From: Arcicella rosea
Lineage (GTDB): Bacteria; Bacteroidota; Bacteroidia; Cytophagales; Spirosomataceae
NCBI RefSeq assembly: GCF_014204325.1
Contig: NZ_JACHKT010000032.1
Span: forward strand, 1-61,382
DNA length: 61,382 nucleotides
Reading direction: 5' to 3'
The position numbers were made by a program, and so were the translations under genes. This document shows positions 1 through 61,382 of this stretch, piece by piece. The notes below the pieces were generated by a model. It saw only the letters and a program-made list of their open reading frames with translations, did not search any database and had not been told where the DNA came from. Each line of letters opens with the position of its first letter. Position 1 is the stretch's first letter.

Positions 1-25
1 AACCCGTTGGCGTCGTTTGGGAGTG

Positions 26-57
26 CAAAGATGTAGGATTAATTCGTAACCACCAAA
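26..57 (-). promoter_or_regulatory. possible promoter reading out of the window start
   Basis: On the minus strand a TTTG (57-54) is followed after 20 bases by CATCTTTG (33-26), close to the Bacteroidota promoter pattern TTTG-N19-TAnnTTTG. It would drive something left of the window. The rest of 1-278 is AT-rich with no gene I can support. Confidence 0.3.
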
Positions 58-278
58 CTTAATCGCAAAGTTTTTTGAAAATATTTCTATAAAAATCCAT
101 AACATACACCGCAAATAACTTAATATCAATACTTTATTGCACTCAATAAATATTGAAAATATTTGAAAGTTTTTTCGATATTTATCCCAATTGATAAATC
201 TGATAACAAAAAAGAGGTGAAGCATATAATTAATACCTCACCGCTCTTTATATTTTCCTACAAGATTTTTATCCAATA

Positions 279-1904
279 CTAACCTAAAAATGGATACTTA
301 TAGTCTGTTGGCGATACAAATGTTTCTTTGATTGTTCTTGGAGAAACCCATCTTAATAGATTTAACATTGAACCTGCTTTATCATTTGTTCCTGATGCTC
401 TTGCTCCTCCGAATGGCTGTTGTCCAACTACTGCTCCTGTTGGTTTGTCATTAATGTAAAAGTTTCCAGCTGCGTTCACTAACTTTTTATTAGCTACTTC
501 TAAAGCATAGCGGTCTTGTGAGAAGATTGCTCCCGTTAAAGCATAATCAGAAGTTGTGTTTACAATATCTAAGGTTTCTTCATACTTTTCTGCATCATAT
601 ACATAGATAGTAAGTACTGGACCAAAGATTTCTTCAGACATGGTTGTATAGTGCGGGTCTTCTGTTAAGATAATGGTTGGCTCTATGAAATATCCTTTTG
701 ATTTATCATAGTTTCCTCCTGCAATTACTTTTGCTTTATCAGATGCTTTTGCATTCGCTATATAAGTAGTGATTTTATCAAAAGCCTTTTCATCAATTAC
801 TGCATTGACGAAATTTGAAAAGTCTTCAACTGGGCCAACTTTGATTTCATTTAAGTCTGCTTGAACATATTCCCACGTTTGTTCCCAAAGTGTATTTGGA
901 ATGTACGCTCTTGAAGCTGCCGAACATTTTTGTCCTTGATATTCAAAAGCTCCACGTACCAAACCTACGGCAAGTGCTTTTGCATCGGCTGATTTATGGG
1001 CTACCACAAAATCTTTACCGCCTGTTTCTCCAACAATTCTTGGATATGATTTATACTTATGAATGTTTTCTCCGATTGTTTTCCAGATATGTTGGAATAC
1101 TTTGGTACTTCCTGTAAAGTGTACGCCTGCAAATTGTGGATGATTGAAAACAATATCACCTGTCAATGGACCATCGGTGTAAATTAAATTGATTACGCCA
1201 TCTGGCAATCCTGCTTCTTTCAAAATTTTCATTAATACATTGGCAGAATAGATTTGTTGCGGTGAAGGTTTCCACACTACAACATTTCCCATCAATGCTG
1301 CCGAAGCTGGAAGATTTCCTGCAATGGCAGTAAAGTTGAAGGGTGTTACGGCAAAAACGAATCCTTCTAATGGACGATACTCTAATCTATTCCAAACATA
1401 ATCTGAAGAGATTGGCTGTTCTGCATAAATCTGCGTAGCGAAATGTACATTGAAACGAAGAAAGTCTATCCATTCACAAGCGGCATCAATTTCTGCTTGG
1501 TAAGCATTTTTTGATTGACCTAACATCGTTGAAGCATTCAATTCATTACGATATTTTGTTGCTGAAAGGTCGGCTGCTTTTAAGAAGATAGCCATTCTAT
1601 TTTCCCAAGGTAAATTTGCCCAAGCTTCTCTGGCAGCTAAGGATGATTCAATAGCTTGGTTTACATGAGTAGCATCGCCTTCGTGATAATATCCTAAAAT
1701 ATGTTGATGGTCGTGTGGGGAAGTTAATGCTTGTTTGTTTCCTGTTCTTACTTCTTCTGAACCAATATACATTGGTACATCTGCTACGATACTTCGCATT
1801 TCAGTAAGTTTCGCAATAAGTGCTTCACGCTCCTTAGTATTAGGTGCGTATGAGTTGATTGGCTCATTCTTGGGCGTTGGTACGCTGAAAAATCCTGTTG
1901 ACAT
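279..1904 (-). CDS. pruA: L-glutamate gamma-semialdehyde dehydrogenase (1-pyrroline-5-carboxylate dehydrogenase)
   Basis: This enzyme oxidises glutamate semialdehyde (from pyrroline-5-carboxylate) to glutamate with NAD+, the second step of proline catabolism, in the cytosol. The 541-residue length fits the stand-alone bacterial/eukaryotic-type P5CDH family. The aldehyde-dehydrogenase signatures are intact: FTGSTKVF near residue 263 in the NAD-binding region, the general base Glu293 in VGETGGKD, and the catalytic Cys327 in GQKCSAAS. No proline dehydrogenase lies alongside, so this is a solo gene. It is divergent from the Ada-like gene, and the 406-base gap between them contains an octamer inverted repeat. 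The assignment is secure at family level. Confidence 0.93.
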   Translation of the reverse strand: MSTGFFSVPTPKNEPINSYAPNTKEREALIAKLTEMRSIVADVPMYIGSEEVRTGNKQALTSPHDHQHILGYYHEGDATHVNQAIESSLAAREAWANLPWENRMAIFLKAADLSATKYRNELNASTMLGQSKNAYQAEIDAACEWIDFLRFNVHFATQIYAEQPISSDYVWNRLEYRPLEGFVFAVTPFNFTAIAGNLPASAALMGNVVVWKPSPQQIYSANVLMKILKEAGLPDGVINLIYTDGPLTGDIVFNHPQFAGVHFTGSTKVFQHIWKTIGENIHKYKSYPRIVGETGGKDFVVAHKSADAKALAVGLVRGAFEYQGQKCSAASRAYIPNTLWEQTWEYVQADLNEIKVGPVEDFSNFVNAVIDEKAFDKITTYIANAKASDKAKVIAGGNYDKSKGYFIEPTIILTEDPHYTTMSEEIFGPVLTIYVYDAEKYEETLDIVNTTSDYALTGAIFSQDRYALEVANKKLVNAAGNFYINDKPTGAVVGQQPFGGARASGTNDKAGSMLNLLRWVSPRTIKETFVSPTDYKYPFLG

Positions 1905-1971
1905 TTGATGAAGTTTTTGGTTTCATGTAAAATTACTGATTTTTTTGGACTGTATGACTTTAGAATTTGGA

Positions 1972-2241
1972 GACTTTAGGATTTTTGGACTTGAAGACTT
2001 TAAGACTGGAGGATTGAAAGACTAAGGATTTTACAAATTTCAAGACTGGGGTGTTTAATAACATGAAGTATTATAAATTAGGAAAGGAATATTTGGGAGT
2101 GTTGAAGTATTTAAGTCTAAATTTTTCTAATCCTAAAGTTGATAATTATTGAAGTCGTTAAGTCTCAAAATCCTAAAATCTTAAAGTCTTAAAGTCCTCC
2201 AGTCCTAAAGTCTTTAAGTCCAAAAATCCTAAAGTCACTCA
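1972..2241. repeat. inverted pair of 8-bp tandem repeat arrays
   Basis: The 406-base gap 1905-2310 is dominated by an imperfect 8-bp tandem repeat of the form RTCYTAAA. Ten units run in strict register from 2162 to 2241. The left arm at 1972-2013 is the reverse complement of 2195-2236 with 40 of 42 positions matching. The arms are separated by about 180 bases, so a long hairpin is possible. Unit-to-unit divergence is high but the 8-base period is kept. I see no ORF here. Confidence 0.85.
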
Positions 2242-2310
2242 AAAAAAGCAACTTTCGGGTTGAGGATGTTCTTTTATCAATCGACATTTGTATCGTTAAT
2301 TTTATAAATC

Positions 2311-3147
2311 ATGACAACAGATACTTATCATTATGAACGCATTGCGAAAGCAATTGAGTTTATTAGCGAAAATATTACAGCTCAACCTACTTTGGAGGAA
2401 ATCGCTGAGAAAGTAAATCTTTCTCCTTTTCACTTTCAAAGAATATTTACGGAATGGGCTGGCGTGAGTCCGAAGAAGTTTTTACAATTCTTGACGGCTG
2501 ATTATTTAAAAGCGAAAATTAAATCGACGGCTACTTTGATTGAAGCCGCAGAAATCGCTGGACTTTCAAGCCAAAGTAGAGTGTATGATTTATTCACAGG
2601 TATCGAAGCGGTTACTCCGCAAGAATTCAAAAGTGGTGGAAAAGGTTTGCATATCAGTTATGCTTATCATCCAACTCCTTTTGGTGAATGTTTTTTGGCT
2701 GTTACTGAAAGAGGAATTTGTGGCATGGCTTTTACGGATGAGCAGACAAAAAAGGAAGATTTAGCAACCTTCAAGAAAAAATGGTTTTTTGCTACCATTC
2801 AAGAAAATGCTTCGATTACTTATCCTTATATAGAACGCATTTTTATGCCACATCTTAGTTCATTAGATAAACTGCATTTATTGGTACAAGGCACAAATTT
2901 TCAATTGAAAGTTTGGGAAGCATTGCTGACGATTCCGCAAGGTTCATTGACTACTTATCAACAAATTGCTGAAAGTATTGGAAAAGACAAAGCTGTAAGA
3001 GCCGTCGGTACGGCAGTGGGAAATAATCCGATTGCGTATTTGATTCCCTGTCATCGTGTGATTAGAAAAGAAGGAAAACTTGGAGAATATCATTGGGGAA
3101 GTATTCGGAAGAAGGCAATTGTTGGATGGGAAGCGGCAAAAAATTAG
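2311..3147 (+). CDS. Ada-like AraC-type regulator fused to O6-methylguanine-DNA methyltransferase
   Basis: The 278-residue protein joins an AraC-type double helix-turn-helix (about residues 8-106, with LSPFHFQRIFTEWAGVSP) to a methylated-DNA-cysteine methyltransferase domain (about 115-275). The acceptor Cys247 lies in IPCHRVIRKEG, and the DNA-binding helix AVRAVGTAVGNNP is intact. The family removes methyl from O6-methylguanine in a suicidal reaction. Unlike E. coli Ada it has no N-terminal metal-binding phosphotriester domain; a separate small gene at 4002 encodes that part. It is followed by a 2OG-Fe oxygenase, so the group looks like a methylation-damage operon. Self-regulation by the AraC part is inferred. 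Confidence 0.9.
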   Translation: MTTDTYHYERIAKAIEFISENITAQPTLEEIAEKVNLSPFHFQRIFTEWAGVSPKKFLQFLTADYLKAKIKSTATLIEAAEIAGLSSQSRVYDLFTGIEAVTPQEFKSGGKGLHISYAYHPTPFGECFLAVTERGICGMAFTDEQTKKEDLATFKKKWFFATIQENASITYPYIERIFMPHLSSLDKLHLLVQGTNFQLKVWEALLTIPQGSLTTYQQIAESIGKDKAVRAVGTAVGNNPIAYLIPCHRVIRKEGKLGEYHWGSIRKKAIVGWEAAKN

Positions 3148-3304
3148 TGATTGAGTGAGTTGTGATTTAGTGATTTTTTTTCAAAAAGTACAAATGTATC
3201 TTTTGAAAAATTATTGGCTGAAAAATATTCTGAATACTTATTTAATACTTTCATACTAAACATAAAACATTTAATCACTCAATCACAATTCACTAACTCA
3301 CAAT
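3144..3304. repeat. inverted pair of octamer arrays between the ada-like and oxygenase genes
   Basis: Four 8-bp units run through the stop codon of the upstream gene (3144-3175) and four complementary units lie at 3273-3304, ending five bases before the oxygenase ATG. Units resemble AATCACNN. Almost the same right-hand array lies before an unrelated gene at 24846-24883. Confidence 0.8.
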
Positions 3305-3309
3305 TAAAC

Positions 3310-4005
3310 ATGAATATCAATTCTATCAACTGGCAAAATGTTAAAGCTGATTTGGATGAACAGGGTTATGCTGTGATTCCTTCGCTGATACCGACTGAAG
3401 TTTGTTCACAATTAATTACTTCTTATACACAAGCAGATTTATATAGAAGTACGATTGTGATGAAACGCTATAATTTTGGAAAAGGTGAGTACAAATATTT
3501 TGCTTATCCATTGCCCGAAAGCATTGCGTATTTAAGGAATGAGATGTACAGTCCTTTATCAAAAGTAGCGAACGAATGGAATCAGAAATTGGGCATTGAT
3601 TTTACTTATCCAGAAAAGTACGCTGATTTTATAGACGCTTGTCGCCAACAAAATCAATGCAGACCAACGCCTTTAATTTTGAAATATGAAAAGGGAGATT
3701 TCAATACACTTCATCAGGATTTGTATGGCGACTTATATTTTCCTTTTCAAGCAGTATTGTTTTTAACACAAGTAAATGAAGATTATACTGGCGGAGAATT
3801 TGTATTGATTGAACAAAAACCAAGATTGCAGTCGCAAGCAATTGTACTGCAACCCAAGCGTGGTGATATGGTAATTTTTACCACTAATTTCAGAGCAGCT
3901 AAAGGGACAAGAGGATATTTTCGTTCACAGATGAAACACGGAGTAAGTAAATTACACAGTGGTAATCGTTATACTGTGGGCATTATTTTTCATGATGCGA
4001 AATGA
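3310..4005 (+). CDS. 2OG-Fe(II) oxygenase, probable DNA-alkylation repair (COG3826/PF09859-like)
   Basis: I place the start at the ATG at 3310, giving 231 residues; an in-frame upstream ATG at 3214 would translate through the octamer repeat and is less likely. The iron ligands of a double-stranded beta-helix oxygenase are visible: His135 and Asp137 in LHQDLYGD, a distal His210 in MKHGVS, and Arg220 as candidate 2-oxoglutarate ligand in NRYTVGIIF. The protein resembles the prokaryotic oxygenase family predicted to act on damaged DNA. Its position between the Ada-like methyltransferase and an Ada metal-binding protein supports a repair role, but no substrate has been shown here. It overlaps the next gene by four bases (ATGA). 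Confidence 0.8.
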   Translation: MNINSINWQNVKADLDEQGYAVIPSLIPTEVCSQLITSYTQADLYRSTIVMKRYNFGKGEYKYFAYPLPESIAYLRNEMYSPLSKVANEWNQKLGIDFTYPEKYADFIDACRQQNQCRPTPLILKYEKGDFNTLHQDLYGDLYFPFQAVLFLTQVNEDYTGGEFVLIEQKPRLQSQAIVLQPKRGDMVIFTTNFRAAKGTRGYFRSQMKHGVSKLHSGNRYTVGIIFHDAK

Positions 4006-4265
4006 AAACACATCAATCATTTTTAGACGAAAAAGGGACGAATCGTTTATTACTTTCTTTAATTAAAAATAGAAAAATACTTTGGGCTGGAAATTGTAAA
4101 TTAAAAATTTATGGTAAGCTCAATTGTAAATCTGGCAAAAGAATGAAAACCCAAAACCGTGTCTTCTTTCAAAATGAGCAAGAAGCCATAGCTTTGGATT
4201 TTCGTCCTTGTGGGCATTGTATGAGATTGGAGTACTTGGACTGGAAAAGAATTAACATTGATTGA
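4002..4265 (+). CDS. stand-alone Ada-type metal-binding domain protein
   Basis: This 87-residue protein resembles the N-terminal zinc domain of Ada, which in E. coli accepts methyl groups from DNA phosphotriesters. The C-terminal signature FRPCGHC matches the FRPCKRC of Ada, and RVFFQNEQEAIALDF matches the preceding conserved segment. Cysteines are at 32, 42, 70 and 73. The first pair is spaced by nine residues instead of the usual three, so either metal coordination differs or Cys32 is not a ligand. Translation is coupled to the oxygenase through an ATGA overlap. It may complete a split Ada function or act as a small metal-binding repair partner. Confidence 0.75.
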   Translation: MKTHQSFLDEKGTNRLLLSLIKNRKILWAGNCKLKIYGKLNCKSGKRMKTQNRVFFQNEQEAIALDFRPCGHCMRLEYLDWKRINID

Positions 4266-4277
4266 TACTTCAATGCT

Positions 4278-4937
4278 TTATTTTTCCATAAGAAATTTCC
4301 TTACCTCTGGATTAATAGCGTTGGGGTCAAGCTTATCAGTAATCTTCAAAAAAACTAAAGCACTATCTTTTTCCATATAATATGAATAAGCCATTGTTAA
4401 CTGAGTATAAGCCTCTACGTTCTTATTATCTAATTCAACAGATATTCTAAAGTTATCAATTGCTTTATTCAACAATTTAATATCATTGTTTTTAACAAAC
4501 ATTTGGGCATAACTTGTCCCCTTTGAAAGCCATACTTTAGAGTTTTTAGCGTTTAATTTTAACGAATTATTAAAGTAAATTAATGATTCTTCAAACTTCA
4601 ATTGCATTCCAAGTATATTACCAAAACCCCAATAAACATCTGCATTAGTACTATCTAAAAGCCAAGCTTGGTTAAATCGTTTCATTGAATTGTCATAATC
4701 CTTTTTATAGAAATATGCCCAAGCTTCCTTCAAATGACGACTAATAGCCTCATTCCTACTTTTAAAGTATTTGTCACACTCTTCAATAAAATCCTTGTCA
4801 ATTTCTAATTGCTCTTTACATTTTTTTACTCCACTATTCACACCATACATTGGTAGAATATTGATATTCTCAGGACAATCTTGAGAAGATGAACAACTCA
4901 AAAAGAACACGATGATAAGTGCGTGAATCTGTTTCAT
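4278..4937 (-). CDS. TPR-repeat lipoprotein
   Basis: The 219-residue product starts with a short lipoprotein signal peptide, with a lipobox-like FFLSC giving lipidated Cys15. From about residue 65 it consists of tetratricopeptide-like helical pairs, for example KEAWAYFYKKDYDNSMKRF and the next unit beginning ADVYWGFGNILGMQ. This predicts a periplasm-facing or outer-membrane scaffold for protein contacts. No specific function can be assigned. The gene faces the Ada cassette tail to tail. Its upstream region is an unusual 21-bp tandem array, so its expression may depend on that array. Confidence 0.7.
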   Translation of the reverse strand: MKQIHALIIVFFLSCSSSQDCPENINILPMYGVNSGVKKCKEQLEIDKDFIEECDKYFKSRNEAISRHLKEAWAYFYKKDYDNSMKRFNQAWLLDSTNADVYWGFGNILGMQLKFEESLIYFNNSLKLNAKNSKVWLSKGTSYAQMFVKNNDIKLLNKAIDNFRISVELDNKNVEAYTQLTMAYSYYMEKDSALVFLKITDKLDPNAINPEVRKFLMEK

Positions 4938-4973
4938 AGAAATTGGTTTATATTAAAAATTGACTTTCCGAAA

Positions 4974-5350
4974 GTTTACATCATTCTCATGTAATCTAAC
5001 ACCACAATTTTATTTGTTTACATGGGAGTTAAGTAAGCTTACAAAATAATTTTGATGACTTACATAGCTTCTTTGTAAGCTTAATTTGTCTTCTTGAAGC
5101 CTTACATAGCTTTGATGTAAGTTTACAAGAACATTTTGTTTGTTTACAAAATTTCTCTGCAAGCTTACAAAAATATTTTGTTGACTTACATAGCTTTTTT
5201 GTAAGCTTAATCTGTGTTTTTGATGCTTACAAAACATCGTTGTAAATCAACAAAAAAGTTTTGCTTGTTTACAAAATTTCTCTGCAAGCTTACAAAAATG
5301 TTTTGCAGACTTACAGCAAACCTATGTAAGCTTACAAAATGTCATTGTTG
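4974..5350. repeat. 21-bp tandem array of palindromic units (about 18 copies)
   Basis: Units of 21 bases follow one another with a single one-base slip near 5225. The typical form is RYTTACA-N8-TGTAA, so each unit is itself a dyad. A higher-order period of six units (about 126 bp) is visible: 5037-5099 closely matches 5163-5225. More degenerate units continue to about 5480. The 631-base gap 4938-5568 contains nothing else I recognise. The open frame on the minus strand at 5010-5237 is a by-product of the 21-base period and I do not call it a gene. Confidence 0.9.
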
Positions 5351-5568
5351 TATGATTTTACATTAAAATAGAGTTTATAAGGTGCTTTGTAAACATCTTT
5401 TGTAATTGATTAAACCTACAAAACATTAAAAGCAGTTGATTCTGTAATTTTGTTTGTTTACAAAGAATAATTGTAATACTTAAAATATTGATTATTAATA
5501 ACTTATAAGTCAAATCAAGTTAATCTTGAAATGCTGTTTACTTACATCAATATTAATAGAATAAATAT

Positions 5569-6201
5569 TCATTTGGCTTTATCTAAGGCTAATTTTATGG
5601 CAAGACTTCCCAATATTCCAGCCATAAACCATTTTTGAATTTTAATCCATCTTGGTCTTTCGCTGAACCATGTTGAAATACTGGATGCAAACAAAACTAT
5701 CAATAAGTTCACCGAAAAACTGACTGCCATTTGGGTAAATCCTAATTGAAAATTCTGAAGTAAAACATTGCCATATTCTGGTTTAATAAACTGTGGAAAG
5801 AATGACATATAGAATACCGCAATTTTGGGATTGAGTACATTGGTTAAAAAGCCCATCTGAAACAATTTGAAATTACTGTCGTCTTCTAAAGATGTTGTTT
5901 CAAAAACTGATTTACTTCCTGGTTTGATGGCATTCCAAGCCAAGTATAAAAGGTAGCCAACTCCCAACCATTTCAGAAAAGTATAGGCAAATGGTACTGC
6001 CATCAAAATTGCGGTGAGTCCGAAAGAAACCATAATGACATGAAATAGAAAACCGACAATTACACCCGACAGCGAAATAATGCCTGCTCGTTTACCTTGT
6101 GAGATGGAACGAGAAATTAAATAAATCATGTTCGGTCCAGGCGTGATGACCAAACCGAAAGCGGCGATGATAAAGATAAGTAAGTCTGAAAATGGAATCA
6201 T
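5569..6201 (-). CDS. LysE family translocator
   Basis: With the start at the ATG at 6201 the protein has 210 residues and about six hydrophobic segments, as expected for the LysE/RhtB exporter family. The family motif appears near the N-terminus as FGLVITPGPNMIYLISRS, followed by the glycine-rich GVIVGF segment. Such proteins export amino acids or related small molecules across the inner membrane. The longer reading from 6222 would begin inside a REP-like hairpin and adds seven non-hydrophobic residues, so I prefer the inner start. The substrate cannot be told from sequence. Confidence 0.85.
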   Translation of the reverse strand: MIPFSDLLIFIIAAFGLVITPGPNMIYLISRSISQGKRAGIISLSGVIVGFLFHVIMVSFGLTAILMAVPFAYTFLKWLGVGYLLYLAWNAIKPGSKSVFETTSLEDDSNFKLFQMGFLTNVLNPKIAVFYMSFFPQFIKPEYGNVLLQNFQLGFTQMAVSFSVNLLIVLFASSISTWFSERPRWIKIQKWFMAGILGSLAIKLALDKAK

Positions 6202-6213
6202 ATTTTTTTGGTT

Positions 6214-6287
6214 CTGTACCACGGGATTCCATCCCGTGTTTTTGTTAGAGTTATTAAAATGTCACGGGATGGAATCCCGTGGTACAG
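6214..6287. repeat. REP-like double hairpin
   Basis: A perfect 25-bp inverted repeat (6214-6238 with 6263-6287) is separated by 24 bases. Each arm is itself a hairpin built on CACGGGA...TCCCGTG. This nested palindrome fits the REP/BIME class of extragenic elements. It fills the gap between the HhH gene stop and the LysE gene start. Confidence 0.85.
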
Positions 6288-6288
6288 T

Positions 6289-7272
6289 TTAGAATGATAA
6301 ATATGGTAAAAGTCTTTCAAGGGTTTGTGCGTCCAAGAGTTTAATATTTTCTAAATCTTTTTTACTCGAAAAATTTCCGTGCTGTTGTCGATAGGCAATG
6401 ATGGCTTTCGCAATATATGGTCTTAAATAAGGATGTTTAAATTCTTCCAAAGTCACTTCGTTGATTTTAATTTTCCGAATCGAAGGATTATTCACTCGCC
6501 CATATTTCAACAATTCATCAATAGAAAGTGAGTCTAAACCCCAAATGTATCGTACTTGTTCTACCGAATGAAAACCACCTAATTTTTCTCTTTCTTGCAC
6601 AATCCTCATCGCACGTTTTGAAGCAACGCCTTTTAATTTCTTTAAATCGTTGGTATCGGCATGGTTCAAATCAAAAACTTGTACTTTAAAGGATTCCTTC
6701 ACAGCATTTGGAGCAGTAGATTTTTTTTCAGGAATTACGACTAATTGTTCCGTCACAGTATTCTTTGTTGTCGATTGAGTATTCGATAAAACAATATAAG
6801 GTGCTAACTTTTGATAAAGTGTATTTGGAAAATTATAAATTTTTAATAAATCTTCTTTTTTACGAAACACTCCTCCTTTACTTCTATACTTAACAATGCG
6901 TTCAGATAGCCAAGTTGGTATGCCCAATTTTGTTAAATCGTCAGCAGTAGCCAAGTTAGGTTCAAAGTTGAATAAATTTATTTTATTTGCACTCTCTATA
7001 AAGTCGTTTCCTTTCGAGTATTTGTCCGAAAAAAAATTATTTTTCGTTCTACGATTCTCTGAAGCTTCTTTAATTTCGATTTTTGCTATCAATTCTTCTA
7101 TCTTCCTTGAATCTACAGAAGACACAACGCTCTGTTTTTCAGGAATATAATCAACAATAAAAGTAAAAAATATCAGCAGAAATACTAAAAAGATAAGTAA
7201 AATGAAGCCTTTAATTTCCGTCTGATTAAAAGCAAAAAAATCACGGAGGTAGTTTTGTAGTTTCTTGTACAT
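6289..7272 (-). CDS. membrane-anchored helix-hairpin-helix protein (ComEA-like repeats)
   Basis: The 327-residue protein has one N-terminal transmembrane helix (about residues 21-42, FILLIFLVFLLIFF) and then several helix-hairpin-helix units of the ComEA type. They include TADDLTKLGIPTWLSERI, ADTNDLKKLKGVASKRAM and a third near residue 275. ComEA-type HhH domains bind DNA non-specifically. The anchor would place the repeats in the periplasm, or on the cytoplasmic face if the topology is reversed. A role in DNA uptake is possible but no other competence gene is next to it; comF lies about 18 kb away. Confidence 0.75.
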   Translation of the reverse strand: MYKKLQNYLRDFFAFNQTEIKGFILLIFLVFLLIFFTFIVDYIPEKQSVVSSVDSRKIEELIAKIEIKEASENRRTKNNFFSDKYSKGNDFIESANKINLFNFEPNLATADDLTKLGIPTWLSERIVKYRSKGGVFRKKEDLLKIYNFPNTLYQKLAPYIVLSNTQSTTKNTVTEQLVVIPEKKSTAPNAVKESFKVQVFDLNHADTNDLKKLKGVASKRAMRIVQEREKLGGFHSVEQVRYIWGLDSLSIDELLKYGRVNNPSIRKIKINEVTLEEFKHPYLRPYIAKAIIAYRQQHGNFSSKKDLENIKLLDAQTLERLLPYLSF

Positions 7273-7368
7273 GGTGTTATTATTAAAATCAATAAGAGGT
7301 TGAAGTACAGAAAATCAAATGTTTATTCTGTAATTCGGGCTTTTGAACTAATTTTGTAATTCTTTTAT

Positions 7369-7400
7369 CGCTTTAAGCCTTAGGCTGTAAGCTGTAAGCT
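7369..7400. repeat. 7-bp tandem repeat array (GCYTANA type)
   Basis: About four and a half 7-base units, read on the minus strand as AGCTTAC AGCTTAC AGCCTAA, lie upstream of threonine synthase. Related arrays occur at 37373-37402 and 53426-53505. Confidence 0.65.
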
Positions 7401-7411
7401 ATTTTTAAATT

Positions 7412-7443
7412 ATTGTTATCAAAAATAATCTCGACTATTTTTG
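7412..7443 (+). promoter_or_regulatory. predicted thrC promoter
   Basis: TATTTTTG at 7436-7443 matches TAnnTTTG exactly. ATTG at 7412-7415 sits 20 bases upstream in place of the -33 TTTG. The leader to the ATG at 7525 would be about 75 bases. Confidence 0.45.
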
Positions 7444-7524
7444 ATTTTTTGATGATACTAATTTACAAGATTTCTTATTACGAAAGTCTTGAAATTGAAG
7501 CTTTTATCTGTTCCAAAAACGTTT

Positions 7525-8835
7525 ATGATACTTTATAGCACAAATCATCAAAGTGATGATGTTTCTTTAGAAGAAGCAGTTTTTAGAGGACTTCCTCCCG
7601 ACAATGGCTTGTATATGCCACACGTTATTCCGACTTTACCCGCTTCTTTTTTTGAAAAGATTGATACGCTTTCAATTTCAGAAATTGCTTTTGAAGTAAG
7701 TAAAGCTTTATTGGGCGACGATATTCCTGAAGAAGATATTAAAACGATAGTAGAAAGAGCGATTGATTTTGATGCTCCTTTGGTTGCTCTTGAAAAAGAT
7801 ACTTACGTTCTAGAATTATTTCATGGGCCGTCAATGGCTTTCAAAGATTTTGGTGCAAGATTCATGGCATCGTTGATGTCTTACTTTTTGCAAAAATCAC
7901 AAAAAGATATTCATATTCTTGTGGCAACATCTGGCGATACCGGCGGAGCAGTGGCACAAGGTTTTTATAAAACGCCGGGCATCAAAGTAACGATTTTGTA
8001 TCCGACTGGAAAAGTATCGGACATTCAGGAAAAACAATTGACTACTTTAGGCGAAAACGTAACAGCTTTAGAAGTAGATGGTACTTTTGACGATTGTCAG
8101 GCTTTGGTGAAAGCTGCCTTTTTGGATAAAGAATTATCTACAAAAATCAATTTAGCTTCTGCCAATTCAATTAATATTAGCCGATTGATTCCTCAATCTT
8201 TCTATTATTTCAATGCTTATGCACAATTGAAAAAAGCTGGCAATACCAAACCAGTCGTTTTCTGTGTGCCAAGTGGAAACTTTGGAAATTTATCAGCAGG
8301 ATTGATTGCTCAGAAAATGGGCTTACCTGTGAAAATGTTTGTGGCTGCTACCAATGTAAATAACATCGTTCCTAAGTATTTAGCTTCTGGCAATTATGAA
8401 CCAAAGCCTTCACAAGAAACCATTTCAAATGCGATGGATGTAGGAAATCCTTCTAATTTTATCAGAATGCGTTTGTTGGCTGGAGATGCTTTCGAAGAAG
8501 TAGTAAAACATATTGCTGGAGATTTCAGTGATGATTCTGCTACCAGAGCAGCCATGAAAGATGTTTATGAAAGAACGCAATACGTAATGTGTCCACATAC
8601 AGCGGTAGCATACTTAGGTTTGAAATCTTATACCGATACTTTGTCAGAAGAAGTAGCAGGCGTGTTGTTATCCACAGCTCATTATGCTAAATTTTTGGAT
8701 GTCGTAGAAGAAACTTTAGGCACATCAGTAGTAGTTCCAGAAAGACTTTCGGCTTTACTTTCTAAAGAAAAAGTAGCCATTCCGATGACGAAGGAGTTTG
8801 GAGATTTTAAGGAATATCTTTTGGGTTTAATTTGA
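7525..8835 (+). CDS. thrC: threonine synthase
   Basis: This PLP enzyme converts O-phosphohomoserine to threonine, the last step of threonine synthesis. I start at the ATG at 7525 (436 residues, MILYSTNHQSDD), because family members begin with this segment; an ATG-like start at 7489 adds twelve unsupported residues. The PLP lysine lies in GPSMAFKDFGARF, the phosphate-binding loop in VATSGDTGGAVAQGF, and a further glycine loop in PSGNFGNLSAG. Homoserine kinase and dehydrogenase are not adjacent, so the gene stands alone here. An 8-bp repeat array begins right at its stop codon. Confidence 0.93.
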   Translation: MILYSTNHQSDDVSLEEAVFRGLPPDNGLYMPHVIPTLPASFFEKIDTLSISEIAFEVSKALLGDDIPEEDIKTIVERAIDFDAPLVALEKDTYVLELFHGPSMAFKDFGARFMASLMSYFLQKSQKDIHILVATSGDTGGAVAQGFYKTPGIKVTILYPTGKVSDIQEKQLTTLGENVTALEVDGTFDDCQALVKAAFLDKELSTKINLASANSINISRLIPQSFYYFNAYAQLKKAGNTKPVVFCVPSGNFGNLSAGLIAQKMGLPVKMFVAATNVNNIVPKYLASGNYEPKPSQETISNAMDVGNPSNFIRMRLLAGDAFEEVVKHIAGDFSDDSATRAAMKDVYERTQYVMCPHTAVAYLGLKSYTDTLSEEVAGVLLSTAHYAKFLDVVEETLGTSVVVPERLSALLSKEKVAIPMTKEFGDFKEYLLGLI

Positions 8836-8983
8836 AGATTTGAGAATTTGAAGATTTGAAAATGATGTAGAAAAAAAGCGAAGCTCTCAAGTAATTTTGA
8901 AAGCCTCGCTTTTTTTTATTAAAAGATTTATATCATTTTCAAATTCTCAAATCTTCAAATTTTCAAATTCCCATATCTTCAAA
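8831..8983. repeat. inverted octamer arrays flanking a terminator
   Basis: Four units of TTTGAAGA/TTTGAGAA type (8831-8862) overlap the thrC stop codon. Six complementary units of TYTTCAAA type follow at 8936-8983. The terminator hairpin lies between the two arms. Confidence 0.85.
8878..8917 (+). terminator. thrC terminator, possibly bidirectional
   Basis: A 13-bp stem (8878-8890 with 8897-8909, two wobble positions) is followed by eight T. A run of A precedes it, so it could also serve the acyl-CoA synthetase gene on the other strand. Confidence 0.8.
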
Positions 8984-8992
8984 TCAAAAAAA

Positions 8993-10765
8993 TCAATTAT
9001 ACATTCCTTCAATCAAATTCTTATAATTATTATGAATGATTTTTCTTTTTAGTTTCAATGTCGGTGTTAATTCACCTGATTCAATGGTGAACAATTTAGG
9101 TAATAATTCTACTTTTTTCACTTGTTCGTATTGAGCAATATTCTTCATCAAATCTTTTACTACTTCATCCAATTTATCTTTTACTTTTTGATTTTTGATA
9201 ATTTGTTCAGGATTGGTATATGAAATTTCATTTCTTGAACACCATTCTTTCAAAGCATTGAATTCTGGTACAATTAAAGCCGAAGGAAATTTTTGTCCCT
9301 CTCCTACTACAATTGCTTGTTCAATCAATACGGCTTCTTTTAATTTATTTTCAATTACTTGTGGTGCAACATATTTCCCTCCAGAAGTTTTGAAAATTTC
9401 TTTCTTACGGTCTGTTATTTTCAGGTAACGACCTTCAAAAAATTCACCAATATCACCTGTATGAAACCAGCCATCCGCATCAATCGCTTCGGCAGTTGCT
9501 TCTGGTTTTTTGTAATAACCTTTCATTACTGATGGCCCTTTTACACAGATTTCACCATCTTCAGCAATTTTTACTTGTAAGTTTGGCAAAACTGTTCCTA
9601 CACAACCCACTCTGAAATCCGATAAAATACTCGAAGAAACCACTGGTGAAGTTTCTGTAAGTCCATAACCTTCAGCAATTGGAATTTCAGCAGCCCAAAA
9701 TACTCTTGACAAACGAGCTTGTAAAGCCGCAGAACCAGAAGCGATGATTTTAATATTTCCGCCCAAAGCTTCTTTCCATTTACTAAAAATCAATTTACGA
9801 GCAATTTTTAGTTGCGTATCGTACCACCAACCCATGTCTTTCATCGGGTCGTATTTCAAACCTAAGTTTAAAGCCCAGAAGAAAAGTTGTTTTTTGATTC
9901 CAGAAAGTTCATAGCCTTTTGCTACAATTTTATCATACACTTTTTCTAATAATCGAGGAACAGTAGCGAATACTTGCGGTTTTACATCTTTTAAATTATC
10001 TGCAATGGTTTCCATACTTTCGGCATAATATACCGAAACGCCATAATACATGTAAACATAAACATCGGTGCGTTCGTAGATATGACAAAGCGGAAGGAAA
10101 CTCAAAGCTTTATCATCCGAACACAATTCTAAATGCTTTCCAATCACCAAACCATCAATATTAGAAACGATGTTATCGTGCGTAAGCATTACTCCTTTGG
10201 GTTTTCCTGTTGTACCAGAAGTATAAATTAATGTTAATAAATCGTCTGGTTGAACAGCAGCTTTGAAAGGTTCAATCTGAGCGAAGTCTTCACCTTTTGA
10301 TGAATCCAATAATTCTGTCCAATGTTTGGCTTCTTTTGTTTTATCAAAAGTATAAATCCCTTCGATGCCAGTTAATACGCTGGTCGCTTCTAATACTTTT
10401 GCTAATAAAGCTTTATCAGAAACAAAAACCAATTTTACTTCTGCATCAGTAAAAATATAACGGTAATCTTCAATCGTAATGGTTGGGTACATCGGTACTA
10501 AAACAGCTCCCAATTGTTGAACACCCAATTCGATAAAATTCCATTCAGGTCTGTTATTAGAAATCAAAGCAATCTTATCATCCTTTTTAACTCCCAATTT
10601 TATTAATCCAATACTTACTTGATTGACGATTTCAATTACTTCAGTAGCACTGTATTTTTTCCATTCGCCTTTTACTTTACTAGCGAAAGTATCATCTTTA
10701 TTGACAGCTAAAACACAATTTGGTAGTAAGTCAAATACTCTGGTAATGTTCGGATTGCTCTTCAT
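8993..10765 (-). CDS. long-chain acyl-CoA synthetase (AMP-forming)
   Basis: The 590-residue enzyme activates fatty acids to acyl-CoA through an acyl-adenylate. Diagnostic motifs are the P-loop-like LIYTSGTTGKPKGVMLTH, the adenylate-binding EGYGLTETSP, WFHTGDIGEF, and the C-terminal lysine region KTSGGKYVAPQ. Length and motif order fit the long-chain acyl-CoA synthetases of the FadD/ACSL type common in Bacteroidota. It has no obvious signal or membrane segment. A TATCTTTG -7 element sits about 76 bases upstream of the start, which suggests its own promoter. Chain-length preference cannot be judged. Confidence 0.9.
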   Translation of the reverse strand: MKSNPNITRVFDLLPNCVLAVNKDDTFASKVKGEWKKYSATEVIEIVNQVSIGLIKLGVKKDDKIALISNNRPEWNFIELGVQQLGAVLVPMYPTITIEDYRYIFTDAEVKLVFVSDKALLAKVLEATSVLTGIEGIYTFDKTKEAKHWTELLDSSKGEDFAQIEPFKAAVQPDDLLTLIYTSGTTGKPKGVMLTHDNIVSNIDGLVIGKHLELCSDDKALSFLPLCHIYERTDVYVYMYYGVSVYYAESMETIADNLKDVKPQVFATVPRLLEKVYDKIVAKGYELSGIKKQLFFWALNLGLKYDPMKDMGWWYDTQLKIARKLIFSKWKEALGGNIKIIASGSAALQARLSRVFWAAEIPIAEGYGLTETSPVVSSSILSDFRVGCVGTVLPNLQVKIAEDGEICVKGPSVMKGYYKKPEATAEAIDADGWFHTGDIGEFFEGRYLKITDRKKEIFKTSGGKYVAPQVIENKLKEAVLIEQAIVVGEGQKFPSALIVPEFNALKEWCSRNEISYTNPEQIIKNQKVKDKLDEVVKDLMKNIAQYEQVKKVELLPKLFTIESGELTPTLKLKRKIIHNNYKNLIEGMYN

Positions 10766-10840
10766 GACGATCTTCGTTTAATCAATACACTTTCAATATA
10801 AAATACAATTAAAACCCTATATTTTACAATAAGATTTAAG

Positions 10841-10848
10841 CAAAGATA
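10841..10848 (-). promoter_or_regulatory. predicted -7 element of the acyl-CoA synthetase gene
   Basis: TATCTTTG on the minus strand matches the Bacteroidota TAnnTTTG element. No TTTG is found at the ideal -33 spacing. Confidence 0.4.
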
Positions 10849-10956
10849 ACAAGATTAACTAAATCAAAATAGTATGCACGCATAATATTTTTACTATTTT
10901 TTATACTTTTTATCATAATTTCAAAAAAATGTCATCATTGTAATTTCTCTATTTGT

Positions 10957-12030
10957 TTACTCATTTACAATCTGAATGATTTCTTTTCTACCATCAGAGA
11001 AAAAATAAATTAATTCTACATCGTTTGTATTATTGTCATTCAAGATAAAGTAACCTTTTTCAGTTGTACCATCATTTACGAATTTTCCTTCAAATCTTGC
11101 TCCATACTGAAAATAGTAGATTCCATTTCCTTCTCTTTTTCCAGCTTTATATTCGCCTTCAAACATTTTTGTTCCATCTGGATAATATTGAATTCCATAA
11201 CCATCTCTTTTTCCATTTTTCCACATTCCTTGATAACTTCCTTGTGTTCTATGTACAAAAAGCCCTTCTCCATCTTTACAATCTCCTGAAACACATCCTG
11301 TTTTTTTCAAAGAAGATTCTATTGGTGAAATTGGTTTACTTTCAATTAATGAAATACTTTTAAAAGATTCTTCATTATCTGATTGAACTTTGGGTTGATT
11401 ATTTTTAGGTTCTCTTGATACTTCTATTTGTTTTTCGGTATCTGCTTCTTCCCAACCTTTTTTGATGGCTAATAATCTTTGAGATTTTGGAGGATGTGTT
11501 GAAGTAACATTTTCTTCCTGAAAATAAATAATAGCTTGTTGGGCTTGTGCTAAAGTTGCTCCCATCTGATGTAACCAAAATCCAGAAAAGTAATCAGCTT
11601 CCAGTTCTTTTTCTGGTCGGCTACCTTCTTTATCAATCGTGTGAAAATTGGCGTGATGTCCGATTTCATGTGCCAAAATAGAAATTGCCGCCCAGTCAGT
11701 TTGGGCAGTGCGTTCTACTCTGTTCAAAAAGTCACGGTCATAAATGATATAAGGCTGCCCATTGATAATCGTAGCAAAACAATTATCTGTGTTTGAACAT
11801 TGCATTACTTTGAACTTACTATGGAACTGTCCCATCTTTTTGGCAAACTTTCCGATTACTTCCGCAGCATGACTTTCAGAAGCATAACCTAACGGTTGTG
11901 GACAAATGTCTTGAGGGATTACTTTTTTACCAAAATAATTACAAGCAAAAACAATTTGTTTATCCTGAGCAGAAAGCTCATAAATAGAAAAAAGAGAAAC
12001 AAAAATGAATAGAGAGAAGAGCTTTTTCAT
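10957..12030 (-). CDS. M48-type metalloprotease with C-terminal MORN repeats
   Basis: The start at 12030 gives a 357-residue product with a clear signal peptide (MKKLFSLFIFVSLFS, cut after SAQ). A zinc-protease domain follows with HEIGHH in AISILAHEIGHHANF and the third-ligand region ELEADYFSGF, as in the M48 family. A short linker then leads to about four MORN-like repeats of the form GxGxxxYxDGxxxxGxxxxG (for example KRDGYGIQYYPDG). The domain pairing suggests an exported, envelope-associated protease tethered by MORN repeats. The longer open frame upstream (to 12090) adds 20 residues before this signal peptide and is not favoured. Confidence 0.78.
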   Translation of the reverse strand: MKKLFSLFIFVSLFSIYELSAQDKQIVFACNYFGKKVIPQDICPQPLGYASESHAAEVIGKFAKKMGQFHSKFKVMQCSNTDNCFATIINGQPYIIYDRDFLNRVERTAQTDWAAISILAHEIGHHANFHTIDKEGSRPEKELEADYFSGFWLHQMGATLAQAQQAIIYFQEENVTSTHPPKSQRLLAIKKGWEEADTEKQIEVSREPKNNQPKVQSDNEESFKSISLIESKPISPIESSLKKTGCVSGDCKDGEGLFVHRTQGSYQGMWKNGKRDGYGIQYYPDGTKMFEGEYKAGKREGNGIYYFQYGARFEGKFVNDGTTEKGYFILNDNNTNDVELIYFFSDGRKEIIQIVNE

Positions 12031-12162
12031 GGTTATTTTACTTGATAGTGAATAAATCAGAGGAAAGAAAGCAAAATAAAACCAGACCATTTCAACAATG
12101 GTTTTTACAAATTTTATTTAAAGCAATCAAGTAAAGTTAAATCATGTGTTAGGATTTAGCAT

Positions 12163-12171
12163 TTATCCACA
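12163..12171 (+). promoter_or_regulatory. DnaA-box-like site (TTATCCACA)
   Basis: This is an exact match to TTATnCACA in the gap between the M48 and TPR genes. It is one of six exact matches between 12.1 and 16.4 kb. Confidence 0.4.
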
Positions 12172-12203
12172 AAAAAAGCCTGTAAGTGGATAAGCTTACA
12201 GGC
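12171..12203 (-). terminator. terminator of the TPR gene
   Basis: A perfect 9-bp stem (12178-12186 with 12195-12203) is followed on the minus strand by seven T. Confidence 0.8.
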
Positions 12204-12226
12204 CTGATAACAATACGTTTAGGTAA

Positions 12227-14059
12227 TTAATTTATTGTATCACCTCTTAAATTTCTAAATCTTTTTCTAGCTTCTGCACTATAAATACTTCCGGGATACC
12301 TTATCAACAATTCTTGATACAATTTCATAGCTTTCGTTGATTGATTCAATACTTCTTGATAGGTTTTGGCTAGAAGATAAAGAGCATCATCACCTTTAAT
12401 ATCGTGTGGAAAATTCTGGATGACAAATTCTAAATCTTTTACTCCTTTTTCCACATTTCCTTGTTTCAAGTAAATATTGGCCCTGAGGAATATCAAATCA
12501 TCCATGATAGGATTTCCACGATATACTTTTTCTATTTCGACCAATTTAGCGATGGCTTCATCATTTCTATGTTGAAAAAGTAAAAGTTCAATGGCTGAAT
12601 AATCTTTCAAAGCAGCTTCTGTACTATCAAAGCCAGTGTTTTCTTGAATGAGTAAACTCAACTCCATCGCATCGTTTGCAATTTCACGGGTTGTGGCTTG
12701 TTTTAAAATATCCAGTACTTCTTTTGATAATTCAAAATCGCCTCTGAAATAAGCCAATTTAGCATTACGCAATTTTGCTTCGTAGCCCATAGGACTATCC
12801 TTTTGTGATTTTTCTACTTGTGAATAAAGTAAGGTAGCTTCCCAAGGTTCTGATTTTAATAAGAAAATATCTCCTAAATCTAGTTTACATTTATCCACAA
12901 AGATTTGGTCATTGTTGGCAAGTTTGATAGCTTTTTCTAAAACAGCAATGGCGGTATCTTTTTCATTCAAGTAAAAAGCATACAAAAGTCCTTTACTTCT
13001 TAATGCTTCCAAAGTTCTTTGGTTTGTTCCAAGGTCTTCAAGCATTTTAGTGTATTCAGCAATGAGTAAACGAATATCAGATTGATTGATTGGATACGTA
13101 GTTTTGATTACTTCTTCTTTAGCATTAATCAACATTCTTCTCCACAATGGATAATTCTGATGTCTTGGATATTCTTTAATCAAGTATTCAAAGATTTTAC
13201 CTGAGTTAACAAAGTCTTTATTTTGATGTGCCATAAAGCCCAATTCTGTAACCTGAGCTCCTTCTTTTCTGTAGCGTTTATCCAATGCTCTTGCCTGAAC
13301 AAAAGCTTTATAAAAGTCTTTTTTCTGAACCAAATGCCAGATTAAAATATCGGTGTAATAAGAAGTCTGTGGATATTTCTGAACTTTTGCGTAGAGTATT
13401 TTTTCTAATTCTTCTATTTCTTTGTCTTCCTTCAACTCATCCTGAAGGATTGACTGCACCATTTCTTGATTTTCAGTCACTAAACCAAACTTCAAGTACT
13501 CTTCTATCATTTCTGTCACTTTGCCTTGCATACGAAACAAATTGGCTAACTGCACAGCGTATTTATCTTCCGACTTTCCGAAAACCCTAGATACCTCAAT
13601 CGTTTGTATAGCTAATTCGGTTTGTTGTTGTTGAACAAAGTAATTCACCAAATCCATCATTTCATCGTCGTTGGCTTTTACTTTATCAATGGCTAAATCA
13701 TAATTCTTTTTTGATTCTTCTTTCTTTTCAGTGGCTTGGTAAAGTCTTCCTAAGTCAACTAAATATTTAGCTTGCTTACTTTCAGAATTTTTGATTTGTC
13801 TTTTAACGAACTTTTCAGCCTCGTCCCAATTTTTCAGTTTAATCAAAGTTTCCAAATAAGGTTTATAAATATCTTTTGCGGTTTCTTTGTTCTTAGCCAA
13901 TTTCTGAAAAATGGTTCTTGCTTTTTCATACTCTCCAGCTTTCAGGTATTCAACTCCCAACTGAGCATCCTGACTGAAAACTTCAAAAGAACTCATCAAG
14001 ACAAAACATAAGCAAAGAGCCTTCAAAAAAGTTTTCAACAACATCTTATATTTAATCAT
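12227..14059 (-). CDS. exported TPR-repeat protein
   Basis: This 610-residue protein has an N-terminal signal peptide (KTFLKALCLCFVLMSS) and is otherwise a long array of tetratricopeptide repeats, such as GVEYLKAGEYEKARTIFQ near the start and KGDDALYLLAKTYQEV near the end. The C-terminal repeats resemble those of YbgF/BamD-like outer-membrane assembly factors. A periplasmic scaffold role is therefore plausible but unproven. An internal ATG at 14044 is an equally good start because the signal peptide is complete either way. It has its own terminator. The gap upstream of it carries the DnaA-box-like cluster. Confidence 0.75.
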   Translation of the reverse strand: MIKYKMLLKTFLKALCLCFVLMSSFEVFSQDAQLGVEYLKAGEYEKARTIFQKLAKNKETAKDIYKPYLETLIKLKNWDEAEKFVKRQIKNSESKQAKYLVDLGRLYQATEKKEESKKNYDLAIDKVKANDDEMMDLVNYFVQQQQTELAIQTIEVSRVFGKSEDKYAVQLANLFRMQGKVTEMIEEYLKFGLVTENQEMVQSILQDELKEDKEIEELEKILYAKVQKYPQTSYYTDILIWHLVQKKDFYKAFVQARALDKRYRKEGAQVTELGFMAHQNKDFVNSGKIFEYLIKEYPRHQNYPLWRRMLINAKEEVIKTTYPINQSDIRLLIAEYTKMLEDLGTNQRTLEALRSKGLLYAFYLNEKDTAIAVLEKAIKLANNDQIFVDKCKLDLGDIFLLKSEPWEATLLYSQVEKSQKDSPMGYEAKLRNAKLAYFRGDFELSKEVLDILKQATTREIANDAMELSLLIQENTGFDSTEAALKDYSAIELLLFQHRNDEAIAKLVEIEKVYRGNPIMDDLIFLRANIYLKQGNVEKGVKDLEFVIQNFPHDIKGDDALYLLAKTYQEVLNQSTKAMKLYQELLIRYPGSIYSAEARKRFRNLRGDTIN

Positions 14060-14496
14060 AATAATTTTTATTTAATTTTTAAAGAAAAGAAAACTATTAC
14101 TTCTATTATACTGTGGATATGTTGAAGAGTATTGTGAAACATTATTTTCACGGCTGATTGTTAATATCGAATTTGTTATCAACATTTCAGATACACTTAT
14201 CAACACATAACTAATTGATTTATAGTACACATTTAATTAATTAACATTTATGTGCATAACTTTAATCATTTTCTCAACATTGTCAACATTCAATATTTAT
14301 GTGGTTAACATGTCTTAAAAATCGGGATAAAATCGATAGTTTTCCACTTTTCAAAAAGCCCATTTTTACTTTCCACAATGAGGTGTTTTCTTTCCACAAA
14401 AATGAAGGGTGAAAAACAACTACTTTTCCACTTTTTTGAACGACTATTTGCCCTATTTTGGTACTTATCCACATAAGGTTGACCAGTTTTCTGATT
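14060..14496. other. AT-rich gap with DnaA-box-like cluster (possible oriC, unproven)
   Basis: This 437-base gap holds no gene. It has exact TTATnCACA matches at 14251-14259 (reverse, TGTGCATAA) and 14465-14473 (TTATCCACA). One-mismatch sites lie at 14112-14120, 14176-14184 and 14197-14205. Several CTTTCCAC repeats lie between 14340 and 14440. Further exact boxes lie nearby at 12163, 12891, 16151 and 16302. The density is well above the rest of the window, where I found three. Gene orientation does not switch here, which argues against an active chromosome origin. Confidence 0.35.
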
Positions 14497-16131
14497 TTAG
14501 TCAATTGTGAAATCATTTCCAGAAAGGACAAAGTTTTGTTTCAGCTTTATCTTGTTCGGATTGTAGATAATTTTTTCGGGAAGCGTATTGGTCTGAATAT
14601 CGCCTTCATCCCAGCGAGCATTTTGATTTTCATCCACAATTAATCTTAGATAATAAATACCCGCTTTTAGAAAGGCGAATTCGTATTTTAAAAGGTTGTC
14701 CACTTTTCGAACTACCTCATTTCTTTCATTCATCAATTCGATGAAAAAATGTTTCTTATTCGGATTTTTCACTTCACCTTCAATGATGCCATAATTTTCT
14801 GGATCACGAATTGGATGATTAGCTTCGTACTTTGAAGTTGTATCATTTTCAAGTGAGATAAATGCTTCTTTTTGCAACCTTACTCTTACAAATTCCTTTG
14901 GATTTTTATCATCTTTTTGAATGATAAGTTTCGTTTTATCTTGATTCCATTTAATATCTTTTTCAGTAATTGGTACTTTAATCAAAGTATCATTCATGAT
15001 TTCAATTTTATTCAAATCGTATTTTATAATAGATTTTGTAAAATTGATAGTGTAGCCAACATCTTTCAAATCGATGTCTTCATTATTACTTGGACTTACT
15101 TTGAAACTGAATTCTTCTTTTATACTTTCATCCTTTTTACCTTTTACTCTAAATTTTATTTTTTGGTCATGTGTAAAAATTCTATCAAGAGAATCCGTTA
15201 CAGAAATTTTCACTTTTACAGTATCCGCAGAATTGTTGATTGTATTATAAATTCTAAGATTTTTTGCATCTATTTGTTGATAAGCGAGCGTATCTTTTCT
15301 ACCAAGAAAATCAATTTTGACATTTTTAATACCACGATTGTATTCTATATAATAATAGCCTGATGTATTTCTTGTCTTAAATACTTTGTTTGGACTTTTA
15401 TCCATTTTGGCAATGTTGATTTCTAGGTTAGATAAATTACTTTTTAAGTCAATTGTATCTTTTACAAAGCCTATCATTTCTTTGGCTTCTTCATATAAAA
15501 GATTACTATTTGCATCAGTAATTGCGAAAAATCTATATTTTCCTGAAGCTACATTTTCAATTTTAAAAACTCCAGAACTATCCGTTTTAGTGAAATAATA
15601 TGGTTTTACTTTTTTAGGATTTAGCGTATCCGTGTAATTATATAAACCCACATTAATATCCAAGACTGGTTTGTTCGTTAGAGGATTAAAAACTTTTCCA
15701 CTCACACTCATAGAATCTATGATATTACCAGTACTAAAAACCAATCTGATATTTTTAGCAATATTTCTTTCAGTAATATCTTTAATGGCATTTCTAAAAT
15801 TTAAACTATAAGTAGTATTTGGTTTGAAAGGTTTATCGAAAGTAAGTCGAACTCCTTTTGGTAATGCTTTGCTTTCATAAGTCCCTTCAATATTTGGTGT
15901 GATTAATAATTGCTGTTGAATATTATCAATACTTACGTATTCATTGAATTCGACTTGTACTAATCTTCCTGAAAAATTGATGGCTTGATTGTTCGGAAAT
16001 GTTTTTACGATTACGGGTGAGAGCGTATCTTTTTTACCGCCAGTAGGTGCTACGATTTGGGCACAACTAAACAGCATTTCAATGAGTATAAAACTTAAAA
16101 AACTTATCAAGACTAAATTCTTCACTTTCAT
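14497..16131 (-). CDS. Ig-like (Big_5 type) domain lipoprotein
   Basis: The 544-residue protein has a lipoprotein signal with lipobox LFSC (Cys23). A bacterial Ig-like domain follows (about residues 35-135), with the characteristic VEFNEYVSIDNIQQQLLITP and YSLNFRNAIKDITERN segments. A carnosine/carboxypeptidase-regulatory-like beta-sandwich comes next (about 145-230, SGVFKIENVASGKYRFFAI). The remainder is beta-rich. Proteins of this layout are common surface lipoproteins in Bacteroidota and often sit near mnmG; no biochemical role is known to me. It is expressed in the same direction as its neighbours, with about 180 bases to the methyltransferase. Confidence 0.75.
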   Translation of the reverse strand: MKVKNLVLISFLSFILIEMLFSCAQIVAPTGGKKDTLSPVIVKTFPNNQAINFSGRLVQVEFNEYVSIDNIQQQLLITPNIEGTYESKALPKGVRLTFDKPFKPNTTYSLNFRNAIKDITERNIAKNIRLVFSTGNIIDSMSVSGKVFNPLTNKPVLDINVGLYNYTDTLNPKKVKPYYFTKTDSSGVFKIENVASGKYRFFAITDANSNLLYEEAKEMIGFVKDTIDLKSNLSNLEINIAKMDKSPNKVFKTRNTSGYYYIEYNRGIKNVKIDFLGRKDTLAYQQIDAKNLRIYNTINNSADTVKVKISVTDSLDRIFTHDQKIKFRVKGKKDESIKEEFSFKVSPSNNEDIDLKDVGYTINFTKSIIKYDLNKIEIMNDTLIKVPITEKDIKWNQDKTKLIIQKDDKNPKEFVRVRLQKEAFISLENDTTSKYEANHPIRDPENYGIIEGEVKNPNKKHFFIELMNERNEVVRKVDNLLKYEFAFLKAGIYYLRLIVDENQNARWDEGDIQTNTLPEKIIYNPNKIKLKQNFVLSGNDFTID

Positions 16132-16150
16132 GTTAATATGTTGAAAACTT

Positions 16151-16310
16151 TGTGGATAAAATGGATACTAATGTTTAAATAACTATAATAAGGACTTACT
16201 TATCCCAAAATTGCTTAAAAAAATTGGTTTATCGAAATGTTGACCATTTTGCAAAAAGAAACCCTCAGCGTTTGATAAACTCTGAGGGTTGTGGAAAAGT
16301 GTGTGAATAA
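16151..16310 (-). promoter_or_regulatory. two further DnaA-box-like sites
   Basis: TGTGGATAA (16151-16159) and TGTGAATAA (16302-16310) are exact reverse matches to TTATnCACA. Both lie in the 181-base gap between the methyltransferase and Ig-like genes. Confidence 0.4.
16250..16290 (-). terminator. methyltransferase terminator
   Basis: A 9-bp stem (AACCCTCAG, 16260-16268, with 16282-16290) is followed on the minus strand by a T-rich run. Confidence 0.75.
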
Positions 16311-16312
16311 TG

Positions 16313-17197
16313 TTAATTCTTCTTAAATATGTAAATCAAGCTAGAATAATTCTGTTGATTACTTTCAGCTTTAAAGTTTGACTTCAACCCATCTACAAAA
16401 GCTTTTAGATAATTGATTTTTCCAGTTTGATATTTAGTACTCAATATCGAAACGTAGAAAGAATCAAACTTCATTGGCATTGTTTTTTCTAAACGGAAGT
16501 TATGTTGTTCAAAAAGTTGCTTTATTGTCTTTTGCGAGAAATGATATAAATGTCTTGGCACATCGTAGGCTGCCCATTTATTGCCATAAATAGCTGCATC
16601 TTCAGATTCATGGTTAGGCACAGCAATAATCAACGAACCATCTTTTGAAAGTCTTTCATAGAGCCAATCAATCGTTTCATTTAATTGATGAACATGTTCT
16701 AAAACATGCCAAAGGGAAATGATGTTAAATTGCTCATTTGGAAATGAACTCAGCACATCATTTTTAATTGTTGATTGATTAATTTGTTCCGCAATTGCCC
16801 TTGCATCGTCGTCTGGTTCAATACCAAATACTTTCCAACCATCTTCTTTACAGACATTCAAGAACATTCCTGTTCCACATCCAACATCCAATAATTTACC
16901 TTTTGAAGGGAATAAATTATTAACTAATTCTAATTTACCTTTCAAAGTATATTTTCTTACTGAATGATAAATTTTAGCAATTAATCCTTTTGAAGTATTA
17001 GTATGTGAAATATAAGATTCAGCCTTATAATATGATCCTATTTTATCTATTGGAGGGCGAGGATTGGTAAATTTAAAACCGCACGAATTACAATTGACAA
17101 TATCAAATGTTTCTTGGCTTACGGTATAATCTTGAACATTAAGAAAAGTACTAAATGAATTCTGTTGACAGATTGGGCAAGTGCTAATTTTTTCCAT
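16313..17197 (-). CDS. class I SAM-dependent methyltransferase with zinc ribbon
   Basis: The 294-residue protein begins with a zinc-ribbon-like segment (CPIC at residues 7-10 and CNSCGF near 35-40). A Rossmann methyltransferase domain of the Methyltransf_23 type follows, with motif I GKLLDVGCGTGMFL near residue 100 and the post-motif ISLWHVLEHVHQLNE. Proteins with this layout are often linked to surface-glycan or lipid modification, but the substrate cannot be inferred. It lies directly downstream of mnmG yet has a mnmG terminator and its own -7 element in front of it, so it is probably transcribed separately. Confidence 0.8.
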   Translation of the reverse strand: MEKISTCPICQQNSFSTFLNVQDYTVSQETFDIVNCNSCGFKFTNPRPPIDKIGSYYKAESYISHTNTSKGLIAKIYHSVRKYTLKGKLELVNNLFPSKGKLLDVGCGTGMFLNVCKEDGWKVFGIEPDDDARAIAEQINQSTIKNDVLSSFPNEQFNIISLWHVLEHVHQLNETIDWLYERLSKDGSLIIAVPNHESEDAAIYGNKWAAYDVPRHLYHFSQKTIKQLFEQHNFRLEKTMPMKFDSFYVSILSTKYQTGKINYLKAFVDGLKSNFKAESNQQNYSSLIYIFKKN

Positions 17198-17212
17198 GGT
17201 TGTTAATTTTCA

Positions 17213-17220
17213 CAAAGATA
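17213..17220 (-). promoter_or_regulatory. predicted -7 element of the methyltransferase gene
   Basis: TATCTTTG on the minus strand ends 15 bases before the start codon, giving a very short leader. A clear -33 TTTG is not seen. Confidence 0.45.
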
Positions 17221-17221
17221 T

Positions 17222-17271
17222 AAAAAAAGACTTGCAAGGCTTTGGTTTGGAATTACCATTACTTACAAGTC
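17222..17271 (-). terminator. mnmG terminator
   Basis: A 10-bp stem with one wobble (17229-17238 with 17262-17271) is followed on the minus strand by seven T. Confidence 0.7.
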
Positions 17272-17296
17272 TTTCTGATAGTGAATTTTCTTTATT

Positions 17297-19159
17297 TTAT
17301 CTGTCCATATACAACATAAGTACAGAAACATCAGAAGGCGAAACGCCACTGATTCGTGAAGCTTGACCAATAGTGGCTGGTCTTATCTTTGATAGTTTTT
17401 GACGACCTTCATTTGAAATTGCTTTTAGATTAGCATAATCGAAATTCACAGGAATCTTTAAGTTTTCAAATTTCAATAGTTTATTAACCATTACTTGTTC
17501 TTTTTCAATATAGCTTTCATATTTTACATTGATTTCAGCTTGTTCAAGAATTTCGTCAGCAAAGTCAGAAAGATATGCTTCTACTTCTGGCGTTAAAGTT
17601 TTCAATTTGACCATATCAATATCTGGTCTTTTCAATAAATTGATTACTAAAGTACCTTCTCTTAAAGCAGATGTTCCTATCGCTTCTAGTTTAGCATTTA
17701 CTTCCTCAGGCTTAATTTTCAATGATTTTAAGCCAGCTATCAATTCAACTGTTTTAGCTTTCTTATTATTTACATTATTTAATCTTTCATCTGAAGCCAA
17801 ACCAATAGAATGTCCTCTTTCGGTTAAACGAATATCAGCATTGTCTTGTCTTAAAAGCGTTCTGTACTCCGCTCTTGACGTAAACATTCTATAAGGCTCT
17901 TCTGTACCTTTATTGATTAAATCATCAATTAGAACACCGATATAAGCTTCTGAACGAGATAAAGTAAAGTCTGGTAAATCTTGCGCCCTTTGATGTGCGT
18001 TAATGCCAGCCATTAAACCTTGGCAAGCAGCTTCCTCATAACCAGTAGTTCCATTAATTTGACCAGCAAAGAATAGATTGTGAATCAGTTTAGTTTCTAA
18101 AGTTTGTTTTAATTGTGTTGGAGGAAAGAAATCATATTCAATCGCATAACCTGGACGGAACATTCTTACGTTTTCAAAACCAGGAATCTTTTTCAGGGCT
18201 GCATATTGAACATCTTCTGGTAAAGAAGTAGAAAAACCATTTACATAAACTTCAACAGTATTCCATCCTTCTGGCTCTACAAAGATTTGGTGACGGTCTT
18301 TATCAGCAAAGCGATTGATTTTATCTTCAACTGATGGACAGTATCTTGGCCCTAATCCTTTGATTCTACCCGCAAACATTGGAGACTTTTCAAAACCAGT
18401 TTTTAATACATCATGTACTTCATGGTTCGTATAAGTAATCCAACAGCTTCTTTGTTCTGTTAATGAAGGCGTATCCAAATAAGAAAACTTACTCGGATTT
18501 TCATCTCCTTTTTGTTCTTCCATTTTAGTGTAATCCAAGCTTCTTCCATCAACTCTTGGCGGAGTACCCGTTTTCATTCTGCCAGCTTCAAAACCTAATT
18601 GCACCAATTGTTCTGTAATACCTGTAGCTTTTCCTTCGGCAGTTCTACCACCACCAAAGTTTTTCTCACCAATATGAATTAAACCGTTTAAGAAAGTACC
18701 GTTTGTTAAAACAACAGACTTAGCTTTAAATTCAATTCCTAATTGAGTTTTTACACCTATTACTTTATTATCTTCAACAAGTAATCCAGAAACCATTTCT
18801 TGCCAAAAATCCACATTTAAGTTTCTTTCTAAAGCCAATCGCCATTCTTCAGCAAAACGCATTCTATCAGATTGGCATCTTGGTGACCACATGGCAGGAC
18901 CTTTTGAGCGATTCAGCATTCTAAATTGAATCATGGTTTTATCAGAAATAACTCCTGACATACCGCCCAAAGCATCTACTTCACGCACAATTTGTCCTTT
19001 GGCAACACCACCCATCGCTGGATTGCAAGACATTTGTGCGATAGTATTCATATTCATCGTAATGAGTAATACTTTTGAACCCATCGTTGCTGCAGCGTGA
19101 GCGGCTTCACATCCTGCATGACCAGCTCCTACTACGATAACATCATATTCTTTGTACAT
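17297..19159 (-). CDS. mnmG: tRNA U34 carboxymethylaminomethyl synthesis enzyme MnmG (GidA)
   Basis: With MnmE this FAD protein installs the cmnm5 group on the wobble uridine of several tRNAs, using methylene-THF and glycine or ammonium. The N-terminal dinucleotide fold is clear (VIVVGAGHAGCEAAHAAATMG region, residues 8-28). Family motifs include NPAMGGVAKGQIVREVDALGG, TGTPPRVDGRS, GYAIEYDFF and the C-terminal RISGVSPSDVSVLM. The 620-residue length is standard. MnmE is not in the window. Its neighbours ybeY and DUF4175 on the upstream side form a block seen in many Bacteroidota, and the 486-base leader region contains a parS-like palindrome. Confidence 0.95.
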   Translation of the reverse strand: MYKEYDVIVVGAGHAGCEAAHAAATMGSKVLLITMNMNTIAQMSCNPAMGGVAKGQIVREVDALGGMSGVISDKTMIQFRMLNRSKGPAMWSPRCQSDRMRFAEEWRLALERNLNVDFWQEMVSGLLVEDNKVIGVKTQLGIEFKAKSVVLTNGTFLNGLIHIGEKNFGGGRTAEGKATGITEQLVQLGFEAGRMKTGTPPRVDGRSLDYTKMEEQKGDENPSKFSYLDTPSLTEQRSCWITYTNHEVHDVLKTGFEKSPMFAGRIKGLGPRYCPSVEDKINRFADKDRHQIFVEPEGWNTVEVYVNGFSTSLPEDVQYAALKKIPGFENVRMFRPGYAIEYDFFPPTQLKQTLETKLIHNLFFAGQINGTTGYEEAACQGLMAGINAHQRAQDLPDFTLSRSEAYIGVLIDDLINKGTEEPYRMFTSRAEYRTLLRQDNADIRLTERGHSIGLASDERLNNVNNKKAKTVELIAGLKSLKIKPEEVNAKLEAIGTSALREGTLVINLLKRPDIDMVKLKTLTPEVEAYLSDFADEILEQAEINVKYESYIEKEQVMVNKLLKFENLKIPVNFDYANLKAISNEGRQKLSKIRPATIGQASRISGVSPSDVSVLMLYMDR

Positions 19160-19608
19160 ATTTTTAATTGGTAATTAAATTCTATTCTCTGTTGTTTTTA
19201 TAATCTTGTTTGTTTTTCTCTTTGGAAGATGCTTTTGATACTTTTAAGGATAATTAAATTTATACTCATAATATCCTTTATCTCATTACTATTTCACGAA
19301 ATTAAATTTGTGTTTCACACTTCTCTGAAAGTGTATGTATAACTACTATTTAGATTCAAAAGTGATACTTATTAGTTCTATATTATCTGATATTCTTAGT
19401 AAACTAATTTTTATGTATAAATTGTGATTGCTATTTAATTTCAAATAATCTCATTTTATCTGAACATCACGTCTTCAAGTATTATTAAAGCTTAGTATAT
19501 TTTTATCTATAAAGTATTACTTTAGTTGTATCTATGTTTATTTAAAACTATACTTCACCTTTTTTAAGCACTTTGTAAACATGTTTTAAAAACAGTATTT
19601 TTTGTAAG

Positions 19609-19624
19609 TGTTCCACGTGGAGTG
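19609..19624. promoter_or_regulatory. parS-like palindrome upstream of mnmG
   Basis: TGTTCCACGTGGAGTG contains the 10-bp perfect dyad TCCACGTGGA and matches the symmetrical TGTTCCACGTGGAACA in 13 of 16 positions. ParB sites have CACGTG at their centre. It is the only such site I noticed in the window. The rest of the 486-base gap 19160-19645 is AT-rich with no gene. Confidence 0.4.
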
Positions 19625-19645
19625 TTTGATAAAAATAACAAGCCG

Positions 19646-20065
19646 TTAATTATTGAAAATTGAAATATACTTACTTTCAAGCTCTCTCATCTGTGCTTCA
19701 TCTTCATCTGAATGATCGTCGTAACCGCAAAGATGTAATAAGCCATGAACTAAAACACGCTTAAATTCATCAAGAAACTCGGTTTTTAATTCTTGAGAGT
19801 TGTCTTTTACTCTTTCAATACTTACAAAAATATCACCTTCAATATCTTCTTCTTCTTCTGAATTGTCGAAAGTAATGATGTCTGTATAGGTGTCGTGGTC
19901 TAAGTACTCAAGATTGATTTTATGAAGGTACTCGTCAGAACAAAATATATAGTTGAGGTTCCTCATCTTAAAGCCCTCTGATTCAGCAACTTTTTTAAGC
20001 CAAGCTTTTAACTGGTTTTTCTGACCAAATTTGAAATCAATATCCTCGTTGAAAAAAACAATCAT
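19646..20065 (-). CDS. ybeY: endoribonuclease YbeY (rRNA maturation)
   Basis: This metal-dependent RNase acts in 16S rRNA 3' end maturation and ribosome quality control. The UPF0054 signature HGLLHLCGYDDH (around residues 110-121) supplies the three zinc-binding histidines. The 139-residue length is normal for Bacteroidota. It lies between mnmG and the DUF4175 gene. A terminator after DUF4175 (20187-20218) and a -7 element at 20104-20111 indicate its own promoter. Confidence 0.93.
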   Translation of the reverse strand: MIVFFNEDIDFKFGQKNQLKAWLKKVAESEGFKMRNLNYIFCSDEYLHKINLEYLDHDTYTDIITFDNSEEEEDIEGDIFVSIERVKDNSQELKTEFLDEFKRVLVHGLLHLCGYDDHSDEDEAQMRELESKYISIFNN

Positions 20066-20103
20066 TGTGTAATAACATTGTTAAGTTTGAAATAATTCGT
20101 TTA

Positions 20104-20111
20104 CAAAGATA
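20104..20111 (-). promoter_or_regulatory. predicted -7 element of ybeY
   Basis: TATCTTTG on the minus strand matches TAnnTTTG, 38 bases before the start codon. Confidence 0.5.
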
Positions 20112-20180
20112 CAATATAAAATTCAGCTTGTGAATATCAGCGAGTTAGACTGGAATGTAGAAATAGCCTTCACACCAATA

Positions 20181-20218
20181 AAAATAAAATGGACTCAGAT
20201 TTAAACCTGAGTCCATTT
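20181..20218 (-). terminator. terminator of the DUF4175 gene
   Basis: A perfect 12-bp stem (20187-20198 with 20207-20218) is followed by a T-rich run on the minus strand. Confidence 0.85.
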
Positions 20219-20221
20219 GGA

Positions 20222-23200
20222 TTAATTGATTTGTTTGAAGTAACTATCCACTTGACGTTTGTAATATTGATTCAAGTTGGGAGGAACAGTCCGAAGTAAT
20301 TCAGTTTGCTTTTGTTTGTCTTTCACATACTGCTGAAATTGTGGCGGGACTTTCCTTGCTAAATCTTGTCGAGCAGATTCAGCTTTACGTTTTTGCTCTT
20401 CTTCCTGTTCTTGCATCGCTTTTTCAGATTCCAACAAACGAGTCAATAATTCTTGCTGACGCTTCATCAAATTTGGATTCAGCCTTTTATTCACTAAATC
20501 AGTTTCGCTTTCTTCCATTTTCTTCATCAGCTCTTTCACTTCATTTCCTAAACTTTTTCCTTTGTCAGTTCCTTTATTATTATCCAAAAACTCTTGAAGC
20601 ATTTTTCTGATTTGTGCTTGCTCTCTTGCCATCTTTGCCAACTGCTCTGAAATACCACCTTGACCCTTCGCTCCTTTTTGCATTGACTGCTGCATTTGCT
20701 GATTCAAATCTTTTTGACTTTCGCTAATGCTTTTCCCTTTTCCTTTACTTTTTGTTTTTCCTTTTCCAGAACTTTGCATCATCATTTGTTGATTTTGTTG
20801 CATTTGCTTCAACACATCAGAAAGTAACAAAGCCAAATTATTCATCGAAGTCATCGCAAATTGTTGTTTTGAAGTTGTCATCGGCAATTTTCGTTCTTTA
20901 ATCAATTTTGTGGATTCGCTCATAAAACCTTTCATATTACTCATTTCACGAGTAACGAAACTTTCAATTTGTAAAACCCTTTTCGACAAAGCATATAAAC
21001 TATCTTCAATCACTTTTGCATCATCTTGAATTTTTAATTGTTCTTGCGAAAGTTTAATAAAGCGTGGATCTGATGGATTCATACCTCTAAAGTCTTTCAT
21101 CAACTTTTCTTGGTTCAACGAAATTTTTACAAGGTTTTCAAGAATGTCACGAAGGTCATCCATATTCTCTTCGTTTTGTTTCATTTCTTGTTCTTGTTTT
21201 TCCTTTGCTAATTTCTGTGCTAAATTCTTCATTTGCTTTGCAGCTTGCTTTTGTTTTTGCGAAGCACCTTTATTATCTCCTTTTTCAGATTTCTCTTCCG
21301 CTTCTTTTTGATCTTGAGAAATATCTTCTTGCTGTTCTTTTCCCATATCCATCTGTTCAGCATTTTTTATTTCTTGATTAATCTTTTCAGCTTCTTTCAA
21401 ATCTTTCTTTACTTCTTCAAAAGCATTGCTTAAATTTTCTTGTTCCTTTTTATTGGCATCAGCTTCTTTTTGTTTCTCGGCATCGCTTTTATTGGCTTTA
21501 TCTAAAGCTTCATTTTTCTCAGCAAGTTTCTCTTGTTTATCGGCTTGGTCTTCCAAATCTTTAATACTCTTATCCAATTTTTGCTCTAATTGTAATTTTT
21601 TGAAAAGTTCCTGCATACGCTCCAACTCCTTTTCCATGTTACGCTCTTTGTTTTTGAGCTTATCCATTTGTTCAAGCATTTTATTATCGTCAGGATTTTG
21701 CTCAAGCATTTTTTTCAATTCTTCATATAATTTCTGAGTTTCAGGATCCATCAAATCATTCATCATTTTTTGGAGTGCTTCCATTTTCTGTTGATTTTCT
21801 GGTTTCTGTTCATTGAATCGTTGTTGTTTATCATTCAAATCTTTGTTTGCTTCCTGCAAATTTTTGATTTCATTCATCAATTCAGCTTTCTTTTTAATGA
21901 GTTCTTCAGCTAATTTTTTGTCTTGATAATCCAGTTCTTTTTTGTTTTTCAAACGATTTTCCAAAGCAGCAATTTCTTTACGAAGTTTCTGTGCTTTCTC
22001 GAAAGTCTTTTCTAATTGAGCTTGTGTTTTATCAACCGAATTTTCTATTTCATTATCGATGGCTTGCTTGTCTGGAATAGCATAATTCATGATTTGTGAA
22101 CGAGTAGATTTTGCTCCATTCACTCCGTCATTATCCCAAACTTGCACAAAGTATTCGACTCTATCAGAAGGATTGAGTTTTAAACTATCCAAATTCCATT
22201 GCTTATAAAAGCTTTGAATTGTTTGGTTTGCTTGAATTGGCAAGCCCAAACTCGCATAATTTTGCTGATTGTTTTGTCCATTTCTAAGTACTTTGTAAAA
22301 AACTGCAAGGCGACTAATACCATAATCATCAGCGATATTTCCGCCTAAAACCATGAAATTATAAAGAGTTGAGTCTTTGTATTGCTCTAAACTTAATTGT
22401 GGATATTTATCAGGAATAACGTTCAAATAGAAACTGATTCCTTCTGAATTTGAAGCGTGTTTATTTTTCAGAAATACTTTATAAGTACCAGAAGCTTTTA
22501 CTTTTTTAGTGAAATCGAATCCACCGCCCAATATTTTTTTGTCAGCGTGATAAGTATTTTTATCGCCTTCAAAAACCATTGTGATAGAATCAGTATTACT
22601 AACGTTAAAATCCCATTCAATTGAAGTACCTTCTGGAACGGTTAAATTGCCAACATTTTTTAAAGATTCATCAGGTTTATTGAGATATGAAGGATAGTTT
22701 ACATTAACATCAAAAAAAGCCAAACTCGGTTTGTTGACCAATTCTACTTCATATTGACCAGATTTGAAACCAGCGGCTTCAAACTGAAAATCGAAGCCAT
22801 TTTGAACTTTAGAGAAAGTATAAGTATAATGACGTTTGTCATTCGTTTCCATTTTTAGCTTTCTGTCATTATAAATTACATAAACAGCGTCAGGAATAGT
22901 ATTGCCTTGAAGACTTAGATTAAGCGTAAAATCTTCGTTTTTGAAAGCCTGTAAACTTTTGTTTTCAAGAAGGAAATTGAAAGGAGCTTCTTCTTGATAT
23001 TCGTTTTTAAAATTGACAATTCGTTCTGTACTTTTAGAAAAGAAAGCAGGATAAATCATTAAAATTCCGACAATCAAAATCGTTGGAAAAATGGCGAACT
23101 TCAAATATTTTCGGTTATCGTTTATCTTAATAGCATCGGCAAATTTCACAATTCCCAATTGCTGAGATTTCTGTTTGATAGAAGCAATCAGTAATTCATT

Positions 23201-23572
23201 TTGCTCTTTGTCGATATTTCTAGTCAGTTGAAGCGTATTGATAAGTTTATCGCCTACTTCAGGAAAATACTTTCCAATTTGTTCAGCAGCCAATTCATTT
23301 GATAAGGGCTTTTGTTTTCCATAGAGAAAAATCAACGGTTTTATCACCCAAAGTATCGTTGAAATGATAAATGCTAACAAGAAAGAAAAGAACAAAATGG
23401 TGCGAAAAGTTGTACCAAAATGACCGAAATATTCAAGGACATTAAAAACCAAAAAAGCGGACAAGATAACTGCCGCTGAAAAAATACTGCCTTTGATGAG
23501 TCGATTGAGATAATACTTTCGTTTGTATTCTTCAATCCGCATGAGTAATGTTGCGATGGGTGAAGTAGTCAT
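20222..23572 (-). CDS. DUF4175-like large membrane-anchored coiled-coil protein
   Basis: The 1116-residue protein has three hydrophobic segments in its first 180 residues (about 28-50, 55-78 and 155-175). A beta-rich middle part follows, and then a very long stretch from about residue 500 dominated by Lys, Glu and Gln that is strongly coiled-coil-like (for example KKMLEQNPDDNKMLEQMDKL). Near residue 930 it turns Gln/Met/Ser/Lys-rich. This matches the uncharacterised DUF4175 family that sits beside ybeY and mnmG in Bacteroidota. A filament-like role on the periplasmic side of the envelope can be imagined but is not shown. Its own terminator ends the transcript. Confidence 0.75.
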   Translation of the reverse strand: MTTSPIATLLMRIEEYKRKYYLNRLIKGSIFSAAVILSAFLVFNVLEYFGHFGTTFRTILFFSFLLAFIISTILWVIKPLIFLYGKQKPLSNELAAEQIGKYFPEVGDKLINTLQLTRNIDKEQNELLIASIKQKSQQLGIVKFADAIKINDNRKYLKFAIFPTILIVGILMIYPAFFSKSTERIVNFKNEYQEEAPFNFLLENKSLQAFKNEDFTLNLSLQGNTIPDAVYVIYNDRKLKMETNDKRHYTYTFSKVQNGFDFQFEAAGFKSGQYEVELVNKPSLAFFDVNVNYPSYLNKPDESLKNVGNLTVPEGTSIEWDFNVSNTDSITMVFEGDKNTYHADKKILGGGFDFTKKVKASGTYKVFLKNKHASNSEGISFYLNVIPDKYPQLSLEQYKDSTLYNFMVLGGNIADDYGISRLAVFYKVLRNGQNNQQNYASLGLPIQANQTIQSFYKQWNLDSLKLNPSDRVEYFVQVWDNDGVNGAKSTRSQIMNYAIPDKQAIDNEIENSVDKTQAQLEKTFEKAQKLRKEIAALENRLKNKKELDYQDKKLAEELIKKKAELMNEIKNLQEANKDLNDKQQRFNEQKPENQQKMEALQKMMNDLMDPETQKLYEELKKMLEQNPDDNKMLEQMDKLKNKERNMEKELERMQELFKKLQLEQKLDKSIKDLEDQADKQEKLAEKNEALDKANKSDAEKQKEADANKKEQENLSNAFEEVKKDLKEAEKINQEIKNAEQMDMGKEQQEDISQDQKEAEEKSEKGDNKGASQKQKQAAKQMKNLAQKLAKEKQEQEMKQNEENMDDLRDILENLVKISLNQEKLMKDFRGMNPSDPRFIKLSQEQLKIQDDAKVIEDSLYALSKRVLQIESFVTREMSNMKGFMSESTKLIKERKLPMTTSKQQFAMTSMNNLALLLSDVLKQMQQNQQMMMQSSGKGKTKSKGKGKSISESQKDLNQQMQQSMQKGAKGQGGISEQLAKMAREQAQIRKMLQEFLDNNKGTDKGKSLGNEVKELMKKMEESETDLVNKRLNPNLMKRQQELLTRLLESEKAMQEQEEEQKRKAESARQDLARKVPPQFQQYVKDKQKQTELLRTVPPNLNQYYKRQVDSYFKQIN

Positions 23573-23679
23573 ATTGTTAAGGTTTATTCCCGAAGATATT
23601 CAAGTATTGATGAAACAAATTAGTAACGAAAAAGAAGCTTGTAAATGTAGAATTTTGAAAGATATATTGAAAAGAATTA

Positions 23680-23729
23680 TAAAAAAAGCGAATCATAAAT
23701 CTTTCAAATTCAAAAATTTATGATTCGCT
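23680..23729 (-). terminator. exonuclease III gene terminator
   Basis: A perfect 14-bp stem (23687-23700 with 23716-23729) is followed on the minus strand by a run of T. Confidence 0.85.
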
Positions 23730-23736
23730 AGTTACT

Positions 23737-24501
23737 TTAAACTGAAATTTCAAGTAAAACTGGGCAGTGATCAGAATGTTTAGCTTCTGGTAAAATCGCA
23801 GAACGCACAAGTCTATCAGTCATACTTTCTGTTGCACAATGATAATCAATACGCCAGCCCAAATTTTTCCCCCTTGCTCCTGCTCTGTAACTCCACCAAG
23901 TATATTGATGTGGCTCAGTATTAAAATGTCTGAAAGTATCCACAAAACCATTGGCTAAAAACTTGGTAACCCACGCTCTTTCCTCAGGTAAAAAACCAGA
24001 ACTGTTGGCATTTGATTTTGGATTATGAATATCAATTGGTTGATGACAAATATTATAATCTCCAGAAATAATCAGATTTGGAATCGACTTTTTTAGTTCG
24101 TCAGAATAGCCATAAAAATCATCCAACCACTGCATTTTAAAACCCTGACGCTCGTCACCACTAGAACCCGAAGGCATGTAAACTGACATTAAAGAAAAGG
24201 TATCAAAATCGGTACGAAGTACTCTTCCTTCACGGTCGTATTCTGGCAAACCACAGCCGAAATCAATGTTGTTTGGTTTTACTTTTGTAAGAATGGCAAC
24301 ACCGCTATAACCTTTTTTTTCGGCAGGAAACCAATAAACATGATAACCCATATCCTCAAAAACAACTTTGTCGATTTGGTGTTCTTCTGCTTTAATTTCT
24401 TGCAGACAAATCATGTCTGGATTGCTCGCCTTCAGCCAATCAATAAAACCTTTGTTGATGGCAGCACGGATGCCATTTACATTATAAGTGATGATTTTCA
24501 T
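23737..24501 (-). CDS. xth: exodeoxyribonuclease III (AP endonuclease)
   Basis: This 254-residue enzyme of the exonuclease/endonuclease/phosphatase fold cuts abasic sites and trims 3' ends in base-excision repair. Metal and catalytic residues are in place: the start ITYNVNGIRAAI, CLQEIKAEE with the metal glutamate, SGDYNICHQPIDIHNP, GWRIDYHCAT, and the terminal SDHCPV. The start codon overlaps the stop of the upstream 115-residue gene by four bases, so the two are translated together. Confidence 0.93.
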   Translation of the reverse strand: MKIITYNVNGIRAAINKGFIDWLKASNPDMICLQEIKAEEHQIDKVVFEDMGYHVYWFPAEKKGYSGVAILTKVKPNNIDFGCGLPEYDREGRVLRTDFDTFSLMSVYMPSGSSGDERQGFKMQWLDDFYGYSDELKKSIPNLIISGDYNICHQPIDIHNPKSNANSSGFLPEERAWVTKFLANGFVDTFRHFNTEPHQYTWWSYRAGARGKNLGWRIDYHCATESMTDRLVRSAILPEAKHSDHCPVLLEISV

Positions 24502-24845
24502 ACAAATACTTCCCTTTCAAAATATTCTATAACTTGTGCTTTCAATAATTTTTCTTGTTCAATCACATTCACAAAAGGTAATGGTTGAATTAACTTCCAA
24601 TGCGGCCAGCCGTCTTGATCTGTGCCTTCCAATTCATAAATACCGCTGTAGCTAAGTACTTTACAAATGGCAATGTGCATTAAATCTTGCTTTTGTTCTT
24701 TGGTAAAAAACTGATGTCCTTTTCCTAATTCTTGAACGCCAATCAAGAAAAGTACTGCATTCAAATCAGCAGGTTTTTTTCCAAGAACTTGTTCTAATTT
24801 ATCTAATAAAATATCCCATTGCTGGGCGAGATTCTCTATTTCCAT
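24498..24845 (-). CDS. hypothetical protein coupled to xth
   Basis: I do not recognise this 115-residue protein. It is mainly helical by composition, with an N-terminal amphipathic stretch (NLAQQWDILLDKLEQVLG) and a conserved-looking LFLIGVQELGKGHQFFT segment. It has no signal peptide or membrane helix. It overlaps the exonuclease III gene by four bases (ATGA), which suggests co-expression and possibly a joint role. An octamer repeat array lies immediately before its ATG and nearly duplicates the array preceding the oxygenase gene at 3310. Confidence 0.7.
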   Translation of the reverse strand: MEIENLAQQWDILLDKLEQVLGKKPADLNAVLFLIGVQELGKGHQFFTKEQKQDLMHIAICKVLSYSGIYELEGTDQDGWPHWKLIQPLPFVNVIEQEKLLKAQVIEYFEREVFV

Positions 24846-24883
24846 TTTATAATTGTGATTTAGTGAATTGTGAATGAGTGATT
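24846..24883. repeat. octamer array upstream of the 115-residue gene
   Basis: Four 8-base units occupy 24852-24883. On the minus strand the array reads like the one at 3273-3304 with only about three differences over some 38 bases, and it again ends directly before an ATG. Confidence 0.8.
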
Positions 24884-24934
24884 TTTAGTAAAGACTTATC
24901 TTTTAAACTTAATAAAATCAGCATTCATAACTCC

Positions 24935-25279
24935 CTACTCTACGCTTTGAAGTTCTTCCCAATATTCAACAGCTCTACGCAAATGCGGAATAACAATTGT
25001 TCCACCAATTAAAGTAGCTACAGAAAAAATCTCTTGCATTTCGGCATCGGTTACTCCTAATTCAAAACATTTTCCGAGGTGATATTTGATACAATCATCA
25101 CAACGTAAAACCATTGAACAAGATAAGCCCATCATTTCTTTTGTCTTTTCAGACAAAGCTCCTTCGGCATAAGTATTGGTATCGAGATTGAAGATTCTTT
25201 TAATTACTTTATTATCAGAAGACAAAATTTTATCATTCATTTTGCTTCTATACTCATTAAATTCTGTTACTAAACTCAT
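24935..25279 (-). CDS. carboxymuconolactone decarboxylase-like protein (AhpD-type CxxC)
   Basis: Starting at the ATG at 25279 (MSLVTEFNEYR) gives 114 residues, the normal size for the family. An upstream in-frame extension would overlap comF on the other strand and is rejected. The CxxCxxxH motif RCDDCIKYH is the redox centre found in AhpD-like members, followed by the family segment ELGVTDAEMQEIFSVA. Such proteins act in peroxide defence or as decarboxylases; the cysteines favour a redox role. It is divergent from comF with an 88-base shared control region. Confidence 0.85.
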   Translation of the reverse strand: MSLVTEFNEYRSKMNDKILSSDNKVIKRIFNLDTNTYAEGALSEKTKEMMGLSCSMVLRCDDCIKYHLGKCFELGVTDAEMQEIFSVATLIGGTIVIPHLRRAVEYWEELQSVE

Positions 25280-25367
25280 GATTATTGTTTGATTGATGTT
25301 AAATTGTATGCAAAATACAAAGAAAAAATTGTAATCAGTTTCTAACCTTAACAACATTACAGAAATC

Positions 25368-26045
25368 ATGTTCAGCTCATTTATCGACCTTATTTTTCCA
25401 AGAATTTGTGCAGCTTGTTTAGAGCCGCTACAACTCAATGAAGAATTAATTTGTACGCACTGTAGATTTGATTTACCTAGAACGAATTTGCATCTCGAAA
25501 AAGAGAATCCACTAGCCCATAAATTTTTTGGAGAAATACAATTGAAACATACTTTGAGTTACTTGAAGTTTGTAAAAGGAGGAAAAGTACAGCGACTCAT
25601 GCACGAATTAAAGTACAAAGGCAACCAAGAAGTAGGCGAAATGCTTGGTCGTTGGTATGGTGCAGAGTTAAGAGAAAGTGGTTTGGGCGATGCTTTTGAT
25701 TTAATCATTCCGGTGCCACTTCATCAAAAAAGATTATTACAAAGAGGTTATAATCAGTCAGATTGTTTTGCAAAAGGTTTATCTGAGAGCTTGAATATTG
25801 AGTGGAGAAATGATGTTTTAATCAGAGTAAAAGAGACAAGCTCACAAGTCAACAAATCAAGGTTAGAACGATATGAAAATATGGACAAGGTTTTCATGGT
25901 GAAGAATTCAGAAATTTTAAGAGATAAGAAAATTGTAGTTGTTGACGATACGCTAACAACTGGAGCAACGCTAGAATCCTGCGTTTTAAGCCTCCAAGAA
26001 TTTGATATTAAAGATATTTCCATACTTACTCTAGCAATGGCATAA
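25368..26045 (+). CDS. comF: ComF family phosphoribosyltransferase-like protein
   Basis: The 225-residue protein has an N-terminal zinc-finger-like segment (CAAC and CTHC, residues 14-36). A type I phosphoribosyltransferase domain follows, with the PRPP loop VVVDDTLTTGATL near residue 190 and the upstream PVPLHQKRLLQRGYNQS. ComF proteins are needed for DNA uptake in competent bacteria and also have a wider, poorly known role. No com operon surrounds it; the nearest DNA-uptake-like gene is the HhH protein at 6289. Confidence 0.88.
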   Translation: MFSSFIDLIFPRICAACLEPLQLNEELICTHCRFDLPRTNLHLEKENPLAHKFFGEIQLKHTLSYLKFVKGGKVQRLMHELKYKGNQEVGEMLGRWYGAELRESGLGDAFDLIIPVPLHQKRLLQRGYNQSDCFAKGLSESLNIEWRNDVLIRVKETSSQVNKSRLERYENMDKVFMVKNSEILRDKKIVVVDDTLTTGATLESCVLSLQEFDIKDISILTLAMA

Positions 26046-26078
26046 AAAAAGGCGACAGAATCAAATTCTGCCGCCTTA
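26044..26078 (-). terminator. bidirectional terminator between comF and gldJ
   Basis: An 11-bp stem with one mismatch (26051-26061 with 26065-26075) has a run of T on the minus-strand side. It probably serves both convergent genes. Confidence 0.8.
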
Positions 26079-26094
26079 ATAATGGGTAAAAAAA

Positions 26095-27321
26095 TTATTT
26101 GTTAGATCCTGCACTAATCATAGCACATCTAAAACCAATCGTTGATGTAGAAGAATCTTGATCAATAAATCTACGTGTTCCTGGTGCTAACCAATAAGCT
26201 ACATCAGCCCATGAACCACCTTTGTAAACTCTTGATTTATTGTCTACTAACGAGTTGTTGTTCTTTCTATCGTAATTCTTAGCGTTGTCTAAATAATCGT
26301 TTCTACGAATTGGGTTTAAATCATTGAAATCTTCATAAGATAATGGACGATACAAGTCATAAACCCACTCGTTTACATTACCAGCCATCTGATATAAACC
26401 AAAGTCATTAGGAGGATATGAATAAACCTCATAAGTTATAATTGCACCATCGTTTGATTTACCAGCGATACCAGCGTAGTCACCACGTCCACGCTTGAAA
26501 TTGGCTAACATTGAGCCTTTTTTCTTGCCTTGTGAAGCACGCATGTTTGGACCATCCCAAGGATAAATTCTTTGATTGGTTTGATTTTCATCCTCATACT
26601 GAGTACCAATCATTGCTTTTGCAGCGTATTCCCATTCTGCTTCTGTTGGAAGACGATATGCTGGTAATACTTTTCCTGATTCAATCGGTAAACGTTGACC
26701 AGCTGTATAAACTGGTGCAGTTCTGCTTTCAGCTCCTTTTTTACCTTTTTTCTTTTTCTTCTGGCTTTTCATAGCGATGTCGTTGTTAACGGCAGCGGTT
26801 CTCCAAGTACAGTAATCAGAAGCTTGTACCCACGATACACCCACAACAGGGTACATACGGAAGCCAGGATAACGTAAATATTGTTCTACATAAGAATCGT
26901 TAAAAGCTAATTCATCTTTCCAAACTAAAGTGTCTGGTAAAGCAGATTCATAGAATTCTTGAGAAGAGTCTTTCATGACCGAATTCAAATATTCAAGATA
27001 GTGAACGTTTCCAATTTCTGTTTCATCCATGTAAAATGACTGTACAGAAACAGTTCTTTCTAAGTTATCTCTTGAATTCATAACATCCTCTTCTAAAGCC
27101 CCCATCGTAAAACGTCCGCCTTCTACAAATACTAAGTTCGGACCCGTTGGTTGACCTTTGAAGGATTTATCAATCTGAAAACCTCCTTTTTTGTTATAAG
27201 CAATACCAGTAGCAGTACTTTTCTTGCCTATTTTTACACTAGTTGACTTTTTCGATTTACAAGAACTTACGATTGCAAGACCTGCTAAAAGAATAGCCAT
27301 TGATTTGAGAGACAACTTCAT
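26095..27321 (-). CDS. gldJ: GldJ-like gliding motility lipoprotein
   Basis: The 408-residue lipoprotein (lipobox SSC, Cys21) has the formylglycine-generating-enzyme fold used by GldJ and GldK, which are needed for gliding and type IX secretion in Bacteroidota. The GldJ-like opening GGFQ...GPNLVFVEGGRFTMG, the segment VQSFYMDETEIGNVHYLEY, and the C-terminal AGNVNEWVYDLYRPL and GGSWADVAYW blocks are present. A lysine-rich insert (SQKKKKKGKKGAES) near residue 190 interrupts the fold. I prefer GldJ over GldK from the N-terminal pattern. No other gld or por genes lie in the window. Confidence 0.75.
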   Translation of the reverse strand: MKLSLKSMAILLAGLAIVSSCKSKKSTSVKIGKKSTATGIAYNKKGGFQIDKSFKGQPTGPNLVFVEGGRFTMGALEEDVMNSRDNLERTVSVQSFYMDETEIGNVHYLEYLNSVMKDSSQEFYESALPDTLVWKDELAFNDSYVEQYLRYPGFRMYPVVGVSWVQASDYCTWRTAAVNNDIAMKSQKKKKKGKKGAESRTAPVYTAGQRLPIESGKVLPAYRLPTEAEWEYAAKAMIGTQYEDENQTNQRIYPWDGPNMRASQGKKKGSMLANFKRGRGDYAGIAGKSNDGAIITYEVYSYPPNDFGLYQMAGNVNEWVYDLYRPLSYEDFNDLNPIRRNDYLDNAKNYDRKNNNSLVDNKSRVYKGGSWADVAYWLAPGTRRFIDQDSSTSTIGFRCAMISAGSNK

Positions 27322-27411
27322 CTGTTAATTAATTTGATTGTCGTGAATAAGAATAATTTTAAAATCTAGTTATTTCCTTTCAAGGAAGATTGCAATTTAC
27401 AGAAAAGACTA

Positions 27412-27419
27412 CAAATTTA
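27412..27419 (-). promoter_or_regulatory. predicted -7 element of gldJ
   Basis: TAAATTTG on the minus strand matches TAnnTTTG, about 90 bases before the gldJ start; no good -33 element is seen. Confidence 0.35.
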
Positions 27420-27527
27420 AGCTAAAGCGTGTAATTTCTGCTGGGATTCTGGTAGAAGATTCTTCATCCTCATCATAATCAATGGAATATTACGAATAAA
27501 TAAGCAAAAATTTGAATTGTATAGGCT

Positions 27528-30500
27528 TTATAATTTTGCAATTTCCTTTAAAATCCATTTCAATTCTTCAATTGAAGTAATTTTATCGAAGTAAAGCATA
27601 AGCTTTCCTTTGACTTCTTTCAGCGAACATTTTCTTGAATTTTGCTTAACATATTCAATAACCTTGCCGAAAACTGCTGATTTATAATACTTTTCATTCT
27701 CTGAGGGAACGAAATAACATTTCAGATTATTATTTTTCAGCAATATTTTTTCCATCCCCAATGATTCTGCAATCCAACGAACCCGCACAATTTCAATCAT
27801 ATCAGACATTTCTGGTGGAATTGGTCCGAATCGGTCAATAATCATACTCTCGAATTTCACCAATTCTTCTTCCGTTTTCATATCATCCAATTGGGTGTAA
27901 AGCGAAAGTCTTTCAGAAATACTACTAATATATTTTTCTGGAATTAATACTCTTAAATCTGTTTCAATCTGACAATCAATTTTGAGTTTTTCGGCAGTTT
28001 CTGCTAAATCTTTCTCAAATAACGCTCTGAATTCATTTTCTTTCAATTCTTGAACAGCTTCGTCTAAAATTTTATGATACAATTCATAACCTAAATCATT
28101 TACAAAGCCACTTTGTTCAGCTCCTAATAAATTTCCTGCACCACGAATATCCAAATCTCGCATCGCTACTTTGAAACCATCACCCAAATCAGAGAATTCT
28201 TCCAAAGCACTCAGTCTTTTTCGGGCTTCGGTAGTCAATAAGGAAAGTGCTGGTGTCAATAAATAACAAAATGCTTTTTTGTTGGAACGTCCTACTCTTC
28301 CACGCATTTGGTGTAAATCTGATAAACCAAAATGGTTGGCATGATTAATCAAAATGGTATTCGCATTCGGAATATCCAAACCAGCTTCAATAATATTGGT
28401 TGAAACCAACACATCAAAATGTCCTTCAATGAAATTCATCATGGCTTTTTCCAACTTATCACCATCCATTTGTCCATGAGCAACACCTACTTTGGCATCT
28501 GGCACCATGCGTAAAATCAGGTTGGCGATAGATTCCAACTCTCCTACTCGGTTATGCACAAAATATACTTGTCCGCCTCTTTTGATTTCATAACTTACAG
28601 CATCACGAATAAGTGTTTCACTGAAAATCTGTAATTCAGTCGTAACTGGCTGACGATTTGGTGGAGGCGTTGCGATGATAGATAAATCTCTTGCTCCCAT
28701 CAAAGAAAAATGAAGTGTTCTTGGAATTGGCGTAGCCGTGAGCGTAAGTGCGTCAATGTTTACTCGCATTTCTTTCAAACGGTCTTTTACTTTTACGCCA
28801 AATTTCTGCTCTTCATCAATAATCATCAAACCTAAATTCTTGAAAACGACATCTTTGTTCACAATTCTGTGCGTGCCAATCAGAATATCCGTTTCGCCAG
28901 AAGCTACCCTTTTGAGTGTTTCTTTGATTTGTTTATCCGATTTGAAACGATTGATATATTCTACACGACAAGGAAATTTTTCCAAACGGTCACGGAAAGT
29001 TCTGAAATGCTGCATTGCCAAAACCGTAGTCGGTACTAAAATCGCTACTTGTTTTGAATCTGCCACAGCTTTAAAGGCCGCACGAATTGCCACTTCCGTT
29101 TTTCCAAAACCTACATCACCACAAACTAATCTGTCCATCGGATGTGGTTTTTCCATATCCGCTTTTACGTCGGCAGTAGATTTTGCTTGGTCAGGCGTGT
29201 CTTCGTACAAGAAAGAAGATTCCAGTTCTGCCTGCATGAAAGTGTCTTTTGAAAAAGCAAAACCTGGTGCCATTCTACGTTTAGCGTAGAGCGAAATCAA
29301 TTCCTTGGCAATGTCTTTTACTTGTTTCTTTACTTTCGATTTTCGATTTTCCCATTCTGGAGAACCTAATTTAGACATCACTGGCGGGCCGCCTTCTTTG
29401 CCTGAGTACTTCGCAATTTTGTGAAGTGAATGGATTGAAACCATCAACACATCGTTGTCTTTGTAAATCAAACGAATGGCTTCTTGTTCGGCATCGCCAA
29501 CCATTACTCTATCTAAACCTGCAAAACGCCCAATTCCATAATCAACGTGCGTAACAAAATCGCCTACTTGAAGAGAACGTAATTCTTTCAAGGTCAATGC
29601 TTTTGACTTTGAGTATTTACTTTTTTCTCGGAAACGATGAAAACGGTCGAAAATCTGGTGGTCGGTGTAACAAACAATTTTTGATTGCAGGTCGATGAAT
29701 CCTTCTCTCAAAGAAATATTCAAGGCTTGGAAGCGAACATTTCTATCAATTTCATCAAAAATGGTAGCTAAACGTTCAAGTTGCTTGGGTGAATCGGCAG
29801 TGATAATATTGGTGTAATGAAAACCTTGATTTTCACGGAGATTATCAGCCAATCTTTTAAAATCTTTGTTAAAAGTTGGTTGTACTTTGGCTTGATAAAG
29901 TAATTTTTCTTGAACAGACTTGAAGTAAAATCTTTTGCCAAATTCAACCGTACCAAATTCTTTAATCAGATTCAGAAAACTTCGGCGAGTTTCAAATAAT
30001 TGATTGGGTTCAGAAATTACTTTGATGCCACCACTTTTGGCAATGATTTCTTGAAAGTTCGCTTCTACTTTCTCGAAAGATTTTTCGATAATTTCCAACG
30101 TCAATTCTACATCTTTGAACCAAAGACGAGTATTTTCTGGTAAAAAATTAAAGAAAGGTTCACGAGTTTCCTGAATCAATCGGTTTTGAACATCTGGAAT
30201 AATATTAATTCTGGAAATTGATTCTACCGAAAGCTGAGATTCAGGGTCGAAAGTTCTGATACTTTCTACTTCATCACCAAACAGGTCGATTCGGTAAGGC
30301 AAATCATTAGCATAACTAAACACATCCACAATTCCGCCACGAATGGAATACTGACCCGCTTCATAAACAAAATCAGTTTTTTCAAAATCATAACTTGACA
30401 ATACTTCACCCAAAAAAGCCGTATCTAATTTCTCAGAAACATTTATCGTGAAAGTATTTTTAGAAAGCGAACGCTTGTTGATTACTTTTTCAGAAAGAGC

Positions 30501-30887
30501 TTCTGGATAAGTAACGATCAATAATCCTTCTGTAATGTTATTGAGTTTATTCAATACTTCTGCTCGCATCAATACATTGGCGTTGTCAACTTCTTCGTAT
30601 TGATAAGCCCTTTTGTACGACATCGGAAAAGAAAGTACTCGCTCCTCGCCTACTAAATTTTGTAAATCATTGATAAAATATGCCGCTTCTTCACGGTCGG
30701 AAAGGACAAAAAGGTGTGATTGTTTTTCGTCAAGTAAATGTAAAGCAGAAGCAATAACGGCATCCAAACTACCAACAAAGCCTTTGATTTGGATGTGTGG
30801 ATAGTCTTTTGGCGTTTTAATTTGTTCTGCAATTGTCTGTACAAAACCGTCTTCACGATACAGAGTAAGGAAATCTTTTACGAGCAT
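27528..30887 (-). CDS. mfd: transcription-repair coupling factor
   Basis: Mfd removes RNA polymerase stalled at lesions and recruits UvrA. The start at 30887 (MLVKDFLTLYRED) gives 1119 residues; the open frame extends upstream but without homology. The N-terminal UvrB-like part has GGIVDVFSYA. The RNA-polymerase interaction domain follows with VGDFVTHVDYGIGRFAGL. The translocase has Walker A GDVGFGKTEVA, the DEEQ box with KFGVKVKDRLK, and motif VI QMRGRVGRSNKKAFCYLL. The C-terminal TRCF domain is complete. uvrA is not in the window. Confidence 0.95.
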   Translation of the reverse strand: MLVKDFLTLYREDGFVQTIAEQIKTPKDYPHIQIKGFVGSLDAVIASALHLLDEKQSHLFVLSDREEAAYFINDLQNLVGEERVLSFPMSYKRAYQYEEVDNANVLMRAEVLNKLNNITEGLLIVTYPEALSEKVINKRSLSKNTFTINVSEKLDTAFLGEVLSSYDFEKTDFVYEAGQYSIRGGIVDVFSYANDLPYRIDLFGDEVESIRTFDPESQLSVESISRINIIPDVQNRLIQETREPFFNFLPENTRLWFKDVELTLEIIEKSFEKVEANFQEIIAKSGGIKVISEPNQLFETRRSFLNLIKEFGTVEFGKRFYFKSVQEKLLYQAKVQPTFNKDFKRLADNLRENQGFHYTNIITADSPKQLERLATIFDEIDRNVRFQALNISLREGFIDLQSKIVCYTDHQIFDRFHRFREKSKYSKSKALTLKELRSLQVGDFVTHVDYGIGRFAGLDRVMVGDAEQEAIRLIYKDNDVLMVSIHSLHKIAKYSGKEGGPPVMSKLGSPEWENRKSKVKKQVKDIAKELISLYAKRRMAPGFAFSKDTFMQAELESSFLYEDTPDQAKSTADVKADMEKPHPMDRLVCGDVGFGKTEVAIRAAFKAVADSKQVAILVPTTVLAMQHFRTFRDRLEKFPCRVEYINRFKSDKQIKETLKRVASGETDILIGTHRIVNKDVVFKNLGLMIIDEEQKFGVKVKDRLKEMRVNIDALTLTATPIPRTLHFSLMGARDLSIIATPPPNRQPVTTELQIFSETLIRDAVSYEIKRGGQVYFVHNRVGELESIANLILRMVPDAKVGVAHGQMDGDKLEKAMMNFIEGHFDVLVSTNIIEAGLDIPNANTILINHANHFGLSDLHQMRGRVGRSNKKAFCYLLTPALSLLTTEARKRLSALEEFSDLGDGFKVAMRDLDIRGAGNLLGAEQSGFVNDLGYELYHKILDEAVQELKENEFRALFEKDLAETAEKLKIDCQIETDLRVLIPEKYISSISERLSLYTQLDDMKTEEELVKFESMIIDRFGPIPPEMSDMIEIVRVRWIAESLGMEKILLKNNNLKCYFVPSENEKYYKSAVFGKVIEYVKQNSRKCSLKEVKGKLMLYFDKITSIEELKWILKEIAKL

Positions 30888-30912
30888 AATCTTGTCTTCA
30901 ATAACAACAATA

Positions 30913-30955
30913 GCCACGAACCGCCAGATTCCTAAAAATCCGAGCAATTCGTGGC
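30913..30955. repeat. 8-bp inverted repeat in the mfd leader
   Basis: GCCACGAA (30913-30920) pairs with TTCGTGGC (30948-30955) across a 27-base loop. There is no T run, so it is not a standard terminator; it may be a REP-like or leader structure. Confidence 0.5.
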
Positions 30956-31036
30956 GAAAAATTCGATACAAATTTAACCTTAAAAAGAGGTTTTTGGTTT
31001 GGTAAAAGTTTTATTTTAAGATTAAGAAAAATGAAA

Positions 31037-33535
31037 TTATCGTTTTCTTTCTATTTCTCGATTCATTTCTTCAATATCTACACTTCTATCGCTGAAATCG
31101 TCTAAGAGATATTTTGTAAAATGATCAGCCATTTTCCAGAAGAAATATTCATTCATGTCTCCAAAACCATGTCTTTGTGTTGGTAAAGTAAGCATTTCGA
31201 AGCGCTTATTGGCTTTGATTAAAGCATTTACTACTCGAATTGTATTGGCAGGATGCACATTATTATCAATTTCTCCGTGAATTAATAACAATTTACCCTT
31301 TAGGTTTTTAGCGACATCAGGATTTTTCTCTATGCTGTAAACAAAACTTGTATCATTTTTTTCAGAAATTAATTCTTTTACGCCATGATGTTTTTCAGAC
31401 CACCAACGATTGTAAATACTGTTATCATGATTTCCAGCACAGCTCACAGCCGATTTGAAGAAATCTGGATAAACAAACATCGCTGCGGTACTCATAAAAC
31501 CACCACCACTATGCCCATGAATACCAACTTTATTGATATTCATAAAAGAATGTTTGTCGGCTAATTGTTCTATCGCAGCTTTTTTGTCGGCCAAACCGTA
31601 ATCTCTTAAATTTCCATAGCCATAATTATGATACCATTTGCTTCGAGCAGGGTTTCCACCACGGTTTCCAACAGTAATCACAATAAAGCCTAATTGTGCC
31701 AAACGGTCTATTCTATCCATTCCTTTGCTGAAAGTTTTATTGACACTCTCAGTTTGTGGCCCTGGATAAACGTATTCAATAATTGGGTACTTTTTAGTGC
31801 TGTCAAAATCATAAGGTTTGTACATTACACCAAAAAGGTCTGTAATGCCATCGTCAGCTTTTACTTTAAATGTTTGAGGGAATTTATAGCCAGAAGCCAT
31901 CAAAGACGATAAATCTGTTGTTTCTAAATCTAAGATTTTTTTACCTTCAGTATTGTATAAAACTGCTTTTGGAGCAGTATTTATTCTTGAAAAATTATCA
32001 ACAAAGTATAATTGATTATCGTTAATACTTGAAGCGTGGTCGAAATTACCTTCATTTAATAATCTTAAACCTGTTCCATCGAAGTTCACCCGATAGGTGT
32101 GCAAATAATATGGGTCTTCGTTACTTTCACGATTATTGGCGGTGAAATAAAGTACACGTTTTTTCTCATCAATACCGATAATTTCTTCAGTGTGAAAAGC
32201 CCCAGAAGTAATTTGATTTTTGAGTTTTCCAGTTTCATCATACAAGTAAAAATGTCCCCAGCCATCTCTTTCGCTCCAATGAATTAACTCTTTTCCGCCG
32301 TTTACTAAACCCAATTTGCGGTTTTCTAAATAAGTATTCATTCGTTCTTCAATGATACTTTTTACCGAATTTGTATTTACATCAGCCACCAAAACATCAA
32401 TACTTTTCAAATCTCGGCTGGTGCGGGTAAAATAGAATTTATCTTTTGTACCAAGCCAAATATTTGGGCGATAGTCATCGTCACGAGTATTAGCAAGTGG
32501 TGTTGTACTCCAAATACCGATACTTTGGTCTTTGAACAAATCGGCATTTAATTCTTGTTGACTTTTACTTGCTATATCAAAAAGAATCACATTTTCAACT
32601 GGAGCTTCTTTCTCGCCAGGCATCCAATACTTATACGTTTCTAAAGTTGGTCGTGGGTCGGCAATGCTGTTGATAACCCACAAGTCTTTTACTTTTCTGC
32701 TATCGGTACGAGTCAAAACAAATTTCTTGCTATCTGGACTCCAGAAAATGGAAGCAGGCTTACGCTTATTTTTGTTTTTTTCTTTATCGACATTGGTTTC
32801 GTTGTCGCCAAAAGAAAGAGATTCACGGTGATAACCAAAATTTTCAATACCATCTTTTGTCAATTGTACTTCAACGATTGTGCTATCTTCTTCGTTTTTG
32901 AGGGCTTTTTCATAGTTGAGTTTATCCATCAAATACAAATTCTGCTTTTTACCAAAAATAATCGTGTTTCCATCTGGAGAAATACTTGCCCAAACAGGTT
33001 TTCTTTTAGGTTTTTTAAAATCATTTAATTCAATCAATTCGCCAGAGTTAAGGCTATATTCAAAGTAAAAAGTCTTTTTGCCTTTTGGTTTTTCTTTAGC
33101 TTTCGCATCTTTTTTGGCGGTTGAATCTTTTTTCTCAACAATGTCTTGCGTACTTTTTACTTCAAACTGAATCCAGTTTTCATCACGCACAAAACGCATA
33201 CTGTCTAGACCTAAATGTTGGGCATCAAAAGGGTCTTTTACAATTTTGGTAATAGCCGCTGCCAATTTCTCATTGTCGAAGAGTAGCTTTTTCTCTGCTT
33301 TCAAAGGGTCAACGATATACCATTTTTTGCCTTCGGTAGTTTCATAAACATACCAAAAGCGGTCGGATTTCTTCAACCAGTGCGGGTCAACGCTGGTAGA
33401 GAAAATCATTTTATTTAATTTTTTAGGAGAAAATTTAGCTGCCAATTGATAATTGGCTTTTAAGCTTGAATTTTGAGCATTACTCGAAAATGAAACTACA
33501 AAAAGTAGTAACAAAGCAAAGGAGAGCTTTCGCAT
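31037..33535 (-). CDS. S9 family (dipeptidyl peptidase IV-like) serine peptidase
   Basis: The 832-residue exported enzyme has a signal peptide (LSFALLLLFVVSFSSNAQ). An N-terminal beta-propeller of the DPPIV type spans roughly residues 60-550. A C-terminal alpha/beta-hydrolase carries the nucleophile in GIHGHSGGGFMS, the aspartate in HGEIDNNVHPANT and the histidine in LPTQRHGFGD. Such periplasmic or outer-membrane peptidases trim proline-containing peptides in Bacteroidota. The N-terminal region carries a charged lysine-rich stretch (KDAKAKEKPKGKK). The specific cleavage preference is not readable. Confidence 0.9.
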   Translation of the reverse strand: MRKLSFALLLLFVVSFSSNAQNSSLKANYQLAAKFSPKKLNKMIFSTSVDPHWLKKSDRFWYVYETTEGKKWYIVDPLKAEKKLLFDNEKLAAAITKIVKDPFDAQHLGLDSMRFVRDENWIQFEVKSTQDIVEKKDSTAKKDAKAKEKPKGKKTFYFEYSLNSGELIELNDFKKPKRKPVWASISPDGNTIIFGKKQNLYLMDKLNYEKALKNEEDSTIVEVQLTKDGIENFGYHRESLSFGDNETNVDKEKNKNKRKPASIFWSPDSKKFVLTRTDSRKVKDLWVINSIADPRPTLETYKYWMPGEKEAPVENVILFDIASKSQQELNADLFKDQSIGIWSTTPLANTRDDDYRPNIWLGTKDKFYFTRTSRDLKSIDVLVADVNTNSVKSIIEERMNTYLENRKLGLVNGGKELIHWSERDGWGHFYLYDETGKLKNQITSGAFHTEEIIGIDEKKRVLYFTANNRESNEDPYYLHTYRVNFDGTGLRLLNEGNFDHASSINDNQLYFVDNFSRINTAPKAVLYNTEGKKILDLETTDLSSLMASGYKFPQTFKVKADDGITDLFGVMYKPYDFDSTKKYPIIEYVYPGPQTESVNKTFSKGMDRIDRLAQLGFIVITVGNRGGNPARSKWYHNYGYGNLRDYGLADKKAAIEQLADKHSFMNINKVGIHGHSGGGFMSTAAMFVYPDFFKSAVSCAGNHDNSIYNRWWSEKHHGVKELISEKNDTSFVYSIEKNPDVAKNLKGKLLLIHGEIDNNVHPANTIRVVNALIKANKRFEMLTLPTQRHGFGDMNEYFFWKMADHFTKYLLDDFSDRSVDIEEMNREIERKR

Positions 33536-33572
33536 AGTATTGATGTTAGATTTGATGAATGAAGTATTCCCT

Positions 33573-33580
33573 CAAAGATA
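33573..33580 (-). promoter_or_regulatory. predicted -7 element of the S9 peptidase gene
   Basis: TATCTTTG on the minus strand matches TAnnTTTG, 38 bases before the start. Confidence 0.4.
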
Positions 33581-33769
33581 AAAATCAATCATGAAAATTA
33601 AAGGATTAATTATCGGTTATGATTTACTTGTTGAGCTGAAAAATGAGAACCTTGACCAAAAGGATTAAGTTTTGAAATAATTGTAAAGAAGATAACCAGA
33701 AGTGGATAAAATCAAAATGTTTCACATACTTCTTTGTTAGAAAATAAATGAAAGAATAGAAGTATCAAT

Positions 33770-34861
33770 TTAAAATTTTAAGGAGATTTTAGCATAGTAA
33801 GAATCAACCTTTTCAAGAATGTCTAGCTGATGAGAATTAGGATAAAGTAAATCCAGTCTTTTCTTTGAATTTGTTAGTCCAATTCCTCCAATTTTAGCTT
33901 TAGCTTGCACTTTAGGCTTACTATTTTCAAATTCAGCAACAAGAATTCCATCGTTGGCATTAATAATGACTTTCACCCAAGCTTTATTATTTGAAATTTC
34001 CTCTTCAACGCCATGTTTAAATGCATTTTCTACAAACGAAAGAAGTAACATTGTTGGAATAAAACCATCATCGTTATTTTCTTCTTCATAAGAAATAATA
34101 ACTCTTGAACCATACCGAATTTTGGCTAAGGATAAATAATCGGTAATGAGTGTAATCTCTTGACTCAATGGTGTTTTTTCAGTATCAGCTTCATACAGAG
34201 TATGTCGCATTAAGTTAGACAATTTTAATAGTGCAGTTGACGCTCGTTCGTCTTGCTTTAAAACCAGACTGTAAATACTGTTGAGATTATTGAAAAAAAA
34301 ATGAGGGTTTATTTGATTTCGGAGGCGATTTAGTTCTAAAACAGATTTATCTCTCTCTAAAGTAATTGTTTTAATGTGGGCTTCGTAAAATGATTTCCCC
34401 AATTTTAACACTAATGGAAAAAGTAATTCAAAAAAAGTATCGAAGAGAAAATAAAACGAAGCTCTTTTTCCCAAAAAAGCAACAAAAAATCCATTGTTTA
34501 CTAGAAGAATATTTTCTGTAGTTTGTGTAGCTTGTCCGCCAAATTTGAGATAAGACCAAACAGTAAAATAATTAATGAGTATCATCAAACAGTAAAGTAC
34601 AATTACTAGAAACAAGCATTCAATTAGTTTTTTGAGCAATAATTTGGGTAAACCGTAGTAAACTAAAGAGTAAAAGAAAATGATATTGATAATAAAATTT
34701 GAAAGACCTGTTGGTAGTGGTCTTGTAGCATTTAAGCTATCAATTAGAAAGAAAAATCTTAGATAAAACATTACTATCCAGAAACTTAAATGTAAAGAAA
34801 ATCTAAATTTAAAAGAGTTATGGAATAGTAAATCAAGTTTTTTTTCTGAAAATAAATTCAT
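33770..34861 (-). CDS. LytS-type sensor histidine kinase
   Basis: The 363-residue membrane kinase has about four hydrophobic segments in its first 155 residues. A His_kinase (PF06580) domain follows, with the phosphoacceptor His in NQINPHFFFNNLNSIYSLV, the N box LLSFVENAFKHGVEEE, and the G box GIGLTNSKKRLDLLYP. It is one base short of abutting the LytTR response regulator upstream, so the pair is co-transcribed. No extracellular sensor domain is visible, so the signal is probably sensed in or near the membrane. Confidence 0.9.
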   Translation of the reverse strand: MNLFSEKKLDLLFHNSFKFRFSLHLSFWIVMFYLRFFFLIDSLNATRPLPTGLSNFIINIIFFYSLVYYGLPKLLLKKLIECLFLVIVLYCLMILINYFTVWSYLKFGGQATQTTENILLVNNGFFVAFLGKRASFYFLFDTFFELLFPLVLKLGKSFYEAHIKTITLERDKSVLELNRLRNQINPHFFFNNLNSIYSLVLKQDERASTALLKLSNLMRHTLYEADTEKTPLSQEITLITDYLSLAKIRYGSRVIISYEEENNDDGFIPTMLLLSFVENAFKHGVEEEISNNKAWVKVIINANDGILVAEFENSKPKVQAKAKIGGIGLTNSKKRLDLLYPNSHQLDILEKVDSYYAKISLKF

Positions 34862-34862
34862 A

Positions 34863-35594
34863 TTAATTGATGGCTTTTATGTAATTAAAAACATTATCAC
34901 GATACTGTAAACCAATTTGTAATTTATTTTCATTTTCCAACTCCACGATATTTCCTTCAATTGATTTTACAGCACTAATTTTTACGATAAATGATTTGTG
35001 AATCCTGCAAAAGAGATTTTGAGGTAATAAACTTTGTATTTTTTTCATCGTGATAAGTGTAACGATTGGCTTGTCAATGAGTGTAAAAATCTTGACATAA
35101 TCTCCGAGGGCTTCAATGTAAATAATATTGTCGAAATCAACTCTTCTGAGTTTTCCATTTTCTTTTACATAAAAGCTATCGGTTGAAGAATTGATGATTT
35201 TATCTTGGTTTTCAATGAGATGATAAGGAATCTGATATAATGACTTTACTTTATTAACTGCCTTTAAAAATCTATCAAATGAAAAAGGTTTGACTAAAAA
35301 ATCAATCACGTCCAAATTAAAGCCATCAATTGCATATTCTTGAAAAGCGGAAGTAATAATGATACTAGGCTGTTTATTGAAAGATTTTATCATATCAATC
35401 CCTGAAATTCTTGGCATTTTCACGTCTGTAAAAACAATATCAATTTCATATTTGGCAATATATTCAATGGCTTCAATAGCATTGAAAAAAACTGCTTCTA
35501 AGTCTAAAAAAGCTACTTGTTCGATAAAATACCGAAGAATATCTTGGGCAGGTTCTTCATCGTCAACGATGATACATTTCAAGGTTTGATTCAT
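34863..35594 (-). CDS. LytTR-family response regulator
   Basis: The 243-residue regulator has a receiver domain with the acidic pair in IIVDDEEPAQDIL, phospho-acceptor Asp in FTDVKMPRISG and the conserved lysine in LVKPFSFDRF. A LytTR DNA-binding domain follows (about residues 140-240, IIYIEALGDYVKIFT, FCRIHKSFIVK). LytTR proteins bind direct repeats about 21-22 bases apart. Such repeats are present 54 bases upstream of this gene at 35648-35687, so autoregulation and control of the divergent gene are likely. Confidence 0.92.
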   Translation of the reverse strand: MNQTLKCIIVDDEEPAQDILRYFIEQVAFLDLEAVFFNAIEAIEYIAKYEIDIVFTDVKMPRISGIDMIKSFNKQPSIIITSAFQEYAIDGFNLDVIDFLVKPFSFDRFLKAVNKVKSLYQIPYHLIENQDKIINSSTDSFYVKENGKLRRVDFDNIIYIEALGDYVKIFTLIDKPIVTLITMKKIQSLLPQNLFCRIHKSFIVKISAVKSIEGNIVELENENKLQIGLQYRDNVFNYIKAIN

Positions 35595-35647
35595 AGTTAT
35601 TAAGAAGATTGATAAGACTAATTTTAAAAGCCATCGTCTCGAAGATA

Positions 35648-35687
35648 AAGTTTATCGACCTACAAATCAAGTTTATCGAATAAACTT
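35648..35687. promoter_or_regulatory. probable LytTR-binding direct repeats
   Basis: AAGTTTATCGA occurs at 35648-35658 and again at 35669-35679, exactly 21 bases apart. The second copy forms a perfect dyad with ATAAACTT (35680-35687). Both contain GTTTAT, fitting the GTTnRK core of LytTR half-sites. The element lies between the regulator gene and the erythromycin-esterase-like gene. Confidence 0.65.
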
Positions 35688-35763
35688 CGGATTAGAAAGA
35701 TGCTCATAGATATTTGAACAGAAATCAAAATAAACATTTAACTTTTTAATACTTCGTAATACG

Positions 35764-37035
35764 ATGAGAATAAAATTAATACTTATCACCAGCTTCTTGA
35801 TTGGATTCCAATTGTTTGGTCAGAAAACATTACCTGTTCATGCATTGAACTTAGAGAAACCAGCACTTTTGCAAAAACAATTAAAACCAATTATTGATAA
35901 AATAGGAAACAAAAGAATTGTAGCTTTAGGAGAAGGAACTCACGGCACAAAAGAATTTAATGAAATTAGGATTGCCTTGATAAAAGAATTGGTTGAAAAA
36001 AAAGGTTTTAACCTCATTTGTTTTGAAAATGCTTTTGGAAATAGTTATTATCTGAATCAAATGATCAATTCTGATAGAAATATTCAACAAGCGATAAGAG
36101 AGAATATTACATCTGTTTGGCAAACTAAAGAAATAGAATCGCTATTGCTTTGGATGAGACAGTATAATAAAATACATTCTGATAAAATTGAATTTACTGG
36201 AATGGATTGGAATTATATCGAGTATTCAGCCAAAATAGTATTGGATGAACTAAAATCAACTCAAAATAAAGCATTAATCTCTTTTGCTGAAAGTCTATAC
36301 AAAAATGCAAAAGAGCAAGATAAAGCATGGAATGCACAAAATGATTCAACTATAAAATTGAATATGGAAGAAATTGTAAAAAATGCTACAGATGGACATC
36401 AAATAGTTGTTATGATTGATAGTTTAATATCCAAGAATCCTAAACAATATAGTAATACACTGAAAAATGCGTTACTAAACTGTAAGCAAGGTTTTCATGT
36501 ATTGTACAAAGCAGGAATGAGTCAAGAGGCAAAAACAAGAGATGAAATGATGGCAGAAATGGTAAGTGAACTAGCGAAGCAGTCTGGTGAAAATAAGATG
36601 GTTATTTTCGCTCATAATGGACACATTGCCTATAAAGCATCAGATGCGACGCAAAAAGATTCAAATCCTGGAGGTATGGGGAGCTATTTAAAAAGAGCAT
36701 TTAGCAATCAATATTATGCCATTGGAACAGCAACAGCTAAAGGTACTTATAGTGCAACATCGGATTTTGTCGATACGCATGATAATCAATACAAAAAATA
36801 TACACTTATTGCCCCATTACCCAATTCTTGGGAGCATCTACTAAAAAATGAAAAGCAACACTCGTTTTTTATTGAAACGAAAAATACAAAAAGCATAAAT
36901 AAAAGATTAAAAATAAGACAAATTGGATACCGACCAGAAGATAAAGATGCTTACACAGAAGAAACAAAGCTATCAGATTATTTTGATGGATTAATTTTTA
37001 TAAGAAATACGACAGAATCAAACCATAAATTATAA
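35764..37035 (+). CDS. erythromycin esterase family protein (exported)
   Basis: The 423-residue protein has a signal peptide (LILITSFLIGFQLFGQ) and the erythromycin-esterase/EreA-like domain, with the catalytic-site motif ALGEGTHGTKEFNEIR at the start and the later VIFAHNGHIAYK. Family members include macrolide esterases, but many Bacteroidota homologues have no known substrate, so resistance should not be assumed. It is divergent from the LytS/LytTR pair, with probable LytTR sites in the shared control region, and is a likely target of that system. Confidence 0.85.
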   Translation: MRIKLILITSFLIGFQLFGQKTLPVHALNLEKPALLQKQLKPIIDKIGNKRIVALGEGTHGTKEFNEIRIALIKELVEKKGFNLICFENAFGNSYYLNQMINSDRNIQQAIRENITSVWQTKEIESLLLWMRQYNKIHSDKIEFTGMDWNYIEYSAKIVLDELKSTQNKALISFAESLYKNAKEQDKAWNAQNDSTIKLNMEEIVKNATDGHQIVVMIDSLISKNPKQYSNTLKNALLNCKQGFHVLYKAGMSQEAKTRDEMMAEMVSELAKQSGENKMVIFAHNGHIAYKASDATQKDSNPGGMGSYLKRAFSNQYYAIGTATAKGTYSATSDFVDTHDNQYKKYTLIAPLPNSWEHLLKNEKQHSFFIETKNTKSINKRLKIRQIGYRPEDKDAYTEETKLSDYFDGLIFIRNTTESNHKL

Positions 37036-37074
37036 TACTTTAACCAAAAAGGTGTGTATTTGAAATTGAATTCA

Positions 37075-37108
37075 ATAAAAAACCCTCAGAAAGCTAATTC
37101 TGAGGGTT
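37075..37108 (-). terminator. terminator after the 35-residue gene, possibly bidirectional
   Basis: A perfect 11-bp stem (37081-37091 with 37098-37108) is followed on the minus strand by six T. It lies 14 bases beyond the small gene's stop codon. Confidence 0.85.
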
Positions 37109-37121
37109 GGGAATATTTAAG

Positions 37122-37229
37122 TTAATCTCTTTTACTACTCTTCTTTTCCTGTTTTGCCGCTCTTTTTTCCTTTAAGGTTTTGGTCGGTTCTTTTTTTACT
37201 TCCTTGATTGAGCCTTTGTCCTTTGCCAT
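37122..37229 (-). CDS. small basic protein of 35 residues
   Basis: An ATG at 37229 opens a 35-codon frame beginning MAKDKGSIKEVKKEPTKT and ending at a TAA at 37122-37124. About 40 percent of residues are lysine or arginine, so the product is strongly basic and low in hydrophobic residues. It is followed immediately by a good terminator, and the sequence looks like a small lysine-rich protein I believe recurs in Cytophagales. A nucleic-acid or ribosome-associated role is a guess. No partner gene is evident. Confidence 0.65.
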   Translation of the reverse strand: MAKDKGSIKEVKKEPTKTLKEKRAAKQEKKSSKRD

Positions 37230-37372
37230 TGTTATGTTTTTTTAGTTAGTTACAAGGTAGTTTAAAATCAGCGATAATTTTATACTTGATATTCTTTTAA
37301 TTTTTCAAAATGATTTTCAAAAATAATCTTCAGTGATTACAGCAAACAAAATATTTGAAAACAGAAATTTTA

Positions 37373-37402
37373 GCCTAATGCTTAGAGCCTATAGCCTAAA
37401 GC
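37373..37402. repeat. 7-bp tandem repeat array (GCCTAAA type)
   Basis: Four consecutive 7-base units from GCCTAAT to GCCTAAA lie just beyond the end of the OmpA-family gene. Confidence 0.65.
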
Positions 37403-37409
37403 AATTCAA

Positions 37410-39059
37410 TCAATTCTTCAACACTTCAAATTCTACTCTTCTATTAATCGCTTGATTTTCAGGCGTATCGTTTGCTACTTTTGGTCTGGTTTTTCCGTAA
37501 CCCTTGGCTTTAATTCTTTCTGCTGGTACACCTTGAGTAAGTAAATAATTACGAACCACATCAGCACGTTCTTGCGATAATTTGTTGTTTATTTCATCAG
37601 TACCAACATTATCGGTATGTCCGCTTACTTCCGAAATAAGTTTGCTATTTGTTTTAAAGAAATTGGCAATTCTATTCAGTTCTGGATATGATTCTGGTTG
37701 TAAAGCGGCTTTTCCAAATTCAAAGAAGATATTATTCATTTCCACTTTTGTACCAGCTTCAATAGGTTTTACCGTCATGTCTTTCCCTTCTACTTCCAAA
37801 TATCTTCCAGAAATTTTACTTAAATCTATGTTTTGCGAAGTACCAATATAACCGTCAATTTTGGTACTGATACCATAATTTGTGCCATAAGGCAACACAA
37901 TTTTATAGATTCCAGTGTTGGGGTCTGGCGAAGCAATACCCAGTTCTTTACCTGTACTTAAATCTTCATAAATAACTTGTGCATTTTGCGGTACTTTCCC
38001 CGTTTTTCCATCAATTACTTTCCCAGAAACTAAAACAACAGCATCTGATTTTGTTGGTTGAGTAGGTTTTCTGTCTTCTGACTTTCTAGTTCCGCCACCA
38101 ATTGGGTTTGTTGTTACAGTTGGTTTGGAATCAGCTTCAATAGGTTTCGGAACATCTAACTTTAACCTAAAGATGTCTTTTTTACCCAAAGAATTATTTC
38201 CTGAAACAAAATAAGCATAATCGCCAGCCGCAGAAATAGTATAATAAGCATCATACTGGTCGGTATTGATGGGTTCACCGATATTGATTGGTTCAGTCCA
38301 ATGAATCCAAGTATCATCTTTTCTCTTACTTACCCAAATATCATTACTTCCTTTTCCTCCTTCTCTATTGCTCGAAAAGTATAAAGTTTTACCATCTGGG
38401 GCTAAAAAAGGAGTAGTTTCGGTAAAGTTGGTATTAATTTCATCGCCTAAATTCATTACTTCCGACCATGTTCCGTCGTTTTCTAAGAAGGAAGCATAAA
38501 TATCATCTTCGTCTGAATTCTTTTTTTCAGAAAAAGCCATTAGAAGTACTTTGCCATCGTTTGAAAGAAAACCGTATTCATTTTTTCCTTTACTCAGACG
38601 TTCATATTTGGGAATGATTACTTTCTTCGGAATCTCCCAACCATTTGCAGACTTTTTGGCAATCGAAAAACCTCTTGTTTCGTATTGACCATTCACATAA
38701 GCTCCTTTCAATAAGATTGTTTGTCCGTCGGGCGAAATACTAAGAATAGAATTATACTGATCACGATTCAAGCTTTCAGGCATTCTTCTAGCAGCAGACC
38801 ATGCCCCCATCACATTTTCGGCAAACCAAATATCTTGCGAACCTGAAATTTGGTCTGTTCCTGCTACGCCATATTTATTTTGCGGGTGACTTTTTCTTCC
38901 GAAATATAAAATTCTTCCATCAGGTGCTATCACAGGATTCAGTTCTGAATATTCAGAATTGACGGCTGCACCCAAGCTTTCAGGCTTATTTTGAGCTATC
39001 ATATCTGTAAAACAGAGCGATGATAAAGAAGAAATAAAGAAGGTAGTAAGCTTTTTCAT
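37410..39059 (-). CDS. OmpA-family protein with PD40 repeats
   Basis: The start at 39059 (MKKLTTFFISSLSSL) gives 549 residues with a signal peptide. The first 300 residues hold WD40-like PD40 beta-propeller repeats, for example YFGRKSHPQNK, ILLKGAYVNG and LYFSSNREGGKGSNDIWVS. A carboxypeptidase-regulatory-like sandwich follows, and the OmpA peptidoglycan-binding domain ends the protein (SGHTDNVGTDEINNKLS, YGKTRPKVANDTPENQAINRRVEF). It probably anchors the outer membrane to peptidoglycan; some relatives (PorE-like) belong to the type IX secretion system, which cannot be confirmed here. Confidence 0.85.
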   Translation of the reverse strand: MKKLTTFFISSLSSLCFTDMIAQNKPESLGAAVNSEYSELNPVIAPDGRILYFGRKSHPQNKYGVAGTDQISGSQDIWFAENVMGAWSAARRMPESLNRDQYNSILSISPDGQTILLKGAYVNGQYETRGFSIAKKSANGWEIPKKVIIPKYERLSKGKNEYGFLSNDGKVLLMAFSEKKNSDEDDIYASFLENDGTWSEVMNLGDEINTNFTETTPFLAPDGKTLYFSSNREGGKGSNDIWVSKRKDDTWIHWTEPINIGEPINTDQYDAYYTISAAGDYAYFVSGNNSLGKKDIFRLKLDVPKPIEADSKPTVTTNPIGGGTRKSEDRKPTQPTKSDAVVLVSGKVIDGKTGKVPQNAQVIYEDLSTGKELGIASPDPNTGIYKIVLPYGTNYGISTKIDGYIGTSQNIDLSKISGRYLEVEGKDMTVKPIEAGTKVEMNNIFFEFGKAALQPESYPELNRIANFFKTNSKLISEVSGHTDNVGTDEINNKLSQERADVVRNYLLTQGVPAERIKAKGYGKTRPKVANDTPENQAINRRVEFEVLKN

Positions 39060-39117
39060 ACAAAGAATAACACAATCACGATTAGGTTTTGAACGAAAAT
39101 TACAAAAAAACATTGTT

Positions 39118-39699
39118 TTAGGCTTTATCAATCCTCTTTCCGATTAATTCGCCTTCATAAGAATCATTTCTGAGTTTTTCTATTAAAGAATCAATGTTAT
39201 CGTCGATAATCAAAAATCTAGCATTGGCTTCTCTGACAAATCCTTCTGTCACCATTTTGTTAAGCATTACAATTAAATCATCATAAAAGCCATTTGTATT
39301 TAATAAACCAATCGGCATTTTGTGTAAACCGATTTGTCGCCAAGTAAGAATTTCAAACAGTTCATCTAAAGTACCCCAACCGCCCGGTAAAGCAATAACA
39401 GCATCTGCCCTTTCAGCCATTAATTGCTTGCGAACGTGCATAGAATCAACGACGATACATTCGGTTAAACCTTTGTGTTGTACTTCCCAAGCTTCCATAA
39501 ACGAAGGAATAATTCCTGTTACTTCACCACCATTTTCTAGTACAGCATCCGCTACAACACCCATTAATCCGCCACTGCCACCACCATAGATAAGTCTGAG
39601 TGATTGTTGAGCAAGTAATTTGCCAAGGTTTTTGGCGGTAGATTTATAAATTTCATTTTGCCCAAAAGATGAGCCACAATACACTAAAATGTTTTTCAT
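39118..39699 (-). CDS. LOG family protein (TIGR00730-type nucleotide phosphoribohydrolase)
   Basis: The 193-residue Rossmann-fold protein carries the LOG signature PGGWGTLDELFEILTW and the glycine loop IYGGGSGGLMGVVADAV, which bind nucleoside monophosphates. Family members hydrolyse the base-ribose bond of nucleotides and in plants activate cytokinins. The natural substrate in this bacterium is unknown. It lies 58 bases upstream of the OmpA-family gene on the same strand and may share a transcript with it. Confidence 0.9.
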   Translation of the reverse strand: MKNILVYCGSSFGQNEIYKSTAKNLGKLLAQQSLRLIYGGGSGGLMGVVADAVLENGGEVTGIIPSFMEAWEVQHKGLTECIVVDSMHVRKQLMAERADAVIALPGGWGTLDELFEILTWRQIGLHKMPIGLLNTNGFYDDLIVMLNKMVTEGFVREANARFLIIDDNIDSLIEKLRNDSYEGELIGKRIDKA

Positions 39700-39921
39700 G
39701 AAGTAATAATATTAATATTTTGAGGATGAATAACGGATATTTTTTAAAAGTCCCAATGGATTTTTGTCTTTAATCAAAAATGTTTTGCGTTTGTAAAATA
39801 TAAGTTGAATTTACCATGATAAAATAAAGTAAGACTAAAGAATTTGTTATTTTTGGGGTGTCTATAATCGAAAAAATATTAAACCTTATTTTAATAACCT
39901 ACATTTTTAAATCCTATTTCA

Positions 39922-40998
39922 ATGAAAAATCGAGAATCAAACATCGAACTATTGCGTATAGTTTTGATGATAATGATTATTGTTCACCATGTTATTGTTC
40001 ATGGATACGCTTTAGAAAAAAACATCAAAGACTTTTCACATGCCAATAGAACAGTTTATTCAGAACTCTTCATTAATAGTTTTGTCATCGTTGGCGTAAA
40101 CACCTTTATTTTTATATCAGGTTATTTTGGTATAAAGTTCAGACTAAGGAATCTGATTTCCATCATTTTCCAAGCTTTTTTCTATTCAATTTGTATTTCA
40201 TTGGTGTTTTTTTTGACAAGTAGCATTAAAATTAGCTTCACAGACTTTGTCAAATCTATTCTTCCAATCTCAGGAAATGTGTGGTGGTATTTAGGAGTAT
40301 ATTTAGGATTGTATTTTATTTCCCCTTTTCTCAACAAAGGTGTCGAATTTATTGATAATCGTCAACTTGTTTTATTGTTAGCGGGTCTGTTGTATTTGGA
40401 TAGCTTTTCAGGATTTATTTTCAGAACAGTAGCGGGGGATGGTTATACTATTTTTCATTTTATCTCAATTTATCTTCTAGCAAGATTACTCAACAAGTTT
40501 AACTTCAAAATAAAAACTCCAATTTACTACTTTATTGGCTTGGCGATATTTTTATTTGGAGGTATTTTGGTTTTATTAGCTTTAGGAAAACCACAGTTTG
40601 CATGGAGATTATTTTCATATAATAATCCGATATTGATAATATCGGCAATAATGCTTTTCTATTCTTTTAAAGAAATTAAAATACAAAATAATGCAATCAA
40701 TTTAGTTTCAAGTGCTGTCTTTGGAATTTATCTCATTCATGACCATCCACTTATCCGAAAAATCATTGTTTATTTTTTGAATCAGGTTCAGGGAAAAGAT
40801 TCAATTTTACTACTCATCTTAAATATTTGCATCATAGTTATTGTTATTTTTTCTATTGGAGCAAGTATTGAATTGTTACGGAAATATATTTTTTACAAAG
40901 TAGAATACAAAATGTTTCAGCTTTGGCGTACCAATGTATGGCTTGAAAGGAACAAAAAAATGTTACGTTCACAATTTCAATTACAAATTATCAAATAG
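39922..40998 (+). CDS. acyltransferase 3 family membrane protein
   Basis: The 358-residue protein has about ten hydrophobic segments and begins with RESNIELLRIVLMIMIIVHHVI, where the tandem histidines match the conserved site of the Acyltransferase_3 (OafA/NodX) family. Members transfer acetyl or succinyl groups to surface glycans. The following SGYFGIKFRLRN and YISPFLNKG motifs fit. It is isolated and no glycan cluster surrounds it, so the acceptor cannot be named. Confidence 0.88.
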   Translation: MKNRESNIELLRIVLMIMIIVHHVIVHGYALEKNIKDFSHANRTVYSELFINSFVIVGVNTFIFISGYFGIKFRLRNLISIIFQAFFYSICISLVFFLTSSIKISFTDFVKSILPISGNVWWYLGVYLGLYFISPFLNKGVEFIDNRQLVLLLAGLLYLDSFSGFIFRTVAGDGYTIFHFISIYLLARLLNKFNFKIKTPIYYFIGLAIFLFGGILVLLALGKPQFAWRLFSYNNPILIISAIMLFYSFKEIKIQNNAINLVSSAVFGIYLIHDHPLIRKIIVYFLNQVQGKDSILLLILNICIIVIVIFSIGASIELLRKYIFYKVEYKMFQLWRTNVWLERNKKMLRSQFQLQIIK

Positions 40999-41075
40999 AT
41001 AATTACGCTGGAACATTCATTTTTTGCATCAAGATTTGGGTTGAGATAATTTTTAAATTAATGCTTTTCACCAAT

Positions 41076-41981
41076 CTACAATAGAGCCTCTAAAGCCTTT
41101 TTTACAGAAATATATTGATATTGAAAAGATGTTTCCGAAGCAATTCTTTGATTCAAGACATAATTGCCGCCCAAAACGATATTCGCCATTTCTCCGAAAA
41201 TCATTTTTAATACCCAAGCAGGTATGTTGGGCATAAAGAAAGGTTTATTAAGAATTTCAGCGGAGGTAATTGTCAATCCAAAATTGCTAACAGGATTGGG
41301 TGCAACTGCATTATAAACACCAGACATCGTATTGTCAGTCAGCGATTGAATAAATAATTCACATAAATCATCAATATGAATCCAAGATTGATACTGTTTG
41401 CCAGTTCCCAAAGCAGCACCTAAACCGAAGCGCACAGGCAATAATATTTTTGGCAAAGCACCACCTTTAGTACTCAGGACGATACCAGTACGTAATTTTA
41501 CGGTTCTAATGCCTAGTTTTTCTACTTCATCTGCTACCGCTTCCCACTGAATACAGCAGTCAGCTACAAAATCATTACCAGAAGGATGTTGTTCAGTAAT
41601 GATTTCATCGCCAGTGTCAGCTCCATAAAAACCAATGCCCGAAGCAGAAGCCAAAGCTTGAATTTTATGAGGAAGTGTTTTTAAACTTTCGGTAATTAAA
41701 TGAAGAGATTTCGTTCTACTTTCGATAATTTCCTTTTTTCTGGCATCCGTCCATTTCTCATCCGCAATCCCCGCTCCTGCCAAATGCACCAAGTAGTCGG
41801 CTTCAAGTAAAGCTTTCTCGTCGATGATGCTATTTTTAATATCCCAATGATATACTTTTACCTTTCCAGTAGTATTTGTAGGCTTTCTACTCAGATGCGA
41901 AACCGTAAATCCATTGGCAATTAGTATTTGTGTCAGGCGAGTACCAACTAAGCCCGAACCACCTGTGATGAGTACATTCAT
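41076..41981 (-). CDS. TIGR01777-family NAD-dependent epimerase/SDR protein
   Basis: The 301-residue protein is an extended short-chain dehydrogenase with the Rossmann motif LITGGSGLVGTRLTQIL at the start, DYLVHLAGAGIADEKW, and a C-terminal DUF1731-like end (VLKMIFGEMANIVLGG). These place it in the TIGR01777 (YfcH/SDR39U1) group, whose substrates are largely unknown. It is convergent with the acyltransferase gene and divergent from the PlsC-like gene. Confidence 0.9.
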   Translation of the reverse strand: MNVLITGGSGLVGTRLTQILIANGFTVSHLSRKPTNTTGKVKVYHWDIKNSIIDEKALLEADYLVHLAGAGIADEKWTDARKKEIIESRTKSLHLITESLKTLPHKIQALASASGIGFYGADTGDEIITEQHPSGNDFVADCCIQWEAVADEVEKLGIRTVKLRTGIVLSTKGGALPKILLPVRFGLGAALGTGKQYQSWIHIDDLCELFIQSLTDNTMSGVYNAVAPNPVSNFGLTITSAEILNKPFFMPNIPAWVLKMIFGEMANIVLGGNYVLNQRIASETSFQYQYISVKKALEALL

Positions 41982-42177
41982 AAATCGCTATTATTTGAAA
42001 AAAACAGACGATTTTCGCTGTTCATAAGAATAACCCAAAATGTAATTAAGAGTTTAGAAAGATTGAGGAAGAACAATTTTTAAACAATATACCAAAAATT
42101 ATCTATCTTCGATTTTACAAGTATAAGAAAATTACCCTTAAAACCTGATTATAGTAGCGTAATAATAACCAGAAACG

Positions 42178-42984
42178 ATGAATCAACACTTAAAAAAACT
42201 TTTACCAATGTTGGATGTATTTGGAATCTTTGAAAGAGATCCATTTGGCAATTCAATGCTTGTAAAAAGAATTATCATGATTGTGTTAGGATGGATAACA
42301 TACTCTCGTTTAAGAGGCATCAATAAAACAAGAATAAGTGGAACACAACATTTAGAAGGCTTACCGAATGAAGGCGTACTGTTTTTATCAAATCATCAAA
42401 CATATTTTATGGATGTGATTTGCCTTTACCATATTTTCTTTAGTGTGAAATGGGGCTTTCGGAATTCAATTAATTTCCCGATTTATTTGTTAGCACCACG
42501 CTCAAAAGTATTTTATGTTGCAGCCTCAGAAACGATGACCGAAGGAGGATTATTACCAAAAGTTTTTTCGCAAGCAGGTGCCATTTTAGTGAATCGCTCT
42601 TGGCGAGAAAAAGGGAAAGATGTTAAGAAAGAAGTAGATACAGCGGCAGAAGATAAAGTAGGCAAAGGATTATCTTATGGTTGGGTAGTAAGTTTTCCGC
42701 AAGGAACAACCACCCCTTATGCTCCCCTTCGTAAAGGAACAGCACATTTAATTAAAACACATAATCCAATTGTTGTTCCTGTTGTAATCAATGGTTTTAG
42801 AAGAGCTTTTGATAAAAAAGGACTTCGATTCAAGAAGCGAAATACCACGCTTTCTGTTACTTTCAAAGAACCGATTCGCTTCGATAAAGATATGCCAACC
42901 GAAGAAATAATGGATATTTTAAGAGATAAAATTGAACAGAAAATACCTGTACAAAAATTGGTTTGGCTAAGAGAAAAAGAGTAA
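42178..42984 (+). CDS. 1-acyl-glycerol-3-phosphate acyltransferase-like protein (PlsC)
   Basis: The 268-residue protein belongs to the PlsC-type lysophospholipid acyltransferases, which make phosphatidic acid. The catalytic block is SNHQTYFMDV, where His and Asp are separated by five residues instead of the usual four (HX4D). The later motifs FPQGTTTPYAPLRKGTA and PIVVPVVINGF match the family glycerol-phosphate binding block. One N-terminal hydrophobic segment (MIVLGWITYS) may hold it on the membrane. It is followed after four bases by recO, so both are probably in one operon. Confidence 0.85.
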   Translation: MNQHLKKLLPMLDVFGIFERDPFGNSMLVKRIIMIVLGWITYSRLRGINKTRISGTQHLEGLPNEGVLFLSNHQTYFMDVICLYHIFFSVKWGFRNSINFPIYLLAPRSKVFYVAASETMTEGGLLPKVFSQAGAILVNRSWREKGKDVKKEVDTAAEDKVGKGLSYGWVVSFPQGTTTPYAPLRKGTAHLIKTHNPIVVPVVINGFRRAFDKKGLRFKKRNTTLSVTFKEPIRFDKDMPTEEIMDILRDKIEQKIPVQKLVWLREKE

Positions 42985-42988
42985 AACT

Positions 42989-43690
42989 ATGTTAAATAAA
43001 ACCAGAGGCATCGTGATAAATTATATTCGTTACCGAGAAACGTCGGTAATTGTGAATATTTATACCGAAGAATTTGGGATACAAGCCTACATTGAAAATG
43101 GTGTAAGAAGTGCGAAATCAAAGAATAAAATAGCCTTGTTTCAACCACTTACTTTATTGGATTTAGTGATTTATCAAAAAGGGAAAAATGCAGGAGCAAA
43201 TAAGCAAATACATCGCATTGCCGAAATAAAGTGCAATAATCCGTTTCATACTTTACCTTATGATATTTATAAATCTTCGATTGCCCTTTTTATCACAGAA
43301 ATCTTAGGGAAATCACTCAAAGAAGAAACTGGGAATCATCTTCTATTTGAATTTCTGCACAATTCAATTATTTGGTTGGATGAAGTAAAAGAACATTTTG
43401 AGAATTTCCATTTACAGTTCTTATTGCAATTGGGTACTTATTTGGGTTTTTCTCCCGAAAATGCACACGAAATTTCAAATGAATTAAGGATTCATAATTT
43501 GCCAGTACTTAGCTTGCCATTAGAAAACCAATTAGATGTTTTATTGAATACACCATATCATCAATCTCCCAAAATTGATAGAAATAGCCGTAATCAATTA
43601 TTAGAATCCATCATTTTATTCTACCGACTTCATGTAGATACTTTAGGAGAAATAAAATCTTTAACGGTTTTGAAGGAAGTGATGAGGTGA
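42989..43690 (+). CDS. recO: DNA repair protein RecO
   Basis: The 233-residue protein has the RecO N-terminal OB-fold (TRGIVINYIRYRETSVIVNIYTEE, GVRSAKSKNK) followed by a helical domain. RecO helps RecR load RecA on SSB-covered single-stranded DNA. The zinc-finger cysteines found in some RecO proteins are absent, as is usual in Bacteroidota. It follows the PlsC-like gene by four bases. Confidence 0.9.
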   Translation: MLNKTRGIVINYIRYRETSVIVNIYTEEFGIQAYIENGVRSAKSKNKIALFQPLTLLDLVIYQKGKNAGANKQIHRIAEIKCNNPFHTLPYDIYKSSIALFITEILGKSLKEETGNHLLFEFLHNSIIWLDEVKEHFENFHLQFLLQLGTYLGFSPENAHEISNELRIHNLPVLSLPLENQLDVLLNTPYHQSPKIDRNSRNQLLESIILFYRLHVDTLGEIKSLTVLKEVMR

Positions 43691-43702
43691 AAACACTTTC
43701 GT

Positions 43703-44434
43703 TTAAATCTTCCGCTTCAATTCAAAATGTTTACCCAAGTACAAGCGTCTTACTTGTTCATCATCAGCCAATTCTTGTGGTGTACCAGCTTTCAGAATTT
43801 TACCTTCAAAAAGTAAATAAGCACGGTCAGTGATTGAAAGTGTTTCGTCCACATTGTGGTCGGTAATTAAAATTCCGATATTTCTATACTTTAATTTGGC
43901 TACAATTCCTTGAATTTCTTCTACCGCAATGGGGTCAACCCCAGCGAAAGGCTCATCCAACAAAATAAATTTTGGGTCAACCGCCAAAGCACGAGCAATT
44001 TCAGTACGACGACGCTCCCCACCAGAAAGTACTTGACCTAAGTTTTTACGAACGTGTGTCAACGAAAACTCTTCTAAAAGCGATTCAGTTTTTTCACGTT
44101 GTTCTTGTTTAGAAAGCTTAGTCATTTCCAAAACGGCTAAAATATTTTCCTCTACCGAAAGACTTCTAAAAACCGAAGCCTCCTGAGCCAAGTAACCAAT
44201 TCCCAATCTGGCACGTTTGTACATGGGCAAGTCCGTTATTTCGGTATCATCCAAAAATACTTTGCCAGAATTCGGCTTTACCAAGCCTGTAGCCATGTAA
44301 AAGGAAGTGGTTTTCCCAGCACCATTTGGCCCTAAAAGCCCCACAATTTCACCTTGTGCTACTTGGTAACTAACGTTATCATTTACGAGACGCTGCCCGT
44401 ACTTTTTAACTAAATTTTCTGTTCTTAAAATCAT
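43703..44434 (-). CDS. lptB: LPS export ABC transporter ATP-binding protein LptB
   Basis: LptB powers LptFG to extract lipopolysaccharide from the inner membrane. The 243-residue ABC protein has Walker [14 protein letters not shown], signature [15 protein letters not shown], Walker [14 protein letters not shown], the switch region [10 protein letters not shown], and LptB-type [18 protein letters not shown]. Its start codon overlaps the stop of the acidic 80-residue gene (ATGA at 44434-44431), making it the last member of a translationally coupled chain of four genes. LptA, LptC, LptF and LptG are not in the window. The upstream coupling to an ATPase and nuclease is unusual. Confidence 0.93.
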
Positions 44435-44673
44435 AATTCAATAGTACTCAACAGCTCGTCGTCTTGCCAAACAAGCCGAAAAGTTCTGTCAAATGTTAAA
44501 TAATTTCCTTCTACTAAACTAAATACCCACACTGGGTCGCCTTCTTCGTCCAAAGCAATCGTTATTTCGTTATCGTCTTTCAAGCAGTCTGTTATGACCA
44601 AATCATAAGCTTCACAGATACAATCTATTATGCTATCTTCATAAATTATTTCTTTTGAAAAAAGGTTTTTCAT
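44431..44673 (-). CDS. small highly acidic hypothetical protein
   Basis: I do not recognise this 80-residue protein. It has 20 Asp/Glu against 5 Lys/Arg, a net charge of about minus 15, with short beta-prone stretches such as [19 protein letters not shown]. No signal peptide or membrane helix is visible. It overlaps the nuclease-like gene upstream and lptB downstream by four bases each (ATGA at both ends), so its translation is coupled to both. The strong negative charge would suit a DNA-mimic or an inhibitor of the adjacent nuclease, which is inference only. Confidence 0.75.
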
Positions 44674-45110
44674 AGCTGTTCTTCCATTTTTTTACTTCCA
44701 TACACCAGAGTTCCATTAAGTTCTTTTAGCCGTTTACTAAGTTTTATTAAACGTGTGTCACGCAAATCTGGAGTATTCACTTTTGAAAGTACAATTATAC
44801 CATTTACAGCATTATGACTGAATGAAGATAAAAGCTTATCAAGTGAAGTGTTGATTTGACTGACGGCTTTTATTAAATCTGAGCCTTTTAATTCAATGAA
44901 ATAAAGCTTTTCATCTTCAACAACCAAGAGATAATCACACTTTTCTCCTTCACTAATCAAGCAATTATCAACCCTGTATTTCTTTAAAGATTTATTTCTA
45001 AGATTATTGACGATAAATTCCCGACTCTCTTTGTCATCCTTGAATACTGCTATTCTACGAGTGTCATTAAATTCAACACATTGTTCTGATAGGTTGGTAG
45101 TTAGTCTCAT
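44670..45110 (-). CDS. putative PD-(D/E)xK nuclease-like protein
   Basis: The 146-residue protein carries a recognisable PD-(D/E)xK-type core: Asp59 in KCDYLLVVEDEK, Glu73 and Lys75 in YFIELKGS, and Gln85 in KAVSQI. It could therefore cut DNA or bind nucleic acid. It has no separate DNA-binding domain. ATGA overlaps link it to the ATPase upstream and the acidic protein downstream. I see no close match to a named restriction enzyme or defence nuclease. The call rests on this motif spacing and needs a profile search. Confidence 0.65.
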   Translation of the reverse strand: MRLTTNLSEQCVEFNDTRRIAVFKDDKESREFIVNNLRNKSLKKYRVDNCLISEGEKCDYLLVVEDEKLYFIELKGSDLIKAVSQINTSLDKLLSSFSHNAVNGIIVLSKVNTPDLRDTRLIKLSKRLKELNGTLVYGSKKMEEQL

Positions 45111-46414
45111 GTTAAATCAAAAAGTTGGTCAAATTTATCATTATTAATTCTGGAAGCGGTGTCTATTTCTTCTACTCTAATAATTTTTAATTCCTCATCA
45201 ATGATGTCACGAATACGCCCTTTGTTGTCTTTTCCTCCCACAAAATAGGATTTTATTTTTTCTGGACTTAGCCAAAGTTGTTTGTCAATAATCTCAGATA
45301 CTTTTTCAGGATGTTTTTCTCCGACTTGGTAAGCATAAATCAAATTGTTTATCGAAGTCAATAAATAGGGTGAATGAGTAGTGATAAATACTTGATTGCC
45401 ATTTTGATTGGCTAATAAAGCAATTAAATCAATCATATTTTTTTGTGCTTCTGGAAATAAATGAGCTTCTGGCTCTTCTATTACAATAAATAGGTTTTGT
45501 GGAATATCAATAAATAGGAGTATCATTTGAACAATCCAAATCGCTTCTTGTTGACCAGACGAAGCAAGAAGAAGTCTGATATAGTGTTTATTATTGATTC
45601 TGATTTTATCACCTTCATTGTTATCATAGAAATACTCTCCAATCAATATGTCACTTGCGAGTTTTTGAGCGAGTATAAATATTTCTTCATTGTTATTATA
45701 TTCATCTTCAAAATTTGAAGAATATGAGCTAAAGATATTTTTGGCATTATCTATCCGTTTTAGAAAATCTTTAGTCAAAAAATCAAATTGTTGCGACGAA
45801 ATCTCTTGGACTTTTTCTGAAAGTGCGGAAAATGCACTTCGTCCAGCAGGAATGAAAAGTAAGTCTTTCTCAAAACTAAAACCTAAGAGGTCGTTGAGGG
45901 AACTTTTTACCTTTTTAATGTAATTACTTCGTTGCTCATCTATATCATTTAACTCACTTGATGTCAAAAATTTATTATCAAATTTGTGGTATTGGTTAGC
46001 TCTGATACTAAGAAAATCAATTTCCTCATTTAGACTCTTTTCAAAATAATCACTAAACACCACCTTAACAAAATCATCTTCATAGTCTAGGGATATACTT
46101 AAAGAAACATTTTCGCTATAAAAAAACGCTAAAGTAAAATTTGAATTGGTTTGATGAACCGAGCCAAAATAATCGGTAAGTTTATTTCTAACAATCTTGT
46201 TAAGTGAAGTAATCGGAGTATCAAAATTATTATCGTCAAAAGCATTCCTTAAATATTTCATCAAATCATCTCGCAATGACAAAAAGAAAAATACAGTTTT
46301 GGCAATAGTACTTTTTCCACTTGCTTGTGGTCCAATAAAAATAGCAAAGTCGTTGATTTCCATCTCGACATCTTCAATTGGACCAAAGTTTTTGATGATT
46401 ATCTTTTGCTTCAT
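45107..46414 (-). CDS. AAA-type ABC ATPase (OLD/RecF-like)
   Basis: The 435-residue ATPase has Walker A GPQASGKST at residues 28-36, a signature-like LLLASSGQQEAIW, Walker B VIEEPEAHLFPE, and the switch histidine in ITTHSPYLLTS. This is the AAA_15/AAA_21 layout of OLD, RecF and many phage-defence ATPases. It has no Toprim domain, so the nuclease would have to come from the adjacent PD-(D/E)xK protein, which overlaps its stop by four bases. A REP-like hairpin lies between recJ and this gene. Confidence 0.85.
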   Translation of the reverse strand: MKQKIIIKNFGPIEDVEMEINDFAIFIGPQASGKSTIAKTVFFFLSLRDDLMKYLRNAFDDNNFDTPITSLNKIVRNKLTDYFGSVHQTNSNFTLAFFYSENVSLSISLDYEDDFVKVVFSDYFEKSLNEEIDFLSIRANQYHKFDNKFLTSSELNDIDEQRSNYIKKVKSSLNDLLGFSFEKDLLFIPAGRSAFSALSEKVQEISSQQFDFLTKDFLKRIDNAKNIFSSYSSNFEDEYNNNEEIFILAQKLASDILIGEYFYDNNEGDKIRINNKHYIRLLLASSGQQEAIWIVQMILLFIDIPQNLFIVIEEPEAHLFPEAQKNMIDLIALLANQNGNQVFITTHSPYLLTSINNLIYAYQVGEKHPEKVSEIIDKQLWLSPEKIKSYFVGGKDNKGRIRDIIDEELKIIRVEEIDTASRINNDKFDQLFDLT

Positions 46415-46453
46415 TTTCTGAACAGTATTAATTCCTAATCTCTATTTTATACA

Positions 46454-46475
46454 TGGCTGGTATCCCTACCAGCCA
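46454..46475. repeat. REP-like hairpin upstream of the ATPase gene
   Basis: TGGCTGGTA and TACCAGCCA form a perfect 9-bp stem around a four-base loop, in the 70-base gap between recJ and the ATPase gene. It lacks a T run. Confidence 0.7.
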
Positions 46476-46484
46476 CTAAAATCC

Positions 46485-48209
46485 CTAAACCTTAATATCC
46501 TTCAACATCAACTGAAATGATTTTCTTCCTTGCCATTCGTTGATTTCTATGGTATAGCATATTGAAAAGGGTTTGCCTTCTTGTAGTTGCTCAAAATAGT
46601 CTTCTACCATCCCGAAACCTACACAAGTATAAGCGGGTGAATCTTCTTGAAAAACATTGATTTTTAAATGCTTTTCTTTCATCTTCAATGCTTTGCCATG
46701 CAAGTAAACATTTTCCGAAACAAAAACTGGCGTCATATTTTGTGGACCAAATGGCGACATCTGCGACATGATTCTATGAAATTTGTCTGAAATTTCTACC
46801 AAAGGCAATTTCAAATCTATGTCAATCTTGGGCGACAATTGTTCGGGCAAGATTTTTCGATTAACGACCTCTTCAAATTTACGTCTAAAATTTTCTATCT
46901 CAGCGATTTCCAACGTTAAACCTGCCGCAAAAGTATGTCCGCCAAATTGTATCAAATGTTCTGAACACTCCTCAATGGCATCATACACATCAAAACCCGG
47001 TACTGAACGAGCCGAACCCGCAGCATGTCCATGCGATTCTGTCAGAATAATCGTTGGGCGATGATACTTTTCGATACATCTACTCGCTACAATTCCGATT
47101 ACTCCTTTGTGCCAATCATTTTTAAAAAGTACTGTACTTTTGGCAGATTTCAGCAATTCGTCTTCTTCAATGATACTCAAAGCTTCGGCGGTGATATTAC
47201 TGTCAAAGTTTTTTCTGTCGTTATTATGTTTGGTAATAATATTGGCAAAATCTGTGGCTTCTTCTTCGTTGTCGGTCAATAATAAGTTAACGGCATCATA
47301 AGCGTGTTTGATTCTTCCTGCGGCATTGATTCTTGGTCCTAAGCCAAAAACAACTTTCGTAATATCCATTTTACCTGCCAAACTTGCCGATTGCATCAAA
47401 GCTTTCAATCCCGTTCTTGGATTGGAGTTCAATTGTTGCAAACCATAAAAAGCCATAATTCTATTTTCGCCCGTAATCGGCACAATATCGCAAGAAATAG
47501 AAGTAACGACTAAATCTAAGTAAGGCATTAATAATTCTTGAGAAATTCCCTGCGTTTGGCAATACGCTTGTAATAATTTAAAACCAACGCCACAACCTGT
47601 TAATTCTTTGTAGGGATATACACAATCAGACCTTTTGGGGTCAAGTATTGCTACGGCTGGTGGAAGGTCGTTATCGTCAGGACGGTGATGGTCGCATACG
47701 ATAAAGTCAACGCCATGTTCTTTTGCCCAAGTAATTTTTTCTTTGGATTTAATTCCGCAGTCTAAGCTCACTATCAATCCAAATCCTTCATTAGCCGCTT
47801 TTTCCACACCAGCTTGCGAAACGCCATAACCTTCGGCATAGCGGTCGGGAATATAAAATTCTAAAGGACAGCTTGCTGAATTTTGATAAACGACATTTTT
47901 CAAGAAACCGTAAAACGTTGCAACCGAAGTAGTTCCGTCCACATCGTAGTCGCCATAAATCATCACTTTTTCGCCCGACGAAATGGCTTTCGTTAGGCGT
48001 TCTACTGCTTTGTCCATGTCTTTCATCAAGAATGGGTCGTGCAGATGAGCTAAATCTGGGCGAAAAAATGCTTTGGCTTCTTCAAAAGTATTAATATCAC
48101 GCTGAGTTAAGAGCGTTGCTATTTCCGTTGAAACATTAATTGCTTCAGCGACTTGTTTTATTTTTTCTGTGGAAGGAATGGGTTTATAAATCCAACGTTT
48201 TTCTGTCAT
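46485..48209 (-). CDS. recJ: single-stranded-DNA-specific exonuclease RecJ
   Basis: RecJ degrades single strands 5' to 3' in recombination and repair. The start at 48209 (MTEKRWIYKP) gives 574 residues. DHH-family metal motifs are present: MIYGDYDVDGTTS near residue 80, VSLDCGIKSKEK, VCDHHRPDD, and the DHHA1 part GSARSVPGFDVY with QFGGHTFAAGL. It lies just upstream of the ATPase cassette on the same strand. A TATTTTTG element at 48214-48221 would give a very short or absent leader. Confidence 0.94.
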   Translation of the reverse strand: MTEKRWIYKPIPSTEKIKQVAEAINVSTEIATLLTQRDINTFEEAKAFFRPDLAHLHDPFLMKDMDKAVERLTKAISSGEKVMIYGDYDVDGTTSVATFYGFLKNVVYQNSASCPLEFYIPDRYAEGYGVSQAGVEKAANEGFGLIVSLDCGIKSKEKITWAKEHGVDFIVCDHHRPDDNDLPPAVAILDPKRSDCVYPYKELTGCGVGFKLLQAYCQTQGISQELLMPYLDLVVTSISCDIVPITGENRIMAFYGLQQLNSNPRTGLKALMQSASLAGKMDITKVVFGLGPRINAAGRIKHAYDAVNLLLTDNEEEATDFANIITKHNNDRKNFDSNITAEALSIIEEDELLKSAKSTVLFKNDWHKGVIGIVASRCIEKYHRPTIILTESHGHAAGSARSVPGFDVYDAIEECSEHLIQFGGHTFAAGLTLEIAEIENFRRKFEEVVNRKILPEQLSPKIDIDLKLPLVEISDKFHRIMSQMSPFGPQNMTPVFVSENVYLHGKALKMKEKHLKINVFQEDSPAYTCVGFGMVEDYFEQLQEGKPFSICYTIEINEWQGRKSFQLMLKDIKV

Positions 48210-48213
48210 AAGG

Positions 48214-48221
48214 CAAAAATA
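48214..48221 (-). promoter_or_regulatory. predicted -7 element of recJ
   Basis: TATTTTTG on the minus strand matches TAnnTTTG and ends five bases before the start codon, which implies a nearly leaderless message. No -33 element is evident. Confidence 0.35.
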
Positions 48222-48225
48222 CAAA

Positions 48226-48256
48226 GACCTGCAAGGTTTCGGAAGCCTTGCAGGTC
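48226..48256 (-). terminator. Nfu gene terminator or REP-like hairpin
   Basis: A perfect 11-bp stem (GACCTGCAAGG with CCTTGCAGGTC) around a nine-base loop is followed on the minus strand by a T-rich run. Confidence 0.75.
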
Positions 48257-48298
48257 TAATCTATATAATTTAAGAAAAATTAAGCTTAAAGCATGGTT

Positions 48299-48889
48299 TT
48301 AAACACCTTCTGCTACTACTTCTTTTACTTCTGGAACCATACGAGTTAAAAGGTTTTCAATCCCTTGTTTCAACGTCATCGTTGAAGACGGACAACCTGA
48401 ACATGAACCTTGTAACAATACTTTCACCGTTCCTTCATTGAAAGAGTGAAAATTGATTGCTCCTCCGTCTGATTCTACAGCTGGACGAACGTACTGTTCT
48501 AAAACTGCTTTGATTTTCACAACTGTTTCAGAATCTTGCTCACCTCCTATTACATCGTTGGCAGCAATTGTTGCTTTCGTGAATACTTCTTTTTTCTCTT
48601 CAAAGAAACCTTTCAAAAATTGTTTCAAACCAAATAGTTCATCTTCCCATTTTGTGTCTTCGTCTTTGGTAACGGTTACAAAATTTGATGAAATGAATAC
48701 TCGTTTGACAAAATCAAAGCCGAATAAAGCAACTGCCAAAGGTGAATTTTTGCCTTCTACTACTGCATCTGATGGCATAGCGTAGTCGAACGATAAACCT
48801 TCAGGAGCTAACACAAAGTTCAAGACAAACTTCATTGAGTTTGGGTTTGGCGTTGATTCTGTGTAAATTAATATCTGCTGTTTTAACAT
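48299..48889 (-). CDS. NifU/Nfu-family iron-sulfur carrier
   Basis: The 196-residue protein has an N-terminal Nfu_N domain (YTESTPNPNSMKFVLN) and a C-terminal NifU-like domain with the CxxC cluster ligand in GSCSGCPSSTMTL. Such proteins carry Fe-S clusters to targets. A cluster of acidic and lysine residues links the two domains. It stands alone on this strand, ahead of the divergent membrane glycosyltransferase gene. Confidence 0.9.
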   Translation of the reverse strand: MLKQQILIYTESTPNPNSMKFVLNFVLAPEGLSFDYAMPSDAVVEGKNSPLAVALFGFDFVKRVFISSNFVTVTKDEDTKWEDELFGLKQFLKGFFEEKKEVFTKATIAANDVIGGEQDSETVVKIKAVLEQYVRPAVESDGGAINFHSFNEGTVKVLLQGSCSGCPSSTMTLKQGIENLLTRMVPEVKEVVAEGV

Positions 48890-49010
48890 GAGTTCTATTT
48901 AATTTGTATCTGGATTGGGTCAAATTTTAAAAATGCACTGAATTGACTATAAAATTAGCAAGCATTCAGGAAACATTTAAAACACAAAATTAGTTTTCAG
49001 AAACGTATAA

Positions 49011-50390
49011 ATGTCAGAATACCTTCAAAAAAATAGTATTTGGGTACTTCCTATATCAATTGTTTTGTCAGCAATTGGTTATGTTTGGATATTATATTAC
49101 TTACCAAGAACCCATTTCAATATTTTTATTAGTATTATCGCTTTACTTTTTGGTTTATATTTTTTAATCGTAAAAAGTTTGTCAAAGTACTTCAACATAA
49201 AGTACTTATTGGGCATTGCGGTGGTTTTAAGATTGCTGCTATTATTCGTAACTCCGAATTTATCTGATGATTTTTACCGATTTATCTGGGATGGACGATT
49301 AATTGTTGCAGGAAAAAATCCATATTTATATTTACCCAACGAATTTCCAGAAAATCCTCTTTTTTCTTATTTAAACTCGCCAAATTATTACACGGTTTAT
49401 CCACCTTTCAACCAGTTTATTTTTGGACTTGCTTCATGGTTTTTTCCAGAAAACTTGTTGGGAAATATCGTTTTGCTAAGAGTAATCATCGTATTGGCAG
49501 ATGTTGGAGTAATGTTTTTACTGTATCAACTGAAAAAAGATAGTGTACTACTTTATGCTTTCAACCCATTAATTATCATCGAACTGACTGGTAATTTACA
49601 TTTTGAAGGAGTGATGATTTTCTGGTTTTTATCGGCCATTTATTTTTTTGTTCATGGTAAAATACAAGTTTCGGGACGAGATAAAATTTGGGGAGTGATA
49701 TGTTTTACTTTATCGGTCGCCACCAAATTAATACCGTTGATTTTTTTACCTTTAATCATCAAAAAGATTGGCTTTAAAAATGGAATCTGCTTATCTTTTC
49801 TTTCGGCTTTTTTATTTGTGCTACTTTGGCTTCCCTTTTTTGACGGAGCAATAATCAGTAATTTCTTTTCAAGTATCGACCTTTACTTTCAAAGCTTTCA
49901 GTTCAATGCCTGTGTATATTACATCATTAGGGAAATCGGTTTTTTGATACTTGGTTTCGATGTTGTTTGGTGGGTTGGTGGAATCTTGGGGCTTTCGGCT
50001 TTGTCTATTATCCTGAATTTATCTTGGGGAAAATTTTGGTGGAGGAAAGATAATATCAATACTTTACTGAAAAATGAAGGAGAAGAAATGACAGGAAAAA
50101 TGCTTGAAACTTTCTATGTAACAGCATTATTGATTGTAACGACGTATTATTTTTTCGCTACAACAGTACATCCTTGGTACATCGTTTCGGTTTTTACATT
50201 ATCCTTACTTACTCCTTATCGTTTCGGAATTGTATGGTCTGGAATGGTGATGATTTCTTACTTTGCTTATCGACAAGTGCCTGTTAATGAGTCACTTTAT
50301 CTGATTGTTATCGAATATTCAGTCGTAATTGGCACAATACTTTATGAGCTGAAAATAAGCCGTTTAGCGATTTATCCACACCAAAAGTAG
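49011..50390 (+). CDS. multi-pass membrane glycosyltransferase-like protein
   Basis: The 459-residue protein has roughly ten to twelve membrane segments. The motif SDDFYRFIWDGRLIVAGKNPYLYLP is typical of polyprenol-phosphate-sugar-dependent (GT-C, mannosyltransferase-like) enzymes, with the acidic pair DD near the first loop. Such enzymes add sugars on the outer side of the inner membrane. No donor or acceptor can be deduced, and the neighbouring genes are not glycan genes. Confidence 0.75.
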   Translation: MSEYLQKNSIWVLPISIVLSAIGYVWILYYLPRTHFNIFISIIALLFGLYFLIVKSLSKYFNIKYLLGIAVVLRLLLLFVTPNLSDDFYRFIWDGRLIVAGKNPYLYLPNEFPENPLFSYLNSPNYYTVYPPFNQFIFGLASWFFPENLLGNIVLLRVIIVLADVGVMFLLYQLKKDSVLLYAFNPLIIIELTGNLHFEGVMIFWFLSAIYFFVHGKIQVSGRDKIWGVICFTLSVATKLIPLIFLPLIIKKIGFKNGICLSFLSAFLFVLLWLPFFDGAIISNFFSSIDLYFQSFQFNACVYYIIREIGFLILGFDVVWWVGGILGLSALSIILNLSWGKFWWRKDNINTLLKNEGEEMTGKMLETFYVTALLIVTTYYFFATTVHPWYIVSVFTLSLLTPYRFGIVWSGMVMISYFAYRQVPVNESLYLIVIEYSVVIGTILYELKISRLAIYPHQK

Positions 50391-50489
50391 ATTTTTTGTT
50401 GGCATTCCCTGCTTTTATCACGAACTTAGAGGGACAATTCGGAGAACTCCACTGTCAAAAAAAGCTAACCTAAAATACGTTTTCAGAAA

Positions 50490-52379
50490 ATGTTAGATAT
50501 CATCCAACTGCTCCCTGATTCCATTGCGAACCAGATTGCCGCCGGCGAAGTCGTACAACGACCAGCTTCTGTGGTGAAAGAGCTTTTGGAAAATTCCATT
50601 GACGCCCAGTCAACAAACATTCAATTAATCGTCAGAGAAGCAGGAAAAACCTTAATTCAAGTCATTGATAACGGTTTGGGTATGTCCGAAACCGATGCGA
50701 GAATGTGTTTTGAGCGTCATGCTACTTCCAAAATTCGTACTTCCGACGACCTCTTCAAAATCAGAACGATGGGTTTTCGGGGCGAAGCGATGGCATCTAT
50801 TGCCGCAGTAGCACAAGTAGAAATGCGTACTCGCAGAGCAACCGACGAATTGGGTGTTTTAATAAAAATAGAAGCTTCGGAATTAAAAGCACAAGAAGCC
50901 ATTGCTACGCCAGAAGGCACAAGTATTCAGGTTAAAAACCTGTTTTTTAATGTACCAGCCCGTAGAAATTTCCTAAAGTCGAATCCTGTTGAAATGCGTC
51001 ATATCATCGACGAATTTCAAAGAGTAGCTTTATCTAATCCTGAAATTTCATTCTCTTTACATCATAACGATACCGAAGTATATAATTTGCCTGCGGGTAA
51101 ATTGAGTCGAAGAATTGTAGATTTATTCGGGAAAGGTTATCGAGAACAATTAGCTTCTTGCGAAGAAGAAACCTCTTTCGTAAGTGTTCGTGGTTATGTT
51201 GGTAAACCAGAGTACGCCAAAAAAACTCGTGGTGAACAGTTCTTTTTTGCCAATAATCGTTTTATCAAAAATAGCTATTTGAATCACGCTGTGATGAGTT
51301 CTTTTGAAGGATTAATTCCAGAAGGTTCGCATCCGTTTTACGTACTTTTTATTGAAATCGACCCAATTCATATTGATATAAACGTTCATCCAACCAAAAC
51401 TGAAATTAAGTTTGATGACGAACGAACGGTTTATGCCATCGTGCAAGCGGCGGTTCGGAAATCCATGAGTCAGCATAATTTGATGCCTTCTTTGGATTTT
51501 GAAACAGATGTGAATTTTGCTAATAATATTTTTCAATTCAACGGTTCTCCTTTTGAACAAAAAAAAGAAACGGCTGTAAGTGCTTTTGCAAGAACGACTG
51601 AAACACCTTTTAGAGAAAAAACAAATCTGACTAATTGGAATAAATTATATGAAGGTTTGAATCGTCAGCTTGATGATTTTGAAAGAAAAGAACCTGAAGT
51701 AGAACAAACGAAAGTGGATTTTGGCGATACCACAGAAAGTACTTCGTTCTTGCTAAAAAGCAAAGCGAATGATATTGGAAGTGATCGTCCGCAAAGAGCC
51801 TCGCAAGATTCAGAGGCTTCTACTTTTCAAATTCATAATCGCTACATTATTTCTCAAGTAAAATCGGGAATGCTTTTGATTGACCAACGTGCGGCTTATG
51901 AAAGAATTTTGTATGAGAAATTCTCGCAGAATTTACGCAAAAATGGTGGTGCCTCTCAACAGTTATTATTCCCGACAAAAGTAAAACTAACGACAGCAGA
52001 TTTTCATTTATTACTAGAAATTCAAGATGAAATCCGAAATCTTGGCTTTGTGTTGAGTGTTGTAGAACATGATTCTTTCATGGTAAATGGCATTCCTGCT
52101 GATTCTCCAGAAGAAAATGAGCAACAAATGTTAGAGGGAATTTTGGAGCAATTCAAACAAAATGAATCAGAATTACATTTGGATAAAGCTGAAAACCTAG
52201 CTCGTGCTATGGCAAAACGTTCAGCAGGGCGTTATGGAAATCATGCTTTAACGGTTTTAGAAATGAATACTTTGGTAGAACAGCTTTTCGCTTCTTCAAA
52301 TCCAAGCTATACGCCAAGTGGCGAAATAACGATGAAGATTGTTTCTTTATCAGATATGGCAAGTTTATTCTTGCGATAA
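50490..52379 (+). CDS. mutL: DNA mismatch repair protein MutL
   Basis: The 629-residue protein has the GHKL ATPase motifs (ELLENSIDAQ, DNGLGM, TMGFRGEAMASIAAVA) and the transducer domain with NKR-like residues FFANNRFIK. The C-terminal region retains only a changed endonuclease motif: DQRAAYERILYE has Arg in place of the metal-binding His of DQHAxxE, and TPSGEIT stands in place of the usual CPHGRP. It probably works through partners, not by cutting DNA. mutS is not in the window. Confidence 0.93.
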   Translation: MLDIIQLLPDSIANQIAAGEVVQRPASVVKELLENSIDAQSTNIQLIVREAGKTLIQVIDNGLGMSETDARMCFERHATSKIRTSDDLFKIRTMGFRGEAMASIAAVAQVEMRTRRATDELGVLIKIEASELKAQEAIATPEGTSIQVKNLFFNVPARRNFLKSNPVEMRHIIDEFQRVALSNPEISFSLHHNDTEVYNLPAGKLSRRIVDLFGKGYREQLASCEEETSFVSVRGYVGKPEYAKKTRGEQFFFANNRFIKNSYLNHAVMSSFEGLIPEGSHPFYVLFIEIDPIHIDINVHPTKTEIKFDDERTVYAIVQAAVRKSMSQHNLMPSLDFETDVNFANNIFQFNGSPFEQKKETAVSAFARTTETPFREKTNLTNWNKLYEGLNRQLDDFERKEPEVEQTKVDFGDTTESTSFLLKSKANDIGSDRPQRASQDSEASTFQIHNRYIISQVKSGMLLIDQRAAYERILYEKFSQNLRKNGGASQQLLFPTKVKLTTADFHLLLEIQDEIRNLGFVLSVVEHDSFMVNGIPADSPEENEQQMLEGILEQFKQNESELHLDKAENLARAMAKRSAGRYGNHALTVLEMNTLVEQLFASSNPSYTPSGEITMKIVSLSDMASLFLR

Positions 52380-52411
52380 TCAACAATATTAAAAGAGTAT
52401 TATAAAAATCA

Positions 52412-53425
52412 ATGATGAAAACGAATCGAATAGCGCTACTCCTGTTAGCAATTTTTGTTTTTTCAGGTGTGGCAGTTTACTTTAAATCTTGCCAAACGAC
52501 TAGCTCACAAGAAAGTGTTCCTCAAGAAGAAGTCACACTCAATCCCACGCCAGATTTCAATGCCGATTCAGCGTATAGCTTTGTTGAAAAACAAGTAAGT
52601 TTTGGACCAAGAGTTCCCAATACCAAAGCACACAAAGAATGTGCAATTTGGTTGGTCGAAAAACTAAAACAGTTGGGCTGTGAAGTAAGTACACAAGATT
52701 TTGTAGCAACTACTTTTGATGGAAAGAAGTTGAATGCAACAAATATCATTGGTTCTATCAATCCAACGGCTACGAAAAGAATTTTATTAACGGCTCATTG
52801 GGATGCACGTTCGGTAGCAGACAAAGATTCTGTGGATAAAAATAGAGCAATTGACGCTGCAAATGATGGAGGAAGTGGTGTTGGAGTATTGTTAGAATTA
52901 GCCAGAAGTATTCAACAAGCGAAAACAAAACCAAATGTTGGCGTTGACATTATTTTCTTTGATGTAGAAGATGTAGGCGAACCAGAAGATTTTAAAGGAG
53001 AGCATGGACAAAATTCTTGGTGTTTAGGTTCGCAATATTGGGCAAGTCATAAACACAAAGAAAACTACACGGCTTATTATGGAATCAATTTAGATATGGT
53101 TGGTGCCAAAGGAGCAGTTTTTCCACATGAAGGTACTTCAATGCAATATGCACCGATGATTGTGAGAAATGTTTGGGATATTGCTAGTAGATTAGGTTAT
53201 TCTAATTTATTCATAGATGCAGATGGCGGAGGTTTGGTTGATGATCACGTTCCTGTAAACGATGTAGCGAAAATTCAAATGATTGATATTATTGAATTAA
53301 GACCCAACGACCCAAAAACTTTTGGGGCATATCATCATACGCATCAAGACAATATGTCGGTTATCGACAAAAATACTTTAAAAGCGGTAGGACAAACCGT
53401 TTTGACAGTTTTGTATCAAGAATAA
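52412..53425 (+). CDS. M28-family zinc peptidase (glutaminyl-cyclase-like)
   Basis: The 337-residue protein begins with a membrane segment (ALLLLAIFVFSGVAVYF) ending at a cysteine, so it is either a lipoprotein (Cys27) or membrane-anchored. The catalytic domain has the M28 zinc ligands and motifs AHWDARSVAD, AANDGGSGVGVLLELA and FFDVEDVGEPE, as in glutaminyl cyclases and aminopeptidases. Position 52415 offers an equally plausible start. It follows mutL by 32 bases and may be co-transcribed. Confidence 0.85.
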   Translation: MMKTNRIALLLLAIFVFSGVAVYFKSCQTTSSQESVPQEEVTLNPTPDFNADSAYSFVEKQVSFGPRVPNTKAHKECAIWLVEKLKQLGCEVSTQDFVATTFDGKKLNATNIIGSINPTATKRILLTAHWDARSVADKDSVDKNRAIDAANDGGSGVGVLLELARSIQQAKTKPNVGVDIIFFDVEDVGEPEDFKGEHGQNSWCLGSQYWASHKHKENYTAYYGINLDMVGAKGAVFPHEGTSMQYAPMIVRNVWDIASRLGYSNLFIDADGGGLVDDHVPVNDVAKIQMIDIIELRPNDPKTFGAYHHTHQDNMSVIDKNTLKAVGQTVLTVLYQE

Positions 53426-53511
53426 GCGATAGGCTATAAGCCCTGAGCTTTAGGCAATATGCTTCAAAGAGTAATTGTCTAAAGCTTCTATCTTATAGCC
53501 TGCCGCTTTTT
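53426..53511 (+). repeat. inverted 7-bp repeat arms after the M28 gene, probable terminator
   Basis: The left arm (GCGATAG GCTATAA GCCCTGA GCTTTAG, 53426-53453) starts directly at the stop codon. A partly complementary right arm (53475-53505, 25 of 33 paired positions) ends in GCCGC followed by eight T. It could act as a long rho-independent terminator. Confidence 0.7.
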
Positions 53512-53629
53512 TTTGTTACTTTTGTGAAAATTTTAAAAATCATCTAAAGATTAATTTCTTCTTTAATGATGTTTTCAAATTTAATAGTTAATTTTTTCGG
53601 TTCATCAATTGCTAAGATAATCAAATCAA

Positions 53630-54727
53630 ATGGAACAAACAGAAGCTTTAAAATTAGTACATCTTAATGATGTTCATGTGGCACTTGGGGCAAAAATGGT
53701 ACCTTTTGCAGGCTATTCAATGCCAGTTTTATATACAAATCTTATTCAAGAACACATTGGTGTTCGTACTGGCGTAGGTGTTTTTGATGTGTCGCACATG
53801 GGTGAGTTTGTAGTAAAAGGCGAACGTGCTACTGAGTTTTTGCAATATGTTACTTCTAATGATGTTTCGGTTTTGGTTGATGGTAAAGTGCAGTATTCTT
53901 GTTTACCAAACGATAAAGGTGGAATTGTAGATGACCTTTTGGTATATCGTTGGAACGAAAACGAGTATTATTTGGTAGTAAATGCTTCGAATATTGAAAA
54001 AGATTGGAACTGGTTACAGCAGAATAATACATTCGGTGTAGAAATGGAAAACATTTCTGAAGGGTTAAGTCTTTTTGCGGTTCAAGGCCCTAAAGCGATT
54101 GATACGCTGAAAAAGCTAACGGATTTAGATTTGGATTCAATGGAGTATTATTCTTTCAAATCGGGAACGATAGCTGGTATTGGTGATGTTTTGATTTCTT
54201 CAACTGGTTATACAGGTGCAGGTGGCTTTGAAGTATATGTTTGGAATAAAGATGCCGAAGCGATGTGGAAAGCAATTTTCGAAGCAGGAGCCGAATTTAA
54301 TATCATGCCTGTTGGTTTAGGAGCAAGAGATACTTTGCGTACAGAAATGGGCTATTGTTTGTATGGAAACGATATTGATGATAGCACTTCACCAATTGAA
54401 GCAGGTTTAGGATGGATTACTAAATTCAACAAAGAGTTTATCAATTCAGAATTCCATCAAAAAATTAAAGAAAATGGTCCAACTCGTAAATTAGTAGGTT
54501 TTGAAATGATTGATAGAGGTATCCCTCGTCAACATTATGAAATTATGGATGCAGCTGGTAATATCATTGGCGAAGTAACTTCTGGAACACAGTCGCCTAC
54601 GCTTAGCAAAGGTATTGGAATGGGTTATATCACTAAAGAATACACCAAAGTAGGTTCGGAAGTATATATCAATATCCGTAATAAATATTTGAAGGCAGTT
54701 GTGACTAAAATGCCTTTTTTGAAGTAA
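53630..54727 (+). CDS. gcvT: glycine cleavage system aminomethyltransferase (T-protein)
   Basis: GcvT moves the methylene group from the lipoyl H-protein to tetrahydrofolate. The 365-residue protein has the family blocks [52 protein letters not shown] and [17 protein letters not shown], and has GcvT-type length. gcvH and gcvP are not adjacent. A TACTTTTG element at 53517-53524 may form its promoter. It is followed after 27 bases by comB. Confidence 0.94.
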
Positions 54728-54754
54728 AAATGTGAATTAGATTTTTTTGAAATT

Positions 54755-55459
54755 ATGCAAAAAATAGATGTTTGTATCAGTCCCGAATTATTACATTTAT
54801 ATAATATCGAGAATTCGATTGTTGTTGTTGTAGATATTTTTAGAGCTACTTCTTGTATGACAACCGCTTTTGCCAATGGAGTAGAAGCAATCATTCCAGT
54901 ATCAACAATTGAAGAATGTGTAAGTTATCAGCAAAAAGGTTACTTAGCAGCAGCAGAGCGTGACGGAAAAACCCCAGAAGGTTTTGATTTCGACAACTCT
55001 CCTTTCAGTTATATGGTCGAGAAAGTAAATGGTGCAACTATTTGTGTGACAACAACAAACGGAACTTTAGCGATTACCAAATCAAAATCAGCTGTAAAAG
55101 TAATGGTTGGGGCTTTCTTGAATTTAGGTGCTTTGGCTAGTTATCTAAAAGACCAACAATACGATATTTTGGTATTGTGTGCGGGCTGGAAAGGTAAACC
55201 GAATTTAGAAGATACGCTTTTTGCGGGAGCTTTAGTAGAACGCTTGCAAGAAGAATTTATGGTAGAAGATGATTCTGCTTTGATGGCTTTGCGTCAATAC
55301 GAATTAGCAAAAAATGATTTATTATCGTTTGTGGCATCTTCTTCTCACGTAAAAAGATTACAACGTTTAGGCATTCAAAAAGACATCGCTTATTGTTTAC
55401 AGCAAGATTTATACGATGTTTTACCCGTCATGCGTGGGAATACTTTAGTAAAAATGTAG
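54755..55459 (+). CDS. comB: 2-phosphosulfolactate phosphatase (ComB)-like
   Basis: The 234-residue protein matches the ComB family (VVVVDIFRATSCMTTAFANG, TTTNGTLAITKSKSA, VLCAGWKGKPNLEDTLFAG). In archaea the enzyme makes sulfolactate for coenzyme M. In bacteria without coenzyme M its role is unclear, so the enzymatic name should be taken as family assignment. It follows gcvT closely. Two hairpins follow its stop. Confidence 0.85.
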   Translation: MQKIDVCISPELLHLYNIENSIVVVVDIFRATSCMTTAFANGVEAIIPVSTIEECVSYQQKGYLAAAERDGKTPEGFDFDNSPFSYMVEKVNGATICVTTTNGTLAITKSKSAVKVMVGAFLNLGALASYLKDQQYDILVLCAGWKGKPNLEDTLFAGALVERLQEEFMVEDDSALMALRQYELAKNDLLSFVASSSHVKRLQRLGIQKDIAYCLQQDLYDVLPVMRGNTLVKM

Positions 55460-55478
55460 CACGAGTTTCCAACTCGTG
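55460..55478. repeat. REP-like hairpin after comB
   Basis: CACGAGTT and AACTCGTG pair around a three-base loop. The form is close to the CACGGGA-TTCCA hairpin at 6214-6287. Confidence 0.65.
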
Positions 55479-55490
55479 GATTGCAAAACT

Positions 55491-55531
55491 TTTATTTTTA
55501 GAGGGACTTGAATAATCCCTCTAAAAATAAA
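55491..55531. terminator. bidirectional terminator between comB and the DsbA-like gene
   Basis: A perfect 16-bp stem (55491-55506 with 55516-55531) has T/A-rich arms on both sides and lies between two convergent genes. Confidence 0.85.
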
Positions 55532-55541
55532 ATAAATTTAT

Positions 55542-56237
55542 CTAACAATTCTCTCCATCTACATCACACATATCTCCAGAAATTGCCTGTACTTGTTTTT
55601 CTTGGGCTAATTTTTCAAAGATTTCTTTAAATACTTCTGAAGGTTGTGCACCAGAAACAGCATATTTTTTATCAAAAATAAAGAAAGGTACGCCCGAAAT
55701 ACCTTGTTGGCGGAAATAGTGCATTTCTTCTTTTACTTCATCAGAAGCTTCATCTGACTGTAGAATGCCAACTGTTTTTTCAGCAGCCCAACCAAATTGA
55801 CTCATCACTTCTGCTACAACGTTTTCGTCTGTTAAATCAACTCTGTCGATAAAATAGGCTTTCATCAAAGCTTCTTTTACTTCAACTTGAATCCCTTCTT
55901 GCAAAGAAATCATAAGTATTCTATGGAAAGCAAAAGTATTAATGGCTTTTGGGAGATTTTCAAAGTCAAAATCTAGATCCTCTGATTCAGCTGCTTGCTC
56001 AACTTGACGAAATTTTTGAGCATAATTAGCACCAAAACGACCTTCCATGTGTTCACTGAAGGGTATTCCTTCTTTGGGAACAGTTGGGTCTAGTTGAAAA
56101 GGATGATAGATAACTTGCAGATTACAAGAACTTTGTGTATCTTGAATAGCTTTTTCTAACCTGCGTTTACCGATATAACACCAAGGACAAACAATGTCCG
56201 AAACAACATCTACACGAATAATTGGTTTTGTATTCAT
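55542..56237 (-). CDS. DsbA/FrnE-like oxidoreductase
   Basis: The 231-residue thioredoxin-fold protein has the redox motif CPWCYIG near the N-terminus with the following RRLEKA and the cis-proline region ISGVPFFIFDKKYAVSGAQP. It has no signal peptide, consistent with the cytosolic FrnE/DsbA-like group of thiol oxidoreductases. The upstream control region contains an inverted repeat that may bind a regulator. Confidence 0.9.
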   Translation of the reverse strand: MNTKPIIRVDVVSDIVCPWCYIGKRRLEKAIQDTQSSCNLQVIYHPFQLDPTVPKEGIPFSEHMEGRFGANYAQKFRQVEQAAESEDLDFDFENLPKAINTFAFHRILMISLQEGIQVEVKEALMKAYFIDRVDLTDENVVAEVMSQFGWAAEKTVGILQSDEASDEVKEEMHYFRQQGISGVPFFIFDKKYAVSGAQPSEVFKEIFEKLAQEKQVQAISGDMCDVDGENC

Positions 56238-56260
56238 TTTTTTAAAATTATAATACCTTG

Positions 56261-56301
56261 CTAAAGTATCAATGACTGATAAATAGAAAGCTATCGGTCA
56301 T
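56261..56301 (-). promoter_or_regulatory. inverted-repeat operator candidate upstream of the DsbA-like gene
   Basis: ATGACTGATA (56272-56281) and TATCGGTCAT (56292-56301) form a 10-bp inverted repeat with one mismatch. A -7-like TACTTTAG lies at 56261-56268, so the repeat overlaps the -33 region. The remainder of 56238-56505 shows nothing else I recognise. Confidence 0.4.
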
Positions 56302-56505
56302 ATTATAAGATAGTTAAACAATTTGCTTTAAAATCTATTTTATATACAGATTAACACACCACGAGAGAGACTATTCCCAAATTTTTACGTATTCATTATT
56401 AGAACCGCTTTTTGCGTTTGAAAATTCAATTTCGATTTTAGATTAAGTAAATCAACTAAAAATCAAATAGTTATAAGTTTCAAGTTTTAAATTAATTTTT
56501 ACGTT

Positions 56506-57090
56506 ATGAAAAAAATCTATCTTTTTGCAGTGGTTGCACTCCTTGCTTTAGCGTCTTGTAATCGTAACAGTTTTCAAATTGGTTCTGCTTGTCATCGTGA
56601 AATCGAAGATGAAGTATTTAAACCCAATTATCAATCTTTCACAACCGTTGAAAAACAGTTTACCATGATTGATACCACCTACAAATTTCAAGCTGTGATT
56701 GATGAAATTGGGAATCAAATGAAATTAAGAGGCTATGAAGATTCTAAAGAACGCCCCAATTTAATTGTTTTCTATGCACTTTTCCCTACAGATGTGAATC
56801 TTTCAGTGTTACAACGTTCCTTCAGAGGACTAGGAAAAGAAAGTATGAATGAAGAACTAAGAAGAGTAAAACTCAGAAAAGGCACACTTCTTTTACAATT
56901 TGTCGAAAACGATAGTAATCGTCCAATTTGGATGGGATATGCTGCTGGCATTGCGGCACCAGAAACACATAGTATTGACGAGAAAGCCTTGAGAGTCGCT
57001 ACTCGTCAGATTTTTGATAATTACAGAATTTTTGCCAAAGATTACATCGCTGGGAAACCTGTTTCTGCACAAACAATCGCATTGAAGTAA
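56506..57090 (+). CDS. DUF4136-type lipoprotein
   Basis: The 194-residue lipoprotein (lipobox LASC, Cys18) has a beta-rich domain like those of the DUF4136 family (YQSFTTVEKQFTMID, VFYALFPTDVNLSV, IWMGYAAG). These are envelope proteins of unknown function. It ends 20 bases before the convergent cupin gene. Confidence 0.8.
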   Translation: MKKIYLFAVVALLALASCNRNSFQIGSACHREIEDEVFKPNYQSFTTVEKQFTMIDTTYKFQAVIDEIGNQMKLRGYEDSKERPNLIVFYALFPTDVNLSVLQRSFRGLGKESMNEELRRVKLRKGTLLLQFVENDSNRPIWMGYAAGIAAPETHSIDEKALRVATRQIFDNYRIFAKDYIAGKPVSAQTIALK

Positions 57091-57110
57091 TGGACAGTCT
57101 GATAAAATTC

Positions 57111-57620
57111 TTAATAAGTAAGCATTGTTACAATATCCTCATGTTGGGGAAACATTTGTAGCAATGCTTTTCTATCTTTCATTTCAAAATCATTAAAGTC
57201 GAAACCAGGAGCAACAGTACAGCCTACTAAGGAATAAGCATTTTCTTCGACAGGTTTTGAACCAAACCATTTTCCAGCAGAAACCACTGCTTGGAAAACC
57301 TCCCCACAATAAGGATTATTACCTAGACGAATAATTTCTAAAGTGCCATCATCATCCAAAACGTAAATGTTTAAAGCAGAACCAGCATAAAAATGCCATA
57401 TTTCATCAGAGGCAATACGATGTAATGCTGAAATATGATGGCTTTCCAGCAAAAAATAAATGCTTGTTGAAAATACTCTTTCACCTTTAAAACGTGGAGG
57501 TAATGCCGCTTGGGCAATACTTTCACTCGCACGATAGGTTTCCACAAAGTAGCCACCTTCAGGATGAATATTCATTTGATAGTTTTCTATCCAAAATTTG
57601 GCAGTTTTAGTCGATGACAT
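57111..57620 (-). CDS. DUF985-like cupin protein
   Basis: I start at the ATG at 57620 (MSSTKTAKFWIENYQM), which overlaps the end of the RES gene by 14 bases; an upstream start would overlap more. The 169-residue protein has the small-barrel cupin core with HPEGGYFVETYRASE, FLLESHHISALHRIASDEIWHFYAG and LVGCTVAPGFDFNDFEM, as in the DUF985 family. Metal ligands (His) are present, so it may bind a small molecule or be an enzyme. The overlap implies co-translation with the RES toxin, and it is the third gene of the toxin-antitoxin operon. Confidence 0.82.
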   Translation of the reverse strand: MSSTKTAKFWIENYQMNIHPEGGYFVETYRASESIAQAALPPRFKGERVFSTSIYFLLESHHISALHRIASDEIWHFYAGSALNIYVLDDDGTLEIIRLGNNPYCGEVFQAVVSAGKWFGSKPVEENAYSLVGCTVAPGFDFNDFEMKDRKALLQMFPQHEDIVTMLTY

Positions 57621-58074
57621 CTTTAAAAAATCTTTCGTCAAAAGTGAATTTTTCTATATTTTTAATCTTTACATCCTGAAAATCTGGATGCAATGGATTA
57701 ATCAAATAATTAGTTTCTTGAGGAACAATCGCTGAAGGTACTTCAAAAGCGATAGATTGCTCTTTTTTTAGCCAATGGTCGGTAAAAGAAGCTAACACGC
57801 CCGCATCAAATATTTTCGCCCAGTCTTTTGGTAAAATAGAAGAATCCAAAATTGTAACTTGATGTTCTGGAATATCTAAAGTAATAATGGCATAATCGTC
57901 TTCTGGGTAATATTCTCCGATATGGACTAATACTTCTAATAAAGCCAGCGAACGATGCGAAGCCGTGTAAAGTAAAGATGTTCCTCTCCTATTCCAACGC
58001 TGCCCTTTTAAGCTTGCCCCAAAGCCCGATAAATCTCTTGCTCGTTTAAATTTACTGATTCTAAAAACGTCCAT
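57607..58074 (-). CDS. RES domain toxin (NAD+ phosphorylase-like)
   Basis: RES toxins degrade NAD+ and arrest growth until countered by their Xre antitoxin. The 155-residue protein has the RES signature residues: Arg26 in GQRWNRRG, Tyr36 in LLYTASH, and Glu47 in SLALLEVLVHIGE. It follows the antitoxin gene by two bases and overlaps the cupin gene. Both toxin and antitoxin look intact. Toxicity has not been shown here. Confidence 0.9.
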   Translation of the reverse strand: MDVFRISKFKRARDLSGFGASLKGQRWNRRGTSLLYTASHRSLALLEVLVHIGEYYPEDDYAIITLDIPEHQVTILDSSILPKDWAKIFDAGVLASFTDHWLKKEQSIAFEVPSAIVPQETNYLINPLHPDFQDVKIKNIEKFTFDERFFKDVID

Positions 58075-58076
58075 TT

Positions 58077-58526
58077 TTAAGAGAATAATCCGTGTTCAAT
58101 ATAAATTAATTCTCTTTCAATGATTTCATAGCCCAAAGAAGTGTCCAGTAGTTCCGTAGGACGTTTTCCACCCAAAGCAGGGACACGAGAGTGCATCCAG
58201 CCGTTAAAGCGTTCAAGGCTTCCAAAAGTTTCTTGTCCTAATTCATACAATTTTGCCAAGCGAATCAATTTTGCAGAAGCATCTTTATCTAAACGTTGGT
58301 CGTCTCGATAGCGTTGAATCGTTCTTTCAGAAATATTTAATACTTCTGCCATTTCTTTGTTAGAAAACGCAATTTGTTTTGCCAAACTATCTAAAGCTTG
58401 TTTAGGTAAGCCTTCTTTGGCAATTTCTATCAAATCAAAATCATGTCTGATTTCTCGGTTGATGATTGTTTGACCACCCAACAATACAATTAAAGTTGGG
58501 ATGGGTAATATATTTTGTGTTTTCAT
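58077..58526 (-). CDS. Xre/MbcA/ParS-family antitoxin (DUF2384-type)
   Basis: The 149-residue protein has a helix-turn-helix (about residues 48-75, SLAKQIAFSNKEMAEVLNISERTIQRYR) and the MbcA/ParS C-terminal segment LGGKRPTELLDTSLGYEIIERELIY, which neutralises RES toxins. It is the first gene of the operon. A 16-bp palindrome sits in the middle of its promoter spacer (58560-58575), so it probably represses itself. Confidence 0.9.
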   Translation of the reverse strand: MKTQNILPIPTLIVLLGGQTIINREIRHDFDLIEIAKEGLPKQALDSLAKQIAFSNKEMAEVLNISERTIQRYRDDQRLDKDASAKLIRLAKLYELGQETFGSLERFNGWMHSRVPALGGKRPTELLDTSLGYEIIERELIYIEHGLFS

Positions 58527-58548
58527 CTAAACCTTATCTTGTAAATAT

Positions 58549-58583
58549 GTCGTAAATATAACGACAATTGTCGTTAATGCAAA
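58549..58583 (-). promoter_or_regulatory. RES-Xre promoter with operator palindrome in the spacer
   Basis: On the minus strand TTTG (58583-58580) and TATATTTA (58560-58553) are separated by exactly 19 bases, the Bacteroidota spacing. The spacer contains most of the perfect palindrome AACGACAATTGTCGTT (58560-58575). Another GTCGT at 58549-58553 repeats the half-site. Binding there by the antitoxin would block the promoter. Confidence 0.7.
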
Positions 58584-58764
58584 AATATTGTTATGGAATG
58601 ATATTTTGAGTAATATTTCAAACAATATTTTTATTAAATATTTTAAGAATTTTTAACAAAATGCAACATTCGTAAATAGGTCTGTGTCATTAGTTTGAAT
58701 TTAAGTTATTGGTTGTCTAATAGATGAAAACTTTTTAACTTGAAAGTTAAGAAGTTTGAACACG

Positions 58765-59328
58765 ATGAACCCTCAACCTTTAGCACTGGAACAAACACAT
58801 TACATAGACAAACATTTACCGCTCGTAGAGGCTTGCCGTAGGGGCGAACGCAAGGCTCAATATGAGATTTATAGGCTTTATTCAAAGGCTATGTTTAATG
58901 TTGCTGTCCGAATTGTAAATCATGTTGGCGAAGCAGAGGACGTCCTGCAAGATGCTTTTTTGGATGCTTTTCAGAAAATCCATGATTTCAGACAAACAAG
59001 TACTTTTGGTGCTTGGTTGAAACAGATTGTCATTAATCGAGCGTTAAATCATTTACGCAATAGGAAAGTACAATTAATTGATATTGAAGAAGCAGGCGAA
59101 GTTCCAGACGAAGCAGCTTATGATGAGGAAGGAATAGAACTTAATATTCAGAGAGTACAAAATGCCATTCAACAGTTACCAGATGGTTTTAGAACAGTAC
59201 TTTGTTTGTATTTATTAGAAGGTTATGATCACGAAGAAATCGCTGAGATTTTGGGTGTGGCAGAATCTACTTCTCGAACACAATACATCAGAGCCAAAAA
59301 GCGATTGTTGGAAATTTTAAAACAATAA
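58765..59328 (+). CDS. ECF-type RNA polymerase sigma factor
   Basis: The 187-residue protein (start at the ATG at 58765; an in-frame TTG at 58756 is weaker) has sigma region 2 (YEIYRLYSKAMFNVAVRIVNH, EAEDVLQDAFLDAFQKI) and region 4 (LPDGFRTVLCLYLLEGYDHEEIAEILGVAESTSRTQYIRAKK). It begins an operon with a probable anti-sigma protein and a surface beta-strand protein. Its own target promoters cannot be read from this window. Confidence 0.93.
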   Translation: MNPQPLALEQTHYIDKHLPLVEACRRGERKAQYEIYRLYSKAMFNVAVRIVNHVGEAEDVLQDAFLDAFQKIHDFRQTSTFGAWLKQIVINRALNHLRNRKVQLIDIEEAGEVPDEAAYDEEGIELNIQRVQNAIQQLPDGFRTVLCLYLLEGYDHEEIAEILGVAESTSRTQYIRAKKRLLEILKQ

Positions 59329-59369
59329 AGTCCTATTCTCTTTTTTATTGAGAGGAGGCTTAAAGCGTT

Positions 59370-59945
59370 ATGAAAAAGACAAAAATAGAAAGATTCATTC
59401 GTGATAACCGAGAAAACTTTGATCAATTTGAAGTACCCGCTGGTTTGTGGGATAGAATAGATAAAGGCTTGGGGAATTTAGATACCTTTCCAGGAGAAAC
59501 ATCCTTTGTAGAAAAGAAAAATATCATCGTTTTCAAACAAAAATATTGGGTAATGGCAGCAAGTCTTGCTTTGCTCATTGGTTGTTTCTTTGTGTATAAT
59601 CTTGGTTTCAAATCACAAAATACGGACAAAATTATTGCTACCGTAAGCCCCGAATATGGTGATAAAATGGTTCAGTATGCAAGTTTAATTGAAACAAAAC
59701 GTGAAGAAATCAGGCAAATTGAAACAGAAGACCCAGTATTGTATAAAGAATTTGCCAAAGAAATCGAGAACCTGAATAAAGACTATCAAAACCTGAAAGC
59801 CGAATTGCCCCAAACGCCCAATCAGGAAGAGTTAGTTAAAGCCATGATTCAGAATTTACAAGTACAGTTAGATATTTTAAATAGGCAATTGTCGATTATT
59901 CAGAAAATTAAAGATTATCAGAACAATCCGACAAGAAGCATTTGA
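59370..59945 (+). CDS. probable membrane anti-sigma factor
   Basis: The 191-residue protein has one transmembrane helix (about residues 57-77, WVMAASLALLIGCFFVYNL), a short N-terminal cytosolic part (RFIRDNRENFDQFEVPAG), and a C-terminal coiled-coil-like half with several heptads. This layout, directly behind an ECF sigma gene, fits a membrane anti-sigma protein. No ZAS-type zinc motif is visible, so the family is not certain. Confidence 0.7.
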   Translation: MKKTKIERFIRDNRENFDQFEVPAGLWDRIDKGLGNLDTFPGETSFVEKKNIIVFKQKYWVMAASLALLIGCFFVYNLGFKSQNTDKIIATVSPEYGDKMVQYASLIETKREEIRQIETEDPVLYKEFAKEIENLNKDYQNLKAELPQTPNQEELVKAMIQNLQVQLDILNRQLSIIQKIKDYQNNPTRSI

Positions 59946-59971
59946 GGTAAACAGTTTAATCGAAGCATGTC

Positions 59972-61276
59972 ATGAAAAAGTTATTGAATATATTAGCATT
60001 AAGTGTTCTAGTTATTAATGGCACTTTAGCACAAGAAGTAAGAGTACACATAAGTGATTCAACAGAAAGTAAAGCATTTGAAAATCATTTAAGGGCAAGT
60101 ATTGCCGTAACGAGAAATATTGCTGTTCGAACAATTAATGGTGTAGCCACAACACTAAGAAATATCGAGCATCAAACTTTACCAGCAACGCCAGCCAACC
60201 CAAATTATGCTTATGGCGAAGCTATCATTCAGGAAACAGCCACTGTAGAAAAGAAAAAAGTAATCAGTAAATCGTTTCCAGTGGATGCCAAAAACTTTTT
60301 AAACATCAATAATCAACACGGTGAAGTAAAAGTAGAACTTTGGAATAAAAACGAAATCAAAGTAGATATTACAATCATTGGTTACGGTAAATCTGACGCT
60401 GAGGCACAAATGCTGATTGATAATGTAGAAATCATTGAAAGAAAAGAAGGCGATAAAATAGCTTTTAAAACAATGATTGATACTGATGAAAAAAGTAACG
60501 GAAATGGTAATTGGAGCTGGGCAAATAGCTTAACCAATAGTTTTAACTGGAGTAGCGGTAAGAAAGCGATGGAAAAACGTGGTGTAGAAATTAACTACAT
60601 GATTTTTATGCCAAAATCTAATTCTTTGACGGTCGCAAATAAATATGGGAAAACAATCATTCCCCAGTTTTCAGCACCATTAAAAATTACCTCTAATTAC
60701 GGTAGCTTTGTTTCTGATAGATTGACAGGTGGAGGTAAGGACATCTTCGTACAATATGGTTCTGGTAATATTAAACAAATGGACGATGGTGATTTGCACA
60801 TTGCTTATTCAAAACTAAATATTGAAAAAGCGGATAACTTAAAACTTATCAATAATTATGGTTCGATGATTCTGGATGACATCAATCATTTAGATGGAAC
60901 AATTCAGTACTCTAGTGGAAAAATCGGTAAGATTAACCAAACAGGAAAACTGTCTATCAGTTATTCAGATGGAGTTCAATTGGCAGAATTATCCAAAACT
61001 TTGAAAACCTTAGATATTCGTTCTAATTATACAGCCGTAAAATTACCTGTAACGGGCGATTGTAACGCTGATTTTGAAGTAACGACTACCTATGCCAACT
61101 TTAGGTATCCAGAAAATAAATGTACTTTAACGGTGAACCCTGATGATAAAGAAGATGAAGACCGTAAGATAAACTTTCCGACAACCAAAGTGTATAAAGG
61201 GAAAATTGGGAAAGGTTCAGCTACTAAAATTACGATTAAGACTAATTATGCTGGAGTAAAATTCACTGAAAAGTAA
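59972..61276 (+). CDS. exported repetitive beta-strand protein (DUF4097-like)
   Basis: The 434-residue protein has a signal peptide (MKKLLNILALSVLVINGTLAQ). From about residue 230 it has repeated beta-strand units of the form YGSxxxxxxx (ITSNYGSFVSD, FVQYGSGNIKQM, INNYGSMILDD), as in DUF4097-type adhesin-like beta-helices. It is the third gene of the sigma operon, with 26 bases to the anti-sigma gene, so it is probably a target or sensor of that system on the cell surface or in the periplasm. A terminator follows it. Confidence 0.75.
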   Translation: MKKLLNILALSVLVINGTLAQEVRVHISDSTESKAFENHLRASIAVTRNIAVRTINGVATTLRNIEHQTLPATPANPNYAYGEAIIQETATVEKKKVISKSFPVDAKNFLNINNQHGEVKVELWNKNEIKVDITIIGYGKSDAEAQMLIDNVEIIERKEGDKIAFKTMIDTDEKSNGNGNWSWANSLTNSFNWSSGKKAMEKRGVEINYMIFMPKSNSLTVANKYGKTIIPQFSAPLKITSNYGSFVSDRLTGGGKDIFVQYGSGNIKQMDDGDLHIAYSKLNIEKADNLKLINNYGSMILDDINHLDGTIQYSSGKIGKINQTGKLSISYSDGVQLAELSKTLKTLDIRSNYTAVKLPVTGDCNADFEVTTTYANFRYPENKCTLTVNPDDKEDEDRKINFPTTKVYKGKIGKGSATKITIKTNYAGVKFTEK

Positions 61277-61327
61277 AAATATAAAACGGCTTTCCTTGAA
61301 AATTGTTTTTCAATATTCATTCATAAT

Positions 61328-61356
61328 AAAATCCACTCATATTCTGGGTGGATTTT
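61328..61356 (+). terminator. sigma-operon terminator
   Basis: A perfect 9-bp stem (61328-61336 with 61348-61356) has A/T flanks and closes the three-gene operon. Confidence 0.75.
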
Positions 61357-61382
61357 TCATTTTATTTGAGGTGATTTACTTG

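Follow-up and report, generated by a model that had tools for sequence, protein, structure and literature searches.

An overlapping gene cassette between recJ and lptB

We analyzed a 61,382-nucleotide stretch of the Arcicella rosea genome (contig NZ_JACHKT010000032.1, positions 1 to 61,382 of the forward strand; hereafter the window) and focused on a cassette of three genes that lies between recJ and lptB (Table 1). Next past lptB is recO, named above its NCBIfam cut-off and transcribed in the opposite orientation. The first-pass annotation had described four genes with an ATGA overlap at every junction, and the open reading frame (ORF) coordinates bear this out: all three junctions show TCAT on the plus strand, which is ATGA on the coding strand, and the stop codon of the acidic gene is the TGA within lptB's own ATGA. 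Longest-ORF calls over 80 regions from genomes of the family gave four-nucleotide overlaps for 10 of 201 pairs of adjacent same-strand genes. The same calls gave 5 of 35 in the window, three of these being the cassette junctions, which leaves 2 of 32 at the window's other junctions. Because such overlaps are uncommon, about one in 20 junctions in relatives, a run of three exceeds chance.

Table 1. Positions of the cassette genes, their resident neighbours and a nearby hairpin in the window
Feature	Position	Strand	Basis
recJ, resident upstream gene	46485..48224	(-)	TIGR00644 (2e-154), above cut-off; adjacency survey
Hairpin with a perfect 8-bp stem, between cassette and recJ	46454..46475	(-)	
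ABC/OLD-type ATPase gene (435 aa), first gene of the pair	45107..46414	(-)	Pfam AAA_15 and invariant motifs
PD-(D/E)xK-type nuclease gene (146 aa; putative), second gene of the pair	44670..45110	(-)	Conservation, predicted model, weak PDC-M29B match
Acidic protein gene (80 aa, pI 4.05), genus-limited companion	44431..44673	(-)	Homologues in 4 sister genomes; dN < dS
lptB (243 aa), resident downstream gene	43703..44434	(-)	TIGR04406 (6.1e-111), above cut-off

A gap of 70 bp separates recJ from the ATPase gene, and the hairpin near the cassette has three near copies at other places in the genome. No convincing direct repeat flanks the cassette ends, and scans for consensus promoters and terminators gave matches only at the level of shuffled sequence.

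An OLD-like ATPase and a putative PD-(D/E)xK nuclease

The ATPase matched Pfam AAA_15 (2.2e-35) and AAA_21 above cut-off and RecF, RecN and SMC families below it. Its Pfam matches stop at residue 364, and none was to TOPRIM. The Walker A motif, an SSGQQE signature, EEPE (Walker B) and THSPY are invariant in four aligned ATPases including that of the window. Among PADLOC models the top match was AriA (7.6e-43), followed by PDC-M29A (PDLC04562, 2.1e-24); Old and GajA were also matched, and the PDB entry 6p74 at 7.1e-9. At E values up to 1 the protein matched 99 PADLOC families, and therefore the ATPase models are broad and the class they assign is unspecific; AriA in particular works as a generic model for AAA_15 proteins.

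No Pfam family matched the nuclease at its cut-off. An alignment of 40 nuclease sequences revealed eight residues that never vary (D48, D59, F71, E73, L74, K75, G76 and Q85), and an AlphaFold model (pLDDT 91.5, pTM 0.87) placed strands at residues 42-46, 60-64 and 68-74, a helix at 79-96 and a further strand at 101-108. In the model, D59 opens one strand, E73 and K75 close the next, and Q85 lies in the helix that follows. PD-(D/E)xK enzymes have a strand-strand-helix-strand core with residues in the order D...(D/E)xK, and the placement of D59, E73, K75 and Q85 in alignment and model agrees with that core. Foldseek returned nothing against the PDB at E <= 0.001, the best match having an E value of 0.058 and a TM-score of 0.34. 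The top ten matches, with TM-scores of 0.2 to 0.4, included Hef, 2vld twice, XPF and EcoT38I, and eight of the ten are members of the PD-(D/E)xK superfamily. A search of the viral structure library likewise gave nothing at E <= 0.001 (best 1.5e-3, an uncharacterised protein). Thus, the earlier assignment as a short PD-(D/E)xK nuclease agrees with the invariant residues and the model, but it gained no PDB match at that threshold. The conserved residues and the predicted model make a PD-(D/E)xK fold likely, not proven. Searched against PADLOC at E values up to 1, the window nuclease matched one model only, PDC-M29B (PDLC04563). The match is weak (5.3e-6, covering profile positions 35-112 of 164), and the same model matches 13 of 40 nucleases.

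The ATPase and nuclease genes are a conserved two-gene module

Nuclease loci were drawn from a scan of one genome per species, which gave 48, and from a search of 395 genomes of the phylum, which returned ten rows, one being the window and one repeating an earlier locus. The resulting sample of 56 nuclease loci besides the window is partly non-independent, with five Geobacillus loci in one setting and two loci (L022 and L032) from one Arcicella MAG. An ATPase gene lies directly 5' of the nuclease gene in 51 of the 56, so the two-gene ATPase-plus-nuclease form suspected at first reading does occur away from lptB. The spacing between the two genes ranges from -152 to +11 in 50 of the 51 pairs, the exception being a Persicitalea copy with a broken nuclease frame. 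Five loci are without the ATPase: three start at a contig end, and two (L033 and L063) have upstream DNA in which no ATPase was found. The scripted count, which leaves L063 aside, is 51 of 55. With these results, we conclude that the ATPase and nuclease genes are a conserved two-gene module and, judging from sequence, probably a defensive unit.

A tree of 50 ATPases covers nine phyla. The nearest relative of the window ATPase belongs to the pair of an Arcicella MAG (support 100/99), which likewise lies between recJ and lptB. The two ATPases are 51% identical, whereas recJ is 79% identical between the same genomes, and therefore the cassette evolved faster or entered more than once.

Leaving out the window's genome, the nuclease is present in 3 of 98 relatives (4 of 99 with the window); in the 395 phylum genomes it is present in 10, the window counted. 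It was not found in a scan of viral contigs, and searches of plasmids and phages gave one and two weak records, respectively. The pair is patchily present and sits at variable sites. This distribution bears on the idea that the cassette is a DNA-repair accessory that works with RecJ or in replication rather than in defence. The ATPase's below-cut-off matches to RecF, RecN and SMC and the adjacent recJ would suit such a role; however, presence in 4 of 99 genomes is patchy, and among the contexts listed recJ stands beside the pair only in this genus. We consider a repair role very improbable.

Comparison with known defence systems

The closest named relative is PDC-M29, a putative defence candidate in PADLOC. 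Both proteins match its models and in the same order, A then B, but the nuclease match is weak and covers only part of the profile, and AriA outscores PDC-M29A on the ATPase. Our literature searches found no paper naming PDC-M29. The PDC families trace to a guilt-by-embedding preprint, and a paper that cites it describes most of them as unvalidated (PMC12988326).

The cassette resembles PARIS in its two-gene layout of ATPase plus effector and in having AriA as the top ATPase model. It differs in that neither the nuclease nor the acidic protein matches AriB; AriB is a TOPRIM protein, and the effector here is of the PD-(D/E)xK type. Septu and the PtuAB proteins of retron Ec78 join an OLD-like ATPase to a separate small nuclease, PtuB being an HNH nuclease. 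The cassette also pairs an OLD-like ATPase with a separate small nuclease, but no HNH or PtuB family matches the 146-aa or the 80-aa protein, and PtuA models score far lower on the ATPase. Kinship of the ATPase extends to class 1 OLD proteins and to GajA of Gabija, from which the cassette differs in its 435-aa ATPase without a TOPRIM match and in the absence of a helicase partner. Taken together, we would class the cassette as a two-gene defence candidate, ATPase plus PD-(D/E)xK protein, that lies near PDC-M29.

Genes adjoining the pair in other genomes

Beyond this genus the pair adjoins a range of resident genes. Curated models above cut-off identified neighbours as pyrH in Raineya, frr in Persicitalea, sdhA and sdhB in Flavobacteriaceae, lolA in Bacteroidales, porX in Prevotellaceae and ilvE in Helicobacter. 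Matches below cut-off were to an FtsK-type gene before the Bacteroidales lolA, a Uup-type gene before the Helicobacter ilvE and a CcmC-type gene in Emticicia. By Pfam, a DNA polymerase III alpha gene lies 3' of the pair in genome G038, and in Planctomycetaceae an ATP synthase alpha gene precedes the pair at one locus (L027) while an epsilon gene lies two genes further on at another (L044). Relatives have pyrH directly beside frr in 18 of 23 rows. These settings look like insertion of the pair between resident genes.

A general preference of the pair for tight positions or operons was considered and rejected. Taking all loci, the gene 3' of the pair begins within 25 bp at 17 of 47, against 94 of 273 for background genes; since this gap is no closer than background, we claim no general operon preference. 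An excess is confined to the Bacteroidota, a subset that was chosen post hoc and includes two rows from one MAG, where the next gene is within 25 bp at 10 of 18 loci versus 28 of 105 (p-value = 0.017).

The recJ-lptB junction takes small inserts repeatedly

The junction was surveyed in 98 lptB rows. Eighteen formed the first set, which gave the idea and came from the first search for relatives and the regions around it, and 80 were added as a test, picked across genera among the matches listed of 210 family genomes with lptB. One genome (G007) is in the rows twice and the window in none, which makes 98 genomes counting the window. We found recJ preceding lptB in 68 of the 98 genomes (51 of the 80 added and 17 of the first set, including the window). 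It was not seen in the other 30, mostly of one genus, within about 5.5 kb or a shorter contig, a range that longer inserts would escape.

More than 300 bp separate recJ and lptB in 15 genomes, 14 of which have a recognisable gene there (Table 2). Gene-bearing inserts are thus present in 14 of the 68 genomes, the first set contributing 6 among its 17 and the added set 8 among its 51. The remaining 54 have none; in two sister genomes the gap is only 3 bp. Eight of the 14 inserts are of defence or toxin-antitoxin type, five of six in the first set and three of eight in the added set. The latter three are all of toxin-antitoxin type. The added set held no further restriction-modification (R-M) system or ATPase-nuclease pair, and therefore the site's defence share rests partly on the first set. 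As a control junction we used pyrH-frr, in a sample that differs from the recJ-lptB set. Of its 23 rows 18 gave a clear reading, and in these pyrH, recognised by eye, was no more than 246 bp from frr, with no insert longer than 300 bp.

Table 2. Gene-bearing inserts between recJ and lptB
Set	Genome	Insert
First	Window	Pair and acidic gene
First	G003	Related pair, 25-bp gap to lptB
First	G005 (sister genome)	C5 methyltransferase and R.HinP1I-type enzyme, ATGA overlap with lptB
First	G013	ParE-like gene, nucleotidyltransferase and HEPN genes
First	G007	Opposite-strand protein matching the PADLOC PD_DExK model
First	G010	GNAT-like gene, by likeness to G048
Added	G606	HicB/HicA, both tested
Added	G038	HicB (tested) and HicA (by likeness)
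Added	G021	HepT-like gene
Added	G048	GNAT acetyltransferase
Added	G627	Transporter-like gene, by eye
Added	G640, G033, G614	Genes without identification

The first-pass annotation had singled out the coupling to lptB as the odd part of the locus. The survey removes much of that oddity, since elsewhere the same junction holds R-M, HicB/HicA, HepT-like and nucleotidyltransferase/HEPN inserts. Among the options offered earlier, an accident of insertion comes nearest, but this place takes inserts repeatedly. We conclude that the recJ-lptB site looks like one that takes small inserts repeatedly and that the link to lptB looks positional rather than a special circuit.

A different reading of the overlap is that the cassette tunes translation of lptB or guards LptB as a device for regulation or surveillance of LPS export. 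In its favour, the window shares the ATGA overlap with lptB with two further genomes whose inserts differ. Against it, the site holds inserts unrelated to the pair, related pairs adjoin many unrelated genes, and the related pair in G003 leaves a gap before lptB. A device of this kind is hardly credible to us. The overlap need not regulate lptB, because it can be explained by an insert that landed at the gene boundary with its frame ending in lptB's ATGA.

The company kept at this junction has more bearing on the proposal of a selfish addiction module, in which the nuclease, by itself or as part of the pair, is a toxin checked by its partner; loss of the module would be costly and phage defence secondary. 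HicB/HicA, HepT-like and nucleotidyltransferase/HEPN genes as well as an R-M system are found at the same site, and PMC10273834 argues for post-segregational killing by R-M systems inserted into operons. On the other hand, a large, OLD-like ATPase does not resemble an antitoxin, and the 54 of 68 recJ-lptB sites without a gene-bearing insert indicate that absence is common. We regard addiction as unlikely, though it deserves some weight.

Defence genes within resident operons have a precedent in the work of Kobayashi and co-workers: a review on base-excision restriction enzymes reports R-M systems that entered operons, and two systems in competition for the same operon position (PMC10273834). 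The present case differs in that the pair is not an R-M system and that R-M, toxin-antitoxin-type and ATPase-nuclease inserts alternate at recJ-lptB across genomes. We found no title on a recJ/lptB hotspot, nor this site among searches for defence genes in operons. The placement is ordinary and the details are new.

A model for the cassette

The reading that we favour, and consider probable, makes the cassette a portable module of two genes directed against phages, accompanied by an acidic protein specific to the genus and placed at the insert-taking recJ-lptB junction. The OLD/RecF/SMC-type ABC ATPase would be the sensor and would bind DNA ends or a phage-made structure. Once bound, it would license the small PD-(D/E)xK nuclease, the effector, and cutting of nucleic acid by the nuclease would stop the phage from growing, whether or not the cell dies. 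We infer DNA as the target, activation of the nuclease by the ATPase and defence as the selected role.

The locus offers a test bed both for the role of a widespread ATPase and PD-(D/E)xK pair and for the way in which small defence modules become established between core genes. The differing inserts and near-empty sister sites at recJ-lptB make the process of insertion directly comparable.

The acidic gene ends two unrelated cassettes within one genus

The acidic protein has 20 D+E versus 5 K+R residues and matched no Pfam family at cut-off and no PADLOC model; its structural model, built from a single sequence, is unusable (pLDDT 54). Homologues were found in 5 of 222 family genomes counting the window, the other four being of the same genus. 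Each of the ten pairs that the five genes form has dN less than dS, and therefore the acidic gene is real and selected. A search of the 395 phylum genomes returned, besides the window, just one 37-residue match that contains a stop and was set aside, and a search of plasmids returned none. Matches at E values of 0.14 to 1 in 19 other genomes were also set aside. The sole viral match of the acidic profile (L128) was judged on reading to be coincidental, as the reading frame is of phage type and unrelated.

The three genes had initially been taken as one system. This does not hold, as the acidic gene is in none of the 61 other pair loci, some of which repeat one site: the profile had no match at E <= 10 in their 4419 ORFs. 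Within the genus, moreover, the acidic gene also goes with a second cassette. In G003, G005 and G006 it follows a C5 methyltransferase gene (cut by a contig end in G006) and a 368-aa gene, to which it is ATGA-coupled. This cassette is flanked by a DUF58-like gene and by the gene that comes next in an apparent bat operon. The 368-aa protein has no family match and none among PDB sequences. Relatives of its gene also stand behind DNA methyltransferase-like genes, recognised by eye, in at least two of four phylum loci. The best plasmid match of the protein, however, carries the annotation cytosine methyltransferase. Because of that annotation and the lack of a family match, "putative restriction enzyme" is our inference only.

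In these data the acidic gene seems native neither to the second operon nor to the cassette there. The resident genes of the second operon lie side by side without it in 6 of 11 genomes, one more genome being cut at a contig end, which speaks against an origin in that operon. Nor does it look intrinsic to the putative R-M cassette, with no match in four of four loci of 368-aa relatives outside the genus. Thus, two unrelated nuclease-type cassettes in two operons share the same last gene within one genus, and elsewhere the acidic gene was not seen with either cassette (61 pair loci and 4 loci of 368-aa relatives). In G004 it is found at the second-operon site without the methyltransferase or the 368-aa gene.

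From its charge and position, our guess is that the acidic protein modulates the nuclease, for instance by inhibiting or buffering its activity; the contrast in pI, 4.05 for the acidic protein and 8.72 for the nuclease, would suit an inhibitor. A more specific proposal is that it is an exchangeable control part of nuclease cassettes, ending two unrelated ones, stop-start coupled to the nuclease gene, restraining the nuclease or mimicking DNA, and letting a toxic cassette settle in a core operon. In G004, which has no restriction genes at this site, it would protect against re-entry of such nucleases. We hold this proposal to be doubtful as a whole. As a protein common to two unrelated nuclease cassettes, it is a candidate for a general nuclease-restraining part. 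The 17 nt just 5' of the acidic gene in G004 match, letter for letter, the last part of the 368-aa gene in two sister genomes, which suggests that the acidic gene once followed the 368-aa gene there.

Copies of the ATPase-nuclease pair at other sites

In Persicitalea, the copy of the pair that lies between pyrH and frr has a nuclease frame broken by one TAG, and the adjoining ATPase open reading frame is free of stops. This copy is a cassette in decay. The genome that carries the window also has a second frr-like open reading frame, N-terminally short, on contig C45 (locus L152), which is either a duplicate or a stray contig.

The region 5' of sdhB varies too in the genus of genome G482. At loci L165 and L153-L162, it is occupied by the pair, by other small genes, or directly by an sdhA-like gene, with gene names assigned by eye except for the sdhB-type domains. 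In Planctomycetaceae MAGs, ATP synthase genes lie near the pair. At L044, the pair is separated from the epsilon subunit gene by two genes that, judged by eye, are antitoxin-like and PIN-like.

The recJ-lptB junction

In the relative G007, the protein encoded in this junction matched the CRISPR-associated PADLOC PD_DExK model (7.2e-38). In the window, the gap between recJ and the cassette holds a perfect hairpin, TGGCTGGT-N6-ACCAGCCA, with three further copies elsewhere in the genome, each with two changes. Possibly, it represents a small repeat family or a terminator.

Coordinates of the features described
Feature	Location	Strand
Pair, Persicitalea pyrH-frr junction	L004 1331-3060; L037 2869-4598	
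Pair near ATP synthase genes, Planctomycetaceae	L044 1-1732; L027 1077-4501	
202-aa protein gene, G007 recJ-lptB junction	L124 3563-4171	opposite
Hairpin, recJ-cassette gap	window 46454-46475
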